Shown here in pieces: positions 1 to 64,000 of a stretch of DNA of 64,000 nt. Each line of letters opens with the position of its first letter. The first letter of the stretch is position 1. The notes beneath the pieces were generated by a model. The model saw nothing but the letters and a program-made list of their open reading frames with translations. It was not told the origin of the DNA and searched no databases. Where the stretch lies: positions 1 through 64,000 of the forward strand of contig DAIDHM010000033.1 of NCBI GenBank assembly GCA_027459705.1, given 5' to 3'. The position numbers and the translations under genes are program-made. The DNA comes from Ktedonobacteria bacterium. Its GTDB lineage: Bacteria > Chloroflexota > Ktedonobacteria > Ktedonobacterales > JACDGC01.

Positions 1-2
1 GT

Positions 3-1070
3 GAACCACAGCTTGTGCCGCCAATCTGGGCAAATCTCCACCATTATGACGCCGTGCGCGATGGCTATGCCGACGCGCTGACCGGGTTGCTGCGGGCGTT
101 GGGAGTACCGGGCGGTCCGAAGACTGTCTCGCCGTTCCTGGCGGCGTTGCTCCCGGGAAATGGCCAGGTTGTCAGCCCTGCTTCACCAGTCCCGCCACCC
201 CGCTCCACTGCTTCGCCGCACTTCCCGGGCCTGCCGCCAGAGAAACTGCCGCCCCGGCTCGTTCAACTGGGCTTCACTGGCCAGGCGCGCGCCGTCGAGG
301 GGCGACCGGTGGATGTCATTCTCCCGCCGCTCTGTCATGTCGATGCGGGACCGTTCTGGATGGGGAGCCGGAACGATCCCCAGGCGAGAGATGATGAACC
401 CTGGCACCAGGTGACGACGGGCGCGTATGACATTGGCACGTACCCGGTGACGGTGGCGGAGTATGCCTGCGCGGTGCGGGCGGCGATAGTGAAAGAACCA
501 GATGGGTGGTCCCGTCAGCAATGGAAGGGTTTGGACCACCCGGTGGTCAATATCAGGTGGCAGGATGCGGTTGCTTATGTCGCATGGCTGGCACGGATGA
601 CAGGCGAACCCTGGCGATTACCGACCGAAGCGGAGTGGGAAAAAGCGGCGCGGTGGGACCAGGCCAATCAGGTGGCGCGTATCTATCCCTGGGGAGATGC
701 ATGGGATCCTCAGCGGGCGAATGTGGATAATTCAGGCGGGAAGTCCTTGAGTAGTCTGATCCTAGGAGCACGAACCACGGCGGTTGGGTATTATGCGCAG
801 CAAAGCGATGCCAGCCCGTATGGTTGCCACGATATGGCGGGAAATGTCTGGGAGTGGACCAGCAGTATCTATAATGCGTCCGCCTATCAACCAGATAATA
901 AAAGAGAAAATAACAGTGATAGAACATCATGGCGAGTGCTGCGGGGCGGTTCGTGGGTCAACCTCTCCAGGTTCGCGCGCGCGGCGGACCGCGGCAGGTA
1001 CAGCGTAGTCATCTACCTCGGCAACTGTGGTTTTCGCTTGGTTCGTGGGGTGGGGGCTGGCTCTCACTAA
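3..1070 (+). CDS. FGE-sulfatase (SUMF1/C-type-lectin fold) protein, 5' truncated by the window edge; C-terminus looks like a DGR variable region
   Basis: Motifs GPFWMGS, YDIGTYPVTVAEY, WRLPTEAEWEKAAR, YPWGDAW, GCHDMAGNVWEWTSS, RVLRGGSW...GFRLVR. Reading frame is open to the left edge (EPQLVPPIWANL...), so the gene starts outside the window. Confidence 0.9.
   Translation, partial: EPQLVPPIWANLHHYDAVRDGYADALTGLLRALGVPGGPKTVSPFLAALLPGNGQVVSPASPVPPPRSTASPHFPGLPPEKLPPRLVQLGFTGQARAVEGRPVDVILPPLCHVDAGPFWMGSRNDPQARDDEPWHQVTTGAYDIGTYPVTVAEYACAVRAAIVKEPDGWSRQQWKGLDHPVVNIRWQDAVAYVAWLARMTGEPWRLPTEAEWEKAARWDQANQVARIYPWGDAWDPQRANVDNSGGKSLSSLILGARTTAVGYYAQQSDASPYGCHDMAGNVWEWTSSIYNASAYQPDNKRENNSDRTSWRVLRGGSWVNLSRFARAADRGRYSVVIYLGNCGFRLVRGVGAGSH
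948..1046 (+). other. Putative DGR variable region (VR) in the FGE domain
   Basis: GGSW-VNLSRFARAADRGRYSVVIYLGNC-GFRLVR: of 19 variable-looking codons, 15 are NNC (GTC AAC CTC TCC TTC GAC GGC TAC AGC GTC ATC TAC CTC GGC AAC), as expected from AAC template codons mutated at A. Confidence 0.7.
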
Positions 1071-1471
1071 ATTGTTCTTGTTTCCTTGCTTTCTATTATG
1101 GTGGAGTAGTGATCCGTTTAGGGCGCGCGAGGACGGTGGGGGTCCCCAGCGCGCGCAGCGCGAAAAATTTTTTGCGGAATGGGAGTGTGGTGGAGCGGGA
1201 CGGTGCGTCGTGGCGAAGGCGGCGCGCGCGGGGAGATGCTCATGGAAACCGCTCGCTGACGAGATCCTTTCACCACTCGCTCGCGGAGAATGATGCGGTA
1301 GCGACGGGCATAGCCTGAATGCCCGGGGGGGAGGCACAATGTGATACGATATGAGCAAACAGCCCCCTGTCAGTCTGATTTGTTCATTGCGGCTACTGGA
1401 GCATGGATCCGCCACCTGGCACCTGTGCTCAATCTCCCGCATACGTTCCATGATGGAGGCGTCTCAAATTC

Positions 1472-2545
1472 ATGAGCATTCGTGTCGGCTATCGCGCCAT
1501 GATCATCGACAACGACACCTGGTCGTCGCGCCTCGCCCAATTTCTCTACAAGCCGGAGTATAACAATAAGATTATCCAGAGTGTGTCCTTCCTGGATTCG
1601 CTCCATGACGCGCTGATCCACGCTGAACAACAAGATTTCATTTACATCGATCCTTTTGCCTTCAATATGACAGACGCCGTCCGTTTCATCGTTGAGGTGC
1701 AGGCCCGTTACCCGGTGAAAGCGTTTACCCTCTATCGCAGTGGCCGCAAATGGCAGGAACGCGGGCGTGAACTGGAAGGGATCGCCATGCCAACGGTGCG
1801 TCTGCGGACTATGCTTGCTCTCGACAAAGATAGTATGGAAAACGCGAACTTCGGTCAGCTGGTACGCGATAACCTGATGAGCATGGATCGAGAATTTCAA
1901 TCGTTGCTGCAACGATCGACTTTCACGACCGATATGGGTGGCACGCGCAGCGGTGTCTGGGGGGCACAAGATTTTGGCGGTCCCCGGCCCGTCCAGCCTG
2001 CCTATGATCCGGGATATGCCCCTATTCTCCCCTCACCGACGGGGTATGGGGTGACCCAGCAGCAACTGCGCGATCTGGCGGATATGGTGGCGATGCAGAT
2101 CGGTCGGCCGATGGCCTCGACTTCCACGCACCCACTGCTGCAATCGCCCGAGATCAGTCAACTCACCCAGCAGGTCGCCAGCACCCGTGAACAACAAACG
2201 ACGATGCGCGAACAGATCGGGCAGATCCAGTCGGCACTCGGCCCGCTCCAGCAAGCCGTGAACAACGCGCAAGGCCAGATCACCGCGATGCAGGGCACGC
2301 ATACCAAACAACAAGAGACCGTCACCGCCGTCCAACGCGACCAGCGCGAGCATAGCCGACAGGTCGGTAATGTGGAGCAGCGCGTGCGTGAACTCGAAGC
2401 GCGCTTGGCGCGCGCCGATCAACAAAACGGAGAACTGCGAAAAGGATTGCGCGTCGCCCAATGGCTGGCTATCGGACTCAGCGCCGGACTCATGGTCATC
2501 ATTCTGGTGGTGATCAGCATTCTTTTGGCACACAACCATTTCTAA
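1472..2545 (+). CDS. Hypothetical protein: N-terminal receiver-like globular domain, long coiled coil, C-terminal TM tail
   Basis: ATG start; Q/E-rich heptad-like region; C-terminal LAIGLSAGLMVIILVVISILLAHNHF hydrophobic segment. Confidence 0.8.
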   Translation: MSIRVGYRAMIIDNDTWSSRLAQFLYKPEYNNKIIQSVSFLDSLHDALIHAEQQDFIYIDPFAFNMTDAVRFIVEVQARYPVKAFTLYRSGRKWQERGRELEGIAMPTVRLRTMLALDKDSMENANFGQLVRDNLMSMDREFQSLLQRSTFTTDMGGTRSGVWGAQDFGGPRPVQPAYDPGYAPILPSPTGYGVTQQQLRDLADMVAMQIGRPMASTSTHPLLQSPEISQLTQQVASTREQQTTMREQIGQIQSALGPLQQAVNNAQGQITAMQGTHTKQQETVTAVQRDQREHSRQVGNVEQRVRELEARLARADQQNGELRKGLRVAQWLAIGLSAGLMVIILVVISILLAHNHF

Positions 2546-2795
2546 CCAATCCCGCGCGCAGCACAACCAGGCAACGTCTGTGCCAGCAGCCAGCGAACAG
2601 ACCATTTGGAACCATGTGCCGCGCCCTTTCTGCCCTAGTCGGCCTGATTATGGTAAGAAGGAGCGCAGTACATTCCTGGCACAGTGAGCCATGCGCCGCG
2701 TGGTGGCGGCCATGGGGGTGGGTGGGGAGCAAGCACGGACACATTTTGGAGCCTGACACAGCGTTCGTGGATCGAGTGGAGGATAGGGCCGCATC

Positions 2796-4115
2796 ATGAC
2801 AGAGAACACCCGGGGAACCGGATTTTCCCCAAGCAACACCATTTTTGTCTCGCTCTGCTTTGAAGGGCCAGACACACGCTATTCCATCGCGGGTGGGTTG
2901 GGAACCCGCGTCACCGAACTGACCGAGACCCTCGCGCACATGGGCTATGAGACTCATTTGATCTTTATTGGCGACCCCGCCGAGGAGCCGGTTGAATACC
3001 GGGTCAACGGCAAACTGATCCTCAAACGCTGGAGCCAGTGGATCAGCCGCTATTATCCCAATGGCGTCTATGATGGTGAGGAGCATAAGCTCTTCGATTA
3101 CAATGAGAGCGTCCCATACCACGTCCGCACCGCGATCATAGAACCAGCGGTCGCGCAGGGCAAAGTCGTCGTCGTGATGGGCGAGGATTGGCATACGGCT
3201 GAGGTCATTACGCGCATCTCCGATGATCTCTACTGGCATGGCTTGCGCGATAAAGTATTGCTGCTCTGGAATAATAACTCGCTGATGTCGATGGGGCGCA
3301 TCAACTGGAAGCGATTGAACTATGTTTCGGCGATCACCACCGTCAGTCGCTATATGAAACATCGCATGTGGGAGTGGGATGTCAATCCACTGGTTATCCC
3401 CAATGGCATCCCGCGGCGCTTCCTGGATCCCGTCTGCGCCGATTGCACCAACCAGCTCCGCGATATCATTAAAGGCGAGGACGGCAGCCGCGGCTTTCTC
3501 TTCAAGATCGGTCGCTTCGATCCAGATAAGCGCTGGATGATGGCGATTGAGGCGGCCGCCCGGCTGAAATATTCGGGGCATCCCATGCGCATGGTCATTC
3601 GCGGGGGCATCGAGCCCCATGGCGCGGAAGTGATCAGCCGAGCTCGCCACCTGGGATTGGTGGTGCGAGATGTCGAGGCGCGGCGCCCATCGCCCACCGA
3701 ATGCCTGGACCTGCTCCGCAATGCGGGCGAGGCCGATGTGTATAATCTGAAATTCTTCGTTCCCGAAGAGTTCGTCCGGATGTGCTATGCGGGTTCCGAT
3801 GCGACCCTGGCGAATTCTGGGCACGAGCCGTTTGGCCTGGTCGGGCTGGAAGTCATGGCCGCCGGCGGCATCGCCTTCACCGGATCGACTGGCGAGGATT
3901 ACGCCGTCAGCTTTGAGAACGCTGTCAGTCTGGAGACTGATGACCCCGACGAGATTGTGGGCTATCTGATTCATCTCGCGCGGCATCCCGAAGATCGCGA
4001 GAAAATTCGCCAGGCTGGTCGCCAGACCGCCCAGGAATACCTCTGGGAATCTGTGCTGGAGAACCTCTTTGGCAAACTGGAATATCTGGGGCGCAAACAG
4101 AGTTTGATCTTCTGA
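2796..4115 (+). CDS. GT-B fold glycosyltransferase (family 1/4-like)
   Basis: GGLGTRVTELTETLAHMGYETHLIF N-terminus; FKIGRFDPDKRWMMAIEAA; HEPFGLVGLEVMAAGG C-terminal donor motif. Confidence 0.85.
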   Translation: MTENTRGTGFSPSNTIFVSLCFEGPDTRYSIAGGLGTRVTELTETLAHMGYETHLIFIGDPAEEPVEYRVNGKLILKRWSQWISRYYPNGVYDGEEHKLFDYNESVPYHVRTAIIEPAVAQGKVVVVMGEDWHTAEVITRISDDLYWHGLRDKVLLLWNNNSLMSMGRINWKRLNYVSAITTVSRYMKHRMWEWDVNPLVIPNGIPRRFLDPVCADCTNQLRDIIKGEDGSRGFLFKIGRFDPDKRWMMAIEAAARLKYSGHPMRMVIRGGIEPHGAEVISRARHLGLVVRDVEARRPSPTECLDLLRNAGEADVYNLKFFVPEEFVRMCYAGSDATLANSGHEPFGLVGLEVMAAGGIAFTGSTGEDYAVSFENAVSLETDDPDEIVGYLIHLARHPEDREKIRQAGRQTAQEYLWESVLENLFGKLEYLGRKQSLIF

Positions 4116-4118
4116 ACC

Positions 4119-4171
4119 TCACACAACGCGACGGAGTTGGCCGGGCAGGCCTCCCCCGTCGCGTTGTGTGA
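4119..4171. terminator. Hairpin between convergent glycosyltransferase and rplL
   Basis: 16-bp perfect arms tcacacaacgcgacgg / ccgtcgcgttgtgtga. Confidence 0.75.
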
Positions 4172-4216
4172 CGTACCCGGCGCGTGAGCATGTACCCACG
4201 CGCCAGGTCGAGTGGA

Positions 4217-4618
4217 CTAGACCGGCTTGACTTCGGCCGTCGCGCCAGCTTCTTCCAGCTTCTTCTTGGTGGCGTCGGCGTCTTCCTTGCTGGTGTTTTC
4301 CTTGATCGCCTTGGGAGCGCTCTCGACGAGTTCTTTCGCTTCCTTCAGGCCAAGGCTGGTCAACTCGCGGACCACTTTAATGACATTGATCTTCTTGGTG
4401 GCGTCAGCAACGCCAGTCAGCATGACGTTGAATTCCGTGGGAGCTTCTTCTTCCACTTGAGTGACCGTTGGGGTTGCCGGGCCAACTGGCATGGCGCCCA
4501 TCATCGCCGGCGCGGCGGCGGTCACGCCCCACTTGTCCTGCAGCTGCTTCGTCAATTCGACAAGATCGAGCACGCTCAACTCATTGATCTGCCCGATGAT
4601 TTCATCAACCTTTGCCAT
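4217..4618 (-). CDS. rplL: 50S ribosomal protein L7/L12
   Basis: [32 protein letters not shown]...[53 protein letters not shown] at 4618 complement. Confidence 0.97.
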
Positions 4619-4708
4619 GATGTACTTTCCCTCATTCTCACGCGAGTCGCGTGGATTCTCAATGATCTCGGCGAATGGGACCCGATGGACCATTCCCCAC
4701 ATGTGTTT

Positions 4709-5233
4709 TTAGAACGTCGCGCCCTGCTGTTCCGCATAGTTGCGCAACACCTGCACAAGATCGCGCAGTGGGGCGCTCAAGACGCCAAAGGCCTGATTCA
4801 ATGGCCCCTGGATCATCCCGACACTCTGGGCACGCGCCTCTTTCTGGCTGGGGAGCTTCGAAATATCTTCGAGCTGATGTGCTTCGAAAGGCACTTTGCC
4901 CAGCATGCCGCCCTTGACCGTGACAATTTTCGAGGTGCGGACATAGTCCATCACCGCTTTCGCGGCGGCCGATTCATCGCCATAGCCAATGGCGACCGCC
5001 GTCGGTCCATTCAATTGTTTGTCGACATTGGCGACATCCGCTTCATGGGTGGCGATGCGCAACAGGGTATTCTTGACGACCTGGAAATCGAGTTGCGCGG
5101 TGTGCATTTTCTTGCGCAGGTCGATCTGCTCGCTGACACTCAGTCCCTGGGTCTGCATCAAGACCACCGCTTTGCTGCGCCGCAATTTCTCGACGAGGCC
5201 GCTAATGATGGCAGCTTTTGCTTCCGTTGGCAC
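4709..5233 (-). CDS. rplJ: 50S ribosomal protein L10
   Basis: PTEAKAAIISGLVEKLRRSKAVVLMQTQGLSVSEQIDLRKKM...VVKNTLLRIA; GTG start at 5233 preceded by GGAGG. Confidence 0.95.
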   Translation of the reverse strand: MPTEAKAAIISGLVEKLRRSKAVVLMQTQGLSVSEQIDLRKKMHTAQLDFQVVKNTLLRIATHEADVANVDKQLNGPTAVAIGYGDESAAAKAVMDYVRTSKIVTVKGGMLGKVPFEAHQLEDISKLPSQKEARAQSVGMIQGPLNQAFGVLSAPLRDLVQVLRNYAEQQGATF

Positions 5234-5334
5234 GCGGGTTCCTCCTTTCTCAGATGCATCGCGCGCGGCTGTGTACACCGCTGGTCTGAATGGTACGCGA
5301 CGGTATCGGCTCACCGAGGATCGCGTTGCTTCGA

Positions 5335-5470
5335 CCAACAAAAAAGCCCCCGCAGGCAATCTGCTTGCCCGGGGACTCACTGGCGGATATCACGCCGACC
5401 ACACGCGTGTGATCAGGCAATCTCTCACCACCTCAACAGGCTCCACATACTGGGGAGTGGACTTAAGCGC
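5335..5470 (-). promoter_or_regulatory. rplJ leader with attenuator-like intrinsic terminator (candidate L10 leader)
   Basis: Minus-strand hairpin gtccccgggcaagcagattgcctgcgggggc followed by TTTTTT, ~105 nt upstream of rplJ; repeated 10-mer upstream of it. Confidence 0.7.
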
Positions 5471-5656
5471 TCAGGGCGCACCCGCAGTCTTCGGTGTGCA
5501 AATTCGCTCGCTGAGCGTACTATACCCCATGGAATCGTGGGACGCAAGGGTACTGGACCTCTGTATATGCCAGCAACCGCCTCGCTACGCGCTACGCGGA
5601 CGACTTGACGGCCCCTCTAGGATAAGGTCAGACTATCCAGAGGAGCACGTAATCCC

Positions 5657-6910
5657 ATGCCTATGGCGCTACCGGTTGATTTCCTGCTCGTCAGTCGCGC
5701 ACCGACGATCGACCTCGCGATGATCGCCACGGCCATTGGCCCCTTGCGGCCCGGCATGATCGTGGAGATTCCGGATCCTACCCCGGACCAGCACGCTGGG
5801 CGCGAACAGCGCCAGACGCTGGGGCGCGTCACCATCCACGAGACGCTGGCGCGGGTTGACCTGACGATGACCTGTGGGCGACATGCTCGACCTGTACTGG
5901 CGGATATGCCCGCCGAAGTGCTCGCGCGGCTGACGCGGCCGCTGGATCCGTCGCAACTGGCGACAGTGCGCGCTGGGACGTGGGCAATCGATGTGCATGC
6001 CGACATCGGCGACCCAGATCGCGCCTGGTGTCTGCGCTGGATCGTGCGCATCGTGGCGGCGGTCGCGGCGACAGTGGACGCCCTGGCCTTCGATCCAGCG
6101 GCGCAGGTATTATGGACCCCGACGCGGTTGCAGGCGCTCGTGGATGCTGGGCTGGATCGGCAGGTGACGCTGCACCGCGAAGCATGGGGGCCAGAAACCT
6201 GCTGGCTGCATACCCATGGCCTGCAGAAATTAGGCCAACCTGAGATCGAAGTGGTCGAAGTGCCGTTGGCGCTGGGCGATGAGGCCGAGAGGGTGCTGCG
6301 TCAGATCATCGTAGCCCTGGCCGCGACACCTGCCAGTGATGGACCCAGCCTGCGGGCGGGCATGCGGGTGGAGTGCGCGCCTGGCGTCGAACTCATGACG
6401 CGTGTGGCCCGGCATGATCCTGACCATGCGGCCCCCTGGGGTCGCTTGCGCTTGGTGACGTTGCCCCCTCCGGGAATGCCTCCGGTCGACGATGCCAATG
6501 CCGCGATCATCGCGACCGCGCTGGCCAGCATCTCAGCGGAAGCGCGACAGAACTGGCCCGTGGCGATGCGGCGGTTAGATCACATCCTGACGGCGGCGCC
6601 CGATGATGCTGGTGCGCGGGCGATGCGCGCGCGGGCCTGGCTACAGATGGGCGAACCAGCGGCGGCGCTGGATGCGGCGCGTACGTTGACGCTCCTGGCT
6701 CCTGGTGACGCGCGCGGTCCGCTCTGCGCGGCGCAGGCCCTGTTAGCGCTTGGGCGCATTGTCGAAGCGCGCGCGGCCGCTGACCAGGCCATCAGCCTGG
6801 ATCCTGGTTGCGCCGAGGCCTATCTCGTCCGCGCGACCCTCTGCGACCGGTTGCGCGACCCCGCCGCCGCCGCGGCAGACCGCGCGCGGGCCGCCATCCT
6901 GGCGGATTGA
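5657..6910 (+). CDS. Hypothetical protein with C-terminal TPR-like repeats
   Basis: Start ATG; C-terminus AWLQMGEPAAALDAARTLTLLAPGD...AQALLALGRIVEARAAADQAISLDPGCAEAYLVRATLCDRLRDPAAA is TPR-like. Confidence 0.75.
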   Translation: MPMALPVDFLLVSRAPTIDLAMIATAIGPLRPGMIVEIPDPTPDQHAGREQRQTLGRVTIHETLARVDLTMTCGRHARPVLADMPAEVLARLTRPLDPSQLATVRAGTWAIDVHADIGDPDRAWCLRWIVRIVAAVAATVDALAFDPAAQVLWTPTRLQALVDAGLDRQVTLHREAWGPETCWLHTHGLQKLGQPEIEVVEVPLALGDEAERVLRQIIVALAATPASDGPSLRAGMRVECAPGVELMTRVARHDPDHAAPWGRLRLVTLPPPGMPPVDDANAAIIATALASISAEARQNWPVAMRRLDHILTAAPDDAGARAMRARAWLQMGEPAAALDAARTLTLLAPGDARGPLCAAQALLALGRIVEARAAADQAISLDPGCAEAYLVRATLCDRLRDPAAAAADRARAAILAD

Positions 6911-6969
6911 AGGTGCATTCCCGCGATTGCCAGCCGTGGTCCGGGTGGCCCTCTGGCGGTCGCGTGTCG

Positions 6970-8403
6970 TCAAAAGGTTGTGACACCGGTGAAGGTGCAG
7001 TGCCCCACACGGAGGGCGGGCAGCACATAGGTGGTCGTACCCATGCCGTTGGCAGCCCACCAATCGCGGCAGGTCTTCGTTTGTCCCAGCTCTTCAATGC
7101 TGGCGAGCATATCCAACACGGGCATGGTGAAGCGCAGATTTTTGACGGCAGCGACTATCTGTCCATGCTCCACCAGAAACGTGCCATCGCGGGTCGTGCC
7201 GGTTGCCACCACGCGCTTGGGATCAGGCGAGTGCGTATAATGGAGCCGGGTGATGCGCAGGCCGCGTTCCAGATGCGCGGTCAGCTCGTCAGGGGTCGCG
7301 GTTCCACCCGCCATGATGACGTGTGCGGGCAGCGGGAGGTCATCTTCCCATGGACTGGCCGCGTGCCCATTGGACGATCCATCGTTCGCTGGTCCCGCAC
7401 CTGCCCAGCTCTGGGCAGTCCCCATATGGCGCGCGCGGCGTGTGGCAGTGGCGTGGTCGGTAGCCACATCGCGCGCAATGCCCCCTACAATCAGATCAAT
7501 GGGCTGCGCGGGCATGCCCTCATAGTCGATCGGCATGGGTAGGCAGCGCGGGTCGCTGGGATCATCGCGGAGGGTGACAAGTGGGCCTGTCACTGGCTGG
7601 CCAAATTTCCCGGCCATGAAGGAGGATCCTTGCTCTACCTGTACTGCGCTCAGACCAGCGAGCACAGGGAAGCGTACGAAGTCCGCGACACAATCTGGCT
7701 CCAGAACGCAGGCATAGTCGCCAGGGGGCAGCGTGATCTGATCGCGATTCAAGCGGCATTTCCAGATGGCTTCCGCCGCCAGCGCCGCCGGATCGAGGTC
7801 GCGTACATCACTGACCAGCGCATCGGCATAGCCCGTCCCATCCCCATTATCAGCGAGGACGCGTAGATAAGCGCTGGTCGTTGCGGCATAGGCGCGGATC
7901 CCCAGCGAGTTGACGACCGACAATTCCACCACTTCGGTGATGGCCGTGCCATACGCCGCGAAACCCGCCATTGCGACTGGTTCGATGAGCCCGCGAACGA
8001 GGTTAGCGCGGTCGCTGGCGGTCTGGTCAGCAGTGGTGGCGAAGAACAGCGAGGGCAACGGTGTGGTGGCGTGGTTGCGTGGTGCGGGCAGGCCGACAAA
8101 GTCCGGGTTTGGCGGCTGCAGTCGGGCACTGGCGGCGGCGGTGGCGATCGTCGCGCGCACGGCCTCTGGGCGCGGATCATTGGCGAAGGCCCGCGCGCCA
8201 GCCTGTCCGATGATGGCGCGCGCGGCGAGGCGCGAGTCGCTCTCGGTGACATGCTGATGGATCTCATTCCGCGCAAAGCGCGTCACCGCGCGGTGGCGGG
8301 TCTCGAGCACTAATTCGACCTGATCGGCCAGGTTTCCGCCCAAAGCATCTTCCAGCAGACGCAGGGTTGTTGCTTCACCACGGAGCGCTTCTCGCGTAGA
8401 CAT
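6970..8403 (-). CDS. TldD/PmbA family metalloprotease-like protein
   Basis: Family-like layout: N-terminal VTRFARNEIHQHVTESDSRLAARAIIGQAGARAFANDP, VEQGSSFMAGKFGQPVTGPLVTLRDDP, and C-terminal GIARDVATDHATATRR; ATG at 8403. Confidence 0.8.
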   Translation of the reverse strand: MSTREALRGEATTLRLLEDALGGNLADQVELVLETRHRAVTRFARNEIHQHVTESDSRLAARAIIGQAGARAFANDPRPEAVRATIATAAASARLQPPNPDFVGLPAPRNHATTPLPSLFFATTADQTASDRANLVRGLIEPVAMAGFAAYGTAITEVVELSVVNSLGIRAYAATTSAYLRVLADNGDGTGYADALVSDVRDLDPAALAAEAIWKCRLNRDQITLPPGDYACVLEPDCVADFVRFPVLAGLSAVQVEQGSSFMAGKFGQPVTGPLVTLRDDPSDPRCLPMPIDYEGMPAQPIDLIVGGIARDVATDHATATRRARHMGTAQSWAGAGPANDGSSNGHAASPWEDDLPLPAHVIMAGGTATPDELTAHLERGLRITRLHYTHSPDPKRVVATGTTRDGTFLVEHGQIVAAVKNLRFTMPVLDMLASIEELGQTKTCRDWWAANGMGTTTYVLPALRVGHCTFTGVTTF

Positions 8404-8981
8404 GCGCGACCTCCTCATGAGAGAACGGTTTGTTAGCATTCTATCATGCACGGAGCCAGCGCCAGACACTACCCCACACGTCCCATGTCATGCTCGCTCT
8501 GGCGGGCGAGATGGTATACTGATTGCTGAAGACAAGGGGAACCTCTCGTTTGAATGGTCGCAGGACCTCTGGGACGTGGAGGGTCGCGAGCAGTGGATAG
8601 GGCACCCACAGTGGGGGTGAGCGCCTGAGTGGGGAGGGGTATGGGATGAGCAGGACACGACCACCACGGAAGCAGCAGGCGCCACCACCGCGAACGGCGC
8701 AAGAACACGCGTCAACCATCGTTGACGCGCCGTATCAACGGGGCGGCAATGACCCAACTTTCGCATTTCCCCACCCCACTCGGCATCCCTGGGATGACGG
8801 GATGGAATGGGGACGTGGTAAGCTGGAATTGTTATGGGAGACGCGCCTGGGACCTGCCAGGCATTGGTTTGGTGGAATCTCCGCGCGGATCTTCGGCGAT
8901 GCGCGACGCGCGACGCGCGCAGTTCCTGGCCGGAGGATGCGCTGGGGCGCTGCCTGGACCCGGGAAGATCAAGGGGTACGG

Positions 8982-9467
8982 ATGCTCAAACAGGTTTCAC
9001 GGGCTTTGCTCATGCTGGCCGTCGGCCTTGCAACATTCATCTTGCTGGCAGCCTTTGCCGTGCGCATTGCGAGCGCCGTGCAACGGGTGAAACCACCTTC
9101 CATCCTGACGCAAAGCGCCACCACACCAACCCCCATCAGTGCCATCACGATTCGCAACACCAATGGGAATACCGGAAGCTCTACCCCCATTCCCACCTAT
9201 ACCCTGGGGTTATGGCCCGGGAACTATACGCCTACCAGTGGCAGCGTCTTTACGATCTACGGTCGCGTGTTACAAGATACCCAGCCACTGCCCAATATCT
9301 CGGTGACGATCTCATTCTATGGGGCAAACTATAGCGCGGTCTCGAATCAGGATGGGATTGTGACGTTCAACGTTGTCGCGACGGGTCATGGTCCCGTCAT
9401 GGTCAATGGTGCCTATACAATCAATAACCAGACCATCACCTCCGCCACGTCGTTTGATAGTGTCTGA
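8982..9467 (+). CDS. Membrane-anchored/secreted protein with Ig-like/carboxypeptidase-regulatory-like domain
   Basis: MLKQVSRALLMLAVGLATFILLAAFAVRIA TM; T/P linker; TIYGRVLQDTQPLPNISVTISFYGANYSAVSNQDGIVTFNV. Confidence 0.7.
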   Translation: MLKQVSRALLMLAVGLATFILLAAFAVRIASAVQRVKPPSILTQSATTPTPISAITIRNTNGNTGSSTPIPTYTLGLWPGNYTPTSGSVFTIYGRVLQDTQPLPNISVTISFYGANYSAVSNQDGIVTFNVVATGHGPVMVNGAYTINNQTITSATSFDSV

Positions 9468-9560
9468 GCATCCTTCCCTGCCTGATGATCTGGCGGAAAT
9501 AATATATACTGCAACTGATTGTGCTTCGCGGCACCAGTATGAGGAATAGCCCGCGACGCA

Positions 9561-11960
9561 GTGAGGATGTGGTCTATGCATCAATCACATATGCCATCAG
9601 ACCAGGATGTCTCGCACGCAGAACCAGCAGAACCAAACGATGGAACCCTTGCGGATACCCGCCAGGATCCAGCAGCGCTGATGCCGACTGCTATCAACCT
9701 CCCCATTGCTATGCTTGATTATTGCCAGGACGCGCTCATCACGCTGGATCATAGCTGGCGTATCCGCTTTATGAACCAGGCCGCCGAAGCGCTCTTGCAC
9801 TACCCACGCGCCCAGGCCCGCGGACGATCATTGTGGAAGACCTTCCCGGCGCTTCGCAACAGCGCGCTGGACCACTACCGCCGGGATGCACAAGCCACCG
9901 CGGATCCCGCGCCGCGCAGGTTGCTTTTGCCACTCGAAGGTGGCACGTATGTCGTTATCGCGCAACGTGGCCCGCACACGTTCACCCTCATGCTGCGAGC
10001 CTCACCGTCCGCCACCGGCGCCGAACCAACCACAGAGAGCGATCCCACCGTTGCTTCCAGCCCCGGTCGTGCGGAGATCGCTGACGAAACAGTGCGTCAC
10101 TTTGGGCGACTCGCCTTCGACGCCTTGCCGATTGGGATTGCCCTCCTCGATGCGCAGGATCACGTGCTGCTCGCCAATGCCGCCTTCGCCGCACTCCAGC
10201 GTGATGCTGACCAGTACGCGTCCCTTGATGTCGACGAGCGACAACCAGAACCGTCTCAGCAGGATCCTGCTGCCAGTCCCTCACGCAATGTCGGCCACGA
10301 TGGCCGCACCATACTCCAGCGGACGGCGCCCATTGTTGACTCGGCTGGCGCAATCCTCGGCACGGTCATCATCGCCATCGATATCACCGAACTGCAGGGC
10401 GCGGCCCAACAGTTGCAAGATGACAATGCCGCGATGGCCCGTGCCTCAGCAGCGCTGGACGAACGCGCCACGTTGCTCCAGACGATCCTCGATACGATGG
10501 GGGATGGCGTGATGGTCTTCGGAACGAGAGGCGAGGTTCTGATGTCCAATCCCACATTTCACGCGATCTTCGCCATCACAGACCATGCTGGTTTCGCGCG
10601 CATGTCGCTCGAAGAACGAGGCACACTCGTCAAACTCACCCATCTGGATGACTCGCCCATGGAGATCGAACACTGGCCAGTCTCGCGGATCCTGCGTGGT
10701 GAGACCTTCACCGGTCCCGATGCGATCGACGAGAAGGTCCAGCGGTTGGATGGATCCGTGGTGATTGTCAGTGTCAGTGGCGTGCCAATTTTTGCCAATC
10801 CCGGCGAGATTGTGGGCGGGATCTGCGTCTTTCGCGATGTCACCGAGCGATGGCAATTAAGTCAGATGATCGTTGAGCGCGCTCAAGAACTCGACGCGAT
10901 CTTCCATAGCCTGACCGAGGGCATTCTCGTCTATGATGCGGCGATGCAGCCCGTCCGCTGGAACGCGGCCTATGGGCGGATGATCGCACTGGAGCGCTTG
11001 CCGAACTTCTTCGCGCTTCCAGCCGAAGAGCGATCGCGGCTCACCTGCTCACGTAGCGCCGCAACCGGGAGGCTCATGAGGCTTGAAGAAACACCGATCC
11101 GTCGCATTATGGCCGGTGAATCCATGCGTGGATTGCCGGAGGACGATCTCTTGATTCGATCACTTGATGGTCATGAGTTTCGCGCTTCCATCATGGGAGC
11201 TCCGCTCTTTGATGCCCAGGGCATTGTGCGTGGCGCTGTGATCTCGCTGCGTGATGTCACGCTGGAACGCGAGGAGCAAGCCGAGCGCCTGCAGACGTTG
11301 AATATCATCGCGCACGAGTTGAAGACGCCCCTCACGACCATAAAAATGGGGGTCCAAATCTCCCAGCGCTATACACAGCAAGGTCGCCCGCTCACGAACG
11401 ACCTCTTTACTCCATGGTTGATCGCCACCCTGCGCATGGAGCGTATGCTGAATGACCTGCTGGATGCCGCCAAACTGGAGAATCACCGCCAGTTCACTCT
11501 CGAACGCGAACCATGCGACCTTGTCTCTCTGTGCGCGCAGGCGATCGATGATCAACAAAAAGCCAGTCTACGCACCATCGCGGCGGATCTGCCAGACGGA
11601 CGGGTAGTGACGCTGGGCGATCCCCTGCGATTGGCGCAAATCATCACGAATCTGCTGTCGAATGCCCTCAAATATACCCCAGCCGACGCGGCAGTGCGCC
11701 TGACTCTGCATCAGGACGATCAGCATGCGATCCTGATCGTCAGCGATGCGGGACCAGGAATCGCTCAAGAGGTCCAGGATCGGATTTTCGAGATCTTTTA
11801 TCGCGCGCCCACAGCGAAGGTGCTGCATGGATCAGGGATCGGGCTGGGGATCGGGCTGTATCTGACCCGCCAACTGGTGGAGTTGCATGGCGGCACGATC
11901 ACGGTCTTCAGCATCCCGGGTCAGGGGGCGACCTTTACGGTCAAGCTACCGTTGGCATGA
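9561..11960 (+). CDS. Multi-PAS sensor histidine kinase
   Basis: Repeated PAS-like units; HELKTPLTTIKMG H-box; TNLLSNALKYTP N-box; GPGIA; GIGLGIGLYLTRQLVELHGG G-box. Confidence 0.93.
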   Translation: MRMWSMHQSHMPSDQDVSHAEPAEPNDGTLADTRQDPAALMPTAINLPIAMLDYCQDALITLDHSWRIRFMNQAAEALLHYPRAQARGRSLWKTFPALRNSALDHYRRDAQATADPAPRRLLLPLEGGTYVVIAQRGPHTFTLMLRASPSATGAEPTTESDPTVASSPGRAEIADETVRHFGRLAFDALPIGIALLDAQDHVLLANAAFAALQRDADQYASLDVDERQPEPSQQDPAASPSRNVGHDGRTILQRTAPIVDSAGAILGTVIIAIDITELQGAAQQLQDDNAAMARASAALDERATLLQTILDTMGDGVMVFGTRGEVLMSNPTFHAIFAITDHAGFARMSLEERGTLVKLTHLDDSPMEIEHWPVSRILRGETFTGPDAIDEKVQRLDGSVVIVSVSGVPIFANPGEIVGGICVFRDVTERWQLSQMIVERAQELDAIFHSLTEGILVYDAAMQPVRWNAAYGRMIALERLPNFFALPAEERSRLTCSRSAATGRLMRLEETPIRRIMAGESMRGLPEDDLLIRSLDGHEFRASIMGAPLFDAQGIVRGAVISLRDVTLEREEQAERLQTLNIIAHELKTPLTTIKMGVQISQRYTQQGRPLTNDLFTPWLIATLRMERMLNDLLDAAKLENHRQFTLEREPCDLVSLCAQAIDDQQKASLRTIAADLPDGRVVTLGDPLRLAQIITNLLSNALKYTPADAAVRLTLHQDDQHAILIVSDAGPGIAQEVQDRIFEIFYRAPTAKVLHGSGIGLGIGLYLTRQLVELHGGTITVFSIPGQGATFTVKLPLA

Positions 11961-12060
11961 AGCGCGGTGGGTGGAGCAGGGTGGCCTGCCCGCATCCACC
12001 GCGCGGCGCGCACCAGGTCACAGGCAAACCGAGCGGATCCCATACACTCCTGGAAATGGA

Positions 12061-12102
12061 TACGGCACCCCGGCAGAGAAGATCTCTTCCCAGGGTGCCG
12101 TA
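12061..12102. terminator. Hairpin between convergent histidine kinase and lipoprotein genes
   Basis: 10-bp perfect arms tacggcaccc / gggtgccgta. Confidence 0.6.
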
Positions 12103-12121
12103 AGCATATGCGTGTGCTCGG

Positions 12122-13396
12122 TTAACTCCCTGATGGCAACAGGATGGTGTCCCAACCAATGAGGTCGGCACGTGACGCACTGGCCACTGTATCGGCGAGT
12201 TTCGGCTGCGCGCCGCTGTTGGTCAGATCGAGGAAGTAGAATTGGTAGCCTTGCGTACCCTGCAATCCGCGGATGATCAAACCCGTGCCATCGGATGCCA
12301 CTGCGACATCCGCGGTGAGATTGATCGAGCTGATGCCGCTGGGCAAGAGTTGATTCGCTATGATGACATCGCCGGTCGGGTTGGCGCCGATCTGGATGAG
12401 TGCCGCCGGACCAGCTGGCTGCGTCGTGCGCACCGTGAGCAAAGCGCCCTGCGGTGAGAAGCCGACGGGGATATCGTTGGTTGTCCGCAATTGCTGGTTC
12501 GCGCCCGTCTGCGTATCAATCTGATAGAGCCCTGGCTGCCCCGCTGGACCGGTATTCTGATAGTATGCGTGTTTGCCATCGGCGGTGAAGACGAAGTGTC
12601 CTCCGGTCACGCGCGCCGAGAGCGCCAGGAAGGTCGTGCCGCCAAGCGGGATGCGCAGCAACGCCCCCTGTGGAGCATTGCCGCCGGTCCCGGTGCCAAA
12701 GACGACCTGGCCATCGGGCGAGGCCGCGACCAGAAAAGCCTGGATCGGTGAGGCGGTAGTCTGGCTGCCAGTGGTGGTGTCGATCACCACGACGCCATGC
12801 GATGTGCCGACCGCCAGGTGCGCATTGTCCGGGAGCCAGATGGCGGTGCCCAGTATGCCCTGCACCTGTCCAACGGTTTTCTGATTGCTGGCATCGACCT
12901 GCGCGACGGTGAAGGTCGCTGTGCCCGCGCTATCGGTCGTATGGTACGCGTAGAGCGCGCCATTCGGCGCGATGCCATCGACCGTGACGTTGGCGGTCGC
13001 GGGCAACGTCGCCACCGTGACCACCTTGCCGCTGACTGGATTGACATTGGCGATGGTCAGAGGGTTGGATCGCCCCTGGGTTGTCGCGATCATAAACGAA
13101 ACCCAGCTAGAGACGCCAGGGACGGGCGTGGCGGTCGCGCCACTGCCAGCGGCGGCGGCGGTGCCAGACGTGGTGGGGGTGCTGGTGACCGCTCCACTGG
13201 CGGGTGGCGCGACGGACGAGCACGCCGCCAACAACAGCGCGAACAGCGCGATGACCGCCGGATACCGGACGGGTAGCGGACCCGCCGCCATCCGGAATGC
13301 CGAAACGTGATGCCGTTGCTGACGCCAGTGAGAGGTCGCATCTCTGATGGCCCGGCGTCCCTGGTTGGCCCCGTACCAATTCGCTCCTAGTTGCAT
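12122..13396 (-). CDS. Lipoprotein with beta-propeller-like repeats (start uncertain)
   Basis: YPAVIALFALLLAACSS lipobox; repeated VTVATLP../VAASPDGQVVFGTG/FTADGKHAYYQN blades. Confidence 0.75.
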   Translation of the reverse strand: MQLGANWYGANQGRRAIRDATSHWRQQRHHVSAFRMAAGPLPVRYPAVIALFALLLAACSSVAPPASGAVTSTPTTSGTAAAAGSGATATPVPGVSSWVSFMIATTQGRSNPLTIANVNPVSGKVVTVATLPATANVTVDGIAPNGALYAYHTTDSAGTATFTVAQVDASNQKTVGQVQGILGTAIWLPDNAHLAVGTSHGVVVIDTTTGSQTTASPIQAFLVAASPDGQVVFGTGTGGNAPQGALLRIPLGGTTFLALSARVTGGHFVFTADGKHAYYQNTGPAGQPGLYQIDTQTGANQQLRTTNDIPVGFSPQGALLTVRTTQPAGPAALIQIGANPTGDVIIANQLLPSGISSINLTADVAVASDGTGLIIRGLQGTQGYQFYFLDLTNSGAQPKLADTVASASRADLIGWDTILLPSGS

Positions 13397-13710
13397 TGCC
13401 TCAGCCTCAACTTTCCGCGTGCGATGGGATCACGTCTGCATCCCTGTCGGAGACTTTACCTGGATGGCGGCCCTGTCAGCGCTCGCCACTTTGTCTCTCT
13501 ATCATAGTACGAACAAGGGATGCCAGGTGTTACGTGCCGCTGTGCCAGATCTCACGGGCCGTGGCGAGATGTGATATGCCTCACACTGGCTGGAAAGTGT
13601 GATATCGACCACAGTTTCGCCGTTGACAGAGCGAGCGGCTTGTTGGTAGGCTACACAGTGAGAAGTCGCCTGATAGCGACCGGTTGAGCAAGAGGGGGAG
13701 GACCCATTAT

Positions 13711-16161
13711 ATGCGCAATCCAACCTGGCCGACGCCAACCCCGCCACCACGCGCGCGTGTTCGACGCCGGCGTGGTGGATGGACCCTTGGCATCATGGCC
13801 GTCCTGATCGCCTTGAGTGCGGGTTTTTATGGAGGGTATCAGTTTTTTACCCATAAAAATCAACTGGCGAGCTTGATCAGTCCACAACGGCAGACCGCCA
13901 GCACCGGCCAGACGGTACCGGTCTATAATGCCATGACGCCTGGCAACGCGCATGATGTGGGCGCTCTGAACCCTACCCAGCAATTGACCTTGACGATTAC
14001 GTTGCCGCTCAGCAATCAGGCACGCTTGAAGGCGCTACTCGCCAACCAGTATAATCCGCAGTCGCCCTTTTACCATCGTTTCCTGACGGCGGACCAGTTT
14101 CGTCAGGATTATGGACCATCGACAGCGACGATCAGTCAGGTCACCGATCTGCTCATCAAGAGTGGCCTGAAGGTGATCAACACGAACTCCTGGCAATACC
14201 TGACCATCCAGGCACCCGTCAAGACGGTGGAGTCCGTCTTCCATGTGCAACTGCATCAATTTTCCATCGCGGATGCCGCGGGTGTCGCCCAGACCTATTA
14301 TGGGCCACTGACCAATCCGCAAGTGGACCAGACGCTGGCTGGCCTGGTGCAGAATGTCAGCGGTCTCGACAATTTCGCCCGCTATCACACTGCGCCGCTA
14401 CAGCCGCGGGCGACTGCGAATGGCTATACGCCGACAGATATGCAGCGCGCCTATGGGGCGGATACGCTCCAGAGCCAGGGCATCACTGGCAAAGGCCAGA
14501 CGATCGCCTTCGTGGAGCTGGCGGGTTATGATCCGGCGGATATCTCAGCATTCCAGCAACAATATGGGGTCAGCGGGAGCGGGACGATCACGACGGTCCC
14601 CGTGGATGGCGTCGATCCCAATCCCACCAATTCGTTGCAGGCAGGCAGCATCGAGGCGGAACTGGACCTTGAAGTCGCCGCGGGGATGGCGCCGGACGCC
14701 AACCAACTGGTCTATATCGGACCGAATTCGACCCAGGGAATCAACGATATCTATAGCCAGATCATCAATGATCACAAAGCCCAGACGGTGAGTATCAGCT
14801 GGGGACTCTGCGAATCGGCGACCGGTAAAGCGGAATTGCAGACGCTGGACCAGCTTTTTCAGCAAGGCGCGTCGGAAGGTATGGCGTTTTTTGCCGCCGC
14901 GGGTGACGATGGCGCGTATGACTGCGGCAATACGAGCCTCGGTGTCGACTCGCCCGCGGACGATCCGTATGTCACTGGGGTCGGTGGCACGACACTCACG
15001 CTGAACAATGGGGGCTATGGCAGTGAGAAGGCCTGGTCCTGCACTTCGGCGCAATGTCTGCGCAACGCGGCGAAGGGGGCCGGCGGTGGTGGCGGACTGA
15101 GTGGCTTCTTCCAGGAGCCAGCGTTCCAGCAGGGACTCTCGCCCAAGGGCGCGGGGGGCGCGTCGCGCTTCGTGCCCGATGTCTCCGCCAATGCGGATCC
15201 GCAGACGGGCTATGCCATCTACTGCACGGTCGCGCAGGCGAGCTGTCCTGGTTCGGGCAACCTGGTTGTCGGCGGGACGAGTGCGGCGGCCCCGCTCTGG
15301 GCAGCTGGCGCGGCGTTGATCGACCAATATCTGAGCCAGCAAACACAGCCCGCCACGCTGGGCAACGCCAACCCCGCGCTCTACGCCGTGGCGCGCGCGC
15401 AGAGCGGCGCTTTCCACGACGTCACCAGCGGCACGAATCTGAAATATGCCGCGGGGCCGGGCTATGATCTGGCTTCCGGCTGGGGTTCGCCAAACTTCGC
15501 GACGCTGGCGACGAGCGTCGCCGCGCAGCCCACCGGGACGACTCCCGGCGGCCCTAATCCGACGCCCGTACCGGTGACGAATCCGACGGCGACGCCGACT
15601 GGCGGGAATCCGCCGCCGACGACTGGCAACCCGACGGCGACCCCCGTCCCACCGGTGACGAACAATGGCCAGGAATTGCTGATCAATGGCGATTTCGAGC
15701 AGGGGCCAACTTCGGACTGGCAGGAGCAGTCGGCCGGGCATTATGAGCTGATCGACAATGCCCATCCCTATCAGGGCGCCTACAGCGCTGATTTCTGTGG
15801 ATATGTCAATTGTGACGACCTGATTGGCCAGGTAGTGCAGTTGCCAACCTCGTTCAATTCAGTCTCGCTCTCGTACTACTGGCAGATCGTGACGGATAAG
15901 CAGCGCGCGAGCTGCGCCGATACGTTCACCGTGTCGATCTATCAGGTAGACGCCAGTGGCACGGCCACCCCCGTCCAACAGGTGCAATCGAGCTGTAATT
16001 CAGATGCCAGCAATACCTGGCAACATCAGCAGAGCGATGTGACCGCCGCGCTGCAAAATCTGGCGGGACAGGATGTCCTGGTAGTCTTCGAAGCGACGAC
16101 CAACGGGTCGCAAGCTTCATCGCGCTTCTTCGTGGACAATGTCTCGATGACGGTCGGCTGA
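13711..16161 (+). CDS. Secreted S53 (sedolisin/kumamolisin-like) serine-carboxyl peptidase with C-terminal jelly-roll-like domain
   Basis: Pro-kumamolisin region; SIEAELDLEVAAGMAP (E/D); GVGGTTL; RFVPDVSANADP; VVGGTSAAAPLW (catalytic Ser); Thr/Pro linker. ATG at 13711 after GGGGGAGGA. Confidence 0.93.
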   Translation: MRNPTWPTPTPPPRARVRRRRGGWTLGIMAVLIALSAGFYGGYQFFTHKNQLASLISPQRQTASTGQTVPVYNAMTPGNAHDVGALNPTQQLTLTITLPLSNQARLKALLANQYNPQSPFYHRFLTADQFRQDYGPSTATISQVTDLLIKSGLKVINTNSWQYLTIQAPVKTVESVFHVQLHQFSIADAAGVAQTYYGPLTNPQVDQTLAGLVQNVSGLDNFARYHTAPLQPRATANGYTPTDMQRAYGADTLQSQGITGKGQTIAFVELAGYDPADISAFQQQYGVSGSGTITTVPVDGVDPNPTNSLQAGSIEAELDLEVAAGMAPDANQLVYIGPNSTQGINDIYSQIINDHKAQTVSISWGLCESATGKAELQTLDQLFQQGASEGMAFFAAAGDDGAYDCGNTSLGVDSPADDPYVTGVGGTTLTLNNGGYGSEKAWSCTSAQCLRNAAKGAGGGGGLSGFFQEPAFQQGLSPKGAGGASRFVPDVSANADPQTGYAIYCTVAQASCPGSGNLVVGGTSAAAPLWAAGAALIDQYLSQQTQPATLGNANPALYAVARAQSGAFHDVTSGTNLKYAAGPGYDLASGWGSPNFATLATSVAAQPTGTTPGGPNPTPVPVTNPTATPTGGNPPPTTGNPTATPVPPVTNNGQELLINGDFEQGPTSDWQEQSAGHYELIDNAHPYQGAYSADFCGYVNCDDLIGQVVQLPTSFNSVSLSYYWQIVTDKQRASCADTFTVSIYQVDASGTATPVQQVQSSCNSDASNTWQHQQSDVTAALQNLAGQDVLVVFEATTNGSQASSRFFVDNVSMTVG

Positions 16162-16192
16162 TCTCTCCCGCGCGTGGCGAAATGACTGAGAA

Positions 16193-16240
16193 CAGACCTG
16201 GGCAATGATGGGAACTCACTTCCCGCATCGCACAGGTCTG
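16193..16240. terminator. Hairpin after the S53 peptidase gene
   Basis: cagacctg ... caggtctg with inner gatggga/tcccgcatc pairing. Confidence 0.5.
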
Positions 16241-16276
16241 ATTCATTGCGCGGTATGCCAGTAGGTGAGCCTGTCA

Positions 16277-16933
16277 TCAGAGGATGGCGACGATGTGGAG
16301 GAGGATGATGGCAAAGAAGGTGAACCCGAGGCCGATGTGCCAGCGGCGGAGGCGCGGGACGCGCCGTTTCAATTGCATGCGCCGATCAGTCAACAGGCCC
16401 AGGCAGAAGAGCAGTGTGACGGCAACCCAGGCAAGCGCGCCTGACCAGACAGCGCCGAAGCTCACCTGATCCAGCAATGGGAGGAAGGCCAGCGCGTGCG
16501 CCCACGCGGTGATCAGGACGATCCATCCGAAGAAATTATGGTGCTGGCGCACGAAGAGGTAAAAATCGCGAGCCGCTCGCGAAATGAAGGCGAGCCCGAC
16601 GCGTTTCACCGTCAGGTACCAGCGCCGCGCCAGCCACTCGCCGATGGCGTAGATACCCACGCCAAACGAGAAGACGCCCATCAACGACGCGATCCCATCG
16701 GCAGTGCCGTTGAATGGCAAGAAAGCGGTCGCGCTCAGGGCCAGGACAATAATCAACCAACCAATCGCGCGCGTCACCCAACTGACCGGAATGCGCACGA
16801 CGCGCAGGACGCCGTAGGACACCGTGAAGAAGCCGAAATCCAGGATTGCTGCGACCCCCAAAAAACCCATTACCAGAGCTACACGATAGAGCACCATGCC
16901 GCGGAGATCCTCCCAACAGCGCGGGCGAAACAC
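16277..16933 (-). CDS. Multi-TM protein, ferric-reductase/cytochrome b561-like
   Basis: Several hydrophobic helices; His in TM context: FVRQHHNFFGWIVLITAWAHALAFL, RRWHIGLGFTFFAIILLHIVAIL. Confidence 0.65.
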   Translation of the reverse strand: MFRPRCWEDLRGMVLYRVALVMGFLGVAAILDFGFFTVSYGVLRVVRIPVSWVTRAIGWLIIVLALSATAFLPFNGTADGIASLMGVFSFGVGIYAIGEWLARRWYLTVKRVGLAFISRAARDFYLFVRQHHNFFGWIVLITAWAHALAFLPLLDQVSFGAVWSGALAWVAVTLLFCLGLLTDRRMQLKRRVPRLRRWHIGLGFTFFAIILLHIVAIL

Positions 16934-17016
16934 TGTCGCCTCATCTCAATCAACCGTATCCAGTATAGGTGACTGACATGAGAAGGTGATGAAGGTGGCT
17001 ATGGTATGCCCCAACA

Positions 17017-17277
17017 TCAAGCGGCGAGACGGATTGCCCAACGCCGTGGCGGCGCGTCCCGATCAGCTTTCCAGACGCAGAGCGTGCCGACTATCGCGCC
17101 GCGCAACGGGGCGCCGACGGCAAGCCAGCGTAGGTGCGCCTCCAGGAATTCTTCCTCGGTTGCCACATAGGCCAAGAAGTCTTCGAGTTCAAATTCTTGC
17201 TCCTCGGCCCAATCGACAAAGCGATAATAGTTTTCTGTCGCGGCGATTTGCCGCAGGCAATTCTGTAGAGAAGACAT
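17017..17277 (-). CDS. Small hypothetical protein
   Basis: 86 aa, acidic helical N-terminus MSSLQNCLRQIAATENYYRFVDWAEEQEFELEDFLAYVATEEEF. Confidence 0.55.
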   Translation of the reverse strand: MSSLQNCLRQIAATENYYRFVDWAEEQEFELEDFLAYVATEEEFLEAHLRWLAVGAPLRGAIVGTLCVWKADRDAPPRRWAIRLAA

Positions 17278-17682
17278 ACACGACCTTTCCTACGCGAACC
17301 CAGAAGGCGATGCGCGTCTTCAGCAATTGCTGGTGTGTTGACGGCCGCTCGCGAGGAGCGGTATGCCACAACTGTAGCCGGAAATACGGGCGGATTCTGT
17401 AGCCATCCCTACATTGCGATGTTGCTCTCGCCAAACTCTCCATATTGGGATGCACGTGTGGTGCACAATACCGCAACGTGAGGTCCTCGTGTTGTACATC
17501 TGATGTGCGTTATCAGCTTTGGTCGCGTTCTGTAGTCCAGACTACAGAACTTCGGCAGACGAACGGGTATGGTTTTTGTAAGGTACGTTCGACTGGCGCC
17601 CGCAAGGCGGAAGTCGGGTGGCCCGACGCGAGTCCGTTGTCCATCCAGTGTCCATCACCGCGCAACGAGAGAGGTTTACGCC

Positions 17683-18234
17683 ATGTTTTTCGCCGATCGT
17701 TATACTCAGGAGATCACGCGGCAGCGCCAGAGCAAAGATCGCTGGCTCCGCACTGATCCTGATTCGCCACTTCCCTGGCCAGAGCGTCGCCAGTTCAGCG
17801 GTTTGCCATATTTCCCCATCAGCCGTGGCTATGTCGTGACCGCCCAGGTCGAACCATTGCATGCAGCGGAGTCGGTCGGTATCAGCACCAGTGATGGCAA
17901 TGAGCAGTGGTATCGGCGTGCTGTTTTGCTGCATTTCACGCTGGATCGTCAGGCGCTGGCCCTTACCGGGTTCCTTTCCGAACATGATCATGGGCATGCC
18001 GCGCTCTTCGTGCCATTTCGCGACGCTTTGGCGGGGCGCGAGACATATGGCGCGGGGCGCTACCTGGATGTGGACGCGCCGACGCATGGTGTCAGCCAAC
18101 TGACGCTGGATTTTAATCTGGCATACAATCCTTATTGTGCGTACAGCGATGCTTATAGTTGCCCCGTTCCACCGCGCGAAAACTGGTTGGCCGTCGCGAT
18201 CCGCGCTGGGGAGCGGGTCTTTCAGCCCCATTGA
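17683..18234 (+). CDS. DUF1684 family protein
   Basis: FVPFRDALAGRETYGAGRYLDVDAPTHGVSQLTLDFNLAYNPYCAYSDAYSCPVPPRENWLAVAIRAGE signature. Confidence 0.88.
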   Translation: MFFADRYTQEITRQRQSKDRWLRTDPDSPLPWPERRQFSGLPYFPISRGYVVTAQVEPLHAAESVGISTSDGNEQWYRRAVLLHFTLDRQALALTGFLSEHDHGHAALFVPFRDALAGRETYGAGRYLDVDAPTHGVSQLTLDFNLAYNPYCAYSDAYSCPVPPRENWLAVAIRAGERVFQPH

Positions 18235-18319
18235 GAGATCTGTGTTGTGAGTTTCGCGTGTTTGGGAAGGCGAAGACCGAGGCGTCGCGCGGTCAGCGCC
18301 CATAGGATAGGTCGCTTTT

Positions 18320-18634
18320 ATGGCCAATAGTGCCGATACTCTCGATCAAGAGCATGCGCGTCATCTGGAGATCTATGTCGGGCAGCACTGTATGAATTGC
18401 GCGGAAGCATTGCGCATTGCCGCGCTTGCCGCACTGATACCCGACTTGACGGTACGGGTGATTGAGTGGGATGATCCACGGCAAGCGATACCGGCGCGCA
18501 TCGTGGCCGTGCCAACCTATGTGTTGGACGGGCGGATCGTCGCGCTCGGCAATCCCGCGCCCGAACCGTTTCTGGCAGATCTGCGCCGCCACCTGAGTGC
18601 ATTCCGCGCGCGCCAACAGGAGCCATCCACATGA
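18320..18634 (+). CDS. Thioredoxin-like protein
   Basis: EIYVGQHCMNCAEALRIAALAAL...VAVPTYVLDGRIVALGNP (CxxC, cis-Pro). Confidence 0.75.
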   Translation: MANSADTLDQEHARHLEIYVGQHCMNCAEALRIAALAALIPDLTVRVIEWDDPRQAIPARIVAVPTYVLDGRIVALGNPAPEPFLADLRRHLSAFRARQQEPST

Positions 18635-19377
18635 ATCTGCGTCAACTGCTCAGCCGGACAACCACGCCGGATGCCGCTGGTAAACACGCCTTCTTACTGA
18701 CGATGGAGATCTTCCGAGATCTGGCCCCTGAGGAAGTGCGCGCTTTTGAGCAGCAGACCGTCATGCGCACCTGCCCGCGTGGCCAGGTGCTCTACGCGCA
18801 GGAAGACCGCGCCGAGGCGCTTTTCTTGCTGAAACGCGGACAAGTTCGGCTCTATCGCCTGACGGCGGGGGGAAAGCGGTTAGAATTGGCTCAATTGGGG
18901 CCAGGGACGTTCTTTGGCGAGATGCCACTTCTCGGTGAGTCGCTCCGACATACCTTCGCCGAAGTTTCCGAAGAGGCGTTGGTCTGTGTCATGAGTCGCA
19001 CCGATGTCGAACGCATCATCCAGCACTACCCGCCCGTCGCGTTGCGCATGCTGGAAGTGCTAGGCAAACGTCTGGCGAACCGCGAGGAGCGGCTGGAAGA
19101 GTTAGCTTATAAGCATGTGCCCGCGCGCGTTGCGGCGGTTTTGCTGCGCTTAGCGCGTGAACAGATGCCACAATCGCGTGGCGGAACCGATGAACCCAGG
19201 GATGGCGCGACCATCACGCTGACCCATCAGGAATTAGGCGATATGATCGGCGCCCTCCGCGAGACAGTCACCGCCATCTTGAATGAATTTCAGCGCGCCG
19301 GTTTGGTCAGCCTGGGCCGCGGACATATCACCCTGCGCGATGTGGCCGGGCTGCGCGATCAACTCGATGTCGCCTGA
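18631..19377 (+). CDS. Crp/Fnr family transcriptional regulator
   Basis: cNMP-like domain LFLLKRGQVRLYRLTAGGKRLELAQLGPGTFFGEM; HTH LTHQELGDMIGALRETVTAILNEFQRAGLVSLGRGHITLRD; ATGA overlap with upstream gene. Confidence 0.93.
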   Translation: MNLRQLLSRTTTPDAAGKHAFLLTMEIFRDLAPEEVRAFEQQTVMRTCPRGQVLYAQEDRAEALFLLKRGQVRLYRLTAGGKRLELAQLGPGTFFGEMPLLGESLRHTFAEVSEEALVCVMSRTDVERIIQHYPPVALRMLEVLGKRLANREERLEELAYKHVPARVAAVLLRLAREQMPQSRGGTDEPRDGATITLTHQELGDMIGALRETVTAILNEFQRAGLVSLGRGHITLRDVAGLRDQLDVA

Positions 19378-19427
19378 GTGACCATCCCCATCAGCATTCG
19401 CACTTTCGCAGGACAACGAGGCCGAGC

Positions 19428-19715
19428 ATGCGCAGCAAAAGTACTCTCACACCGTCTACGTCCGACAGCGCCGCTGCGCACCTGACCGTCAGGTGGGTGG
19501 CGCTGGTCTGTCTGGAGCGCGGCACCATACGCCAGGCAGCCACTACCGCTCTGCTCGTGGGCACGTTATTGGCCTTCATCAACCACGGTAGCGAGATCAT
19601 CTCCGGTCACCTGGCATGGAGCTGGATCTCGCCGATGTTGCTCAGCTATGTCGTGCCGTACTGTGTGGCGACCTCTGGTATCGTGCAGGGGCGTTGGCAG
19701 GCGAGCAATCGCTGA
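19428..19715 (+). CDS. NrtS-like nitrate/nitrite transporter domain protein
   Basis: TTALLVGTLLAFINHGSEIISGHLAWSWISPMLLSYVVPYCVATSGIVQGRW. Confidence 0.7.
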   Translation: MRSKSTLTPSTSDSAAAHLTVRWVALVCLERGTIRQAATTALLVGTLLAFINHGSEIISGHLAWSWISPMLLSYVVPYCVATSGIVQGRWQASNR

Positions 19716-19722
19716 CCAGGGA

Positions 19723-20298
19723 TCAGTCCGGTCGCCTATCAGGGTCATGCAGACATTGCGCAATGAGTCGCGCAACCCGTTGCGCCATTGCCTCAGCAGG
19801 GATGGGGAGATTTTGCTCCAGCCACCAGCGTGCCGCGCTCCGCAGCGCGCCAGTGATGAATTGTGCCGTCAGTGCGATATCATCATCCGAGAGTGTGCGA
19901 TCTCGCAGGCGGTGACGGAGCCCGGCCTGAAGCATGGTGGCGATATAGTGATGCATCTGATGGTCTGCCGGATCGCCACTCATACTCAGGAGTACGCGGT
20001 AGGCGGCGGCCTGTTCCGCGATGTGGGCAAAGCTGAGTTGGAGACGTTCTTCCAGCGAAGTGTCAGTCGGAACCTGCTGAAATAACTCTTCCAGCAATGC
20101 TTGCTGACTCTGTAGATAGAGATCCTGCTTATCTTTACAATGCAGATAGAATGTCGTGCGGTCCACGCCCGCGCGATCCGCGATATCCTTGATGGTGACC
20201 TGCGCGAAGCCGCGTTCCAGGATGAGATCGAACATCGCCTGGCGAAGCGCCCGGAGGGTCTCGCGACCGCGATCGGTGACATGCGTAAGACGCGGCAT
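19723..20298 (-). CDS. TetR/AcrR family regulator
   Basis: ALRQAMFDLILERGFAQVTIKDIADRAGVDRTTFYLHCKDKQDLY HTH; AAGGAG upstream of ATG. Confidence 0.9.
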   Translation of the reverse strand: MPRLTHVTDRGRETLRALRQAMFDLILERGFAQVTIKDIADRAGVDRTTFYLHCKDKQDLYLQSQQALLEELFQQVPTDTSLEERLQLSFAHIAEQAAAYRVLLSMSGDPADHQMHHYIATMLQAGLRHRLRDRTLSDDDIALTAQFITGALRSAARWWLEQNLPIPAEAMAQRVARLIAQCLHDPDRRPD

Positions 20299-20627
20299 GG
20301 TCATGACTCCTTTTTCTGCGAATTGCCTATTCGCGTGTTCGTGGGCAGCGGCACAACCCATGCATGCCTTGTCGACGCTTGCGGCTGGCCTGGGGATCCA
20401 GCAGGTCGCGCCATGGGGCCGGTTGGGCGCATGACGACAGAACGTCGATATACCTATGCACCATCTTACCATACAATGAGCGCGTTTTTTTGTTGCAAGG
20501 CAGTTGCGGCTACTGCCATTTGCCGTCGCGTGCGCCCAGACTATCTAGCTGGTCGCGATGTAGGGCACGCCAGCGCCACATACATAGGAGAACGCCAAAA
20601 TTGTTTCCTATCGAAGAGCACGATCAC

Positions 20628-20675
20628 GAAAGCCACGGAAAACACTTCGTGGTGTTGTAGTTTTCCGTGGCTTTC
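20628..20675. terminator. Hairpin downstream of the 20696 minus-strand gene
   Basis: 16-bp arms gaaagccacggaaaac / gttttccgtggctttc. Confidence 0.75.
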
Positions 20676-20695
20676 AAAATCTATGGCCAAAAACC

Positions 20696-21967
20696 CTATG
20701 CCGGTGCTGTGCCTGTCACGCTCTGGGACTGGAACCAGGTCTTTCCCGCATCGACGGTGTACCACAATGTCGAGGTATAGGTGCAGTTTTGCTTGTTTGG
20801 GCAGACTCCATTGCCGGTCTCAGCCCATCCCGCCGTGCTGCTTAAAAAATGCATGGAGGAAACGCCACCACCTTGCGGCAAGTTTCCTTGTTGCCAGGTT
20901 GCGCCAGCATCGTGAGTCACATAGAAAACCGCCCCAAAATCAACCCAGGCGCTTTGTCCGAAGTGAGTTTGAACCGCCCGGAGAAGGCTGGTATCCTGGA
21001 TGGAGAATTGTGATCCCGCTGACCATGTCATCCCACCATCCTTAGTCACATATATCTGAAGGACGGTGAAGTATTCAGCAAGCATAACACCGTGTTGGGA
21101 ATCGAAGAAGATCGGTTCGCTGAAGTCCGGGGTATTGCCATTCGTACCTGTAGGCGCGGCAAACATTTGTTGCTGCCAGGAGTTTCCGCCATCAAGAGTG
21201 CGATAGACCTTCATCGGAACGTTATAGGCTGTTGATCCCGTGAACCAGCCTGTTGTGGCAGAGATGAACAGTGGGATGCCACCCGCTGGCAGGTTCGTGG
21301 ACTGCCAGGTTGCCCCACCATCTGTCGAATGATAGAGGATGGCCGATGAACTATTCGCGCTCCGTGACGTATCGACTGTCAGCCATCCAGTGGTCCCATT
21401 CACGAATTGCAGGGTTGATGGATTGTCTACTCCAGGGGTTTGGGGGGGGATTTTAGTAAGCTGCCAGTGAGCTCCGCCATCAATGGTACGGGCTACTGTA
21501 GCTGTCCCATCAGTGCCATTGAACAGCACCCATTGCGTCTTCGCATCAAGCATAAACGTGTCCGCGACATAGGCATTGGACACTGTTGGTAATGTCTCGT
21601 TCTTCCAGGTAGCGCCCGTGTCGTCTGTATGCACTACCTGCCCATTGAAGATGGCGTCATCAGAACCGGGAAGAGGGGTAGGTGGGTGTACCGGTATCGT
21701 AGGTGTGGTTGAAATGTTCCCCGATGACGTAGCCGTGGATGAGATGTTTCCCGATGAGGTGGGCGTGGCAGCAATCGCGCCTTTCTGAGAGGGCCCTTGG
21801 GATTGCTGCATGAGCAGGCTGGCGGTCAAGAAAATGGTACCCATAGCAACCAGAGCAAGTAAGGTGAGCCATGGCCAGCGTGGCCGCAAACGAGGTGACT
21901 TTGCGGGTGGATGATTATTTCTGGATTGATGTTCATTTTTGCGTTCGAACGATGTGTTATGCATCAC
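20696..21967 (-). CDS. Membrane-anchored YCF48/BNR-like beta-propeller protein
   Basis: N-terminal TM; repeated DGGATWQS / DGGNSWQQ / DGGMTWSA / DAGATWQQG / DAGKTWFQS. Confidence 0.85.
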   Translation of the reverse strand: MMHNTSFERKNEHQSRNNHPPAKSPRLRPRWPWLTLLALVAMGTIFLTASLLMQQSQGPSQKGAIAATPTSSGNISSTATSSGNISTTPTIPVHPPTPLPGSDDAIFNGQVVHTDDTGATWKNETLPTVSNAYVADTFMLDAKTQWVLFNGTDGTATVARTIDGGAHWQLTKIPPQTPGVDNPSTLQFVNGTTGWLTVDTSRSANSSSAILYHSTDGGATWQSTNLPAGGIPLFISATTGWFTGSTAYNVPMKVYRTLDGGNSWQQQMFAAPTGTNGNTPDFSEPIFFDSQHGVMLAEYFTVLQIYVTKDGGMTWSAGSQFSIQDTSLLRAVQTHFGQSAWVDFGAVFYVTHDAGATWQQGNLPQGGGVSSMHFLSSTAGWAETGNGVCPNKQNCTYTSTLWYTVDAGKTWFQSQSVTGTAPA

Positions 21968-22339
21968 GTGTCTTGAATCCCCTCTGGCTTCAGCCTATAC
22001 GTTGTGTCAAAACAGAAACGGACCACACTCGACCATTCAGAGAAATACCCGCTACTGGCAATTTTCTGATAGTCGCTACTGTATGACGCAAGCTCAAAAG
22101 TGATGCCGTAATAGAAGCACAGTATTGTTGTGCTCTGTGAAATGATACATGACCTTAAAAATATTTCAAGGATCCAGTAGCCGGGTGTTGCGTAATTGGC
22201 CAGTGTTGACGCGCCAAAAAATCTGGATCATTCGTTCTGCATTTGGCACGCGGTAAGAGACTGGCGCGGAGCCATATCGTAGACAGATGGGCATGAGTTG
22301 TGGTACGCTTCCCCCTAGCAATAGAAAGGAGCTTCTCTC

Positions 22340-22696
22340 ATGACTCCACAACCACAGCCGCAGTCACAGCCGCAACCAGTGTATCAAAGTGAGCTGAACT
22401 TTGGATTTGACAAGCTATACACAAGAGTCACCATGTATGTGGATATGCAAATCGAAAAACTCGCCGTACAGATGCGGGTGTATAACCAGGAATCTCTCAA
22501 TCGCGATAACGAACTGGCTCAAGCCATCAAAGTATTGACCCCACAAATAGCTGATGTCAGACAACAAGTGGTGTATTTAGATCATCCACTCACCAAAGCC
22601 GAGGAAACGCAACAAACTATAGTGCAGATTCTCGGCGATTTTCGCGCTGAAGTCATGGAAGCCATCAATGATCTTCGCCGCAAAGATAAAGAATAG
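22340..22696 (+). CDS. Small coiled-coil protein with PQ-rich N-terminus
   Basis: MTPQPQPQSQPQPVYQSEL...; RBS AAAGGAG; helical heptad-like C-terminus. Confidence 0.7.
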   Translation: MTPQPQPQSQPQPVYQSELNFGFDKLYTRVTMYVDMQIEKLAVQMRVYNQESLNRDNELAQAIKVLTPQIADVRQQVVYLDHPLTKAEETQQTIVQILGDFRAEVMEAINDLRRKDKE

Positions 22697-22710
22697 CTAA
22701 CAGAGGTTTT

Positions 22711-25431
22711 TCATAGCGAACTGAGTGGATCAATATCGACTGACCAGCCGCGCGCCAGCATCTCAGGCGGTAACGCGGCGATCACGGCCCGCGGATCGGG
22801 GCCACGCAGGATGATCTGCCAGCGATACGCGCCGCGCAGCCGCTCCATGAAGGCGGGCGCCGGACCGACGAGATCAGTGTCGGGCAGCGCCAGGGCGGCG
22901 ATGGTCTGGGTGATCTGGTCGCCCGCCGCGATCGCGGTGGTCTGACAGGTGTGGCGGTCGGGGTGCGTATAGGTCAATTTGACGAAGCGGCGGAATGGCG
23001 GGTAGCCATAACCGGTGCGCGCGGCGATCTCGATGCTATAGAACTCCTGAAAATCGTGGTGCGCGGCAGCGGTGACGCAAAAGTGATCGGGGTTGAACGT
23101 CTGCAGGATCACCTGGCCCGCGCGGTCGCCGCGGCCCGCGCGCCCCGCCACCTGAGTCAGCAACTGGAAGGCGCGCTCTGTCGCGCGGTAATCTGGCAGG
23201 TACAGCGCGACATCGGCGGCGATAATGCCGACCAGTGTCACCCCAGGAACATCCAGGCCTTTGGCGATCATCTGCGTGCCGATCAGGATGTCAACCTCAT
23301 GCCGCGCCAGGGATCGCGCGAAGCGCGCGTGGTCGGTATGCGCCCGCACCGTATCGTTGTCCCAGCGCAACACCCGCGCTGACGGGAAGAGTTCGCGAAC
23401 CGTGCTCTCCACGCGCTCCGTGCCAACGCCGAAATAGCGGATGCCATGAGCGCCACAGACCGGACAGGTAGCGGGCGGCGCCTCGCGCCAGCCACAGTAA
23501 TGGCAGATCAGTTGCCCCATGTGTTGATGATGGGTCAGTGGCACATCGCAGCGCCCGCAGCGCGCCACGAAACCGCAGTCGCGACAGATCACACAGCTGG
23601 CGCTTCCGCGTCGATTCAAATAAATGACCGCCTGCTCTCCGCGCCCCAGTGTCGCATGGAGCGCGTCCAGCAGTGGACGGCTGAGGATGCTGACATGGCC
23701 ATCGCGCAACTCCGCGCGCAGGTCCACGATCAACACGGGCGGCGGGGAACTGGAAGCTGTCGAGACGCGCTCAGGGAGGATCGCCAGCGCGAATTCATCG
23801 TTCAGGGCGCGGTAGTAGGATTCCACCGACGGCGTGGCGCTGCCAAGGACGACAGCGCTACCGGTCAGCGCGCCCAGTGCGAAGGCCACTTCGCGCGCGT
23901 GATAGGTCGGGGCGCGCTCATCCTGTTTGAAAGATGCCTCATGCTCTTCATCCAGGATGATCAGCCCCAGATCCGGCAGTGGCGCGAAAATGGCCGAACG
24001 CGAGCCGATCACGACATCCACCGCGCCGGAATGGATGCGCAGCCATTCGCGCGCGCGCTCCTCGGGGCGCAACGCACTGTGCAGCAGCGCCACTCGCCCG
24101 GGAAAACGCGCGGCAAAGCGGCCGACCGCCTGCGGCGTCAGCGCGATCTCAGGGACCAGGACGATGCCGCGTCGCCCGCGCGCGATGGCCGCTTCCATCG
24201 CCTGCAGGTAGACCTCTGTCTTGCCGCTGCCCGTCACGCCGTGGAGCAAGAGCGGCCGTGCCGCCTGGCGCAATGCTTCATCCGGCCTCGCTCCCGCGTT
24301 CTCCAACGTCGCCAGTTCTGTTGTAGCGTCCAGTGTCGTGATGATGTGTTCGACGGCCGCCGCCTGGGCTGGGTTGAGCGCATGGCGCGGCGTGGCGAGG
24401 GGTGAGGCTGCCAAGGGCACAGATCCCGCGGGGAGGTTGGCGCCAGCGTCCAGTGTCGCTATGAAACCAGCGCGGAGCAGCACATCCAGCGCGGCGGGCG
24501 TGGCGCGCGTCAGCCGCAAGGCTTCGCGGCGCGGGCGGGGCTCGGCGGGATTAGCCGCCAGCAGATCTAGCAAAGCGATTGCTCCCCGCAACCGAGCGGC
24601 CGCGCGTGATCCCGGTGCGGCGGAAGGTCCGCTGCCGATGGCGGGAGCGCTGCTGGTTCCCGCCGTCGCGATGGCTTGCAGGAGGGCGCCCTTCCCGCGT
24701 CGCGTTGGCGTTCGGCCGCGGGCCGAAGGTCCGCTGCCAGTGCCTCTGGCAGGTGGGGGCGGAGCGATCTGCGCGAGCGTGGCGGCGCGCCAGGCAGCGA
24801 TCGTATCGCTGGTCGCCGTGAGCTGGAGGAACGGTTCGGGGGCAGGGGGCGCCGCGGTACGTTGGACGACGCGCGCCAGCGCGCCATCTGCTTCGAGTTC
24901 GCTGATGAGTTTCCCGGCGCGTTGACGTCCCAGGGCACGCCGCACCACTGCCTCTTCCGCGCCGCCATGCTGACGCATGAGGCCCAGCAATGCGCGCGCC
25001 TCGGCGGAACGCGGTGCTGCAAGATCCTCGGTGTCCGTGGGGGAAAGTTCGATGCGCGGTGCGGTGGTCAATCCGGGCAGCATGAGGCGCACGCAGTCTG
25101 CCAATGAGCAAACATAGGCTTCGGCCAGCCAGTGTGCCAGGGCACGGTGCGCGGCGTCCAGCAGCGGGGTCGCATCCGGATGTCCCGGTGTCCCGTGCCG
25201 CGAGTGGATCGGTCGGAGAGTCGTGGGGTCCGCAGGGGACGGAGTATCGTCCCAGACTACCCCCATGACGAGTTGTGTGCCGAACGGCGCAACCACCAGA
25301 TGCCCCGGCGCCAACTGGCCCGCCAACTCCTCCGGGACCGCATAGGTGAAGAGGGGAGCCTGGCGATGTTCACCCCAGGCCCCCCCCCGTAATATCAGCA
25401 CGGTCACCGTCTCACCGGTTGTCGTCGCCAT
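22711..25431 (-). CDS. priA: Primosomal protein N' (PriA helicase)
   Basis: LLHGVTGSGKTEVYLQAMEAA Walker A; DEEHEASFKQ; zinc cysteines CRDCGFVARCGRCDVPLTHHQ...CHYCGWREAPPATCPVCG; QMIAKGLDVPGVTLVG. Confidence 0.97.
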   Translation of the reverse strand: MATTTGETVTVLILRGGAWGEHRQAPLFTYAVPEELAGQLAPGHLVVAPFGTQLVMGVVWDDTPSPADPTTLRPIHSRHGTPGHPDATPLLDAAHRALAHWLAEAYVCSLADCVRLMLPGLTTAPRIELSPTDTEDLAAPRSAEARALLGLMRQHGGAEEAVVRRALGRQRAGKLISELEADGALARVVQRTAAPPAPEPFLQLTATSDTIAAWRAATLAQIAPPPPARGTGSGPSARGRTPTRRGKGALLQAIATAGTSSAPAIGSGPSAAPGSRAAARLRGAIALLDLLAANPAEPRPRREALRLTRATPAALDVLLRAGFIATLDAGANLPAGSVPLAASPLATPRHALNPAQAAAVEHIITTLDATTELATLENAGARPDEALRQAARPLLLHGVTGSGKTEVYLQAMEAAIARGRRGIVLVPEIALTPQAVGRFAARFPGRVALLHSALRPEERAREWLRIHSGAVDVVIGSRSAIFAPLPDLGLIILDEEHEASFKQDERAPTYHAREVAFALGALTGSAVVLGSATPSVESYYRALNDEFALAILPERVSTASSSPPPVLIVDLRAELRDGHVSILSRPLLDALHATLGRGEQAVIYLNRRGSASCVICRDCGFVARCGRCDVPLTHHQHMGQLICHYCGWREAPPATCPVCGAHGIRYFGVGTERVESTVRELFPSARVLRWDNDTVRAHTDHARFARSLARHEVDILIGTQMIAKGLDVPGVTLVGIIAADVALYLPDYRATERAFQLLTQVAGRAGRGDRAGQVILQTFNPDHFCVTAAAHHDFQEFYSIEIAARTGYGYPPFRRFVKLTYTHPDRHTCQTTAIAAGDQITQTIAALALPDTDLVGPAPAFMERLRGAYRWQIILRGPDPRAVIAALPPEMLARGWSVDIDPLSSL

Positions 25432-25856
25432 TAGCGCTGGCGTCCCGGTAGATATTTCGCCCGCTCTTTAAAGCGCTCGAACTCCACGGCGTGGCGCGGG
25501 AAATCGCGCACAAAATAAACCAGCCAGAAAAGGGCAATGCCCACTCCCCAGAGTACCCACACCACCAGCCAGATCCGCCAGGAAAAGAACGAGGTGTCGA
25601 GAAATTGGCCGCCCAGTGGCACGAGACCTACGGCGGCCCAGACGGGCACCTGCGGGGCGTTAAACATCCGATCAAACACATACTGTTTCCAGACCGTATG
25701 GTTCTTGATCCAGGGGATCTTGCGGCGCCCTTCAACCCAATAATACCAACTGATGAATATCGCGACACCAATGATGATCAACCATGGTGTGAAGTTGAAC
25801 GATGTGTTCGCCAGGTCGGCGCGCGCCGTGAAGAGTTGTTGTATCAGATTGCCCAT
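25431..25856 (-). CDS. Membrane protein of unknown function
   Basis: Hydrophobic segments FTPWLIIIGVAIFISWYYW and WRIWLVVWVLWGVGIALFWLVYF; overlaps priA start. Confidence 0.75.
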   Translation of the reverse strand: MGNLIQQLFTARADLANTSFNFTPWLIIIGVAIFISWYYWVEGRRKIPWIKNHTVWKQYVFDRMFNAPQVPVWAAVGLVPLGGQFLDTSFFSWRIWLVVWVLWGVGIALFWLVYFVRDFPRHAVEFERFKERAKYLPGRQR

Positions 25857-26000
25857 GGAATCCCCCCTGGTAAGATGCCGTCATTCCCTGTGCGGTCGGC
25901 AAGCTATTCACCCTCATCATAGCAGACCCGTGCGGGGGAATCAATCCCACGTGAAAATGGTCACGCGGCTCGCCCGCCTTCCTGCGACATAATCCCACCC

Positions 26001-26930
26001 TCAGGGGTTGGGCGTGGCCGTCCCCGCCCCGGCCGTAGGCGTGGTGGCGGGCGTTGGCTGTGGCGTAGTGGTCGTCGCTGGAGCAGTGGGGGTCACTGGC
26101 GGCGCGACGGTCACAGTGACCGTGGGGACCGGGGTTGGCAATGCGACTTCTTGCTTGCTCAGCTGTGTGATGCGCGGCTGTGCTTTGTTGTCGTAATCCA
26201 CGACGATGGTGATCGTGAATTGTTTGGTAGTGGCCGCGCTATCATTGAGGACCTGCTGATACGTGGCGGTGATCGTGACGGCTTTGCCAGGGCCAGTGGT
26301 GGGGGTGATGGGATCTTGCAAGGTGACGCTCAGAGTATTCTTCCAGGTCTGCGCGAATTGTTGCTCCGTCTGTTGTTGTTGCAATCCCGAACTGAGCAAG
26401 CTATAGGCTTGTTGATACTGGGCGCTATTGATTGATGTGTAAAATTGCTTGACGAGGCTGACCGCCAGATCCGTTGAGATCGGCGCCAGAGGCGTCACAG
26501 TTGGTGTGGGTTGGCTGTTCACACTGGTGGACTGCGCGGTAGCGCCCGATCCATTTTGCGCGGTGGGCGTGGCTGGCGAGAGGCTGACATAGAGTGCCAG
26601 ACCAAGTGCCATGACTGCCAGAATGACCAGGGCGATCCCGAGACCTACCCCGAAGCCACGCAAGCTCCCTCCTTGACGGGGAGCTTTGGGTGGGGGAGGG
26701 ACATCCCAGCGTGGTGGTTGCCCCACCTGCGAGATGGGCGGGGCAGGTGGCGCCGGCAAAGGCGCGGCATCCTCTTCCCATAGGAAAGGGGATGCTTCGC
26801 CCGCAGGCATACGCGCATCGGGCCGATTGGGGAGAGTCGGAGCATTTTCATCCGGCATGGACATCCGCGTCACCTCTTCTGGATCTGGCAATCTTTGCTT
26901 CATTGTGGCGCAATCCATCTCCAGACGCAA
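26001..26930 (-). CDS. TM-anchored protein with NTF2-like/DUF4878-like domain and T/P-rich tail (start uncertain)
   Basis: LGIALVILAVMALGLALYVSL TM; LVKQFYTSINSAQYQQAYSLLSSGLQQQQTEQQFAQTW. Confidence 0.7.
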   Translation of the reverse strand: MRLEMDCATMKQRLPDPEEVTRMSMPDENAPTLPNRPDARMPAGEASPFLWEEDAAPLPAPPAPPISQVGQPPRWDVPPPPKAPRQGGSLRGFGVGLGIALVILAVMALGLALYVSLSPATPTAQNGSGATAQSTSVNSQPTPTVTPLAPISTDLAVSLVKQFYTSINSAQYQQAYSLLSSGLQQQQTEQQFAQTWKNTLSVTLQDPITPTTGPGKAVTITATYQQVLNDSAATTKQFTITIVVDYDNKAQPRITQLSKQEVALPTPVPTVTVTVAPPVTPTAPATTTTPQPTPATTPTAGAGTATPNP

Positions 26931-26996
26931 GGTATTCCATCACAAGTGGCGCGCCGATCACCTGGTCGGGCTGGTCGCGACCCAGGCCCACACATT

Positions 26997-27031
26997 GGGA
27001 ACAATGGGCGATCCGGTTGACCATTGTTCCC
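26997..27031. terminator. Hairpin after the 27038 minus-strand gene
   Basis: 11-bp perfect arms gggaacaatgg / ccattgttccc. Confidence 0.6.
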
Positions 27032-27037
27032 CGAGAC

Positions 27038-27847
27038 TTACGGCTGGGTCGCTGTCTGGGTATGTGTGGCGATGCTCATGATGGACCATTGTTGATGTGC
27101 CTGCGTGAGTTGCACGATATCCACCGTGGGATGCCCGCTGGACCCATGCCGCGTGACGAGGACGGAGATGGTCGCGCTCGATCCTTGCTGTTGGCTGTCG
27201 CCCAGGGTATAGGTGGCTATCCCGCCGCCTACCTGATCAAGTTGCAGGTAGCGTTGGATGAAAGCATCACGCGATTCTGCCTGTTGTGCGGCGGGTGCGA
27301 GCAGATCATACGCGTGCGTATAATCCTGATGGCTGAGCGCCGTATAGAACGCAGTGACCGTGGTGCGCGGGTTGCCGCTGGGTGCAAGTGACGCATTGTT
27401 GGTCGTGAAGGCATAGGCCGCGCCGCCCGCGACCAGCGCGATGAAGATCCCCAGGGCAAGTGCCAACAGGACGAACTGGCGGCGAGATATCCATGGGCGG
27501 CGGGCCTGGCGAGCCAGTTCGCTACTGCGCTGGAGATCTGGTCGGGGGGGACGATATCCCTTCGGCAGCGCGCTCGCCGGTGGGATGTAGCCGGGTGGCA
27601 ACGAACGATCGGGCCGAGGGATCGGTCGATGCAGGGCTGGATCCAGTGAGGATCCGATAGTGCCGGACCTTCTGGCCGTTCTGGTGTCGAGCGCTGAGCG
27701 CGTCTCATTATCCATGGATTGCGCCTCCTGGGAAGCGTCGCCCATCCTGGGCCGGACGCGGCATGGTACCATACCTGAAGAATCCATCGCGTTTAGGGCT
27801 GACGGTTGAGTCTTGTGCTCATCCACAGTATACCGAGAGCACACCAT
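27038..27847 (-). CDS. TM-anchored protein with NTF2-like/DUF4878-like domain, paralog-like to 26001..26930 (start uncertain)
   Basis: FVLLALALGIFIALVAGGAAYAF TM; VTAFYTALSHQDYTHAYDLLAPAAQQAESRDAFIQRY. Confidence 0.7.
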   Translation of the reverse strand: MVCSRYTVDEHKTQPSALNAMDSSGMVPCRVRPRMGDASQEAQSMDNETRSALDTRTARRSGTIGSSLDPALHRPIPRPDRSLPPGYIPPASALPKGYRPPRPDLQRSSELARQARRPWISRRQFVLLALALGIFIALVAGGAAYAFTTNNASLAPSGNPRTTVTAFYTALSHQDYTHAYDLLAPAAQQAESRDAFIQRYLQLDQVGGGIATYTLGDSQQQGSSATISVLVTRHGSSGHPTVDIVQLTQAHQQWSIMSIATHTQTATQP

Positions 27848-27956
27848 GGACGCAATGGGGGTGACCCAAGTGGTCTCACAAATCTGGCACGCTCGAGCTG
27901 CGCCTGGTTGGGGAACGAGAATCTACCTCGGCGCCAAGAAAGCGAGTGATTGATCC

Positions 27957-29192
27957 ATGGAAGCCAACCCACGCGCCGCCCGGGCCCGCCTCATACGCGA
28001 AGCCGCCGAAGCACTGGGCTTTGATCTGGTTCGCATCACGAACGCGGAACCCTTGCCCGCGGCGCGACGCGCCATTGAAGAGCGGGTGGCGCTGGGCTTT
28101 TTCGAAGGAATGGACTGGTTCACCGCGGAACGCGCTGCCGTCAGTACCGATCCCCGCGCGCTCTTACCGACCGCGCAATCGGTGATTGCCCTGGGGACTT
28201 TTTATCTGACAGACGCGCCGCGCGACCTGACCGTACCTGGCGATCCTCATGGGCAGATCTCTTGCTATGCATGGGGCGATGACTACCATGACGTCATCAA
28301 AGCGCGACTGCGGCAATTGGCGGCGCGCATCCAGCGGATCGCGGCGGATGAAAGTGGCGACGACCTGGCGGGTGCGACGCGGATCTTCGTCGATACGGGG
28401 CGCATGGTGGACCGCGCGGTAGCGGAACGCAGCGGGTTGGGGTGGTTCGGTAAGCATACGAATATTCTGACGCGCGATTGGGGATCCTGGCTTTTCCTGA
28501 GTGAAATTGTGACGACGCTGGATCTGGAACCCGATGCCGCGATCGCCGCCAACTGCGGCCATTGCACCACCTGCATCACTGCCTGCCCGACCGGGGCGAT
28601 TGTCGCGCCCCAGGTGCTCGACGCGCGCCGTTGCATCAGCTATCTCACGATTGAGCATCGCGGCGCGATTCCGCTGGAATTGCGGCCGCTGATGGGGAAC
28701 CTGATCTATGGCTGTGATATCTGCCAGCAGGTCTGTCCTGTCAACCATATCGTCGAGCGGCGATTGCGCGCACGCGATGCACTGGGTCCCGGTTCCGCGG
28801 GCGAGACGCGCCGCGCCATGTTTGTCGCACGGCCAGATGTCGGCGCCAGTCCCGCGCTGCTCCCCTTGCTGGATCTGGATGAGGCGGGGTTTCGTGAGCA
28901 GTTTCGCCATAGTCCAATTCTCCGCGCCAAACGGCGGGGCTTGTTGCGCAATGTCTGCGTGGCGTTGGGCAATCTGGGTGATGCTGTTGCGGTTCCGCGG
29001 CTGGCGCGAACCTTGCGGAGTGAGCCGGAGGCGCTGGTACGCGGCCATGCCGCCTGGGCGCTGGGGATGCTCGGTGGCCCTGTGGCCGAAGAGGCGCTCA
29101 TGGCGGCCAGCGTGCGCGAGGCGGTGCCTGAGGTGTTGGGCGAGATCGGTTTCGCGCTAGCATTGCTGGCGGATCAGGCAGAATCCGTCTGA
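27957..29192 (+). CDS. queG: Epoxyqueuosine reductase
   Basis: DTGRMVDRAVAERSGLGWFGKHTNIL; CGHCTTCITACPTGAI; RRCISYLTIEHRG; GCDICQQVCPVN; C-terminal HEAT-like repeat. Confidence 0.95.
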   Translation: MEANPRAARARLIREAAEALGFDLVRITNAEPLPAARRAIEERVALGFFEGMDWFTAERAAVSTDPRALLPTAQSVIALGTFYLTDAPRDLTVPGDPHGQISCYAWGDDYHDVIKARLRQLAARIQRIAADESGDDLAGATRIFVDTGRMVDRAVAERSGLGWFGKHTNILTRDWGSWLFLSEIVTTLDLEPDAAIAANCGHCTTCITACPTGAIVAPQVLDARRCISYLTIEHRGAIPLELRPLMGNLIYGCDICQQVCPVNHIVERRLRARDALGPGSAGETRRAMFVARPDVGASPALLPLLDLDEAGFREQFRHSPILRAKRRGLLRNVCVALGNLGDAVAVPRLARTLRSEPEALVRGHAAWALGMLGGPVAEEALMAASVREAVPEVLGEIGFALALLADQAESV

Positions 29193-29335
29193 ATTGCCAG
29201 CGCAAATGTGAACCATGACCCCTTCGCGCTCTTTTCAGGAAGCTTCTGAGCATGATATAGTGGTGTCCACTGGATTATCTGCACGCATGGCGCCCGCGGC
29301 GTCGGCGATCACCCGCGATGACTCGAGGACTATCA

Positions 29336-30916
29336 ATGCGATCAACCCGACCGTTTGTCTTTTTGCTTGCCCTTACGATGTTGTTCGCCAGCGCCTGTGG
29401 CAGCACAAGTGGCCAGGCTTCCGCCACAGCGACGCCAGCGCCCGCGAATACGCCGGCACCCGCTGGCTCCCCCACGGCGATACCGAGTGCCACCGCTGTC
29501 CCACGTTTAGAACTGGCTTCCTGCCCATTTAAAGTTGGCCGGGGCTGGGCTGTAGGCAATACGCTCTATTGCTATAATCTTGTCGTCCGCGAAAATCGCG
29601 CCGATCCCAACAGCCCGCTCTTGCATCTGGCGGTGGCGTATTTCAAGAATTCCAGTGCGACCGCCAATGATCCCGTCATCTATCTGGATGGTGGCCCGGG
29701 TGGTGGTGGTGTCTATGATTTCGCGCCGTATATTACTACCCAAAACCGTACGCTCTTTATGAATGATCGCGACCTGATCCTGATCGATCAGCGTGGCACG
29801 GGCTATTCCACCCCATCGTTGCGTTGCACCGAGACGGATGCCTTGATCTACCAGACTGATGTCAATGTGACGCCGCAGCAAGGCAACCAGATCTACAACA
29901 CCGCTCTCACCCAGTGCCGTCAACGGCTGGTGAGCCAGGGTATTGACCTCGCCCAATATACGACCTATAACGCCGCCGCCGATCTGCATGATCTGATTAC
30001 CGTCTTGAAGCTCCAGCAAGTCAACCTCTGGGGCATCTCATATGGCACGCGCCTGGCCGAAGAAATGATGCGTTCCTTCCCACAGGGCATCCGCAGCGTG
30101 ATCCTGGATTCTTCGGTGCCGCCTTCCGTCTCGCACCTGGCCGATCCCAAAAATATGGCGCGGGTCTTCAACGTGCTGTGGAATGGCTGCCTGAGCAACG
30201 CGACCTGCAACAGCAACTATCCCAATCTCCAGCAGACGTTCTACAACCTCTATGCGCAGTTGAACGCGCACCCCATCACCTTCCAGGCGACCGATACCTA
30301 CGGGACGGGTAAGACCTACACGGTCCTTTTCCATGGCGACGATCTGGTCAATACGCTGTTCACAACGTTCTACGTGACCAGCTTCATCGCCAACGATCCC
30401 AAAATGATCTATGCCTTGAAGAATAATGACTCGACCCTCCTGGCGCAGTTCTACGGCAGCTATGAGTTCGATACCTCGATCTCGACGGGCCTGTACTATT
30501 CCGTGGAGTGCGCGGAAGATCTCAACTTTGCCACAACATCAGATTACCAGAACGCGGCGTTGAGCTACCCAGCACCGATCCGCACCAATCAGACGATCGG
30601 TTTCATCGGCAGTTACCAGCAGGGATGTGCCACGTGGAACGTTCCCAGCGTACCGGCCAGTTTCCGGCAGAACATCACCAGTTCCATCCCAACGCTGATC
30701 TATGCTGATGAATATGACCCGGTCACACCGCCTTCCAACGGGCAGATCAACGCGCAGGGCCTCAGCAACAGCTACCTGTTCAATATGCCTGGATTAGGCC
30801 ATGGCGCTTTCTCCGATCCATGCGCTGACAGCATCCGCTACGCGTTCCAGGACACCCCCACGACCAAGCCGGATGGCAGTTGTATCGCGACCATGCAAGA
30901 ACCAGCGTGGGCCTGA
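29336..30916 (+). CDS. Secreted alpha/beta hydrolase, tripeptidyl-aminopeptidase/proline iminopeptidase-like
   Basis: Lipobox-like LFASAC; YLDGGPGGG; LIDQRGTGYSTPSLRC; LWGISYGTRLAEEMMRSFP nucleophile elbow; C-terminal PTLIYADEYDPVTP, GLGHG. Confidence 0.88.
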   Translation: MRSTRPFVFLLALTMLFASACGSTSGQASATATPAPANTPAPAGSPTAIPSATAVPRLELASCPFKVGRGWAVGNTLYCYNLVVRENRADPNSPLLHLAVAYFKNSSATANDPVIYLDGGPGGGGVYDFAPYITTQNRTLFMNDRDLILIDQRGTGYSTPSLRCTETDALIYQTDVNVTPQQGNQIYNTALTQCRQRLVSQGIDLAQYTTYNAAADLHDLITVLKLQQVNLWGISYGTRLAEEMMRSFPQGIRSVILDSSVPPSVSHLADPKNMARVFNVLWNGCLSNATCNSNYPNLQQTFYNLYAQLNAHPITFQATDTYGTGKTYTVLFHGDDLVNTLFTTFYVTSFIANDPKMIYALKNNDSTLLAQFYGSYEFDTSISTGLYYSVECAEDLNFATTSDYQNAALSYPAPIRTNQTIGFIGSYQQGCATWNVPSVPASFRQNITSSIPTLIYADEYDPVTPPSNGQINAQGLSNSYLFNMPGLGHGAFSDPCADSIRYAFQDTPTTKPDGSCIATMQEPAWA

Positions 30917-30938
30917 GCGCTCCACGCGGGCAGGTGAC

Positions 30939-30980
30939 AGAGAGATGGGCGGATCCAAAACAGGATCCGCCCATCTCTCT
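30939..30980. terminator. Near-ideal hairpin after the hydrolase gene
   Basis: 18-bp perfect arms agagagatgggcggatcc / ggatccgcccatctctct, 6-nt loop aaaaca. Confidence 0.85.
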
Positions 30981-31170
30981 ATGGCAACAGGCATTTCGCC
31001 ATCCGGTAGGCATGATTGGGGCGCGAATTCGCTCACGCGCCATGTATGACATTATCGGTGTGTCCTGCACCCGCGCGATCCGCCAGGGTCATGCGCATGG
31101 TTCTTGCAAGCCGGGGTACGCTGAGATAAGAGTAGCATGCGGGGTGATCGTTGCTAGAGGTGGACGCGTG

Positions 31171-32130
31171 ATGGATCATGACACTTCAACTACAACCTTG
31201 ATGGTTCCCCACGGCATGGTCTCCAGATCATGGTCGGCGATGGGCACGACCATAACGGCCTTGTTGCCCGAGGCCGAAGCGGCCGTGGCCTGCGCGAGCA
31301 TTGTCGCGCTTTTCGCGGATTGGGAAGCGCGGCTGAGCCGATTCGCTCCAGAAAACGCGCTCGCGGATCTCAACCGCCAGGGCGAAAAGTCCGCTGCGCG
31401 TGGCGTCTGGGTGACGGTGGATCCGCTGCTCTACATGGTTCTGGCGACTGCGCTGCAAGCGGCACAGGCAACCGATGGCATCTTTGATCCCTCGTTGCTT
31501 CGCCAATTACGGGCCGCGGGCTATGATCGCTCTTTCGAATTGCTGGAGACGCACCAACCCGCGCGGTCGGTGGCCGCGCGGCCGGGGGGTGGTTGGCGCG
31601 CCATCCGGTTGGACGCGTCCGCGCAACGGGTCTATTTACCTCCCGAGACGGAGATAGATCTGGGTGGCATCGCCAAGGGGATGGCCGTCGATGCGGCGCT
31701 GCTTGCGCTACGCGAGGCAGGCTTGGGTGCGGCTCTGATCAATGCAGGCGGTGATCTGGCAGTGCTTGGCGTGCCGCCCGGGTTGGATCAGTGGACGGTG
31801 GGGCTGGGCGGTGACGCATTGATTGGTGTGCGCGCTGGCGCCCTCGCGACCTCAGGGACGACCTGGCGCCGCTGGTATCAAGGAGAGATCGCCCAACATC
31901 ATTTGCTGGATCCACGCACTGGCGAACCCGTGGCGACGGAACTCGCGGTGGCGACCGTCGCCGCGGCGAACTGCGCGCAAGCCGAGATTGCCGCCAAAGT
32001 CGCCTTCATTCTGGGAACCGAGGCGGGCCTCATGTTTCTTCAGCGGCATGCGCTTGAGGGAGTGCTCGTCCTGGAGGATGGGACACGGCGCGGTACTCCG
32101 GATTGGCCCGAAGTCCGCGCCGTGAGCTAG
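31171..32130 (+). CDS. apbE: FAD:protein FMN transferase
   Basis: SWSAMGTTITALLP; EIDLGGIAKGMAVDAALLALREAGLGAALINAGGDLAVLG; ATSGTTWRRW..HHLLDPRTGEP. Confidence 0.92.
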   Translation: MDHDTSTTTLMVPHGMVSRSWSAMGTTITALLPEAEAAVACASIVALFADWEARLSRFAPENALADLNRQGEKSAARGVWVTVDPLLYMVLATALQAAQATDGIFDPSLLRQLRAAGYDRSFELLETHQPARSVAARPGGGWRAIRLDASAQRVYLPPETEIDLGGIAKGMAVDAALLALREAGLGAALINAGGDLAVLGVPPGLDQWTVGLGGDALIGVRAGALATSGTTWRRWYQGEIAQHHLLDPRTGEPVATELAVATVAAANCAQAEIAAKVAFILGTEAGLMFLQRHALEGVLVLEDGTRRGTPDWPEVRAVS

Positions 32131-32468
32131 TTCACGGATCCACCGAGCAACTGTGCCAGCGACATCGATGCCATATTGGAGATCAAGGGGTTAGCCATAC
32201 TGCTCGCCAGGTCAGGGGTTTGGGTCATCGTACCCGGCATATTGCTCATCATCGCACTGGACCACGAGGCTGAGGAACTGGCTCCTGTCATCGCCATTGG
32301 CGCAGAGACCGCAGGGGCCGCGACCATGCCTTGCGTGGCGCCTGCCGAGAAGAAGGCCGTCGCGGCCGGCGCGAGGCTGGTGGCCGCGGTGGTTGCGGCC
32401 GAAGCACCGGACGTCTGTCCAGCTAACGGGGATACGATCGCCCCTCCCTGTACTGATCCGATCTGCAT
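32127..32468 (-). CDS. Low-complexity Ala/Ser/Met-rich small protein
   Basis: 113 aa, MQIGSVQGGAIVSPLAGQTSGASAATTAATSLAPAATAFF... Confidence 0.5.
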   Translation of the reverse strand: MQIGSVQGGAIVSPLAGQTSGASAATTAATSLAPAATAFFSAGATQGMVAAPAVSAPMAMTGASSSASWSSAMMSNMPGTMTQTPDLASSMANPLISNMASMSLAQLLGGSVN

Positions 32469-32746
32469 AAAGGGTCACCTTCGCTTTCTTCCGTTGCGTC
32501 GAATATGGGGATTGGGTCGGAGAGCGCGTTGCTGGGATGCTCAGAACATCCTTCAAAGAGCGCTTTGTGAGACCACCTTCTCCATATATCAGAGTAGCGA
32601 GAGCACCGGGGATTTCACTATGGGCGAAAGGCTCCAAAATGTACGATCCAGTCGGCCCTCAGCTGCGCAGCATTTAACCAGGATCGCTGAGCGGCCGTCT
32701 GGACAGACAGACCTTCGCAGGTCGCACGAGAAAGGAATCACACGCG

Positions 32747-33649
32747 ATGATGCTACCAAACAATGTGCCAACATCTGATCCCGGCCAACCCAACACGCCA
32801 GATGTTGCGCCTGGCCACCCCAATGACCATGCGCGGGAGGATGCGCGCCTGGCAGCCGCATTCCCTGGTAGTCCGTCCACTGCTCTCCGATTGGACCCGG
32901 AACGACAACGTGACTCGCGACCTCCCGCGCAATCGCTGATCGCGCAATTTTTGCTCGTGCAGGTCGTGCGACGTGTCCTGGTCTCGCCCACGACACTGAC
33001 GTTGAGTCTGGCCAGACCGGGAACCATGCTGCCGCCTGGGCCATTTCACCCCGGTCAGTACATTACGCTGCTCCTGCCTGGACAACATGATGTGTATTAC
33101 CGCACCTATTCCCTGAGCGGTCCCAGCGATTCGCGTGCCCCCTGGGAAATTACCGTGCGCCACTTGCAGAACGGGGTTATCTCCACGTACCTCTTCGAGC
33201 AGATTCAAGTTGGTATGGTCTTTCAGGTCGCGCCGCCGCGCGGCGACTGCGTCCTTCCCCCCACCACTTCAGTGGAGAGCAAGCTGGTCTTCATCGCGGG
33301 TGGTAGTGGCATTACGCCCTTTTGCAGTATGATCCGCACGCTCGCGCTGCTGCCCGCCTCGCGCCGTCCCCAGGTAGCCCTGCATCACGCTGGCCGGACG
33401 ACAGAGGATCTGGTAGTGCCCGTAGACTGGCAGGAACTTGACTCAGGCAGTGATTGGCTGAAGCGATGGCACTACCTGGCCGACGCAGGCGATCATCTGG
33501 ATGCCGCGACCATCATAGGCCGGAGTGGCGTCAGCCCGCGCCATCACTGGTATATCAGTGGCGCGGAAGCATTCGTTGCCGCGCTCTACCGCGACTTGCT
33601 GGCACGAGATCTCCCGCCAGAACAGGTGAGCATCGAACGGCGTACCTGA
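32747..33649 (+). CDS. Ferredoxin-NADP reductase-type FAD/NAD(P) oxidoreductase (C-terminus apparently altered by a tandem duplication)
   Basis: FHPGQYITLLLPG..YYRTYSLSGPS; FIAGGSGITPFCSMIR; HHAGRTTEDLV; HHWYISGAEAFVAAL. Confidence 0.88.
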   Translation: MMLPNNVPTSDPGQPNTPDVAPGHPNDHAREDARLAAAFPGSPSTALRLDPERQRDSRPPAQSLIAQFLLVQVVRRVLVSPTTLTLSLARPGTMLPPGPFHPGQYITLLLPGQHDVYYRTYSLSGPSDSRAPWEITVRHLQNGVISTYLFEQIQVGMVFQVAPPRGDCVLPPTTSVESKLVFIAGGSGITPFCSMIRTLALLPASRRPQVALHHAGRTTEDLVVPVDWQELDSGSDWLKRWHYLADAGDHLDAATIIGRSGVSPRHHWYISGAEAFVAALYRDLLARDLPPEQVSIERRT

Positions 33650-33818
33650 CGATCAGCAAGCCGCGACCATCATAGGCCGGAGTGGCGTCAGCCCGCGCCA
33701 TCACTGGTATATCAGTGGCGCGGAAGCATTCGTTGCCGCACTCTACCGCAACTTGCTGGCACGAGATATCCCGCCAGAACAGGTGAGCATACCACCACCC
33801 GTGCCTGACGATCAGCAA
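33503..33818 (+). repeat. Tandem direct duplication (~157 and ~159 bp units)
   Basis: Unit 1 33503-33659 and unit 2 33660-33818 nearly identical, from gccgcgaccatcataggccgg to cctgacgatcagcaa; few substitutions and a 2-nt length difference. Confidence 0.95.
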
Positions 33819-33819
33819 T

Positions 33820-33855
33820 GGGCAGCCAGTGGTGTGCGTGCATCACTGGCTGCCC
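33820..33855. terminator. Hairpin between convergent oxidoreductase and ftsK
   Basis: 12-bp perfect arms gggcagccagtg / cactggctgccc. Confidence 0.65.
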
Positions 33856-33889
33856 TCTCTCACCTCTCCATGGTGCCACGTGGCCAGCA

Positions 33890-36595
33890 TCATCCAACTC
33901 TTTGACGCTGGGTTTGCAGATTCCACTGTGGCGGTTGGCCGACGATCTTTGCTTGCGCGCGCCAATGGTTCGCAAGCTGACGTACCTCGTCATCGGCGAC
34001 AAAGGTCGCCTGGATGCGCTCTGGCAGGGGGGTATCGCCCGCTCGCAGGAGCATATCACCTTTGCCCAGCAGGAGTTCCGCGCCACCCCGATCGAGGATG
34101 GTGCGCGAATCAACTGCCGCCGCGACTTTGAAGGCTATGCGTGTCGGGATGTTGGCTTTGATCAACCCGGTGATGACATCGACCGTGGGCCGTTGCGTCG
34201 CGAGGATCAGGTGGATGCCCGTCGCGCGGGCGAGCTGGGCGAGCCGGGCGATCTGTCGTTCGACCCGTACGCCGCCGATCAACATCAGGTCCGCTAGTTC
34301 GTCGATCACCACCAGGATGCGTGGGAGCATCGGCTGGTCAGCCGCCACAATGGGTGACCCCGCACGCAGTTCGGCATAAGCACTCAGATTGCGCACTCCA
34401 GCTCGCGCGAAGATCCGGTAGCGTTGCTCCATCTCCGCCGTCACTCCTTCCAGTGCTTGCTCGGCTAATGGCAGATCCGTAATGACCGGAGCCAGCAGAT
34501 GGGGGATATCGGCATATGGGGTGAATTCGACCATCTTCGGATCAATCAGCAGGCAACGAACCTGATCCGGGGTCGCTCGTGCGAGTATTGAGGCGATGAT
34601 GGCATTGAGGAAGACGCTCTTGCCCGTCCCTGTCGTCCCGGCAATCAAGACGTGCGGAAATTGCGCCAGGTCGGCGACACGCACCCGTCCCACACTATCA
34701 CGTCCCAACGCGATGAGGAGATCCGATGGGTGGGCGAGCCCGGCTCCGGGGCGAGCTGCCATTGCGAGTGGATCCGCGCGCGCAGGGTCACTTCCCATGA
34801 CGTCTGGCTCGCGTGGTGGTTTGCTACTATATGTCGCTCCCTGCTCCATGGGTTCCGCGCGCGCGCCCTGGGACGCGGCTTGCCACGCGTCACTCGTCAG
34901 CACCTCGCGCAACGTCACCACCCGACTCTGGGTATTGGGGATCTCAATGCCAACAAAAGGCTGGTCAGGGACGGGCGCTTCCATTCGCAAGGTGGGCACC
35001 GCCAGTGCGAGCGCCAGATCCTGCCGCAATTGCAGGATCCTTTTGACACTGGTGCGTTGCACCAGGGGATCGCCTTGGGCATCACGAATCGCATGGCCGC
35101 GATCGTCGATGCGCAATTGATGATAACGCGCTCCTCGCGCGATCTCCAAAGGGCGGATGCCGAAGCGGATAAGCGTCGGACCAATGCTGATGTCGCTGGC
35201 GCGTACCTCAGCATCCACACCGAAATCGCGCAGGGTGCGCGCAATCAGTGCGGCCTGCTTTGTGGCATAGGCCTGGGCAGCGTCCTCGTCTGTAAGGGGG
35301 GTGGTGTGCAGGATGCTGAGTTTGGGGAGTTCCCAGTGGCCACCCCTGGCAGTCGGCGTCGTTTGGCGCGGCCCCCCCTCGTCGCCCACGGTGCCCGGTC
35401 GTGGCGGCGTCGGTGTGATGCGGTAGGGCGCCTCGGGCGCATCTGCCGGGCTCATGGGGAGTGGTGTCGCGTTGATGGGTAGAGTGGAGACCGGACGCGT
35501 CAATGCGGCATCGACCGGTGCCAGGCCGCTAGCAGATACCCGGTGGCGGGCGGACGGCGGAAGTTCTGGTGCTTGCTCCTGCGGGTCATTTGTGGTATTG
35601 CCACTCGTCAACGGCGGCAGTGCAAAACTTGTTAATCGAGGCGGGGTCTCTCGTCGTAAATAGGTCGGGACGCGCAACGCGTCTGTAACCCGGTTGGAAT
35701 CCGATGGCGCATACGGCGGTTGTGCCTGCTCTGGTTGGCGCATGGCGACGGCCGCCACGGGTGGGTGGCTCTTCCCCGTTGCGTCCGCGGTCGGCGTGAG
35801 TGCCGGGAGGGTCGGCGGGGTAGTGGTCAGCGCTAGTGCGGTTGGCGGGTGTTGCCACTGCGTTGACAATGGTGCGCCAGTTGGCTCAATCACAGGACCC
35901 GACGTAGCCAGTGCGGCGGCGCGCAACGGAGCGGGTTGGTGTGCCATGGCTCTGATGGGTGTGGGGGGGGCTGGCCGCACGATACGGGCAAGGTCACGCC
36001 ACGAGACCCGGAACGCAATCAATCCGGCGATTCCAAGGCCGCCAAGCATCAAAATGTGCTGAGTGGTCGTCGGCAGATGCGCGAGGAGCGCGCCGCCCAG
36101 TCGACCAAGTATCCCGCCGGTCATTCCATGGCGAATCAAATGGCTCTCAATGAGGAGCAACCAGAGCGCCAGGCAGCCGCCAATCACCATCCGGGGGCGA
36201 GGTAACGGCGCGCGCCGCACGGCTGCGGCAATCACCAGCATCGCCAGCACGATCGTCCCGAGCAATGCCAATGGCGCGCCCCAGCCACAGAGGAGCCGTA
36301 CTGGTTGCGCCATCGCTGCCAACCAGGAGCCACGCGCGCTGGATGTCTCACCCAACAGCATCGCTAGCGCGACGAACCCAGCGATCGCCGCAATGCCGCT
36401 GGCGCGGAGTGGGGGCGCCAGACCACGCCACCAGTTTGCCACGGCTCCGGATGGAAATGCTCCAGACTTTCCCTGTTGTGCCATTGCTCTGCCTCCTTGC
36501 GCTCTCACCAAATACCCATGATCTAGCATACTGGCTGCCAGAATCGCGATGTGGTGGACGGACGCGGATATGAATTCGAGTGTGACGTAGCTCAC
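33890..36595 (-). CDS. ftsK: FtsK/SpoIIIE family DNA translocase (start uncertain)
   Basis: TM N-terminus, Pro-rich linker, HVLIAGTTGTGKSVFLNAIIASIL Walker A, ILVVIDELADLM Walker B, GIHLILATQRPTVDVITGLIKANIPTRIAFKV. Confidence 0.95.
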   Translation of the reverse strand: MSYVTLEFISASVHHIAILAASMLDHGYLVRAQGGRAMAQQGKSGAFPSGAVANWWRGLAPPLRASGIAAIAGFVALAMLLGETSSARGSWLAAMAQPVRLLCGWGAPLALLGTIVLAMLVIAAAVRRAPLPRPRMVIGGCLALWLLLIESHLIRHGMTGGILGRLGGALLAHLPTTTQHILMLGGLGIAGLIAFRVSWRDLARIVRPAPPTPIRAMAHQPAPLRAAALATSGPVIEPTGAPLSTQWQHPPTALALTTTPPTLPALTPTADATGKSHPPVAAVAMRQPEQAQPPYAPSDSNRVTDALRVPTYLRRETPPRLTSFALPPLTSGNTTNDPQEQAPELPPSARHRVSASGLAPVDAALTRPVSTLPINATPLPMSPADAPEAPYRITPTPPRPGTVGDEGGPRQTTPTARGGHWELPKLSILHTTPLTDEDAAQAYATKQAALIARTLRDFGVDAEVRASDISIGPTLIRFGIRPLEIARGARYHQLRIDDRGHAIRDAQGDPLVQRTSVKRILQLRQDLALALAVPTLRMEAPVPDQPFVGIEIPNTQSRVVTLREVLTSDAWQAASQGARAEPMEQGATYSSKPPREPDVMGSDPARADPLAMAARPGAGLAHPSDLLIALGRDSVGRVRVADLAQFPHVLIAGTTGTGKSVFLNAIIASILARATPDQVRCLLIDPKMVEFTPYADIPHLLAPVITDLPLAEQALEGVTAEMEQRYRIFARAGVRNLSAYAELRAGSPIVAADQPMLPRILVVIDELADLMLIGGVRVERQIARLAQLARATGIHLILATQRPTVDVITGLIKANIPTRIAFKVAAAVDSRTILDRGGAELLLGKGDMLLRAGDTPLPERIQATFVADDEVRQLANHWRAQAKIVGQPPQWNLQTQRQRVG

Positions 36596-36679
36596 TAGCC
36601 TGAATGCCCTAGCAGCGACGCTCGGTATGATAAGATATCTTTGGCAAGGATATGAAAGAGGCTCTTACAGGGTAATGCC

Positions 36680-37021
36680 ATGCACACAACCACACGACAA
36701 GCATCACACATCAATACAGAAGCCCGACGCCAGGCTGAACATCTGCGACGCCAGATCGCTGCGATCGGCAACTGCGGGATAGATGAGCTCGTTGAGTGGA
36801 ATACCCGCGTCTGCCCAGATTGCCAGCGGGATGTCCTCTCCGCCCCACGCTGCATATACAACAACCTCCCCCATCTGCCCCCCCTCTACTATGCGCTGGC
36901 AGGCGAAGATGCATTGGGAGATCGACCGCTTGGGTTGGGAGAGAGCGAAGTGCTCGCTCTCAGCGATCTCCTCTGGAACATCAAAGCCAATCGGCTCTGC
37001 GACGATCTGCGCCTGGCGTGA
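36680..37021 (+). CDS. Small hypothetical protein
   Basis: 113 aa from ATG; CPDCQRD motif; a 113-aa antisense ORF overlaps, so strand is not certain. Confidence 0.45.
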   Translation: MHTTTRQASHINTEARRQAEHLRRQIAAIGNCGIDELVEWNTRVCPDCQRDVLSAPRCIYNNLPHLPPLYYALAGEDALGDRPLGLGESEVLALSDLLWNIKANRLCDDLRLA

Positions 37022-37247
37022 GGATCCGTCGCGTCTTGCCTCCACCAGAGAGATGTGCCGGTGCTACTCCATTATGATTTAAGAAATTTTTAAGGCAATC
37101 ACTGGATAAGTTATACAAATATGTGTTTAAAGAATTATGGAATGAATCAGAGCGTGTACGCGGATGACAGCAAGATGCGTGGTCATTCGAACCTATTGCT
37201 CATGCTCATGGCTGTGATTCATTATCCCGTAAAATACGGAGGGTTTC

Positions 37248-38837
37248 ATGGATTCGTTCTTCAATATCGTATCCAATTTGTTACCCACTGGTAACGTCGT
37301 CGGCATCTTTATCCTTATCTTGAGCGTGATTGGTGGTGTTGTTTATTTTTTCATCGACTGGCGAGCGGAAAGGCGCGCCCGCGACACTTTTGGCATCGAA
37401 CGAAGACGGTTGACTGAGGTCAATCTAAAAGTTGATTATGATCTGCAATTTTCCCCAGTACAACATGGATTGCTTTCCAACAGCCAATCGGTTTTTCTTT
37501 CCATGCGCCTGCCTATTCAAAATATCGGTGATGGGCCGGTCGATATTTTGGCCATGCTCGTAACCGGAAGACTCCTCTCTGCCGAAGAAAAACCCGGTAT
37601 CGGAGCGCGGAGTCGAGATGTCGAATGGAATGATTTCCAGACCCTCTACTGGAACTCGCCCCGGTTGGATACACTCTTTGTCGGTATCTCAACCACGAAG
37701 AATACAATTGCGAAAGCGGATGATTTCAATCGCCTCGCCGCGAAAGAAAATGGAGTGTTACGGCGGTTGGACGCTGTGGAAAATATCGACGCGCTCCTTC
37801 AACGAGAAGATGTGCTCATGCGCCACCGCGTCTTTGTGGTCGCACGTGGCTATCCGCTCGGCGAAATACTTCGACAACTGGGTGGCGGCCCACCAGATCC
37901 TTCGGTCAATGTGCAGCAAGGTAGTCTTCAGTTCCAGACACTTGCTGAACCCAATTACCTGCGCTGGCAGACAGTGCAACAGGCTTTGATCAACCTGAAT
38001 CGTTTTGTCTTTCGCATTGCAATATATAACCCCGCCGATCCTGAAGAGAGTGGCGATCCACTTGGGTTTCTCACCGAACCTGATGCCTGGCGGATCTTCC
38101 TGCTCTACCATTGGGATTTTGTAGATGCCGCCTCGACAGCCCCGGCATCGTATCAGATGGCTTCGTCAAAAACTCAACGACCTTCTCAGCAGAGCGAGAA
38201 CAGGCCAGACCGCAAAAATTTCACAGACATCATCCAGAAGCTTACCGATCGAGTCAAGCAAGACGACCTGTATCCTGATCTGCGACTGCCGCCAGGTTGG
38301 CATACAGACCGAGATCGCATCAAGAAAGCTCGTGAAATCTGCCAACGTGAGCTTGCTGATTTCATTCTGGTCTGGGAGCATATGCGCGCGGTGATTGAAG
38401 CTTGCAGGGGTTATACGACGTCGGTGAACAGCGGACAACGAACTCAAAAGCCCCGTGTAAATACGCGCGAGGGCTATCCGGCACTGGTTTTTGAGGATCC
38501 CTACTATTCCACTGCTGTGGAGAAGATTATCGCGGCGCAACCAACATTGACTGATGAGCAAAAACGTCGAATCCTCGCCCACCCATTGGATTTCAAAGCG
38601 CGCTGGTTTGCGCTCATGCAAGAAGGTTATCTGATCAGCAAGCCTTTTCAGCGGCGGATCAAATTTCTGGGAGTCTTGCCATTGTGGCGGCGGAGAGACT
38701 ATGCAATCGACCACGATATTCCCGCCGATCCCCGCATCCTCGAGCCATTTGTCATGCGATCGCATAATCTGATGACCTCGGTTGCCACGCCGCAAGATGG
38801 CGGTCGGGGTGGTCTCCGTGAGAGCAAAATTATGTAA
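37248..38837 (+). CDS. Hypothetical membrane-anchored protein
   Basis: 529 aa; RBS GGAGGG before ATG; N-terminal TM VVGIFILILSVIGGVVYFFIDW; no recognised domain. Confidence 0.8.
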   Translation: MDSFFNIVSNLLPTGNVVGIFILILSVIGGVVYFFIDWRAERRARDTFGIERRRLTEVNLKVDYDLQFSPVQHGLLSNSQSVFLSMRLPIQNIGDGPVDILAMLVTGRLLSAEEKPGIGARSRDVEWNDFQTLYWNSPRLDTLFVGISTTKNTIAKADDFNRLAAKENGVLRRLDAVENIDALLQREDVLMRHRVFVVARGYPLGEILRQLGGGPPDPSVNVQQGSLQFQTLAEPNYLRWQTVQQALINLNRFVFRIAIYNPADPEESGDPLGFLTEPDAWRIFLLYHWDFVDAASTAPASYQMASSKTQRPSQQSENRPDRKNFTDIIQKLTDRVKQDDLYPDLRLPPGWHTDRDRIKKAREICQRELADFILVWEHMRAVIEACRGYTTSVNSGQRTQKPRVNTREGYPALVFEDPYYSTAVEKIIAAQPTLTDEQKRRILAHPLDFKARWFALMQEGYLISKPFQRRIKFLGVLPLWRRRDYAIDHDIPADPRILEPFVMRSHNLMTSVATPQDGGRGGLRESKIM

Positions 38838-39064
38838 ACTATAGAGTCGCTCTGAAATCGCGTGGGAAGCCCAATGATGATCACGTAACCCGGCGGAAAA
38901 CTCGGAAAAAGCCCGGCAATATCGAGAGTGGACGCGAGGTGGGCGCTAGCGATTGGCCTACGTCGCGTCTTGTTTTCAGCGGTTTTGTCCGGTAGAATAC
39001 GACCATTCACTTTGGCTTCCAAGTAAGATGCGCGCGCGCCCCGCGCCCCAGAGGTAGAGACTCC

Positions 39065-40420
39065 GTGGAATCAGCAACAACCATACCGCGTCTTTCGCCC
39101 ACCACAACCTTGCTGGCGGGCATTCAATGGCTCTTTTTCATGTTCGCCAACACCGTGGTCATCCCGCTCTCGGTGGCCGCGGCGTTTCATCTGAATGCCG
39201 CAGCCACCACCGGGTCGCTCGAGCGCGCGTTTATGTATACCGGGCTGGCGTGTGTCCTCCAGGCATTGCTGGGGCATCGTCTGCCATTGATGGAAGGATT
39301 AGCGGGCCTGTGGTGGGGAACAATTCTCGGCGTTGCCGCCACCGCAGGCGAAGGCGGCCTGCCGAGGGCGGTTGTCGGTGGCAGCATTGCCGTCGGGATC
39401 ATCCTGGTCAGCGGCCTGATCATCCTGATTGGCGCTACCGGCCTCGGATGGCATCTCAAGCGTTTCACCTCGCCGCCGGTCGTCGCGACCTTCTATGTCT
39501 TGTTGGCAGCGCAACTAAGTCAGTCATTCCTCAAAGGCGCGCTCGGGATGGCCGGTGGCGGTCAGATCGTCCCAGGAATCGCGGCGATCTCGTTGGTGCT
39601 GGTTGTGCTGGTACTGGTACTGAATATTGGTGGGCGCGGATTGGTGAGCAACTTCGCTCTGCTGATCGGTATCGTTGTCGGATGGATTGCGTTCACTCTG
39701 CTTTTGCCGCACGCGGCGCCCGCGCCAGTCCCCGCTGGCAAACAGCTCTTCGCCACGTTTCCGTGGGGCGCGCCCGCCTATGACCCTGGCGTCATCCTGA
39801 CGATCGTCATCGCTGGCCTGATCAGCCTCTCCAATTCCTACGCCGCTATCGAAGGCGGCAATGAACTGTTAGGCCAGACCTCCGATTCCGGCCAGTATCG
39901 GCGGTCGCTGATGCTGACTGGCCTTAATGGCATCGTCGCTGGGGTCTTTGGCATCGTCCCTTACGCGCCGTATGTCTCTTCACTCGGCTTTCTGCGTACG
40001 ACGCGCATCCTGGATCGGCTCTCGTTCATGCTCGGTGCGGCGATATTTTTCTTGCTCGGCGCCATTCCGTTGCTGGGGCAATTGCTCGCGTCATTGCCTC
40101 TGAGTGTTGGAGATGCGGTGCTCTTCGTCGCCTATCTGCAACTGATTGGTTCTGGATTGAATGTGTTACGTGGTACGACCTTCACCGCCATGACGATCTA
40201 CCGCCTGGCCTTACCCATGTTGCTCGGTCTTGCGATTATGACGATCCCGGCCAGCGCATTCCTCCCATTGCCTGCGCTGGTGCGAATTCTCGCGCAAAAT
40301 GGCCTGGTGTTGGGTATTCTCGTCGCGCTGATCATCGAGATTGCCATACCCCGGTCACAAGCCACAAACAGTGAACGAGTCCGCAATGCACGTGGGGGAG
40401 AAACCAGCGACGCAGAGTGA
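39065..40420 (+). CDS. NCS2/SLC23 family nucleobase (xanthine/uracil) permease
   Basis: Multi-TM; LLAGIQWLFFMFANTVVIPLSVAAAFHL; ISLSNSYAAIEGGNELLGQ; GIVAGVFGIVPYAPYVSSLGFL. Confidence 0.88.
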   Translation: MESATTIPRLSPTTTLLAGIQWLFFMFANTVVIPLSVAAAFHLNAAATTGSLERAFMYTGLACVLQALLGHRLPLMEGLAGLWWGTILGVAATAGEGGLPRAVVGGSIAVGIILVSGLIILIGATGLGWHLKRFTSPPVVATFYVLLAAQLSQSFLKGALGMAGGGQIVPGIAAISLVLVVLVLVLNIGGRGLVSNFALLIGIVVGWIAFTLLLPHAAPAPVPAGKQLFATFPWGAPAYDPGVILTIVIAGLISLSNSYAAIEGGNELLGQTSDSGQYRRSLMLTGLNGIVAGVFGIVPYAPYVSSLGFLRTTRILDRLSFMLGAAIFFLLGAIPLLGQLLASLPLSVGDAVLFVAYLQLIGSGLNVLRGTTFTAMTIYRLALPMLLGLAIMTIPASAFLPLPALVRILAQNGLVLGILVALIIEIAIPRSQATNSERVRNARGGETSDAE

Positions 40421-40624
40421 GATGAGTAGTTATTCCCACAGGAGAGCGGCTTTCCTTCCCGTGTGCATCCGTGCTAGACTCTACGTGGGAGTCAATTGGA
40501 CGCGATCTCAGGTGGGTCAGTCCTCATATGATCTTTTCGCAACCCTTGATCACCAGCCGGAGACACGCGGATTGGCAACGCCGGTTCGTGGCAGAGGCAA
40601 AAGAGATGGCTGAGGAGTCATAGT

Positions 40625-41374
40625 ATGCCAACATGGCAACGAGCAATCATTATCGGCGCGTCATCAGGGATCGGCGAAGCATTAGCCATGGCCCTGGCGC
40701 GTCAGGGGACCGCGGTGGGGTTAGTGGCGCGGCGCGCGGATGCATTGGCGCGCGTGCGCGACGCGGTCACGACGCTGGGTGGCAACGCGCATGTTTATCC
40801 CCATGATGTGCAAGATCTCGACGCCGCAGCTGGCCTCTTTCAGCAGATCACCCAGGACCTTGGCGGCGTGGATCTCGTCATCTATGCCGCGGGGATCATG
40901 GGGCATGGCGATAGCCATACCTACGATACGGCGAATGATCGCGAGGTGATCACGACGGACCTCCTTGGCGCGATGGCCTGGTTGAACGCCGCTGCGCAAC
41001 GCTTTGATACCCTGGGGGGCGGCACGATCGTCGGCATCTCCTCGGTGGCGGGCGAACGTGGCCGTCGGGGAGATCCCGCTTACGCGACGGCCAAAGCTGG
41101 CATGACCACCTATCTTGAAGCGCTCCGCAACCGCCTTGCTGCACGTGGCACGACCGTCGTCACCATCAAGCCAGGCTATATCGCCACGCCGATGATCGCG
41201 GGCGCGCGACTTCCACGGATTTTTCCCATCGCCAGCGCTGATCGCGCCGCCACGCTGATTCTGCGCGCCGCGGCCTTCAAACGGCCCACCAGCTTTGTGC
41301 CTGGTTTCTGGCGACCAGTGGCATTCCTGCTACGCGCCATTCCCTCGCGCATCTTTCGACAACTCAATGTATGA
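40625..41374 (+). CDS. Short-chain dehydrogenase/reductase
   Basis: AIIIGASSGIGEALAMALARQG; VIYAAGI; GISSVAGERGRRGDPAYATAKAGM (YxxxK). Confidence 0.93.
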   Translation: MPTWQRAIIIGASSGIGEALAMALARQGTAVGLVARRADALARVRDAVTTLGGNAHVYPHDVQDLDAAAGLFQQITQDLGGVDLVIYAAGIMGHGDSHTYDTANDREVITTDLLGAMAWLNAAAQRFDTLGGGTIVGISSVAGERGRRGDPAYATAKAGMTTYLEALRNRLAARGTTVVTIKPGYIATPMIAGARLPRIFPIASADRAATLILRAAAFKRPTSFVPGFWRPVAFLLRAIPSRIFRQLNV

Positions 41375-41383
41375 GACAGCCGT

Positions 41384-42667
41384 TCACGGCAAGGCATTCT
41401 GGGTCAGATAGAAGAAATCGCGCGCGTTCGGGTGCAGATATTCCATACCTGTCCCCTGCATGCCACTGGCGAGTTTGGTGGCTTGCAGCGTACCGCTGGT
41501 ACTCGTCGAATACGTGAAGGCGCGCACCCAGAACGGATTGATATCTGTCTGCATTGCCATCACCGCACCACCCGCCAGCAGGGCTTTGCCCAGTGTCGCG
41601 GCGCTCAAGCTGTTCCCGCCCGCATAGATCAGGGATCCATCAGCGGTGACGCCGATCCCCGAGCGCCACGTATAGGTTGAATTGAGCACGGTGCCGCCCC
41701 ACGCCCGACCATCGTTCGTCAGTGGATTCAGCATACCATTATCGATGAGCAAAGCCGCATTCTGCCGCCAGGCGACGAGATCAGTATTCGCGAGGGAGAG
41801 TCGCGGATCGACCCCCCAGGCACCGATGAAGACTTTCCCCTCGCGCGTCATGGCGATGGTCGCTGTCCCGGCAACTGGTGGCACATAGACAGTGCCATCA
41901 GCCATCAAGCCATAGTGGCCATCAGCATACTTGAAGCCGCCATTGAAAGCCGCCACCAACAGATTTGGCGCCTGGTCCGCGGATGGAATAACTCCTGGCC
42001 CATGCTTGCCGAGCGATCCCCCTGGCTCCGAGGTTCCGGCGACCAGGTGCAACGTCGTGAAGCGCGTATCGATCTGGAGCAGCGAAGCGATAGCGTAGGT
42101 GCGCTGGGGATCCGGCCGGATGTAGGATTTCGCGATGATGGGGACGCTGAAGCCCTGACCAGCCACCGTGGTCACGGGTACCCACTGGCCTTCGCCCGCC
42201 AGGGCAGGGGTGATGATCGGCTGCATTGCCTGGAGACGCATCGGCTGAATCGTCGGTGTGGCGCTGGGAGTTGGCGTGACCGTGCCATGGGGAGCCTGTG
42301 CCGCCTGGTACGGGGGGGTGACACTCTGGCCAGGCAGATGATAGCGGACCTGGTTCACGGTGTCTGTCACCCCAAGGTACCAGGCCTCGATCTGCGCGGT
42401 GACCGCTGGGCCAAAGATAGCGCGCAAGCGATCCGCCGTCCAGGCTCCCACGGGTCCGTTCATCTGCCATACCAGGATCAAGAGCACCAGCGCGGTGACA
42501 CCAGCGCGGCGCAACACCTGGGCGCGGGTTAGCTTCACGCGCGGTTTGTTCGTCCTCCGGCTCTGGAATATCCCCCGTATCCGGTCATTGAGACTCGCAT
42601 AGGTTTGACGTAGCATCCGCTCAATCTCCCATCCCAAACGCGTTGCCGCCTCGATCGCCCTGATCAC
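41384..42667 (-). CDS. Phosphodiester glycosidase (NAGPA/DUF2233-like) family protein
   Basis: NLLVAAFNGGFKYADGHYGLMADGTVYVPP; WGGTVLNSTYTWRSGIGVTADGSLIYAGGNSLSAATLGKALLAGGAVMAMQTDIN. Confidence 0.8.
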   Translation of the reverse strand: MIRAIEAATRLGWEIERMLRQTYASLNDRIRGIFQSRRTNKPRVKLTRAQVLRRAGVTALVLLILVWQMNGPVGAWTADRLRAIFGPAVTAQIEAWYLGVTDTVNQVRYHLPGQSVTPPYQAAQAPHGTVTPTPSATPTIQPMRLQAMQPIITPALAGEGQWVPVTTVAGQGFSVPIIAKSYIRPDPQRTYAIASLLQIDTRFTTLHLVAGTSEPGGSLGKHGPGVIPSADQAPNLLVAAFNGGFKYADGHYGLMADGTVYVPPVAGTATIAMTREGKVFIGAWGVDPRLSLANTDLVAWRQNAALLIDNGMLNPLTNDGRAWGGTVLNSTYTWRSGIGVTADGSLIYAGGNSLSAATLGKALLAGGAVMAMQTDINPFWVRAFTYSTSTSGTLQATKLASGMQGTGMEYLHPNARDFFYLTQNALP

Positions 42668-42976
42668 CCGGACCTTTATCTTTACGGTGCCTGTTTATGG
42701 TTTTATCAACCCAGGTATCAACTTGCAGCAGGTTCGCACTTATTTCGCCGTGGTCAACTCGAGGTTGTTACGCTCTTGCTAGGACCACATACGGGCACGA
42801 TACCGCATGGACATGAACCGCGCATGAAAGAAACATGGGTGCCTACCCATTGATTGCGCAACATGTGCTCGTTGCAGCTATTGTAACCGTTCGTCCTAAA
42901 ATGACTGTTATATAAGTCTTAACTTGGAGTGAGGCTCTTCGTATTGAGATACGGTCGTACCACATGAGGGGGAACC

Positions 42977-44113
42977 ATGGCATTATGTAAAAATTCAGAC
43001 AACACAGGAACATCGCGACACAGGATCAAACTCGCTGGACTCTACGTCATCTGCAGTATCTGTATGGGATGTGCGACTGGCTCAGCCGCCGCTGGTTCCC
43101 CAACACCCACCCCAACCTACGCCATCAAGATCTTGCCGACTTTTACTCCCGTCATGGCCCCGACTGCCACGGCGCTCCCGGCAGGAGTGGTAGTGATCAA
43201 GTCGGCGCTGGTGACCTATACTGGTCATGGCGCCGCGGTGGTCATGGCGCGCTGGTCGCCGGATGGCCAGTCGATCGCCTCGGCTGGGGATGATGGCAAG
43301 ATCCAACGCTGGGATGCACGGACCGGTGCGAACCTCTGGGCGACCGCGGTGGCTCCATATGCCTTTGCGGTTGCCTGGTCTCCGGACGGAAAATCTGTCG
43401 CGGGCGGCGGTTCTTCGGGCATCGTGACGATCCTGGATGGCGCCACGGGGAAAGTGCAATCGATGCTGACCTTCCCCGGCGGTGGTTTTTTGCAGGGAAT
43501 CGCCTGGTCACCTGATGGGAAGCTCATTGCCGCCAGCTCGCAACAGGGCCTGGCAGTCGTCTGGAATGCGGCTACTGGCCAGGTGGTCACGCAATATGCC
43601 GGACAACCTTTGGGGATCAATCGACTGGCCTGGTCTCCAGATAGTACGCGGATCGCCACCGCCGGAGTGGATGGCACCGTGCAGATATGGAATGCCCGCA
43701 CAGGCGCGCGCGATCTGTCCTACGCAGGCAATGGTGCACCGGTCTGGGAGGTCGCCTGGTCGCCGGATGGCGCCCATATCGCCTCCGGGACGGGTGGTCT
43801 GGGCGTCAATCGGCCAGTGCTTACGGGAAACACGCTCAAGGTCTGGGATGTGGCGACCGGATCCACGGTGCTCACCTATCAGGGTCAGCCGGGCGAGACC
43901 CTGGCAATCGCCTGGTCCGCGGATGGGACCAGAATTGCTTCAGGCGGTGATGATAACAGTGTCCAGATCTGGAGCGCATCGACCGGCAAATTGCTCGCGA
44001 TCTTTCTGGGGCATAGCGACCATATCCTGAGCGTCGCCTGGTCTCCCGATGCTACACGGATCGTATCTGCCAGCCAGGATGGATCAGCGCAGGTTTGGCA
44101 AGTTGGTGGATGA
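42977..44113 (+). CDS. WD40-repeat lipoprotein
   Basis: YVICSICMGCATG lipobox-like; repeated VAWSPDGKSVAGGGSSGIVTILDGATGK type blades. Confidence 0.93.
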   Translation: MALCKNSDNTGTSRHRIKLAGLYVICSICMGCATGSAAAGSPTPTPTYAIKILPTFTPVMAPTATALPAGVVVIKSALVTYTGHGAAVVMARWSPDGQSIASAGDDGKIQRWDARTGANLWATAVAPYAFAVAWSPDGKSVAGGGSSGIVTILDGATGKVQSMLTFPGGGFLQGIAWSPDGKLIAASSQQGLAVVWNAATGQVVTQYAGQPLGINRLAWSPDSTRIATAGVDGTVQIWNARTGARDLSYAGNGAPVWEVAWSPDGAHIASGTGGLGVNRPVLTGNTLKVWDVATGSTVLTYQGQPGETLAIAWSADGTRIASGGDDNSVQIWSASTGKLLAIFLGHSDHILSVAWSPDATRIVSASQDGSAQVWQVGG

Positions 44114-44366
44114 GGTCGCTGGGGAGCAGGCAGACTGACGATTTCCGACCGCCGACCCTCACAACTTGCTCACGATGAGGCAGAGGGCAGGTCGATCATC
44201 GCCGGGCTATGCTACAATAGTGGCGCTCATCGAATTCAGGTCGGGGCACGGAGCACACGATGCGCGTGTTGCCTGCTGTTGAGTTACGGAACACGATACG
44301 ATCGAGCGCCGACGGCGTGCCTAATGGGTTCCGTCACGTCGGGGAGCGCCGAGGAGACAACACAAG

Positions 44367-45857
44367 ATGGCAATTGAGACACACCCACAGGGTGAGACAG
44401 CGGGGGGCGCGCGGGCTGCCGATCGGTTGCGTATGCTGCAGGGTTGGGCAATGGTACGGCGCGCTCCCGGCTATGTCTGGCGACCTGCGACCGTCGCGGC
44501 GATCCCGGAGGTCTTTGCGCGTGCGCGGCAGGCGCACACGACCATTGCCCCGCGTGGTGCTGGGTATAGCTATAACGACGCGGCGCTCAATAGTGAAGCC
44601 ATCGTGCTGGACCTTACGGCGCTCCGCGGCATCACTGCCTGGGATCCAGCGACCGGGGTGATCACGGTTGAGCCGGGCGTCACGATCCGCGATCTGTGGC
44701 GAACGGTGTTGCCAGATGGCTGGTGGCCACCGGTCGTGCCAGGAACGATGGGCCCGACCATTGGTGGTTGTCTCGCGATGAACGTACATGGCAAGAATGC
44801 GTGGCGCGCTGGTCCAATCGGCGAGCATGTCCTGGCTTGCGATCTGCTGACCCCCGATGGGACAACACGCACCATCACACCGATCGGCGATCCCGACCTG
44901 TTCCATGCCGCGATCGGTGGGATGGGGTTGTTAGGAATCTTCACCAGCATCACGTTGCAGATGCGTCGGGTGCGGAATGGTCGGGTTCAGACCCACCACT
45001 TCGCCGCCCGTGATCTCAGTGAGATGTTCGCGATCTTCGCGCGCGAGACCATCCCGGGCACGCGCCCAGAGGCAGATTATCTTGTCGGTTGGGTGGATGG
45101 CTTCGCCAGTGGCGCCAGCCTGGGTCGAGGATTAGTGGAACGCGCCGATTTCATCGAAGAGGCGGATCCGGCGTCGCTACGCCTCGCCGCGCAAGACGTG
45201 CCGCCAAGGATCGCCGGGATCGTGCCGCGTTCTGAACTGTGGCGCGTGATGAAGCCCATGTTTAATGACCCCATCATGCGGCTGGCCAACGGTGCCCAAT
45301 ATCGACGGGGGAGCGCCGCGCATGCCGCGCCGGTACCCCACGCGCAATTTCACTTCTTCCATGATTACATGCCCAACTGGCAGCGCGCCTGGCTTCCTGG
45401 CGGCCTTCGCCAATTCCAGGTCTTCGTCCCCCGCGCGGCAGCCGCCAGCACATTCGCCACGTTGCTCCGTTTCGCGCAGACAGCGGATATCCCTCCCTAT
45501 CTTGTCGTCTTCAAGCAGCATCGTGCCAATCAGAGCTTGTTGGCGTATGAATTAGATGGATTCTCGCTTTCGCTCGATTTCCATGTCACCGCGCGTAACG
45601 CCACGCGCCTGGACACATTGCTGCACGCGCTACGCAGACCCGTCATGGATGTCGGTGGACGATTTTACATGGCCAAAGACGATGTGATCGATGCCGCTGA
45701 TTTCGCCCGTAGCCTCGGCGCTGAGCGCGTTGCCGCATTCCTTGCCATTAAACAACGACTCGACCCAGAAAAGATCTTGATGTCGAATCTGGGTCGCCGC
45801 ATTCTGGCAATGGAGATATTGCCGACCTCCATTGGTGGGGATTCATCGATCGAATGA
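44367..45857 (+). CDS. FAD-linked oxidoreductase (FAD_binding_4 type)
   Basis: TTIAPRGAGYSYNDAALNSEAIVLDLTALRGI; VPGTMGPTIGGCLAMNVHGKNAWRAGPIGEHVLACDLLTPDG; C-terminal DPEKILMSNLGRRI. Confidence 0.92.
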   Translation: MAIETHPQGETAGGARAADRLRMLQGWAMVRRAPGYVWRPATVAAIPEVFARARQAHTTIAPRGAGYSYNDAALNSEAIVLDLTALRGITAWDPATGVITVEPGVTIRDLWRTVLPDGWWPPVVPGTMGPTIGGCLAMNVHGKNAWRAGPIGEHVLACDLLTPDGTTRTITPIGDPDLFHAAIGGMGLLGIFTSITLQMRRVRNGRVQTHHFAARDLSEMFAIFARETIPGTRPEADYLVGWVDGFASGASLGRGLVERADFIEEADPASLRLAAQDVPPRIAGIVPRSELWRVMKPMFNDPIMRLANGAQYRRGSAAHAAPVPHAQFHFFHDYMPNWQRAWLPGGLRQFQVFVPRAAAASTFATLLRFAQTADIPPYLVVFKQHRANQSLLAYELDGFSLSLDFHVTARNATRLDTLLHALRRPVMDVGGRFYMAKDDVIDAADFARSLGAERVAAFLAIKQRLDPEKILMSNLGRRILAMEILPTSIGGDSSIE

Positions 45858-46721
45858 GCGTGCTCGCCCAGTGAGCTGGGGCGAGATATCGACAATCGCG
45901 AAGCTGGCGCCTTGGGGTATCTGGGGCTGAGCGAGAGTCCGTCCCAGAGTATCTGTCATGCGGATCGGTTTGGCCAAATTGAGGCTCGTGGTGTGATTGT
46001 CGATGACGGTGGCGCAGGCCGTGAAGGTCACGGAGGCAAAGTTGGCGAGGATCGTCTCGGCGTGGTTGACGCTCGGGGCCTCTTCAATCCATTCCGCGGA
46101 ACAACCGCAACTCGCATACGTGAGCGTCTTCGTCAGACTCTGATGCGCATCGTGGTCGATGATGCTGAGCGTCCACGTCTGCGTTCCCGTCTGTGTGAGT
46201 GAGAAGGTCATCGTATCCCCAGGTAACACCTGAATGGACGTGATCTGGATCGGAGGATCAGGCAGCATCTCTATCCAGGCATAATAGAAAGACTTCCCTT
46301 GTTGCACCAATTGATCGGTCCCGGCCTGGATCAGGGTCGGCGACCTATCCCCGCCAACACCGATCCAGGTCGAAGAGTCACTATTGGGGGGGCCAGTGAC
46401 CGCCGGTACCTGCCACGTTGCGCTGATGGCCGTGATACCCGCGTGTACGATCTCATAGCCAGACCAATTGCGGCTGGCGCGCGCATTGCGCGCTGGCGAT
46501 GTGTTCTCCACAACCGCCAGAGGCATAGGGGTGCGCTGCCCATTGATGAAGGGCAACGAGATGCTCTGGCATGCCGAAAGCAGCAACATTGCCGCGAGTG
46601 CGATACCACAGACAATCGTTTTTTTTGAGCTTGGCCGCCGCATGACAAGATCCTCCGCACCAATTGGTCCCTGGCAACTCCGCGTGAACAAGAGCATCTC
46701 AATACTACCGTACATGGGCAA
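45843..46721 (-). CDS. G1 family (eqolisin-like) glutamic peptidase, lipoprotein signal
   Basis: LLLSAC lipobox; NWSGYEIVHAGITAISATWQVPAV; STWIGVGGD; LIQAGTDQLVQQGKSFYYAWIEMLP (Gln); CSAEWIEEAPS (Glu). Confidence 0.88.
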   Translation of the reverse strand: MPMYGSIEMLLFTRSCQGPIGAEDLVMRRPSSKKTIVCGIALAAMLLLSACQSISLPFINGQRTPMPLAVVENTSPARNARASRNWSGYEIVHAGITAISATWQVPAVTGPPNSDSSTWIGVGGDRSPTLIQAGTDQLVQQGKSFYYAWIEMLPDPPIQITSIQVLPGDTMTFSLTQTGTQTWTLSIIDHDAHQSLTKTLTYASCGCSAEWIEEAPSVNHAETILANFASVTFTACATVIDNHTTSLNLAKPIRMTDTLGRTLAQPQIPQGASFAIVDISPQLTGRARSFDR

Positions 46722-46795
46722 TACGCACCAATGCCATGGTCCGTTTCACCCTCCCTCTCTTGACATATCGGACTGGTTCGCGGTAGGGTCATGGT

Positions 46796-47437
46796 ATGAT
46801 GACGAATGATTCAATCATGAATACCCCTTCAGCGGCTCCGGAGACAATTGAAGATCGCCATGCCCGCCGCCGCGAACGCACGCGCCAGGCTATTCTGGAG
46901 GCTGCGCGCATTGTGATGGGCAGATCGGGTGCCGTAGCGGCAACTATTGCTGATATCACGCGCCAGGCAGATGTTGGGGTTGGCACCTTTTACCTGCACT
47001 TTCGCGATAAAGAGGAAGTGACCCGCACCATCCTGATGCAAGGCATGGAACACCTCCATGCTACCATCGCATCGCAAGTACGCGATGTGCCCCTGGAGCG
47101 TAGCCTCACCGCGACCATTCGCGCGACCTGCGATGCGACCTATGCCAATCGCGATCTCTTCTCGATCGCCTATTCCAATGGCATGTTCATCGCGTTCGCG
47201 CTGGATGCGCGCGAACGGCTCGCGACCTTTTTGACTCGCACACTCGAAGAGGCGCGTACGCTGGGGTTGATCGAGGCCGACCAGGATGTTGGGTTGTTGG
47301 CTGGTCTCATCACTGGCATGATCGACTATAGTGTCTTGCAATGGCTCGAACATACTATGCCGGACCCCCAACGAGTGGCCGCGCAGATTATCTGCCTCTT
47401 GCGAGGTGGTTTGCCGATGGCATTGCTCGCGGATTGA
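46796..47437 (+). CDS. TetR family regulator
   Basis: RERTRQAILEAARIVMGRSGAVAATIADITRQADVGVGTFYLHFRDKEEV HTH. Confidence 0.93.
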   Translation: MMTNDSIMNTPSAAPETIEDRHARRRERTRQAILEAARIVMGRSGAVAATIADITRQADVGVGTFYLHFRDKEEVTRTILMQGMEHLHATIASQVRDVPLERSLTATIRATCDATYANRDLFSIAYSNGMFIAFALDARERLATFLTRTLEEARTLGLIEADQDVGLLAGLITGMIDYSVLQWLEHTMPDPQRVAAQIICLLRGGLPMALLAD

Positions 47438-47490
47438 GCGTTGGTCTGTTTGTGAGACCTTATGGTCCGGTTCCAGGAGAGCGTTTTTTT

Positions 47491-48882
47491 ATGAGCACGT
47501 CCACCGTCACCGGGCAATCCGGTCTGCCCACGCCTCTGGCAACGGGCTCGCCGGATGGATTGCCACCCGGGCCGCGCGGCATGCCGCTACTCGGTTCAAC
47601 GCCCGCGTTCTCGCGCGATCAATTGCGCTTCGTGACGCGCATGCAGCGTGAGTATGGTGATTATGTCACGGTGCGCATGGTTGGAGGGTTTCCCGTCCTG
47701 ATGCTCTTTGCCCCCAGCGCCATCCGCAATGTCCTCACCGAGCAGCCACGCAATTTCACGAGCCGGGAGTTCAACTACGTTCTGAAGAGTTTTCTCGGCG
47801 ATGGGTTGTTGACGATTGATGGTGATTTTCATCGCCAGCAACGGCGACTCGTTCAACCCGCCTTTCATAAGAAGCGCGTCGAAGGTTATGCCACGGTGAT
47901 GACGAGCCACACCACCGACCTGTTGGCAACGTGGCGGCGCGGGGAGCGCGTCGACATCGCCGCCGCCATGCAACAGTTGACGCTGCGCATCGTCGCCAAA
48001 GCGCTCTTCGATGTCGATCTCAATGCGCACAGTCAAGCGCTTGGCAACGCCTTCAATGCGGTCATCCGTTTTCCACAAGGGCGCATTCTTTCCTGGAAGC
48101 GCTGGTTGCGTATTGATTCGCCCCTCACACCGTACGGTCAATACATGCGTGGGCAACATGTGCTGAACCAAACTGTCTACGACATCATTGCCAGCCGCCG
48201 CGCTCAACCGCAGGATACCGGCGACATCCTCTCGATGCTGCTGGCCACCCGTGATGAGGACGAAGTGGTGCTCACTGATCAACAGATCCGCGATGAAGTG
48301 ATGACATTCTTTGCGGCTGGGCACGAGACTACCGCTAACACGCTCACCTGGACCTTCCATCTGCTTGGGACACATCCAGCGGCTGCCCGACGCCTGCGTG
48401 CGGAATTGGTGAGCGTTCTGGGTGGACGAACCCCCACCCTGGAAGATCTCCCCAATTTGCCCTACACCGATATGGTTGTCAAAGAATCCATGCGGCTTTT
48501 TCCACCCGCCTGGGCGATTGGACGGCGCGCGGTGGAAGCCTGCGAGATTGACGGGCATCACGTGCCCGCGGGGCAGGTGGTCATGATGTCGCAATGGGTG
48601 ACGCACCGCATGCCCAGCATCTGGGGACCAGATGCTGGGGAGTTTCTCCCAGAACGCTTCGACCCTGAACATCCGTACCCCGTGCCACCATTCGCCTATT
48701 TTCCCTTTGGTGGTGGCCCGCGCATGTGCATTGGGATGCCGTTTGCTCAGATGGAAGTCCGTCTCTTGTTGGCGACCATCGCCCAGCATTTCCTTCCGCA
48801 ACCCATCCCAGGCTTCCCGGTTGTGCCGGAACCGCACATCACTGTGCGGCCGAAATATGGATTGCGCATGCTATTGGCCTAG
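47491..48882 (+). CDS. Cytochrome P450
   Basis: AGHETTANTLTWTFHLL I-helix; ESMR ExxR; FAYFPFGGGPRMCIGMPFAQME heme loop. Confidence 0.96.
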   Translation: MSTSTVTGQSGLPTPLATGSPDGLPPGPRGMPLLGSTPAFSRDQLRFVTRMQREYGDYVTVRMVGGFPVLMLFAPSAIRNVLTEQPRNFTSREFNYVLKSFLGDGLLTIDGDFHRQQRRLVQPAFHKKRVEGYATVMTSHTTDLLATWRRGERVDIAAAMQQLTLRIVAKALFDVDLNAHSQALGNAFNAVIRFPQGRILSWKRWLRIDSPLTPYGQYMRGQHVLNQTVYDIIASRRAQPQDTGDILSMLLATRDEDEVVLTDQQIRDEVMTFFAAGHETTANTLTWTFHLLGTHPAAARRLRAELVSVLGGRTPTLEDLPNLPYTDMVVKESMRLFPPAWAIGRRAVEACEIDGHHVPAGQVVMMSQWVTHRMPSIWGPDAGEFLPERFDPEHPYPVPPFAYFPFGGGPRMCIGMPFAQMEVRLLLATIAQHFLPQPIPGFPVVPEPHITVRPKYGLRMLLA

Positions 48883-49004
48883 GATCCGCTCGCGCTACCA
48901 TGTGCATGGAGTGACGTATTGACGGAACAGGTGTGGATGGTGCGCAACTCAGCTGACAAACGACACATAGACGAGCGAAATGAAGAGAGCAGAGTGTGTA
49001 GTGT

Positions 49005-49916
49005 ATGGTGACGCACCGTAGCGATGCGGTAGGTTCTCCGGGAGAATCGGGAGTTGTGGCGAACCAACGCGTGTTCCCGCCCATCTCCAGTCGGATTCCT
49101 CCCTCAAGCTACATCTTGCTCTCGATCATGTCCGTGCAATTCGGCGCGACCCTGGCCAAACGCCTCTTTCTGATTGCAGGGCCAAGCGGCACCGTCTTGT
49201 TACGCATCGCCATGGGCGCGTTGCTTTTGCTCGCGCTCTGGCGTCCCCGGCTGACGGGGCGTAGCTGGCAGGAATGGCGAGCGGTGCTGTTCTTTGGCAT
49301 GACGCTGGCGGCGATGAATTGGTCGTTCTACAATGCGCTCGCACGCGTTCCGCTGGGCGTTGCGGTGACCATCGAGTTCGTCGGGCCGCTCGGCGTCGCG
49401 GTCGCTGGGTCGCGCCGCATGCTGGACATCCTCTGGGTCCTCCTGGCGGCAAGCGGAATAGTGCTCCTGGCGCCCTGGTCAGGTGCGGGTTGGAATCCAG
49501 AGGGCATCGTCTTGGCGCTGGTGGCAGGCGGCTTCTGGGCGCTGTATATCCTATTGGGTGCACACCTGGGACGCGTCTTCCCGCCAGGAGGCAGTGGGCT
49601 GGCGCTGGCGATGGCGGTCGCCGCGATCTGTGTCTTGCCGGTGGGCATTGCCAGCGCTGGCACCGTCTTGCTCTCTCCGCTCGTCTTGTTGGCTGGTCTG
49701 GGTATCGGCCTCTTCTCTTCAGCTATTCCATACTCGCTAGAAACCGCCGCGTTGCGGCGCGTTCCCCCCCGGGTCTTCGGCATCTTGATGAGTCTGGAAC
49801 CCGCTGCTGGCGCCCTCTTTGGCTACCTGATCCTGGGGGAGCACCTGGGCATACAATCGTTGGTCGCCCTGGTGCTTGTCTCATGCGCGGCGCTGGGTGC
49901 TACCGCACGGCGCTGA
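49005..49916 (+). CDS. EamA/DMT family transporter (RhtA-like)
   Basis: ~10 hydrophobic segments; SFYNALARVPLGVAVTIEFVGPLGVAV; LEPAAGALFGYLILGE. Confidence 0.88.
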   Translation: MVTHRSDAVGSPGESGVVANQRVFPPISSRIPPSSYILLSIMSVQFGATLAKRLFLIAGPSGTVLLRIAMGALLLLALWRPRLTGRSWQEWRAVLFFGMTLAAMNWSFYNALARVPLGVAVTIEFVGPLGVAVAGSRRMLDILWVLLAASGIVLLAPWSGAGWNPEGIVLALVAGGFWALYILLGAHLGRVFPPGGSGLALAMAVAAICVLPVGIASAGTVLLSPLVLLAGLGIGLFSSAIPYSLETAALRRVPPRVFGILMSLEPAAGALFGYLILGEHLGIQSLVALVLVSCAALGATARR

Positions 49917-49973
49917 TTGACACACCGCACGCCTTCACGGGATGGCGGTGTGCGAGGCTAAAGCGTGGTTTTA

Positions 49974-51068
49974 TCAGTCGCTGGGCGGTGGTGGCGCGGT
50001 CGATTGCCGCACGATCAGGCGGGTCGTGAGGAAGGTGTGATCACGGCGCAAGGGTACTGCATCCTGCAGTTCATGGAGCAGTCGCTGCATGGCCGTAATG
50101 GCCTTCTCAGCGATCGGTTGTTCGATGGTCGTCAGGGGAGGATTCGTAGCGGCAGTTACTGGTATACCATCAAAGCCGATGATCGAGATCTCGCCCGGGA
50201 CGCGGATCCCCAATTCATGGCAAGCGTGCAATGCGCCGATCGCCAGCGCGTCGCTCATTGCGAGGATCGCCGTCGGTCGCGGGTGTGTCTCCGTCAGCAA
50301 GCGTCGCGTCGCCGATGCACCGCTCTCCGCATCCGAATGTGTCTCAATGATGATCGGGGTGATGGCGCCGAGGCCGCGCCGATATCCCGCGAGTCGCTGG
50401 GCTGGCACATAGTAGGTCCCAGAGCCGATCGCGGGGTGCGTCTCGAAGGAGAGGATCGCCACGCGCTGATGCCCCAGTTCGCGCACATGATCCGCGGCCA
50501 GCACCGCACCACCCTCGTCGTCAACCTGGACGCTGGACCAGTGATCATTCGGGGCGCTATCAACCAGCACCAGGGGGATATGGCGTTGCTCCAACGCGCC
50601 CATCGCTGGCAGGTCAGGCGCGATGCCCAGCGTCACTACGCCATCTACGATCGCCGCCTGCGCCATCGCCAGGCTCGATCCAAGCAGTGGCGGCAGGAGG
50701 GTCAAGGCGAGGCCATGCCGGTCACACATCTGCCCCAGGCCACCGACAAAGAGCGCCATGAATTGATCGGCGAAGGCCGTCTCGATTGGCTCGACCATCA
50801 GCAGGCCAATCGCGCCCGAACGGCGTGTGGTCAACATTCGCGCGACGGGATCAGGCGCGTAGCCCAGTGAATCCGCGATACGGAGAATACGAGAACGCGT
50901 CTCCGTGGAGAGCTGTTCTGGCGAGTTATAGGCAAATGAGACCGCGGCGCGCGAAACTCCCGCTGCTTTGGCAACGGTGGCCACGGTCACATCGCGGCGT
51001 TGGCGCGTGCGCCGTCGTTGCCCGGCATTGTCGTCCTCGATCGGCGTGCCACTGGTGCTCAACGTCAT
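49974..51068 (-). CDS. LacI family transcriptional regulator
   Basis: VTVATVAKAAGVSRAAVSFAYNSPEQLSTETRSRILRIADSLGYAPDPVARML HTH; periplasmic-binding-protein-like C-terminus. Confidence 0.95.
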   Translation of the reverse strand: MTLSTSGTPIEDDNAGQRRRTRQRRDVTVATVAKAAGVSRAAVSFAYNSPEQLSTETRSRILRIADSLGYAPDPVARMLTTRRSGAIGLLMVEPIETAFADQFMALFVGGLGQMCDRHGLALTLLPPLLGSSLAMAQAAIVDGVVTLGIAPDLPAMGALEQRHIPLVLVDSAPNDHWSSVQVDDEGGAVLAADHVRELGHQRVAILSFETHPAIGSGTYYVPAQRLAGYRRGLGAITPIIIETHSDAESGASATRRLLTETHPRPTAILAMSDALAIGALHACHELGIRVPGEISIIGFDGIPVTAATNPPLTTIEQPIAEKAITAMQRLLHELQDAVPLRRDHTFLTTRLIVRQSTAPPPPSD

Positions 51069-51169
51069 GTGGTTCTGTTCCTTCTCAGCAAAAGCCAGCG
51101 TTCGTCTTCAGCATCGCATGCAGTGTCAATGTTGCGTACCATCTCGTAACAAAGGAGTAACAAACACGT

Positions 51170-51580
51170 CTAGGCGCCCATAAGCGCCCGATGCAGATCT
51201 GATTGCCAGCCACTCCCTTGTGGGTCAGAAGCGTCGATGATCGGATCGGCATAATCAAAAGGCTGGAGGCGGTAACTTTTGTCGAGGCGCAAATTGATCA
51301 GTCTGCGGGCCAGCGGTTGTCGCGCGCGAAATGCATCCGCGAGCATCGAGAGATACGCGGCCTGCTCCAGGGTCATCCAATAGGATTGCGAGGTAGCCGC
51401 CGTGCAGATCCGCAAGAGGGTATCCGCTTGCGCGAGCGCCGCCTGGATCTGCGCGCGCTGGGCGGCACTGATGTTTTGGCGCGGCGGCATCCAGTTGGGT
51501 ACCCTCCAGGCCGTCAAAAGTTGGCTGATGCTCATGACGCGCCCGACATCCGCCTCGTCATAGCTGATGAAGACAGGCAT
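51170..51580 (-). CDS. Solo TIR-like domain protein
   Basis: PVFISYDEADVGRVMSISQLLTAWRVPNWMP...QAALAQADTLLRICTAATSQSYWMTLEQAAY; GGGAGGG RBS. Confidence 0.75.
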   Translation of the reverse strand: MPVFISYDEADVGRVMSISQLLTAWRVPNWMPPRQNISAAQRAQIQAALAQADTLLRICTAATSQSYWMTLEQAAYLSMLADAFRARQPLARRLINLRLDKSYRLQPFDYADPIIDASDPQGSGWQSDLHRALMGA

Positions 51581-51592
51581 GTAAGACCCTCC

Positions 51593-53401
51593 CTAGGTAT
51601 TGAGCACGTACAGGATGGGCGCGCTTGACAGGAACGCCAGCCCGTTGGCTACTGGTCGCCCCCCACTCGGAAAATCTCCCGATAAGGCGATCGAGACTCC
51701 GCTGACCGGGGCAAGGAAGTAGGAAACCAATGTCCCATCCTGCGTCCGCAGACCGATAAGCACTTCGACCCCTTGCTGATTGCCATCGGTCGAGATGCAG
51801 CCGAGCGTGAAATAGACAGTATCACCAATGACGGTGGCTGGCTCGAAGTTCGCAACAACCACGGCATTGTGCAGTTGAAATGGGATATTCAGCTGTAGCG
51901 GATCGACCTGCCAGAGCAGGTGGCCATCGGTCGCGTCAAAGGCGAACACGCGTCCCCCTTTGAACGCTAACCCATCCGTCACGCCGCTCTGCGCGAAGAT
52001 CCTGCTCTGCGCGTAGGTAGGTTGACTCATGCAGGTAAATTCTTGGAAATCCGTATTGGGTTGTGCTGGCGAAAGGCTCTTCCAGCGTAAGGTCCCCCTG
52101 GCGGCATCATACGCATAATAATGATTATCGGGACTGCCTACCACAACCAGACCATTGAAGACGAGCGGCGCGGCGATGACGTATTGTCCTGGTAGCGTGC
52201 CACTGCCAGGGAGCTGCAATGACCAGCGCACTTTGCCCGTCACAGCATCGAGCGCGTAGAGCTTGCCGGGGTTGGTCACCACGTAGAGCATGCCACTGGC
52301 ATAGACTGGCATTGGATAATTCGGATAGAATTCAGAACCTCCATGAGGATCCAGGCTCACTGGCTGCCAGCGTGCCGTTCCATTCAAGCGATACGCATAG
52401 ACTGATCCATTGCCCATAAAATAGATCGTATTGTCCGCAATGAGCAAATCGGAAGCGTTACCATTTACTGTACTGATGGGCGCACTCTGCCAGAGCAGAT
52501 TGCCCGACGTTTTATCCAGAGCAAGCAAGACAAAGGCATTGCTCGCCAGAGCATTCGTCGTGATATTGCCAATGAGATACACCACATTCTGATACACCTG
52601 GATGATCATCGCGTTAGATAAGGTCGTGATCGACGAAGTCTTAGAAGGAAAGAGCCAGAGAACTTTGCCATCTTGCGGAGCCAGGGCTTTCACGGCCAAT
52701 CCAGAATTCGTTGCCGCATACAGGGCGTCCATATCTTGAGCCAGACCTACACGCTGATCACCACCAAAAGCAGTCTCATCCGCTGAGAAGTTAAAATCAT
52801 AATGCCAGCGTTGTGCTAGCGCTTTTGGGTCACTGGCGATTGACTGAGGCGTGGTTGCTGGTTTGAGGGCAGCAACGGTGTGGGGCGGTGCGGCAAAATA
52901 AAATCGTGCGGCGAGGACAGTGGTGGCGGCCGCCACAAGACTAGCCGCTCCAATGGCAATCGCCGTGCGCCGACTGACTCGTGGTTGCGGAGTATAGCCT
53001 AATGCCTCGCGCAACGCCCTCAACCAGGCGGGACGTTCCATGCTCGTTGCATCGATGACCATCTCCGCGCGCGCCGTGGCATCAAACACCAGGCCGGGAG
53101 TGAGGGCGAGATGGATGATGCGGCGTGGGTGGTTGGGGAAGGCGTGCTGCAAGCCGCGCACCGCCTGCAATTCGCGGTACATCCAATATGATCGTTCCGC
53201 GGCGGCGGTCGCGACGCGCAACAACAGATCATGCTGTTCTAACGCTTGCTGAATCTTATCCGCGAACCGCTGACCAGGATCCAGTTCTTGCAGATCAAAC
53301 CAGTAGGTGATCTGCCAGGCATCGAGCGCCGCGAGCAGGGGCTGGCAGATCGCGTTGTCTTCGTGGGCATGGCTGATGAATACCTGGCCGTTGCCGAACA
53401 T
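51593..53401 (-). CDS. TIR-like domain - TM - PQQ-type beta-propeller protein
   Basis: GQVFISHAHEDNAICQPLLAALDAWQITYWFDLQELDPGQRFADKIQQALEQHDLLLRVATAAAERSYWMYREL; VSRRTAIAIGAASLVAAATTVLAARFYF; blades such as LYALDAVTGKVRWSLQLPG, YYAYDAARGTLRWKSL. Confidence 0.9.
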   Translation of the reverse strand: MFGNGQVFISHAHEDNAICQPLLAALDAWQITYWFDLQELDPGQRFADKIQQALEQHDLLLRVATAAAERSYWMYRELQAVRGLQHAFPNHPRRIIHLALTPGLVFDATARAEMVIDATSMERPAWLRALREALGYTPQPRVSRRTAIAIGAASLVAAATTVLAARFYFAAPPHTVAALKPATTPQSIASDPKALAQRWHYDFNFSADETAFGGDQRVGLAQDMDALYAATNSGLAVKALAPQDGKVLWLFPSKTSSITTLSNAMIIQVYQNVVYLIGNITTNALASNAFVLLALDKTSGNLLWQSAPISTVNGNASDLLIADNTIYFMGNGSVYAYRLNGTARWQPVSLDPHGGSEFYPNYPMPVYASGMLYVVTNPGKLYALDAVTGKVRWSLQLPGSGTLPGQYVIAAPLVFNGLVVVGSPDNHYYAYDAARGTLRWKSLSPAQPNTDFQEFTCMSQPTYAQSRIFAQSGVTDGLAFKGGRVFAFDATDGHLLWQVDPLQLNIPFQLHNAVVVANFEPATVIGDTVYFTLGCISTDGNQQGVEVLIGLRTQDGTLVSYFLAPVSGVSIALSGDFPSGGRPVANGLAFLSSAPILYVLNT

Positions 53402-53434
53402 AGCAGCCTCCGTTCTTCATGGATGGATAGGGGG

Positions 53435-55132
53435 TTACGGATTGATGCCGATGACATGATTTTGCGCGTCGCCGATGGCAAAAACACCACCAAGCACATA
53501 GGGACCGCTCACCGTGCCACGCTGGGCAGTCGGTGTGGATGGCAGTTGATATGGCCAGCGCCGTACCCCGGTGACGAGGTCAATGGCACTGAGGGTGTCG
53601 CCAGCGGCAACTGCGACGAGATTGCCATAGACGACTGGCTGATAGTTGATGACGGCATACTGGGTTCCGGCATCAAATTTTTCTTCGGCCCCGGCGAACG
53701 TTCGCCAGTAATAGGTGCCATGTTGAGCGTCGAGCGCCCAGAGATACCCGGAGGCATCACCGATATAGATGATGCCATTGTCAATGGTGGCAGGCGCGAT
53801 GAAGGGATTGCCACAGGCAAGCTGCCACCGCATTGCGCCAGAGTGCGCGTCGAGCGCGATGAAGGTGCCGTCGAGCGCGCCAACATACACGGTATGCGCG
53901 TCGACCACCGCCGTGCTGACGACGACGCTGGGAAATGGGTAACGCCAAATCTGGGTGCCGTCAGCGGCATTGAGGCAGTAGAATGCATAGGATCCACCGA
54001 CATAGACGCGTCCATTGGCATACGTCACACTGGGGTGAGGCGTCCCGGTTCCGACAACGACGGCCCAAAGGTTTTTGCCGGTCGTCAGGTCGAAGGCACT
54101 GGCTGACCAGATACCATTCACTGGAAAGATACAGAAGAGGGTGTTCCCCGCAACCGAGACCCGACCAGCAGGGCCAATAAAGTTTGGATTGGGGAATATC
54201 ACGGGGATATGAGTGCGCATCGTCTGGTCGCGCGCGCTGAGCACATTCAGATAGACTGAGTTGCCGCCATCTTCGGTATCATAAAACGTGAGCACGTTGC
54301 CATCAGTATATGGCTGCGGAACCAGATCGGTTGTACCAGTGCCATTCACGATGATATTCTGGTACTTTGTGGAAGTCCAAAGGGTATGGTGTTGCGCGTC
54401 GAGGGCCATGATGGTGTTCTGGGCAAAGGCATAGAGAATTCCATCACCACTCGCGGCGAGTCCAATCGATGGGAAATAGGCATTGGGGTCCGTACCTGGG
54501 GTCTGGCTTACCGCGATGGTCCAGGCTGGTTGCCCACCAACCGTATCACCAGGTCCAAAGGTGGGGACGGCTTTGGCGGCAGCCCTGGCATCGCTCAAGG
54601 CTTTGGCATTGCGGAGGAAGAAAGTTCCCGCCGCGCCACCGGAAACTAACGTTACCAGGCTCGCGGCGCCCAGCGCCAGCGCCGCCCGCCGACTGATGCG
54701 CCGCGCGGGGGTCGCGACGCCGATGGCACGCGCGAGTTCATCCAACCAGAGCGCGCGGGTCTTCTGTGATGTATCGATGAAAAGCGTTGCCTTGTCGAAA
54801 GTCTCACGTATATACCGGGTATCCAGGATGATGTTGACGAGGGCCCGCTGCCGACGTCTCCGCTGGTGTTGATCCTCCGCCTGGAGTTCGGTGAAATAGC
54901 GCAACTCTGCAGACATCAGCGCGGAATCGGCGGTGGCGAAGCTACATAGTCGCAGACAGACTTCACATTGGCGTAAAGCCGCCTGCTGTTGATCGCTGAG
55001 GTGGTCATCCGCGCCCAGGTGACGAGGCGATTGGGCGTACGTGACCTCCCAGGCGTCGAGCGCCGCTGTCACGATATCGCCGTCGCGCGCATCTTCTGGT
55101 GCGAAGCTGACATAGACGAGCTTTCCAGCCAT
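53435..55132 (-). CDS. TIR-like domain - TM - PQQ-type beta-propeller protein (paralog of 51593..53401)
   Basis: KLVYVSFAPEDARDGDIVTAALDAWEVTYAQSP..LRQCEVCLRLCSFATADSALMSAEL; ISRRAALALGAASLVTLVSGGAAGTFFL; blades FIALDAHSGAMRWQLACG, LWALDAQHGTYYWRTF. Confidence 0.88.
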   Translation of the reverse strand: MAGKLVYVSFAPEDARDGDIVTAALDAWEVTYAQSPRHLGADDHLSDQQQAALRQCEVCLRLCSFATADSALMSAELRYFTELQAEDQHQRRRRQRALVNIILDTRYIRETFDKATLFIDTSQKTRALWLDELARAIGVATPARRISRRAALALGAASLVTLVSGGAAGTFFLRNAKALSDARAAAKAVPTFGPGDTVGGQPAWTIAVSQTPGTDPNAYFPSIGLAASGDGILYAFAQNTIMALDAQHHTLWTSTKYQNIIVNGTGTTDLVPQPYTDGNVLTFYDTEDGGNSVYLNVLSARDQTMRTHIPVIFPNPNFIGPAGRVSVAGNTLFCIFPVNGIWSASAFDLTTGKNLWAVVVGTGTPHPSVTYANGRVYVGGSYAFYCLNAADGTQIWRYPFPSVVVSTAVVDAHTVYVGALDGTFIALDAHSGAMRWQLACGNPFIAPATIDNGIIYIGDASGYLWALDAQHGTYYWRTFAGAEEKFDAGTQYAVINYQPVVYGNLVAVAAGDTLSAIDLVTGVRRWPYQLPSTPTAQRGTVSGPYVLGGVFAIGDAQNHVIGINP

Positions 55133-55391
55133 ATCCCCTCCCATGTTACTGACAGGCCGCTTTTACCTTAGCAGAGAAGCAAGGCACTGTCAATGAGGTT
55201 GCATGGATGGAAAGTTATAAACATATGGCATTTCGCCAGGCCACAATGTTGTGCCAGTCTTGATCCATGCGAGGGGATGCGAGGATCCAACAAGATGAGG
55301 TGACCTGCCCGAAATCCCTGGTTGATACCCAGCATGGCCTCAAGGCACGGTGGCTTTACGGGCAATACTGTAACGTCAGTATGGCGTTCAC

Positions 55392-55829
55392 TTATTCAGA
55401 TGGAGTAGCTGGCACATAGCCAGAGCGACCGAGATAGTCATAGTACAACACCATCTCCCAGACCGAACGACTGACACAGTCTTCATGGACGATCTCCGGT
55501 GCTGGCTGGGCGTCGGCACACCAGGCCCAGGCGACGATGCGCCGCTGGCAGATCGAACAGGCCCAACGGCCCGCGCTGAGGCGGCGCGCGTGGCCTTCGT
55601 AGAATCGCGCCATCATCTGGCCAAAGATTGCCAGGAGCCAGCGTCGGCGACGAGTCGCCGGTTCCGCCTCCTCCAATCCGAGCGCGCGGGGAATGCGCGG
55701 CCGCGCACCTGTCAGCCCTGAGCGTCCACGCTCGTATGGGCGTGTCTGGCGATCTAAGCGGATGGTACGTTGCACGGTGCGGGATCGGTGTTGTCGTTCA
55801 CCAGTGTCCGATTGAACAGGAATCTCCAT
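55392..55829 (-). CDS. Small Cys/Trp-containing hypothetical protein
   Basis: 145 aa; WACSICQRRIVAWAWCADAQPAPEIVHEDC possible zinc ligand set. Confidence 0.5.
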   Translation of the reverse strand: MEIPVQSDTGERQHRSRTVQRTIRLDRQTRPYERGRSGLTGARPRIPRALGLEEAEPATRRRRWLLAIFGQMMARFYEGHARRLSAGRWACSICQRRIVAWAWCADAQPAPEIVHEDCVSRSVWEMVLYYDYLGRSGYVPATPSE

Positions 55830-56065
55830 GGCTCACATCCTCCTTGACCGCGTGTCACGGCGGAACCTCGCGATCAATCTGTCGAGGATCGCGGTCCACG
55901 TAGCCTGATCTCAGCGTACTCTTGGCACCAAATACGCGCTTTGTATTGCCCTGAAGGTCCCACGCGTTGTACCGTAAATGGTCAGCATAATACCGCATCG
56001 CTCGGGCGATGCCTCATGTGGGCCACCGGCATCGTGATCCACGTACGCGGCACTGGAGAGAGGAT

Positions 56066-57445
56066 ATGCGCCCCGATAATTCATCCCCCACACCACAAGA
56101 CCTGACCCGCCTCATTCGTGGCATCCCTTATATACCCGATGTGGACGCCGCTGAATACTTGCGTGGCGCCATTCGCCGCCGATCAGCATCGTTGCACGCA
56201 TTTACGCCTGATGCGGCTGATCCTGAGCAGTTGATCGCTGAAATCGATATCGAGCGCGTCCTCTATTTGCTGGGAACCGCCCAACCAGCATTGGAGATTA
56301 TCGCCGCCTGTATTGTCGAACTGGGCACCACGACGCGCGCCATCGAAGCCGAGATTCGGCGCATCGATATTCGTCCGGTGGGGACGCAGCCGACCCATGC
56401 CCATCTGGGAATCGATATCGCCTTCATCGTCGCGTTCCGGGCCTTGACCCGCGAACAGCGCTGGGCCCTCCATTCTTTGGTGATCTGGTCGCCGCCGCCC
56501 GCAACCATTGCCCGTGAATACGCATTGGTCGTGGCAACAGGCAGTGGCCGCCTCGCTGGTGTCCTGGTGAATCCTGATGATCTGGCGCGGATCATCGCGC
56601 TGGGTCTCGTGCTGCCCGTCACGGAAGGAATAAAAGGGACGTTGGAATCGCGCGAACGCATCCGGATTGATCCCTATGTGCGCTTCATCGCCGCGCAGGG
56701 CCTGGCCGAGTGGCCGATCCCTGATGCCGATGCCAGCGTGACGGCAGAGACGGTGCTGGCATCGATCCTCGTACATTGGGCAGTCAGTTTCGCGGAGATC
56801 ATTGCCGGGCCAGATATGCTTGCGCCAGAAGATGCGCTCCCGTTGGAAGAAGATGAGGAAGCGAACACGGAGGAGGAGTCCGAGGAGCGGCTCATCACCC
56901 CTGATCCTGACCTGGCGGCGCTGACCGAGGAGGAGGCCTGGGATGCCTTGGTGCCAGAGATGGACCATGTGTTGCTGGCCGCGCAATTGGCGCGCGAGGT
57001 CGGCGCGGCGGAATATGTCTATCGGCTCTGCCAGCTCTTGCCGCCACGTCTGCGTGGGCGCGATGCGCCAGAGTCCCGCGCATTTCGCCGGACACTGCTC
57101 GAGCAGGGGTTGATCTGCGCGCGCCAGCGTAAGTCAGCTCGTGAAACGCTGTTGTTAGCGACACAATTGACGGATATCGCGCTCGACGATCAGGATATGT
57201 CCCGCGCGGCAGCCTTTGGGCGCGAAGCCCTGGACGCCGCAGTCGCGGTCAAAGATCTGCGCGCCGTGGCATTCGCCGCGCGACGTCAGGCCGCCATCGC
57301 GATCCGCCTGGGGGATCTCGATGGCGCGGTGACCAGCGCGCGTCAGGCGGTCGCCACGGCGCGCGCCGCGGGTGACCGCGCCGGCCTTATGGAGAGCATC
57401 GCGGTGCTGGAGGCCGCGACTCAGTTGCGCGCGAACCAGGTATAG
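56066..57445 (+). CDS. Hypothetical protein with winged-helix-like middle and TPR-like C-terminus
   Basis: GAGAGG RBS then ATG; FRALTREQRWALHSLVIWSPPPATIAREYALVVA; C-terminal TPR AAAFGREALDAAVAVKDLRAVAFAARRQAAIAIRLGDLDGAVTSARQAV. Confidence 0.7.
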   Translation: MRPDNSSPTPQDLTRLIRGIPYIPDVDAAEYLRGAIRRRSASLHAFTPDAADPEQLIAEIDIERVLYLLGTAQPALEIIAACIVELGTTTRAIEAEIRRIDIRPVGTQPTHAHLGIDIAFIVAFRALTREQRWALHSLVIWSPPPATIAREYALVVATGSGRLAGVLVNPDDLARIIALGLVLPVTEGIKGTLESRERIRIDPYVRFIAAQGLAEWPIPDADASVTAETVLASILVHWAVSFAEIIAGPDMLAPEDALPLEEDEEANTEEESEERLITPDPDLAALTEEEAWDALVPEMDHVLLAAQLAREVGAAEYVYRLCQLLPPRLRGRDAPESRAFRRTLLEQGLICARQRKSARETLLLATQLTDIALDDQDMSRAAAFGREALDAAVAVKDLRAVAFAARRQAAIAIRLGDLDGAVTSARQAVATARAAGDRAGLMESIAVLEAATQLRANQV

Positions 57446-57476
57446 GCTAGGTCGCCTTGCCACTACTCAAAAGTAT

Positions 57477-57521
57477 ACAATCGTCGGCTCACCATGGCAT
57501 CAATGGTGGGCCGACGATTGT
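57477..57521. terminator. Hairpin between convergent 56066 gene and groES
   Basis: acaatcgtcggc tcacca / tggtg ggccgacgattgt. Confidence 0.7.
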
Positions 57522-57533
57522 TTGGAAGACGCC

Positions 57534-57875
57534 TCAGCGGTCACGGGCGCCAGACTCCGCCAGATTGCGTTGGAGGGCGGGCGCGTTCGTGAGATAATCC
57601 CCTTCGATCACCCTGCCCAGGATGTCCGCCTCGGCGAGCAAGACATAGACACTATCTTCCAGCTTGACTTCCGTGCCAGCGAAACGCTGGAACAGGATCT
57701 GATCCCCATCCGCGAGCCGCTCGTTCAAGGTGGATCCTTCGCCAATGGCGACGATAACGCCCTCGCGCGGACCTTCTTTCGCGGACTCAGGCAGATACAG
57801 ACCACTGGCGGTCTGCTGTTTGGGTTCGATGACGCGGACCATGACGCGGTCCCCAAGTGGTTGAATCATGCGCAT
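57534..57875 (-). CDS. groES: Co-chaperonin GroES
   Basis: IQPLGDRVMVRVIEPKQQTASGLYLPESAKEGPREGVIVAIGEG...GDQILFQRFAGTEVKLEDSVYVLLAEADILGRVI. Confidence 0.96.
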   Translation of the reverse strand: MRMIQPLGDRVMVRVIEPKQQTASGLYLPESAKEGPREGVIVAIGEGSTLNERLADGDQILFQRFAGTEVKLEDSVYVLLAEADILGRVIEGDYLTNAPALQRNLAESGARDR

Positions 57876-57900
57876 TGCGAGGTATCCTTTCTGGCGGGAA

Positions 57901-57930
57901 CCGTCCCCTGGTCGTTTTGATCAGGGGACG
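57901..57930 (-). terminator. Hairpin after the Trx-Grx gene, upstream of groES
   Basis: 10-bp arms ccgtcccctg / caggggacgg. Confidence 0.65.
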
Positions 57931-57939
57931 GCGATGGTT

Positions 57940-58554
57940 TCAGCGCGCGCCAGCGGTGGCGAGGCCGAGCAGCGCGTCAATTTTTTTGCGATCAAATCCG
58001 ACTACGACCTGGCCATCAATCCAGGCTTGTGGGACGCCCATCTGACCGGAACGGCGCACCATCTCTGTGGCGGCAGCCTCGTCACGACTGACGTCGACAT
58101 CCTTGAAGGCGATCTGTTGCGAGTTGAGGTAGGACTTCAATCGGGCGCACCATGGGCAGGTAGGCGTCGAGAAGACCGTGATGCTGTGTCCGGCGGGCTT
58201 GCTGCTACTGGTGGTTTTCACGGCAGGCGCGGGATTCAGCGCGGACTCAATGGCGCCGCGATAGACGGCCTCTGGCCGGACGCCGACCAATTCGTTGACG
58301 AGTTTGCCATCTTTGAAGATCGCGACGGTGGGGATGCCGGTGATATGGAAACGTTCGGCAACCGCCATGTTTTCATCCACGTTCAACTTGGCGACGGTGA
58401 TCTTGCCAGAATATTGCTCGCCGAGCCGTTCGATGGTTGGGCTGACCATACGGCAGGGCATGCACCATGGTGCCCAGAAATCGACCATGACGATGCCAGC
58501 GGCGTCTTCAACAATGCTGGTGAAATCGGAATCGGTCAGAGAGATAACAGCCAT
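57940..58554 (-). CDS. Thioredoxin-glutaredoxin fusion protein
   Basis: VDFWAPWCMPCRMVSPTIERL...ITGIPTVAIFKDG (thioredoxin) followed by ITVFSTPTCPWCARLKSYLNSQQIAFKDVDVSRD (glutaredoxin); ATG at 58554 with GGAG RBS. Confidence 0.92.
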   Translation of the reverse strand: MAVISLTDSDFTSIVEDAAGIVMVDFWAPWCMPCRMVSPTIERLGEQYSGKITVAKLNVDENMAVAERFHITGIPTVAIFKDGKLVNELVGVRPEAVYRGAIESALNPAPAVKTTSSSKPAGHSITVFSTPTCPWCARLKSYLNSQQIAFKDVDVSRDEAAATEMVRRSGQMGVPQAWIDGQVVVGFDRKKIDALLGLATAGAR

Positions 58555-58949
58555 GGGGTGTTGCTCCTTTGTCAGGGGGGGTGTGGATGATGACGGGCGC
58601 ACCAGTAGCGCCACACGGCGCAACCGGTCCGCCAGCCAGCGACTGGTTCCCAGGATCGGACAATGGTCGATCCGGTAACGGATCGCCGCGACCAGGGAAT
58701 CCCAGAACGATGTTGCCATGTGGTCCTCGCTGCATGGGCAGGTGATCCAGGCAAGTTCCTGGTGATGCACTCGCCACATCTCTATATGACTATATTATCA
58801 GATAGCAATATATTTGTCAAGGGGTTCGGAAGAAAGTTGCAGTGGTTTCGAAATTTTTGGTTTTGGCCAGGAGCATAGAGCAAGTAAAACAGGTAATGAA
58901 AAGTGCAAAGCGACCGCACTGACGGCCAGGTACGGCAAAATAAAGGGTG

Positions 58950-59336
58950 GGTTTGAGTAGGCCGATAAGCCGAATTCTGTACCTGACCGCCTTGCGGCAT
59001 GCCAGGCGGCGATCATCTCTCTCGGACGACGGTTACCCGCCGCCTCTAGCAGCCAACCCGGAGGTAGACGGACGAGCAGCCCGCGGGCGCCGAAGCGCCA
59101 CTCCTCCTGCTTGGCCTTGCTCCCGACGGGGTTTACCGCGGCCAGCCGGTCACCCGGCTGCCGGTGAGCTCTTACCTCGCCATTTCGCCCTTACCGCGCT
59201 CGCGCGCGGCGGTATGTTTCTGTGGCACTGTCCTTGAGGTTACCCTCACTGGCCGTTAGCCAGCGTCGTGCTCTATGGAGTTCGGACTTTCCTCGGCGGC
59301 GACGAGCGCCGACGCGATCACCCAGCGTACTCAAGC
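58950..59336 (-). ncRNA. rnpB: RNase P RNA, bacterial type A
   Basis: Minus strand contains gaggaaagtccgaactcc, ccacagaaacata, cgaggtaagagctcaccgg, gagagatgatcgcc, acagaattcggcttatcggcctactcaaaccc. Confidence 0.95.
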
Positions 59337-59490
59337 CCAACCTATTGTAGCATATCTACTGGAAGTTTGCTCGCCTGGATGAGACGTTTGCCGGAGATGG
59401 CAGATGGGATGACGATTTGCCGCCCAGTCGCTGAGATGCCATGCTCGCGGACCCATGCCGGGTGTGATTCACGGGGTAACCGATCTGTCG

Positions 59491-59865
59491 TCAGGCGACT
59501 GCCAGGGTCGCGGATGGCGTGAAGGCGGTAATCGGCGGTGACCAGAGCACAGGTGACTCGGGCATGGTAGCGAGCTCACATTCCCAGTGGAAGCGTGTCT
59601 CTGCCTCCACCGCCGCCAGCCACATGGCTCCGTCGCGCGCGATGAGCCATTCGCGCAACTCTTCCAGGAGATCCACCACCGCGCGGTACGCGAAGAGCAC
59701 ATAGCGGCCCTCGTGGCTGAGTGTGGTTGGTCGCCCATTGGGTAGAAAAAGCCAGAGCGCGCTACATTCCGGCAAAGCCGGATAGGCCGACTCCAGGATC
59801 CAGCGCTGCCGCAACGCCACGGCATAGCGATCTAAAACGGTAGAGCGTTCTATGACCTGTCCCAC
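59491..59865 (-). CDS. Hypothetical protein
   Basis: 124 aa, coherent composition (ALWLFLPNGRPTTLSHEGRYVLFAYRAVVDLLEELREWL). Confidence 0.55.
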   Translation of the reverse strand: MGQVIERSTVLDRYAVALRQRWILESAYPALPECSALWLFLPNGRPTTLSHEGRYVLFAYRAVVDLLEELREWLIARDGAMWLAAVEAETRFHWECELATMPESPVLWSPPITAFTPSATLAVA

Positions 59866-60069
59866 AATAGCATTCCCCTCTCATCGCTCTCTCTCAGCAT
59901 AGTCGGGTGGCCAAATGCGCCGCCACCAGACAATTATAGAACAAATATTCTTATTCAGCAAGAGTCCAGGATGCCTGGGTCAACATCAGCGGTGGAGATA
60001 TGGTATATACATGAAATATCTCAACATATAGACGGTTATAAAGAGAATAAAAAATTCTATTTACGAATC

Positions 60070-60099
60070 TTGACACATATCGCCGTGATTATATATAAT
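60070..60099 (+). promoter_or_regulatory. Consensus-like sigma70-type promoter
   Basis: TTGACA - 18 nt - TATAAT. Confidence 0.6.
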
Positions 60100-60463
60100 A
60101 ATAAAGTGATAGATTAGTTGTGATATTAAAATCACGTGTGTCGTAAATCATCTATCATACGGTGAGGCGCGTGCACCCTGGAGCAATTCGCGCGGAATAG
60201 GAGCAAACAAACCCGTCATTGGGAGTGCGTGGGAGGAGCAGCTGAGAGATCGCGGCGCAGACTCGTCGCTCAACGCCCAATGACAACCATGCCTAAACAG
60301 ACGAGTTGCCTGATCCCCGCCAAGGTAGCAGACAACTCGCATCCCAGTACCCCGCTATGGCAACCCTACCGGTATGCCTGAGGCACATGTGTCCTCAGCA
60401 TACCACAGACCCTGAGGCCGGACCATTCCGGCATGGGTCACCTGTTGAGGAGAGGAACCGATC

Positions 60464-60655
60464 ATGAGCACTATCAAGCGTCACATCCGCAGCGTCTGCG
60501 CGACATTGGTGTTGGTCCCTGCTTTTGCCGCCGCGATCTTCACGACAACCGTCGCTCATGCACCTGTAGCGAGCATTCCATCGTCGCATGTCCAACAAGC
60601 AAGCTGCGGTGGTCTGAATCTTCCCGTATGTGGAGTCACCGTCCCCCACAACTAA
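60464..60655 (+). CDS. Small secreted peptide with signal sequence and two cysteines
   Basis: MSTIKRHIRSVCATLVLVPAFAAAIFTTTVAHA / PVASIPSSHVQQASCGGLNLPVCGVTVPHN; GAGGAGAGG RBS before ATG. Confidence 0.7.
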   Translation: MSTIKRHIRSVCATLVLVPAFAAAIFTTTVAHAPVASIPSSHVQQASCGGLNLPVCGVTVPHN

Positions 60656-60716
60656 CCGCACAAGGCTCTTGCTACTCGCTTGACGGTCATGCTATGCTGA
60701 GGCCACCGGTTATCGA

Positions 60717-62042
60717 ATGGTGATAGCGGTGGCCTTAGGTGACGTGTTCGTACAGGAGCGTCAAATGGTAGAATGGGCCTTTAGAGGATTTCCCGAAGAT
60801 CGCGATCCGCTGGTTCACTGTTCCCTTCATGCAATGATGGAGGGTTGGATCCAGCAATCGACCGAAGTGCAACCCATCGGCGGAATTGCTCTTCGCATTG
60901 CCATCAACCCACATACCAGGCGAGCGCGATTTCGCGCCTGGTATCTTGCTGGCAAGCTGTATGCGAAACGCCAGAAATGGCTTAACGCACAATCAGCATA
61001 TCAACGAGCATTCGACTGTCTGGATATGAGCGATCGCATCGCGACCCTGCATGTGCTGCGTGGATTAGGCCAGGCCGCTCTCAATCAAGGTGATTATTCA
61101 TTGGCCGTGAGTTGTTATCGGCAAATGATCACCATTTGGGAGGATGCCTCTGTGGATCTCCACAGTGCTTACCTTGGGAATGACGCCAGCGTGCATCTGA
61201 CCCATCTCTATGTCCTCCTCGCCCAGTCCGAGTTGTTGCGCGGCAACCTCGACGACGCCCACACGCTCTTCGATCGCCACGCGATGCCCATGATCCTCGG
61301 CTATCTGGAAAATCCTGCTACTCCACTCACGCTCCCCACGCAAGATGCCAACGAGAGCTTATGGCGCCACCAAGCCACTCATGTCATCTGGCTTGGTGCC
61401 ATGATCCTGCTGTGGCGATGTAAGACTGTCAGTAGCCCGGAGGAGTATTTTGCGAGCCTGAGTTATGCGGACGAATTGCTGCAGGACTTTCTCTCGCGCT
61501 GCGAACAGATGCCAGAAATTCAGTCGGCATTGCCGAATTTGTTTGCCGTGCAAGCCGACTTGCAACTCGCGCAAATTCATCATCGCGGCCGCGAAATGCA
61601 AGTATATCTCTGCTTAACAGCCGAGGATCTATTGCGCAAATATGGTCTGCCGCAATATGACCCTCGTACTCCATTGGATGAGCGGGCGAATGCTCTCGTT
61701 TTGCAGTGTACGCTCCACACGCTCAGGTTGACCGAGCATGTGATTCATGACACCCTCAACCAGAACGCGGATCTGATCAACAATGAAATTGACACAACCC
61801 GGCAGATCGCGCAACGCGAAGCCGAACGGACAGGCGAAAAGGAATTCGTTCTGATCGCCGGTCGCTGTGAGTGGTTGCTTGGCAATGTCGCTCATGAACA
61901 GGTCTCGCTCGATCCTGAACAATACGCCATCGCCGCTACCCACTACACGCGAGCACTGGAACTCGTCAAACAGGATACCCTGCTCCCTAATCTCCTGGAA
62001 CAAAGCATCCGCGTTGACGTGCAACGTTTACAGAGAATTTAG
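60717..62042 (+). CDS. TPR-repeat protein (start may be 60765)
   Basis: FRAWYLAGKLYAKRQKWLNAQSAYQRAFDCL, LRGLGQAALNQGDYSLAVSCYRQMITIW, YVLLAQSELLRGNLDDAHTLF. Confidence 0.8.
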   Translation: MVIAVALGDVFVQERQMVEWAFRGFPEDRDPLVHCSLHAMMEGWIQQSTEVQPIGGIALRIAINPHTRRARFRAWYLAGKLYAKRQKWLNAQSAYQRAFDCLDMSDRIATLHVLRGLGQAALNQGDYSLAVSCYRQMITIWEDASVDLHSAYLGNDASVHLTHLYVLLAQSELLRGNLDDAHTLFDRHAMPMILGYLENPATPLTLPTQDANESLWRHQATHVIWLGAMILLWRCKTVSSPEEYFASLSYADELLQDFLSRCEQMPEIQSALPNLFAVQADLQLAQIHHRGREMQVYLCLTAEDLLRKYGLPQYDPRTPLDERANALVLQCTLHTLRLTEHVIHDTLNQNADLINNEIDTTRQIAQREAERTGEKEFVLIAGRCEWLLGNVAHEQVSLDPEQYAIAATHYTRALELVKQDTLLPNLLEQSIRVDVQRLQRI

Positions 62043-62107
62043 CGCTGTACCCGTCTGGATCTGGTACGTGAAGACGGGAATTGCTGAGTCAGTATGGTGA
62101 GAGACCC

Positions 62108-62152
62108 TGCCCCGAAGTTTGGCATCCAGCACGCCATGCTTCGGGGCATTTT
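62108..62152. terminator. Hairpin between convergent TPR genes
   Basis: 10-bp arms tgccccgaag / cttcggggca followed by TTTT. Confidence 0.75.
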
Positions 62153-62213
62153 AGGATAGGATGGGTGCGTCCTGATTGCGAACTATGGCAACAGAGACGT
62201 ACCATCCCAAATG

Positions 62214-63998
62214 TCAATCATCAATGGGAGATCCCAACGCAATAGACGGCAACTCGAAAGTTGCTCCTTCCTGTTGCTGGAATTGTTGCAGCCAGGCAAC
62301 TGTCTCTGCTGGATTATTTGTCATAGCGATAAGTTGATCGAGAGCACCGCCCAATTCTTCAGCAAAAGGGCGATCTTTTGCATAATAACACTGGATAACT
62401 TCTGCCAATTCTTGTTTTTCCCAGAGTTCATCCGCTTTAACCTCGATCAATACCTCGTCATCGCGGATCTCGATCGCGAAAGGCACCTCAAAATCCGCGG
62501 AGCGGAGAACATATGCGGTTGGATTATCTCGCGAGATCGCCAGCGCTGTCTTGACCCTGTCTTGCACACTGGGTCGCGTTGGATCATATTTCAGCCCATC
62601 CATGACATTCGTTTTGCAGAATACATGTTGATAGACCTGCGGTTCTTGTTGCTCCGCGCACTGAGTAATTTCCTGGAGGCGATGATAACGCCGCATCTGA
62701 TTGTCAGCCATTTTCGGTAAATAACCAGATGGCATCATTTCGGACAATGCGGATGAAAGTTCATTCTGTATGAGAATTCGCGAACCGGGCTGGTCTTCGA
62801 CGCGTATCACGCATTCGAGCCACTGAGGACCCTGATGAGAGCTTTCAATTACCTGCACTGTGCTCTTTTCGACACTGTGACGTAGTAGCTTAAGTATGGC
62901 ATACACATGCGATTTCCATAGTTCTTCGCGTACAGTAATTTGTAATGGACTAATTTGTGGTGATTTTTTCATCGGATCGGACAAGCACTGTATGCTTGCG
63001 AGCACACGAGCTTCTTCCTGCTGCGGGCGTTGGGCAAATTCAACAGGCGAAAATTTTTTGAGGGCATCTAGTTCCAGCATGAAGTATCGCAAAGCTAGCC
63101 CGTGCTTACCCTGATCCCAGGACCACGCTGCCCAGAGGTCGTATATCGTCGGAATGTGTCGGCTATTCTTGAGCAGCTTTTCATACCTGAGTGCCCTACC
63201 TAAAGTAGAATATATTTCAGTATTTATCTTTTCAAAGTCATTGGTAAAAGCTGCTTGCAAGCGTTTGATTGCCGCAAGACCAACCAATGTCCTGTCTACA
63301 TACAACTGATCCTGTGCATGTTCCATAACGATGAGCGCTTCGCTATAGAGTTGAGTGACTGTTTCAAGTTGGATATGCTGACGCTGGTTATACTCTTGCA
63401 CGACATGGACAATACCTTCTCGTCGTGCATTGACATCATTCGTCTCAGCAACCAGCGGTGTTGCGAGGTGGGCCTCATATCCCTGTCGATAGTCATCTGC
63501 GAGATAGATCTTATTGCGCGCCAAACGATACTGATTGTCTAATTCTTGCCACTGTTCTTGCGCGTTCATGCGTAATTCGATCGCTTCATCATAACATTGC
63601 GATTCGGTTAAGGCCCAGGCACGAATCTCTTGTAAGCGGAGGCGCTCAATTGCCAACGAAGGATCTCCGAGTTTTTGTTCAGCAAGGTCACAATAGCGCA
63701 AAGCTTCATCTGGTAGCTCTTGCAAAAGACAAATAACCGCGAGAAACCTATGTGTTCGAGCGAAACTGACATTCCAGAGTAGATTCTCTTCACGTTGCTC
63801 GACTGAGATTTGTTCAAGAATCTCTAAAATCTGGGAAGCGTTATCATTGGCTTCATTATATTTCCCTTCCCGTAAATGCAGCCTACCCTTGAGCCGCCAT
63901 CGCTCAACTACGACGTCGATCGGTGGTTGGTGTTGTGCCAGCTCTTTGCTATCCCAGCAGTCGATAATTGTATCTGCTTCGTTGGCAAGTAATTCCAC
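62214..63998 (-). CDS. TPR-type helical-repeat protein, 5' end beyond the window
   Basis: Repeats such as GRLHLREGKYNEANDNASQILEIL, FLAVICLLQELPDEALRYCDLAEQKL, AWALTESQCYDEAIEL; frame open to the right edge. Confidence 0.8.
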   Translation of the reverse strand: MELLANEADTIIDCWDSKELAQHQPPIDVVVERWRLKGRLHLREGKYNEANDNASQILEILEQISVEQREENLLWNVSFARTHRFLAVICLLQELPDEALRYCDLAEQKLGDPSLAIERLRLQEIRAWALTESQCYDEAIELRMNAQEQWQELDNQYRLARNKIYLADDYRQGYEAHLATPLVAETNDVNARREGIVHVVQEYNQRQHIQLETVTQLYSEALIVMEHAQDQLYVDRTLVGLAAIKRLQAAFTNDFEKINTEIYSTLGRALRYEKLLKNSRHIPTIYDLWAAWSWDQGKHGLALRYFMLELDALKKFSPVEFAQRPQQEEARVLASIQCLSDPMKKSPQISPLQITVREELWKSHVYAILKLLRHSVEKSTVQVIESSHQGPQWLECVIRVEDQPGSRILIQNELSSALSEMMPSGYLPKMADNQMRRYHRLQEITQCAEQQEPQVYQHVFCKTNVMDGLKYDPTRPSVQDRVKTALAISRDNPTAYVLRSADFEVPFAIEIRDDEVLIEVKADELWEKQELAEVIQCYYAKDRPFAEELGGALDQLIAMTNNPAETVAWLQQFQQQEGATFELPSIALGSPIDD

Positions 63999-64000
63999 TT

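Follow-up and report, generated by a model that had tools for sequence, protein, structure and literature searches.

Evidence that an FGE-domain gene of a Ktedonobacteria bacterium is a remote target of a diversity-generating retroelement serving seven putative sensor genes

Introduction

Could the 3' end of a gene at the very edge of a contig have been written by a reverse transcriptase encoded elsewhere in the same genome? In diversity-generating retroelements (DGRs), of BPP-1 and others, reverse transcription of the RNA of a template repeat (TR) introduces errors at adenines; the resulting cDNA takes the place of a variable repeat (VR), and the TR itself is left as it was. This adenine-specific mutagenesis turns AAC codons of the TR into NNC codons in the 3' part of target genes of the C-type-lectin/FGE fold. 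The window analysed here is the whole stretch of 64,000 nucleotides at positions 1-64000 of contig C12 in a Ktedonobacteria genome assembly (G000; 4.6 Mb, 245 contigs), and it opens with an FGE-domain gene that has lost its 5' part to the contig edge and whose last codons carry this signature. A sequence-only reading took the gene for a DGR target, and probably for a remote one. Here we ask whether the genome holds a template and an enzyme that could have produced the signature, and which other genes they serve.

Results

The gene at the start of the window

The features discussed below are collected in Table 1. The residues and NNC-type codons reported for the C-terminus of the FGE domain are present as described: the protein ends in RGGSW-VNLSRFARAADRGRYSVVIYLGNC-GFRLVRGVGAGSH, and among the 24 codons that separate GGSW from GFRLVR, 17 end in C. 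The earlier tally of 15 NNC codons among 19 variable positions came near the count that the TR gives, which is 14 mutable NNC codons (12 AAC, GAC and TAC in the template) together with two AGG codons and one GTA codon that also carry a mutable A. The constant C-ending codons of this stretch are TCC and two CGC. The FGE domain gives a profile match (E 1.7e-26) to TvpA (2y3c), a known DGR variable protein, and the VR sits in the 3' end of this C-type-lectin-fold gene.

A stretch of 55 residues upstream of the FGE domain closely resembles the end of the TIR domain and the linker of the complete protein C232b, in which a profile search found a TIR_2 domain. From this identity the lost N-terminus of the window gene is most likely a TIR domain. 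A TIR query against the genome contigs, seeking the missing N-terminus, found no near-identical end beyond C232b.

Table 1. Positions of the predicted DGR features in the window and on other contigs of the genome.
Feature	Position	Strand	Remarks
Predicted DGR target gene (encodes a variable protein), last 355 codons	3..1070	+	5' part lost at contig start
Likely TIR domain end and linker	12..176	+	76% identity over 55 aa to the complete C232b TIR-FGE target
FGE-sulfatase / C-type-lectin-fold domain (PF03781)	336..1046	+	E 1e-49
Variable repeat (VR), 121 bp	936..1056	+	Equals the C232 TR at 92/92 non-A sites; differs at 17/29 A sites
GC-rich GTGGGGTGGGGG, 3' end of TR and all VRs	1045..1056	+	Sequence observed; likely role from the BPP-1 parallel
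Conserved 3' flank, 7/7 family-1 targets	1057..1149	+	Not after TR; last codons, stop (1068-1070), weaker inverted repeats
Hairpin CGCGC-GCA-GCGCG, then A5T6	1150..1173	+	Candidate target-recognition hairpin (or terminator)
Template repeat (TR), 121 bp	C232:35967-36087	-	Rich in asparagine codons
Second-family VR gene	C179:4790		Constant VR bases unlike family 1
Second-family VR gene	C210 (L028 ORF end)		Constant VR bases unlike family 1
Second-family VR gene	C64:4236	-	Constant VR bases unlike family 1
Second-family VR gene	C221:161		Constant VR bases unlike family 1

A template repeat that differs at adenines only

The same genome contains a 121-bp TR on contig C232. All 17 mismatches between this TR and the window VR fall on TR adenines, which occupy 29 of the 121 sites (hypergeometric P = 2.3e-13), and the identity breaks off within 0-1 base at either border (936 and 1056). 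The variable region had been placed at 948-1046; the location was right, and the true VR is slightly wider. None of the 12 AAC, 2 AGG, 1 GAC and 1 TAC codons of the TR can mutate to a stop codon. As computed from the TR, with 15 residues per AAC codon, about 1.9e16 stop-free proteins are possible per target.

One template, seven targets

We searched the whole genome with the TR sequence in which every adenine was left open, and with the reversed pattern as a control. The open-adenine pattern matched the TR itself and seven VRs, located on C12 (the window), C38, C134, C215, C224 and, twice, C232, while the reversed pattern gave no match genome-wide. The seven VRs lie on six contigs and share a single TR; six further VRs are thereby added to the one that had been read from the window alone, and the window protein becomes a member of a family of putative TIR/NACHT-FGE sensors.

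When the seven VRs were pooled, 99 of 203 A sites were changed, against 2 of 644 non-A sites (Fisher P = 1e-68). The changes at A sites were to G (49), T (39) and C (11), all but one of them (98/99) at codon position 1 or 2, and each of the 29 A sites varied in at least one VR. Five of the seven VRs, including that of the window, equal the TR at 92/92 non-A sites. Between targets, the non-A sites of the VR are 99.4% identical, whereas the 60 nt directly upstream average 62% identity, as would be expected if the VRs were repeatedly rewritten from a common template.

The family-1 targets have a common C-terminal FGE domain and differing N-termini. C134 and C232b are TIR-FGE proteins, C215 has a TIR domain, a long middle region and the FGE domain, and C38 and C224 combine NACHT/AAA and HEAT repeats with FGE, with weak NACHT scores that lie barely above the cut-off in C38 and barely below it in C224. 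The first C232 target is truncated by the other end of its contig. C38, C224, C134, C215 and C232b thus each join a lectin domain containing a VR to either a STAND NTPase or a TIR effector.

A single reverse transcriptase cassette on another contig

A PF00078 search of the genome found one reverse transcriptase (RT), on C232. The minus strand of this contig carries, in order, the FGE target cut by the contig end, RT, Avd, TR and the complete TIR-FGE gene C232b. The RT and TR are about 0.4 kb apart, and the Avd start codon overlaps the RT stop. The closest solved structure to the RT is 8ub7 (E 3.8e-42), which we take to be the BPP-1 DGR RT, far ahead of group II RTs (6e-23). The Avd gene matched PF22296 bAvd above the cut-off (E 3e-18) and scored 77.5 bits with the NCBIfam model DivGenRetAVD, slightly below its 80-bit cut-off. 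An Rfam search around the TR and Avd gave no match.

The genome search that the sequence-only reading had proposed, for a DGR-type RT and a matching template, thus led to an RT, an adjacent Avd and a TR different only at adenines. Because the genome's one PF00078 RT lies on C232, the window target is remote, as had been supposed: RT, Avd and TR are all on another contig. A local DGR inside the window was ruled out on the same search result.

A conserved hairpin downstream of the targets

About 130 bp 3' of the VR are common to all seven family-1 targets, and the TR lacks them. This flank ends in a hairpin of the pattern CGCGC-GNA-GCGCG with A and T runs behind it. The hairpin lies some 95-100 bp downstream of the VRs and is absent after the TR. 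Across the 4.6-Mb genome the pattern has 10 matches, all directly 3' of FGE genes and in both VR families, since it also picked up genes of the second family described below; the reversed pattern had none genome-wide. The C38 copy is a variant outside the search pattern. RNAalifold found little covariation in the family-1 flank (2 pairs), and the window flank folded as DNA was no better than its shuffles (z -0.7). Separately, a G-U-containing stem (GTGGGGG-CTGG-CTCTCAC, window 1049-1068) straddles the VR end and is invariant in all seven family-1 targets; it could be an RNA-level element or chance.

In BPP-1, homing requires a hairpin 3' of the VR, whose stem structure is essential and whose stem sequence is not (PMC3240598). 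The features here may correspond to those of an initiation-of-mutagenic-homing (IMH) region: a GC-rich end common to TR and VR, for which GTGGGGTGGGGG is likely the IMH-like element by analogy, and a hairpin after VRs only, with a distance and loop unlike those of BPP-1. Phage DGR hairpins lie 4-34 bp from the VR and have a GRNA tetraloop (PMC3240598), whereas the distance here is about 95 bp and the loop a GNA triloop. Given this greater distance, it is by analogy that we infer a role for the hairpin in guiding retrohoming.

Could the hairpin be a transcription terminator and nothing else, with no part in retrohoming? We give this reading real weight, though we do not favour it, as the element scores terminator-like, with a stem, five A and then a T run. 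A housekeeping terminator would, however, be expected at unrelated genes, and all ten matches follow FGE genes. BPP-1 and other DGRs, moreover, depend on a comparable hairpin downstream of the VR (PMC3240598), and among 35 related loci stems of at least 6 bp within 150 bp 3' were commoner after VRs than after TRs (26/35 versus 14/35, P = 0.001). The GC-rich GNA-loop hairpin therefore probably marks target sites.

A second VR family and other FGE genes

A second VR family comprises four FGE genes, on C179 (TIR and TPR), C210 (TIR), C64 (TPR) and C221 (partial). Their VRs differ from one another mainly at NNC/NNT codons. A pattern search of the assembly for the TR of this family found only the VRs; the cassette of the family may have been lost or may not have been assembled. 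In this family a longer stem precedes the hairpin, with arms that are replaced together among C179, C221, C64 and C210 (pairing by eye); the 3' flank of C179 folds with a z of -5.6.

A protein kinase-FGE gene (C164:1271-1972; L018) has a tail resembling a VR and, 3' of it, a hairpin like those above. Its codons are no longer NNC-like, and it is perhaps an older, decayed target. Within the window, an ORF at 51593-53401 (minus strand) has a TIR-like N-terminus (weak match), an apparent membrane segment and a C-terminus of propeller-like repeats. It resembles its neighbour at 53435-55144 (minus strand), and no link to a DGR was seen for either.

Relatives of the cassette

Relatives of the RT were found at 74 loci, mostly in Chloroflexota MAGs, with a top identity of 69-70% in Ktedonobacterales, and about 48 of these loci have an A-biased TR/VR pair nearby. 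In the window's GTDB family the RT occurs in 5 of 6 genomes examined, its own genome counted. Target architectures in relatives include TIR-FGE, TIR-TPR-FGE, NACHT-FGE and trypsin-FGE. A complete Ktedonobacterales genome, CP126532 (G006), encodes an RT 69% identical to that on C232. It has one TR-like repeat (L050:7585), and the VRs of its several FGE paralogs show drift at non-A sites. In one paralog (L138) the CGCGCGCAGCGCG hairpin is retained, no more than about 100 bp downstream.

Discussion

We conclude that the window VR is a remote target of a DGR, with a probability of about 0.97 judged from sequence. In the mechanism that we propose, the TR-containing RNA would be copied by the RT with Avd, and template adenines would become random bases in the cDNA. 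The mutated cDNA would then replace VRs that have the constant bases and the 3' end of the TR, followed downstream by the conserved hairpin element. In this way a single cassette would diversify at least seven proteins with TIR or NACHT-HEAT N-termini, each on its C-terminal FGE/lectin face. From the state of the VRs we also infer that retrohoming is active today.

A broader and tentative proposal, which we hold somewhat less probable than its opposite, is that the VR and the GNA-loop hairpin some 95-100 bp further on form a portable 3' tag. Such a tag would let one RT/Avd/TR cassette rewrite any tagged FGE gene while signalling heads (TIR, NACHT-HEAT and possibly kinase) are swapped freely, and the second family would depend on another TR, past or present.

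Might the window VR instead be a frozen paralog, diversified in the past, with the cassette spread by duplication of gene 3' ends rather than by retrohoming? Remote copies can be leftovers, as in Treponema denticola (PMC4891356), and the 3' flank common to the seven targets outside the TR does point to duplication of a 3' module at some time. In the complete Ktedonobacterales relative CP126532, the remote FGE paralogs have 10-22 (in one case 30) mismatches to the TR out of 79 non-A sites, which indicates that decay is the outcome without recent homing. The perfect non-A match of five of the seven VRs, the window's among them, next to poorly conserved upstream coding sequence, stands against this account, since without recent rewriting silent changes would be expected in the VR too. 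We therefore consider a frozen paralog unlikely and prefer a VR that is still rewritten from the C232 template.

What the diversified proteins do is a separate matter. We propose that they are intracellular sensors that would bind variable foreign proteins, for example of phages, and activate an effector of defence or of cell death. A role as immune or antigen sensors is the most likely one, and in our estimate a fairly probable one, because of the TIR and NACHT partners and of what has been proposed in the literature for comparable genes (PMC10907252, PMC7159879). That they are surface adhesins or ligand receptors with a non-immune role seems improbable to us: cellular DGR targets are often surface-exposed and those of T. 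denticola are often lipoproteins (PMC8144416, PMC4891356), but the N-termini here are TIR or NACHT-HEAT and none has, by eye, the look of a secreted lipoprotein.

Finally, an ordinary FGE-fold gene whose NNC pattern reflects GC-biased third positions in a high-GC genome is rejected as a most improbable explanation, for although G+C content is high in this region and up to 13 of 24 codons end in C in FGE paralogs that are not part of family 1, those outside both VR families have 4-11 of 24, and the genome holds a TR that matches the VR except at adenines.

If the proposed mechanism holds, a single mutagenic retroelement diversifies what can be bound by the products of several separate sensor genes, whose signalling heads differ, a logic comparable to one variable-region engine supplying several receptor types. 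TIR- or NACHT-bearing sensor proteins could gain very many binding surfaces through a single RT cassette. Large metagenome surveys are blind to such remote targets (PMC8144416); if the hairpin tag holds, remote targets could be found by sequence search without knowledge of the TR.

Our literature search found no paper linking a DGR with Ktedonobacter, and several known systems are comparable. Like Bordetella phage BPP-1, the system has an RT, Avd, TR, VR, a GC-rich VR end and a hairpin 3' beyond the TR/VR homology (PMC3240598); BPP-1 has a single phage tail-fibre target. In T. denticola, a single RT and a single TR act on as many as seven dispersed targets of the FGE fold (PMC4891356). As in that system (TvpA family), one TR here serves seven FGE targets, and the window FGE domain is similar to TvpA. 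Unlike in T. denticola, where targets are mostly lipoproteins, the FGE domain here is joined with TIR or NACHT-HEAT modules, and the VRs equal the TR almost perfectly at non-A sites.

In Thiohalocapsa PB-PSB1, one of the multicellular bacteria with cellular DGRs, C-terminal C-type-lectin/FGE VRs are found on STAND/NACHT proteins, some with TIR effectors, which were proposed as antigen sensors (Dore et al. 2024; PMC10907252). That organism has nine loci in four TR/VR classes, whereas here a single TR serves seven genes with varied N-termini. In cyanobacteria, dispersed FGE/CLec paralogs with kinase, caspase-like or TIR-like N-termini are diversified remotely (Vallota-Eastman et al. 2020; PMC7517822); the present case comes from another phylum with another N-terminal set, and adds NACHT-HEAT and a hairpin that the targets have in common at their 3' side. 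Cellular DGRs with several targets, among them putative antigen sensors, are thus already known, and the system described here is a new and unusually clean example, of which the less usual traits are the exclusive 3' hairpin and the mixed set of putative sensors.

What the first reader, a model, noticed from the sequence alone, without database searches (positions are those of the whole stretch)
51593..55132. Two paralogous TIR-TM-PQQ-propeller receptors in one operon: candidate undescribed sensing/defence system
Seen: both proteins have an N-terminal TIR-like domain, a conserved S-R-R-x-A-x-A-x-G-A-A-S-L-V segment leading into one TM (twin-Arg-like, positive-inside), then a long PQQ-type propeller. 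Genes are 33 bp apart with GGAGG RBSs. Both keep a Glu in the position expected for TIR NADase catalysis (SYWMYRE, SALMSAE). Inference: cytoplasmic TIR with an extracytoplasmic propeller sensor, i.e. a Toll-receptor-like topology, duplicated to sense two ligands or to heterodimerise.
Basis: partly seen in the sequence, partly recalled or inferred. Interest (0 to 1): 0.75.

Follow-up and report, generated by a model that had tools for sequence, protein, structure and literature searches.

The report
Paired Toll-like membrane TIR receptors
In a few Ktedonobacterales bacteria, a small operon encodes two or three sister proteins built like animal Toll receptors (a signalling TIR domain inside the cell, one membrane pass, a propeller-shaped sensor probably outside), and one partner of the pair has lost its enzyme residues, which points to an active/inactive receptor pair for which I found no published description.

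Summary
On the minus strand, genes A (53435-55132) and B (51593-53401) each encode TIR, one membrane helix and a BamB/PQQ-type propeller; a third gene, C (51170-51580), is a TIR alone. Tandem arrays of the same family occur in five other Ktedonobacterales genomes (6 of 47 in the order), always as two or three adjacent genes with unrelated neighbours. A, B and C are old paralogues, not recent local duplicates (AU p=0.0017); C is a truncated relative of the third gene of the three-gene arrays.

The interpretation needs a correction. B keeps Ser, Asp, Trp and Glu of the TIR NADase site (AbTir S140, D167, W204, E208). A keeps Ser and Glu but lacks Asp and Trp, and its three orthologues lack all four. 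The pair looks like an active plus a pseudo-enzyme TIR. Arg-Arg is invariant in all 14 propeller proteins just before the helix, while [STN]RR precedes an internal helix in only 2 of 70 background ORFs; a Tat-like signal-anchor would put the propeller outside. Ligand, NADase activity and anti-phage function are untested. Ten searches of an open-access library found no description of this architecture.

The parts
53435..55132 (-). Gene A: TIR (about residues 1-140) - Arg-Arg + membrane helix (about 148-175) - BamB/PQQ-type propeller (about 200-565). TIR keeps Glu but lacks the Asp and Trp of the NADase site (predicted pseudo-enzyme).
51593..53401 (-). Gene B: TIR (1-135) - SRR + membrane helix (about 144-167) - BamB/PQQ-type propeller (about 200-602). 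TIR keeps S10, D36, W73, E77 (AbTir S140, D167, W204, E208).
51170..51580 (-). Gene C: soluble TIR-only protein (136 aa), 12 bp behind B; relative of the third TIR-TM-propeller gene of the three-gene arrays, without membrane helix and propeller. Keeps Ser, Trp and Glu; Asp position is Pro.
54616..54694 (-). Gene A: S-R-R motif (R148-R149 counted from the 55132 start) and the hydrophobic stretch behind it
52901..52975 (-). Gene B: S-R-R motif (R144-R145) and the hydrophobic stretch behind it
51069..51169 (-). 101-bp gap between C and the following same-strand gene (LacI-type regulator, 49974-51068), which is not seen next to the arrays of relatives

Best explanation
The operon encodes a membrane receptor complex of two paralogous single-pass proteins. 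Each puts a TIR domain in the cytoplasm and, through an internal Tat-like (Arg-Arg) signal-anchor helix, a BamB-type beta-propeller outside the membrane. B is the catalytic subunit (TIR NADase residues kept); A is a degenerate partner that senses or regulates; C is a soluble TIR that may act as enzyme or adaptor. Ligand binding or envelope disturbance at the propellers would bring the TIRs together, and B would consume NAD+ or make a cyclic ADP-ribose signal. Defence against an invader or a surface contact is the most likely use, because patchy TIR cassettes with changing neighbours are typical of conflict systems (general knowledge). Shown: gene anatomy, homology, co-conserved tandem arrays, residue pattern. 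Inferred: topology, pairing, NADase activity. Guessed: ligand and defence role.
For: Domains: Pfam TIR_2 and PQQ_2; AF2 models with TIR strand/helix order and a propeller, pLDDT about 76; propeller fold relatives BamB, YxaL, tetrathionate hydrolase. Active site: a profile of non-A TIRs hits solved bacterial TIRs (AbTIR, 7uxr, 4c7m, 3h16), pairing W and E with those of 7uxr and D36 with the Asp of AbTIR; S, W and E invariant in the 12 non-A TIRs; S140A, D167A, W204A and the E208 mutant of AbTir lose NADase activity (PMC11374754). A clade: D and W lost in 4 of 4, E and S lost in 3 of 4. Pairing: A then B adjacent in 4 of 4 genomes that have A; 6 of 6 genomes carry adjacent arrays; A, B and C as one clade rejected, p 0.0017. 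Topology: RR invariant in 14 of 14 at 39% mean column identity; [STN]RR before an internal helix in only 2 of 70 other ORFs (82 counted, 12 of them this family), one of the two being a distant TIR-TM-PQQ protein of G012; the TAT_signal model reaches one member just below its cut-off; TatC in all 21 genomes tested; Pro/Thr-rich stalks after the helix in a second TIR-TM-PQQ protein of the same genome and in two same-clade TIR-TM proteins of G008. No shared non-TIR neighbour.
Against: The membrane-helix region has pLDDT below 50 and moderate hydropathy (1.5-2.0; G16_1 falls below the cut-off), so the anchor is inferred. R151 of AbTir, needed for its NADase activity, is not conserved in any member. 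Tat models do not match most members. No PADLOC system match beyond generic TIR hits, no recognised defence genes next to it in the window, no effector found. Nearly all genomes with it are MAGs.
Confidence: 0.5

Rival explanations
1. TIRs act as non-enzymatic scaffolds: the receptors recruit soluble TIR proteins (C or others of the roughly 25 TIR proteins of this genome) by TIR-TIR contact, as animal Toll receptors recruit MyD88, and the signal is carried elsewhere.
For: A-type TIRs lack the active site yet are retained; C is a free TIR in the same operon; R151 of AbTir is not conserved.
Against: S, W and E are invariant in the 12 non-A TIRs, which a pure scaffold would not need; a free C was seen only in this genome.
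Confidence: 0.2
2. Housekeeping envelope or nutrient sensing, not defence: the propeller reads cell-wall or polysaccharide state and the TIR tunes NAD+ metabolism or gene expression.
For: BamB/YxaL-type propellers are common envelope or secreted proteins; a LacI-type gene lies 101 bp downstream on the same strand.
Against: Patchy presence (6 of 47 genomes in the order) with different neighbours in each; the LacI gene is not next to the arrays in relatives.
Confidence: 0.2
3. The propeller is cytoplasmic and the hydrophobic stretch is only a linker or a membrane-association helix: an intracellular TIR sensor like TIR-WD40 proteins.
For: Hydropathy is moderate; helix confidence is low; the same genome has a TIR-WD40 protein without any membrane helix.
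Against: Invariant RR directly before a hydrophobic stretch in all 14; fewer Lys/Arg in the propeller than in the TIR; stalks in similarly built proteins.
Confidence: 0.1

Closest known systems
Bacterial TIR NADases (AbTir and relatives; PDB 7uwg, 8g83, 7uxr, 3h16)
   Same: TIR fold; B and C keep Ser, Trp and Glu of the active site, B also Asp; profile match at about 4e-5 to 5e-4
   Different: The solved chains carry no propeller; here the TIR is fused to a membrane helix and a propeller, comes as a pair, and the R151 position is not kept
Thoeris ThsB and other defence TIRs (CBASS TIR-SAVED, retron-TIR, short-Argonaute TIR)
   Same: TIR domain; weak PADLOC matches of B to TIR parts
   Different: No STALD (ThsA-type) match in the six genomes (its controls were silent), no such partner gene beside the arrays; membrane receptor layout
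Animal Toll-like receptors
   Same: Inferred layout: TIR inside, one membrane pass, repeat-built ectodomain outside
   Different: Reverse order in the chain (TIR at the N-terminus), propeller instead of leucine-rich repeats, apparently catalytic TIR in B; analogy, not membership
Kinase-propeller proteins of the AfsK type
   Same: N-terminal signalling domain and C-terminal propeller (propeller part matches the AfsK model)
   Different: TIR replaces the kinase; score far below the family cut-off
NTPase-centred conflict systems of multicellular bacteria (PMC7159879, PMC8195603)
   Same: TIR and beta-propeller modules used in multicellular prokaryotes; some systems have extracellular domains
   Different: Built round NTPases or GTPases; the passages I read do not describe TIR-TM-propeller pairs without an NTPase (papers not read in full)

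Membership tests
TIR domain superfamily | TIR sequence profile and flavodoxin-like strand/helix order | tested here: met
   B above the Pfam cut-off, A and C below it but homologous to members; AF2 models of A and B
TIR NADase | Catalytic Glu in WxxxE | tested here: met
   Met by B and C. A has the Glu without the Trp; A's orthologues have neither
TIR NADase | Further residues needed in AbTir: S140, R151, D167, W204 | tested here: inconclusive
   B keeps S, D and W, not R; A keeps only S
TIR NADase | NAD+ cleavage | not testable with these tools
   needs an enzyme assay
Thoeris | Partner ThsA (SIR2-SLOG or macro effector) | tested here: inconclusive
   No PF18185 match in six genomes, but the controls were silent too; no recognisable partner near the arrays
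Toll-like receptor (as homologue) | Extracellular leucine-rich repeats, C-terminal TIR | tested here: not met
   Propeller and N-terminal TIR
Tat substrate / signal-anchor | [ST]RRxFLK-like motif before a hydrophobic stretch | tested here: inconclusive
   RR invariant in 14 of 14; of 8 segments scanned, TIGR01409 matched one at 15.2 bits (cut-off 16.7) and one at 11.2
PQQ-dependent dehydrogenase | Match to quinoprotein dehydrogenase models at cut-off | tested here: not met
   46-59 bits against a cut-off of 480 for TIGR03075

The most novel reading that the evidence does not exclude
A bacterial counterpart of Toll-type surface receptors: obligate hetero-pairs of an NADase TIR and a pseudo-TIR, exported through an internal Tat signal-anchor, on a TIR chassis whose sensor part is exchanged (propeller, unassigned stalked ectodomain, beta-helix), so that bacteria detect phage or rival cells at the surface before entry.
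Probability: 0.25. Interest if true: 0.85.

Novelty: new variant of a known kind. Interest (0 to 1): 0.55.

Why it matters
The bacterial TIR defence systems known to me (Thoeris, CBASS-TIR, TIR-Argonaute, retron-TIR) act inside the cell. A family in which a TIR is wired through the membrane to an external sensor, in co-conserved active/inactive pairs, would show that Toll-like surface sensing also exists in bacteria, and it gives a small, testable operon. The active/pseudo-enzyme split predicts which subunit is the enzyme and which the regulator.

Tried and rejected
Recent tandem duplication of A, B and C in this genome: rejected. Both TIRs catalytic: not supported for A. A conserved non-TIR partner or effector gene beside the arrays: none seen in five relatives (one contig, G024, is only 5.5 kb). 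PQQ enzyme: rejected. Thoeris effector search with STALD: nothing, but uninformative because the controls were silent. Promoter and terminator scan: no more sites than in shuffles. Single-protein scan of genome contigs found nothing and the 14-row alignment was too diverse; the B-type alignment gave named records. Base composition does not mark the operon as foreign (57.8% G+C against 59.9 +/- 2.2% in 4-kb windows). Ten literature searches found no description of this architecture; the library is open-access only, so absence there is weak evidence.

Full report
What is there. The minus strand carries A (55132 to 53435), B (53401 to 51593) and C (51580 to 51170), with gaps of 33 and 12 bp and strong ribosome sites. 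The finding's coordinates cover A and B and leave out C. A and B are TIR - membrane helix - PQQ_2 (BamB-type) propeller; C is a TIR alone. AF2 models (pLDDT about 76) show the TIR order of strands and helices and a propeller; the helix region itself is of low confidence. Foldseek puts the propellers with BamB, YxaL and tetrathionate hydrolase.

Where else. Relatives lie in one order. The named public records of the same contigs are two Ktedonobacterales MAGs (one a complete chromosome, CP126532.1) and two Centralia MAGs filed as 'Chloroflexi' and 'Proteobacteria' (taxonomy). Of 47 genomes of the order, 6 carry the family, in two family groups (f1: 1 of 6; f4: 5 of 12), always as adjacent arrays: A-B in G010, G018, G024 and (with C) the window; three full genes in G008 and G016. 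In 400 genomes of the phylum, matches to the TIR profile at 1e-15 or better are confined to 13 genomes of this order. Neighbouring genes differ at each site and none is shared.

Descent. Trees put A with the first gene and B with the second gene of the two-gene arrays, and C with the third gene of the three-gene arrays (97/99 support); a clade of A, B and C alone is rejected (p 0.0017). So the pair is old and kept together, and C is a shortened third member that ends behind its TIR; only 101 bp separate it from the next gene, so no propeller remnant is left.

Active site. A profile of the non-A TIRs finds AbTIR, 7uxr, 4c7m, Cat1 and others in the PDB. At AbTir positions S140, D167, W204 and E208 (mutants of all four lose NADase activity; PMC11374754), B and its orthologues have S, D, W, E. 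C has S, P, W, E. A has S, S, L, E; its three orthologues have C, L/F/M, Q/A, A. AbTir R151 is not conserved in any of them. The same paper reports that the Trp is not needed in a second TIR (TcpC), so loss of Trp alone would not prove inactivity; loss of the Asp with it, and of the Glu in the orthologues, makes the pseudo-enzyme reading the likely one. The alignment in the BB-loop region of A is loose, so which residue replaces the Asp is less certain than its absence.

Topology. Arg-Arg directly before the helix is invariant in 14 of 14 propeller proteins at a mean column identity of 39%; in the linker around it Arg and Lys occur 29 to 8. Of 82 ORFs in the held DNA with one helix starting between residues 100 and 300, [STN]RR sits before it in 14: 12 of this family, one a distant TIR-TM-PQQ protein of G012 (TRRTLL), one at window 27038-27847. 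The motif resembles a Tat signal that is internal and uncleaved; the Tat model reaches 15.2 bits in one member (cut-off 16.7), and TatC is present in all 21 genomes tested, so Tat use is plausible but not shown. A separate TIR-TM-PQQ protein in the same genome (contig C186) and a tandem pair in G008 have Pro/Thr-rich stretches behind the helix, as extracellular stalks do.

Chassis. The same TIR clade (99/99) is also joined to a beta-helix (G008, G018; no helix anchor before it), to a stalked ectodomain without a Pfam match in a tandem pair in G008, and to a bare C-terminal helix in G018. This looks like one TIR module with exchanged sensors.

Mechanism and limits. The best reading is a surface receptor pair with a catalytic B and a regulatory A, which cleaves NAD+ or makes a cyclic ADP-ribose signal when the propellers meet their ligand. 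Anatomy and residue pattern are shown; topology, pairing and catalysis are inferred; ligand and defence role are guesses. No downstream effector was identified.

Noticed in passing
genome G000, e.g. C7:12136-12498, C32:8892-9236, C210:16202, C161:7164, C215:9213, C179:3056: The 4.6-Mb host genome has about 25 TIR_2 matches, joined by eye to FGE-sulfatase-like, TPR, WD40, vWA-like or NACHT-like regions: a large TIR repertoire.
   Followed up: partly
window 15-1070 (+): FGE-sulfatase domain protein at the window start; its N-terminal part resembles the stretch behind the TIR in a TIR-FGE protein of the same genome (L028), so it may be the end of another TIR protein. PMC10907252 (abstract only) describes diversified antigen sensors in conflict systems of multicellular bacteria.
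   Followed up: partly
L035:1429-3279 (G000:C186): A separate, distant TIR-TM-PQQ protein in the same genome, with a long Pro/Thr-rich stalk between membrane helix and propeller and no SRR motif.
   Followed up: partly
L121:7370-9834 (G008): Tandem pair of TIR-TM-stalk proteins with an ectodomain that has no Pfam match; their TIRs belong to the same clade as the window's.
   Followed up: partly
L122:7182-8345 (G018), L168:757-1923 (G008): TIRs of the same clade fused to a right-handed beta-helix, without a clear membrane helix before it.
   Followed up: partly
window 27038-27847 (-): Single-helix protein with SRRQF (Tat-like) some 120 residues in; the only other such case in the window.
   Followed up: no
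L127 (JAJPIU010000240.1): The record is filed as 'Proteobacteria bacterium' although genome search places the contig of the same length (G010:C227) in the window's order: probably a misnamed MAG.
   Followed up: no
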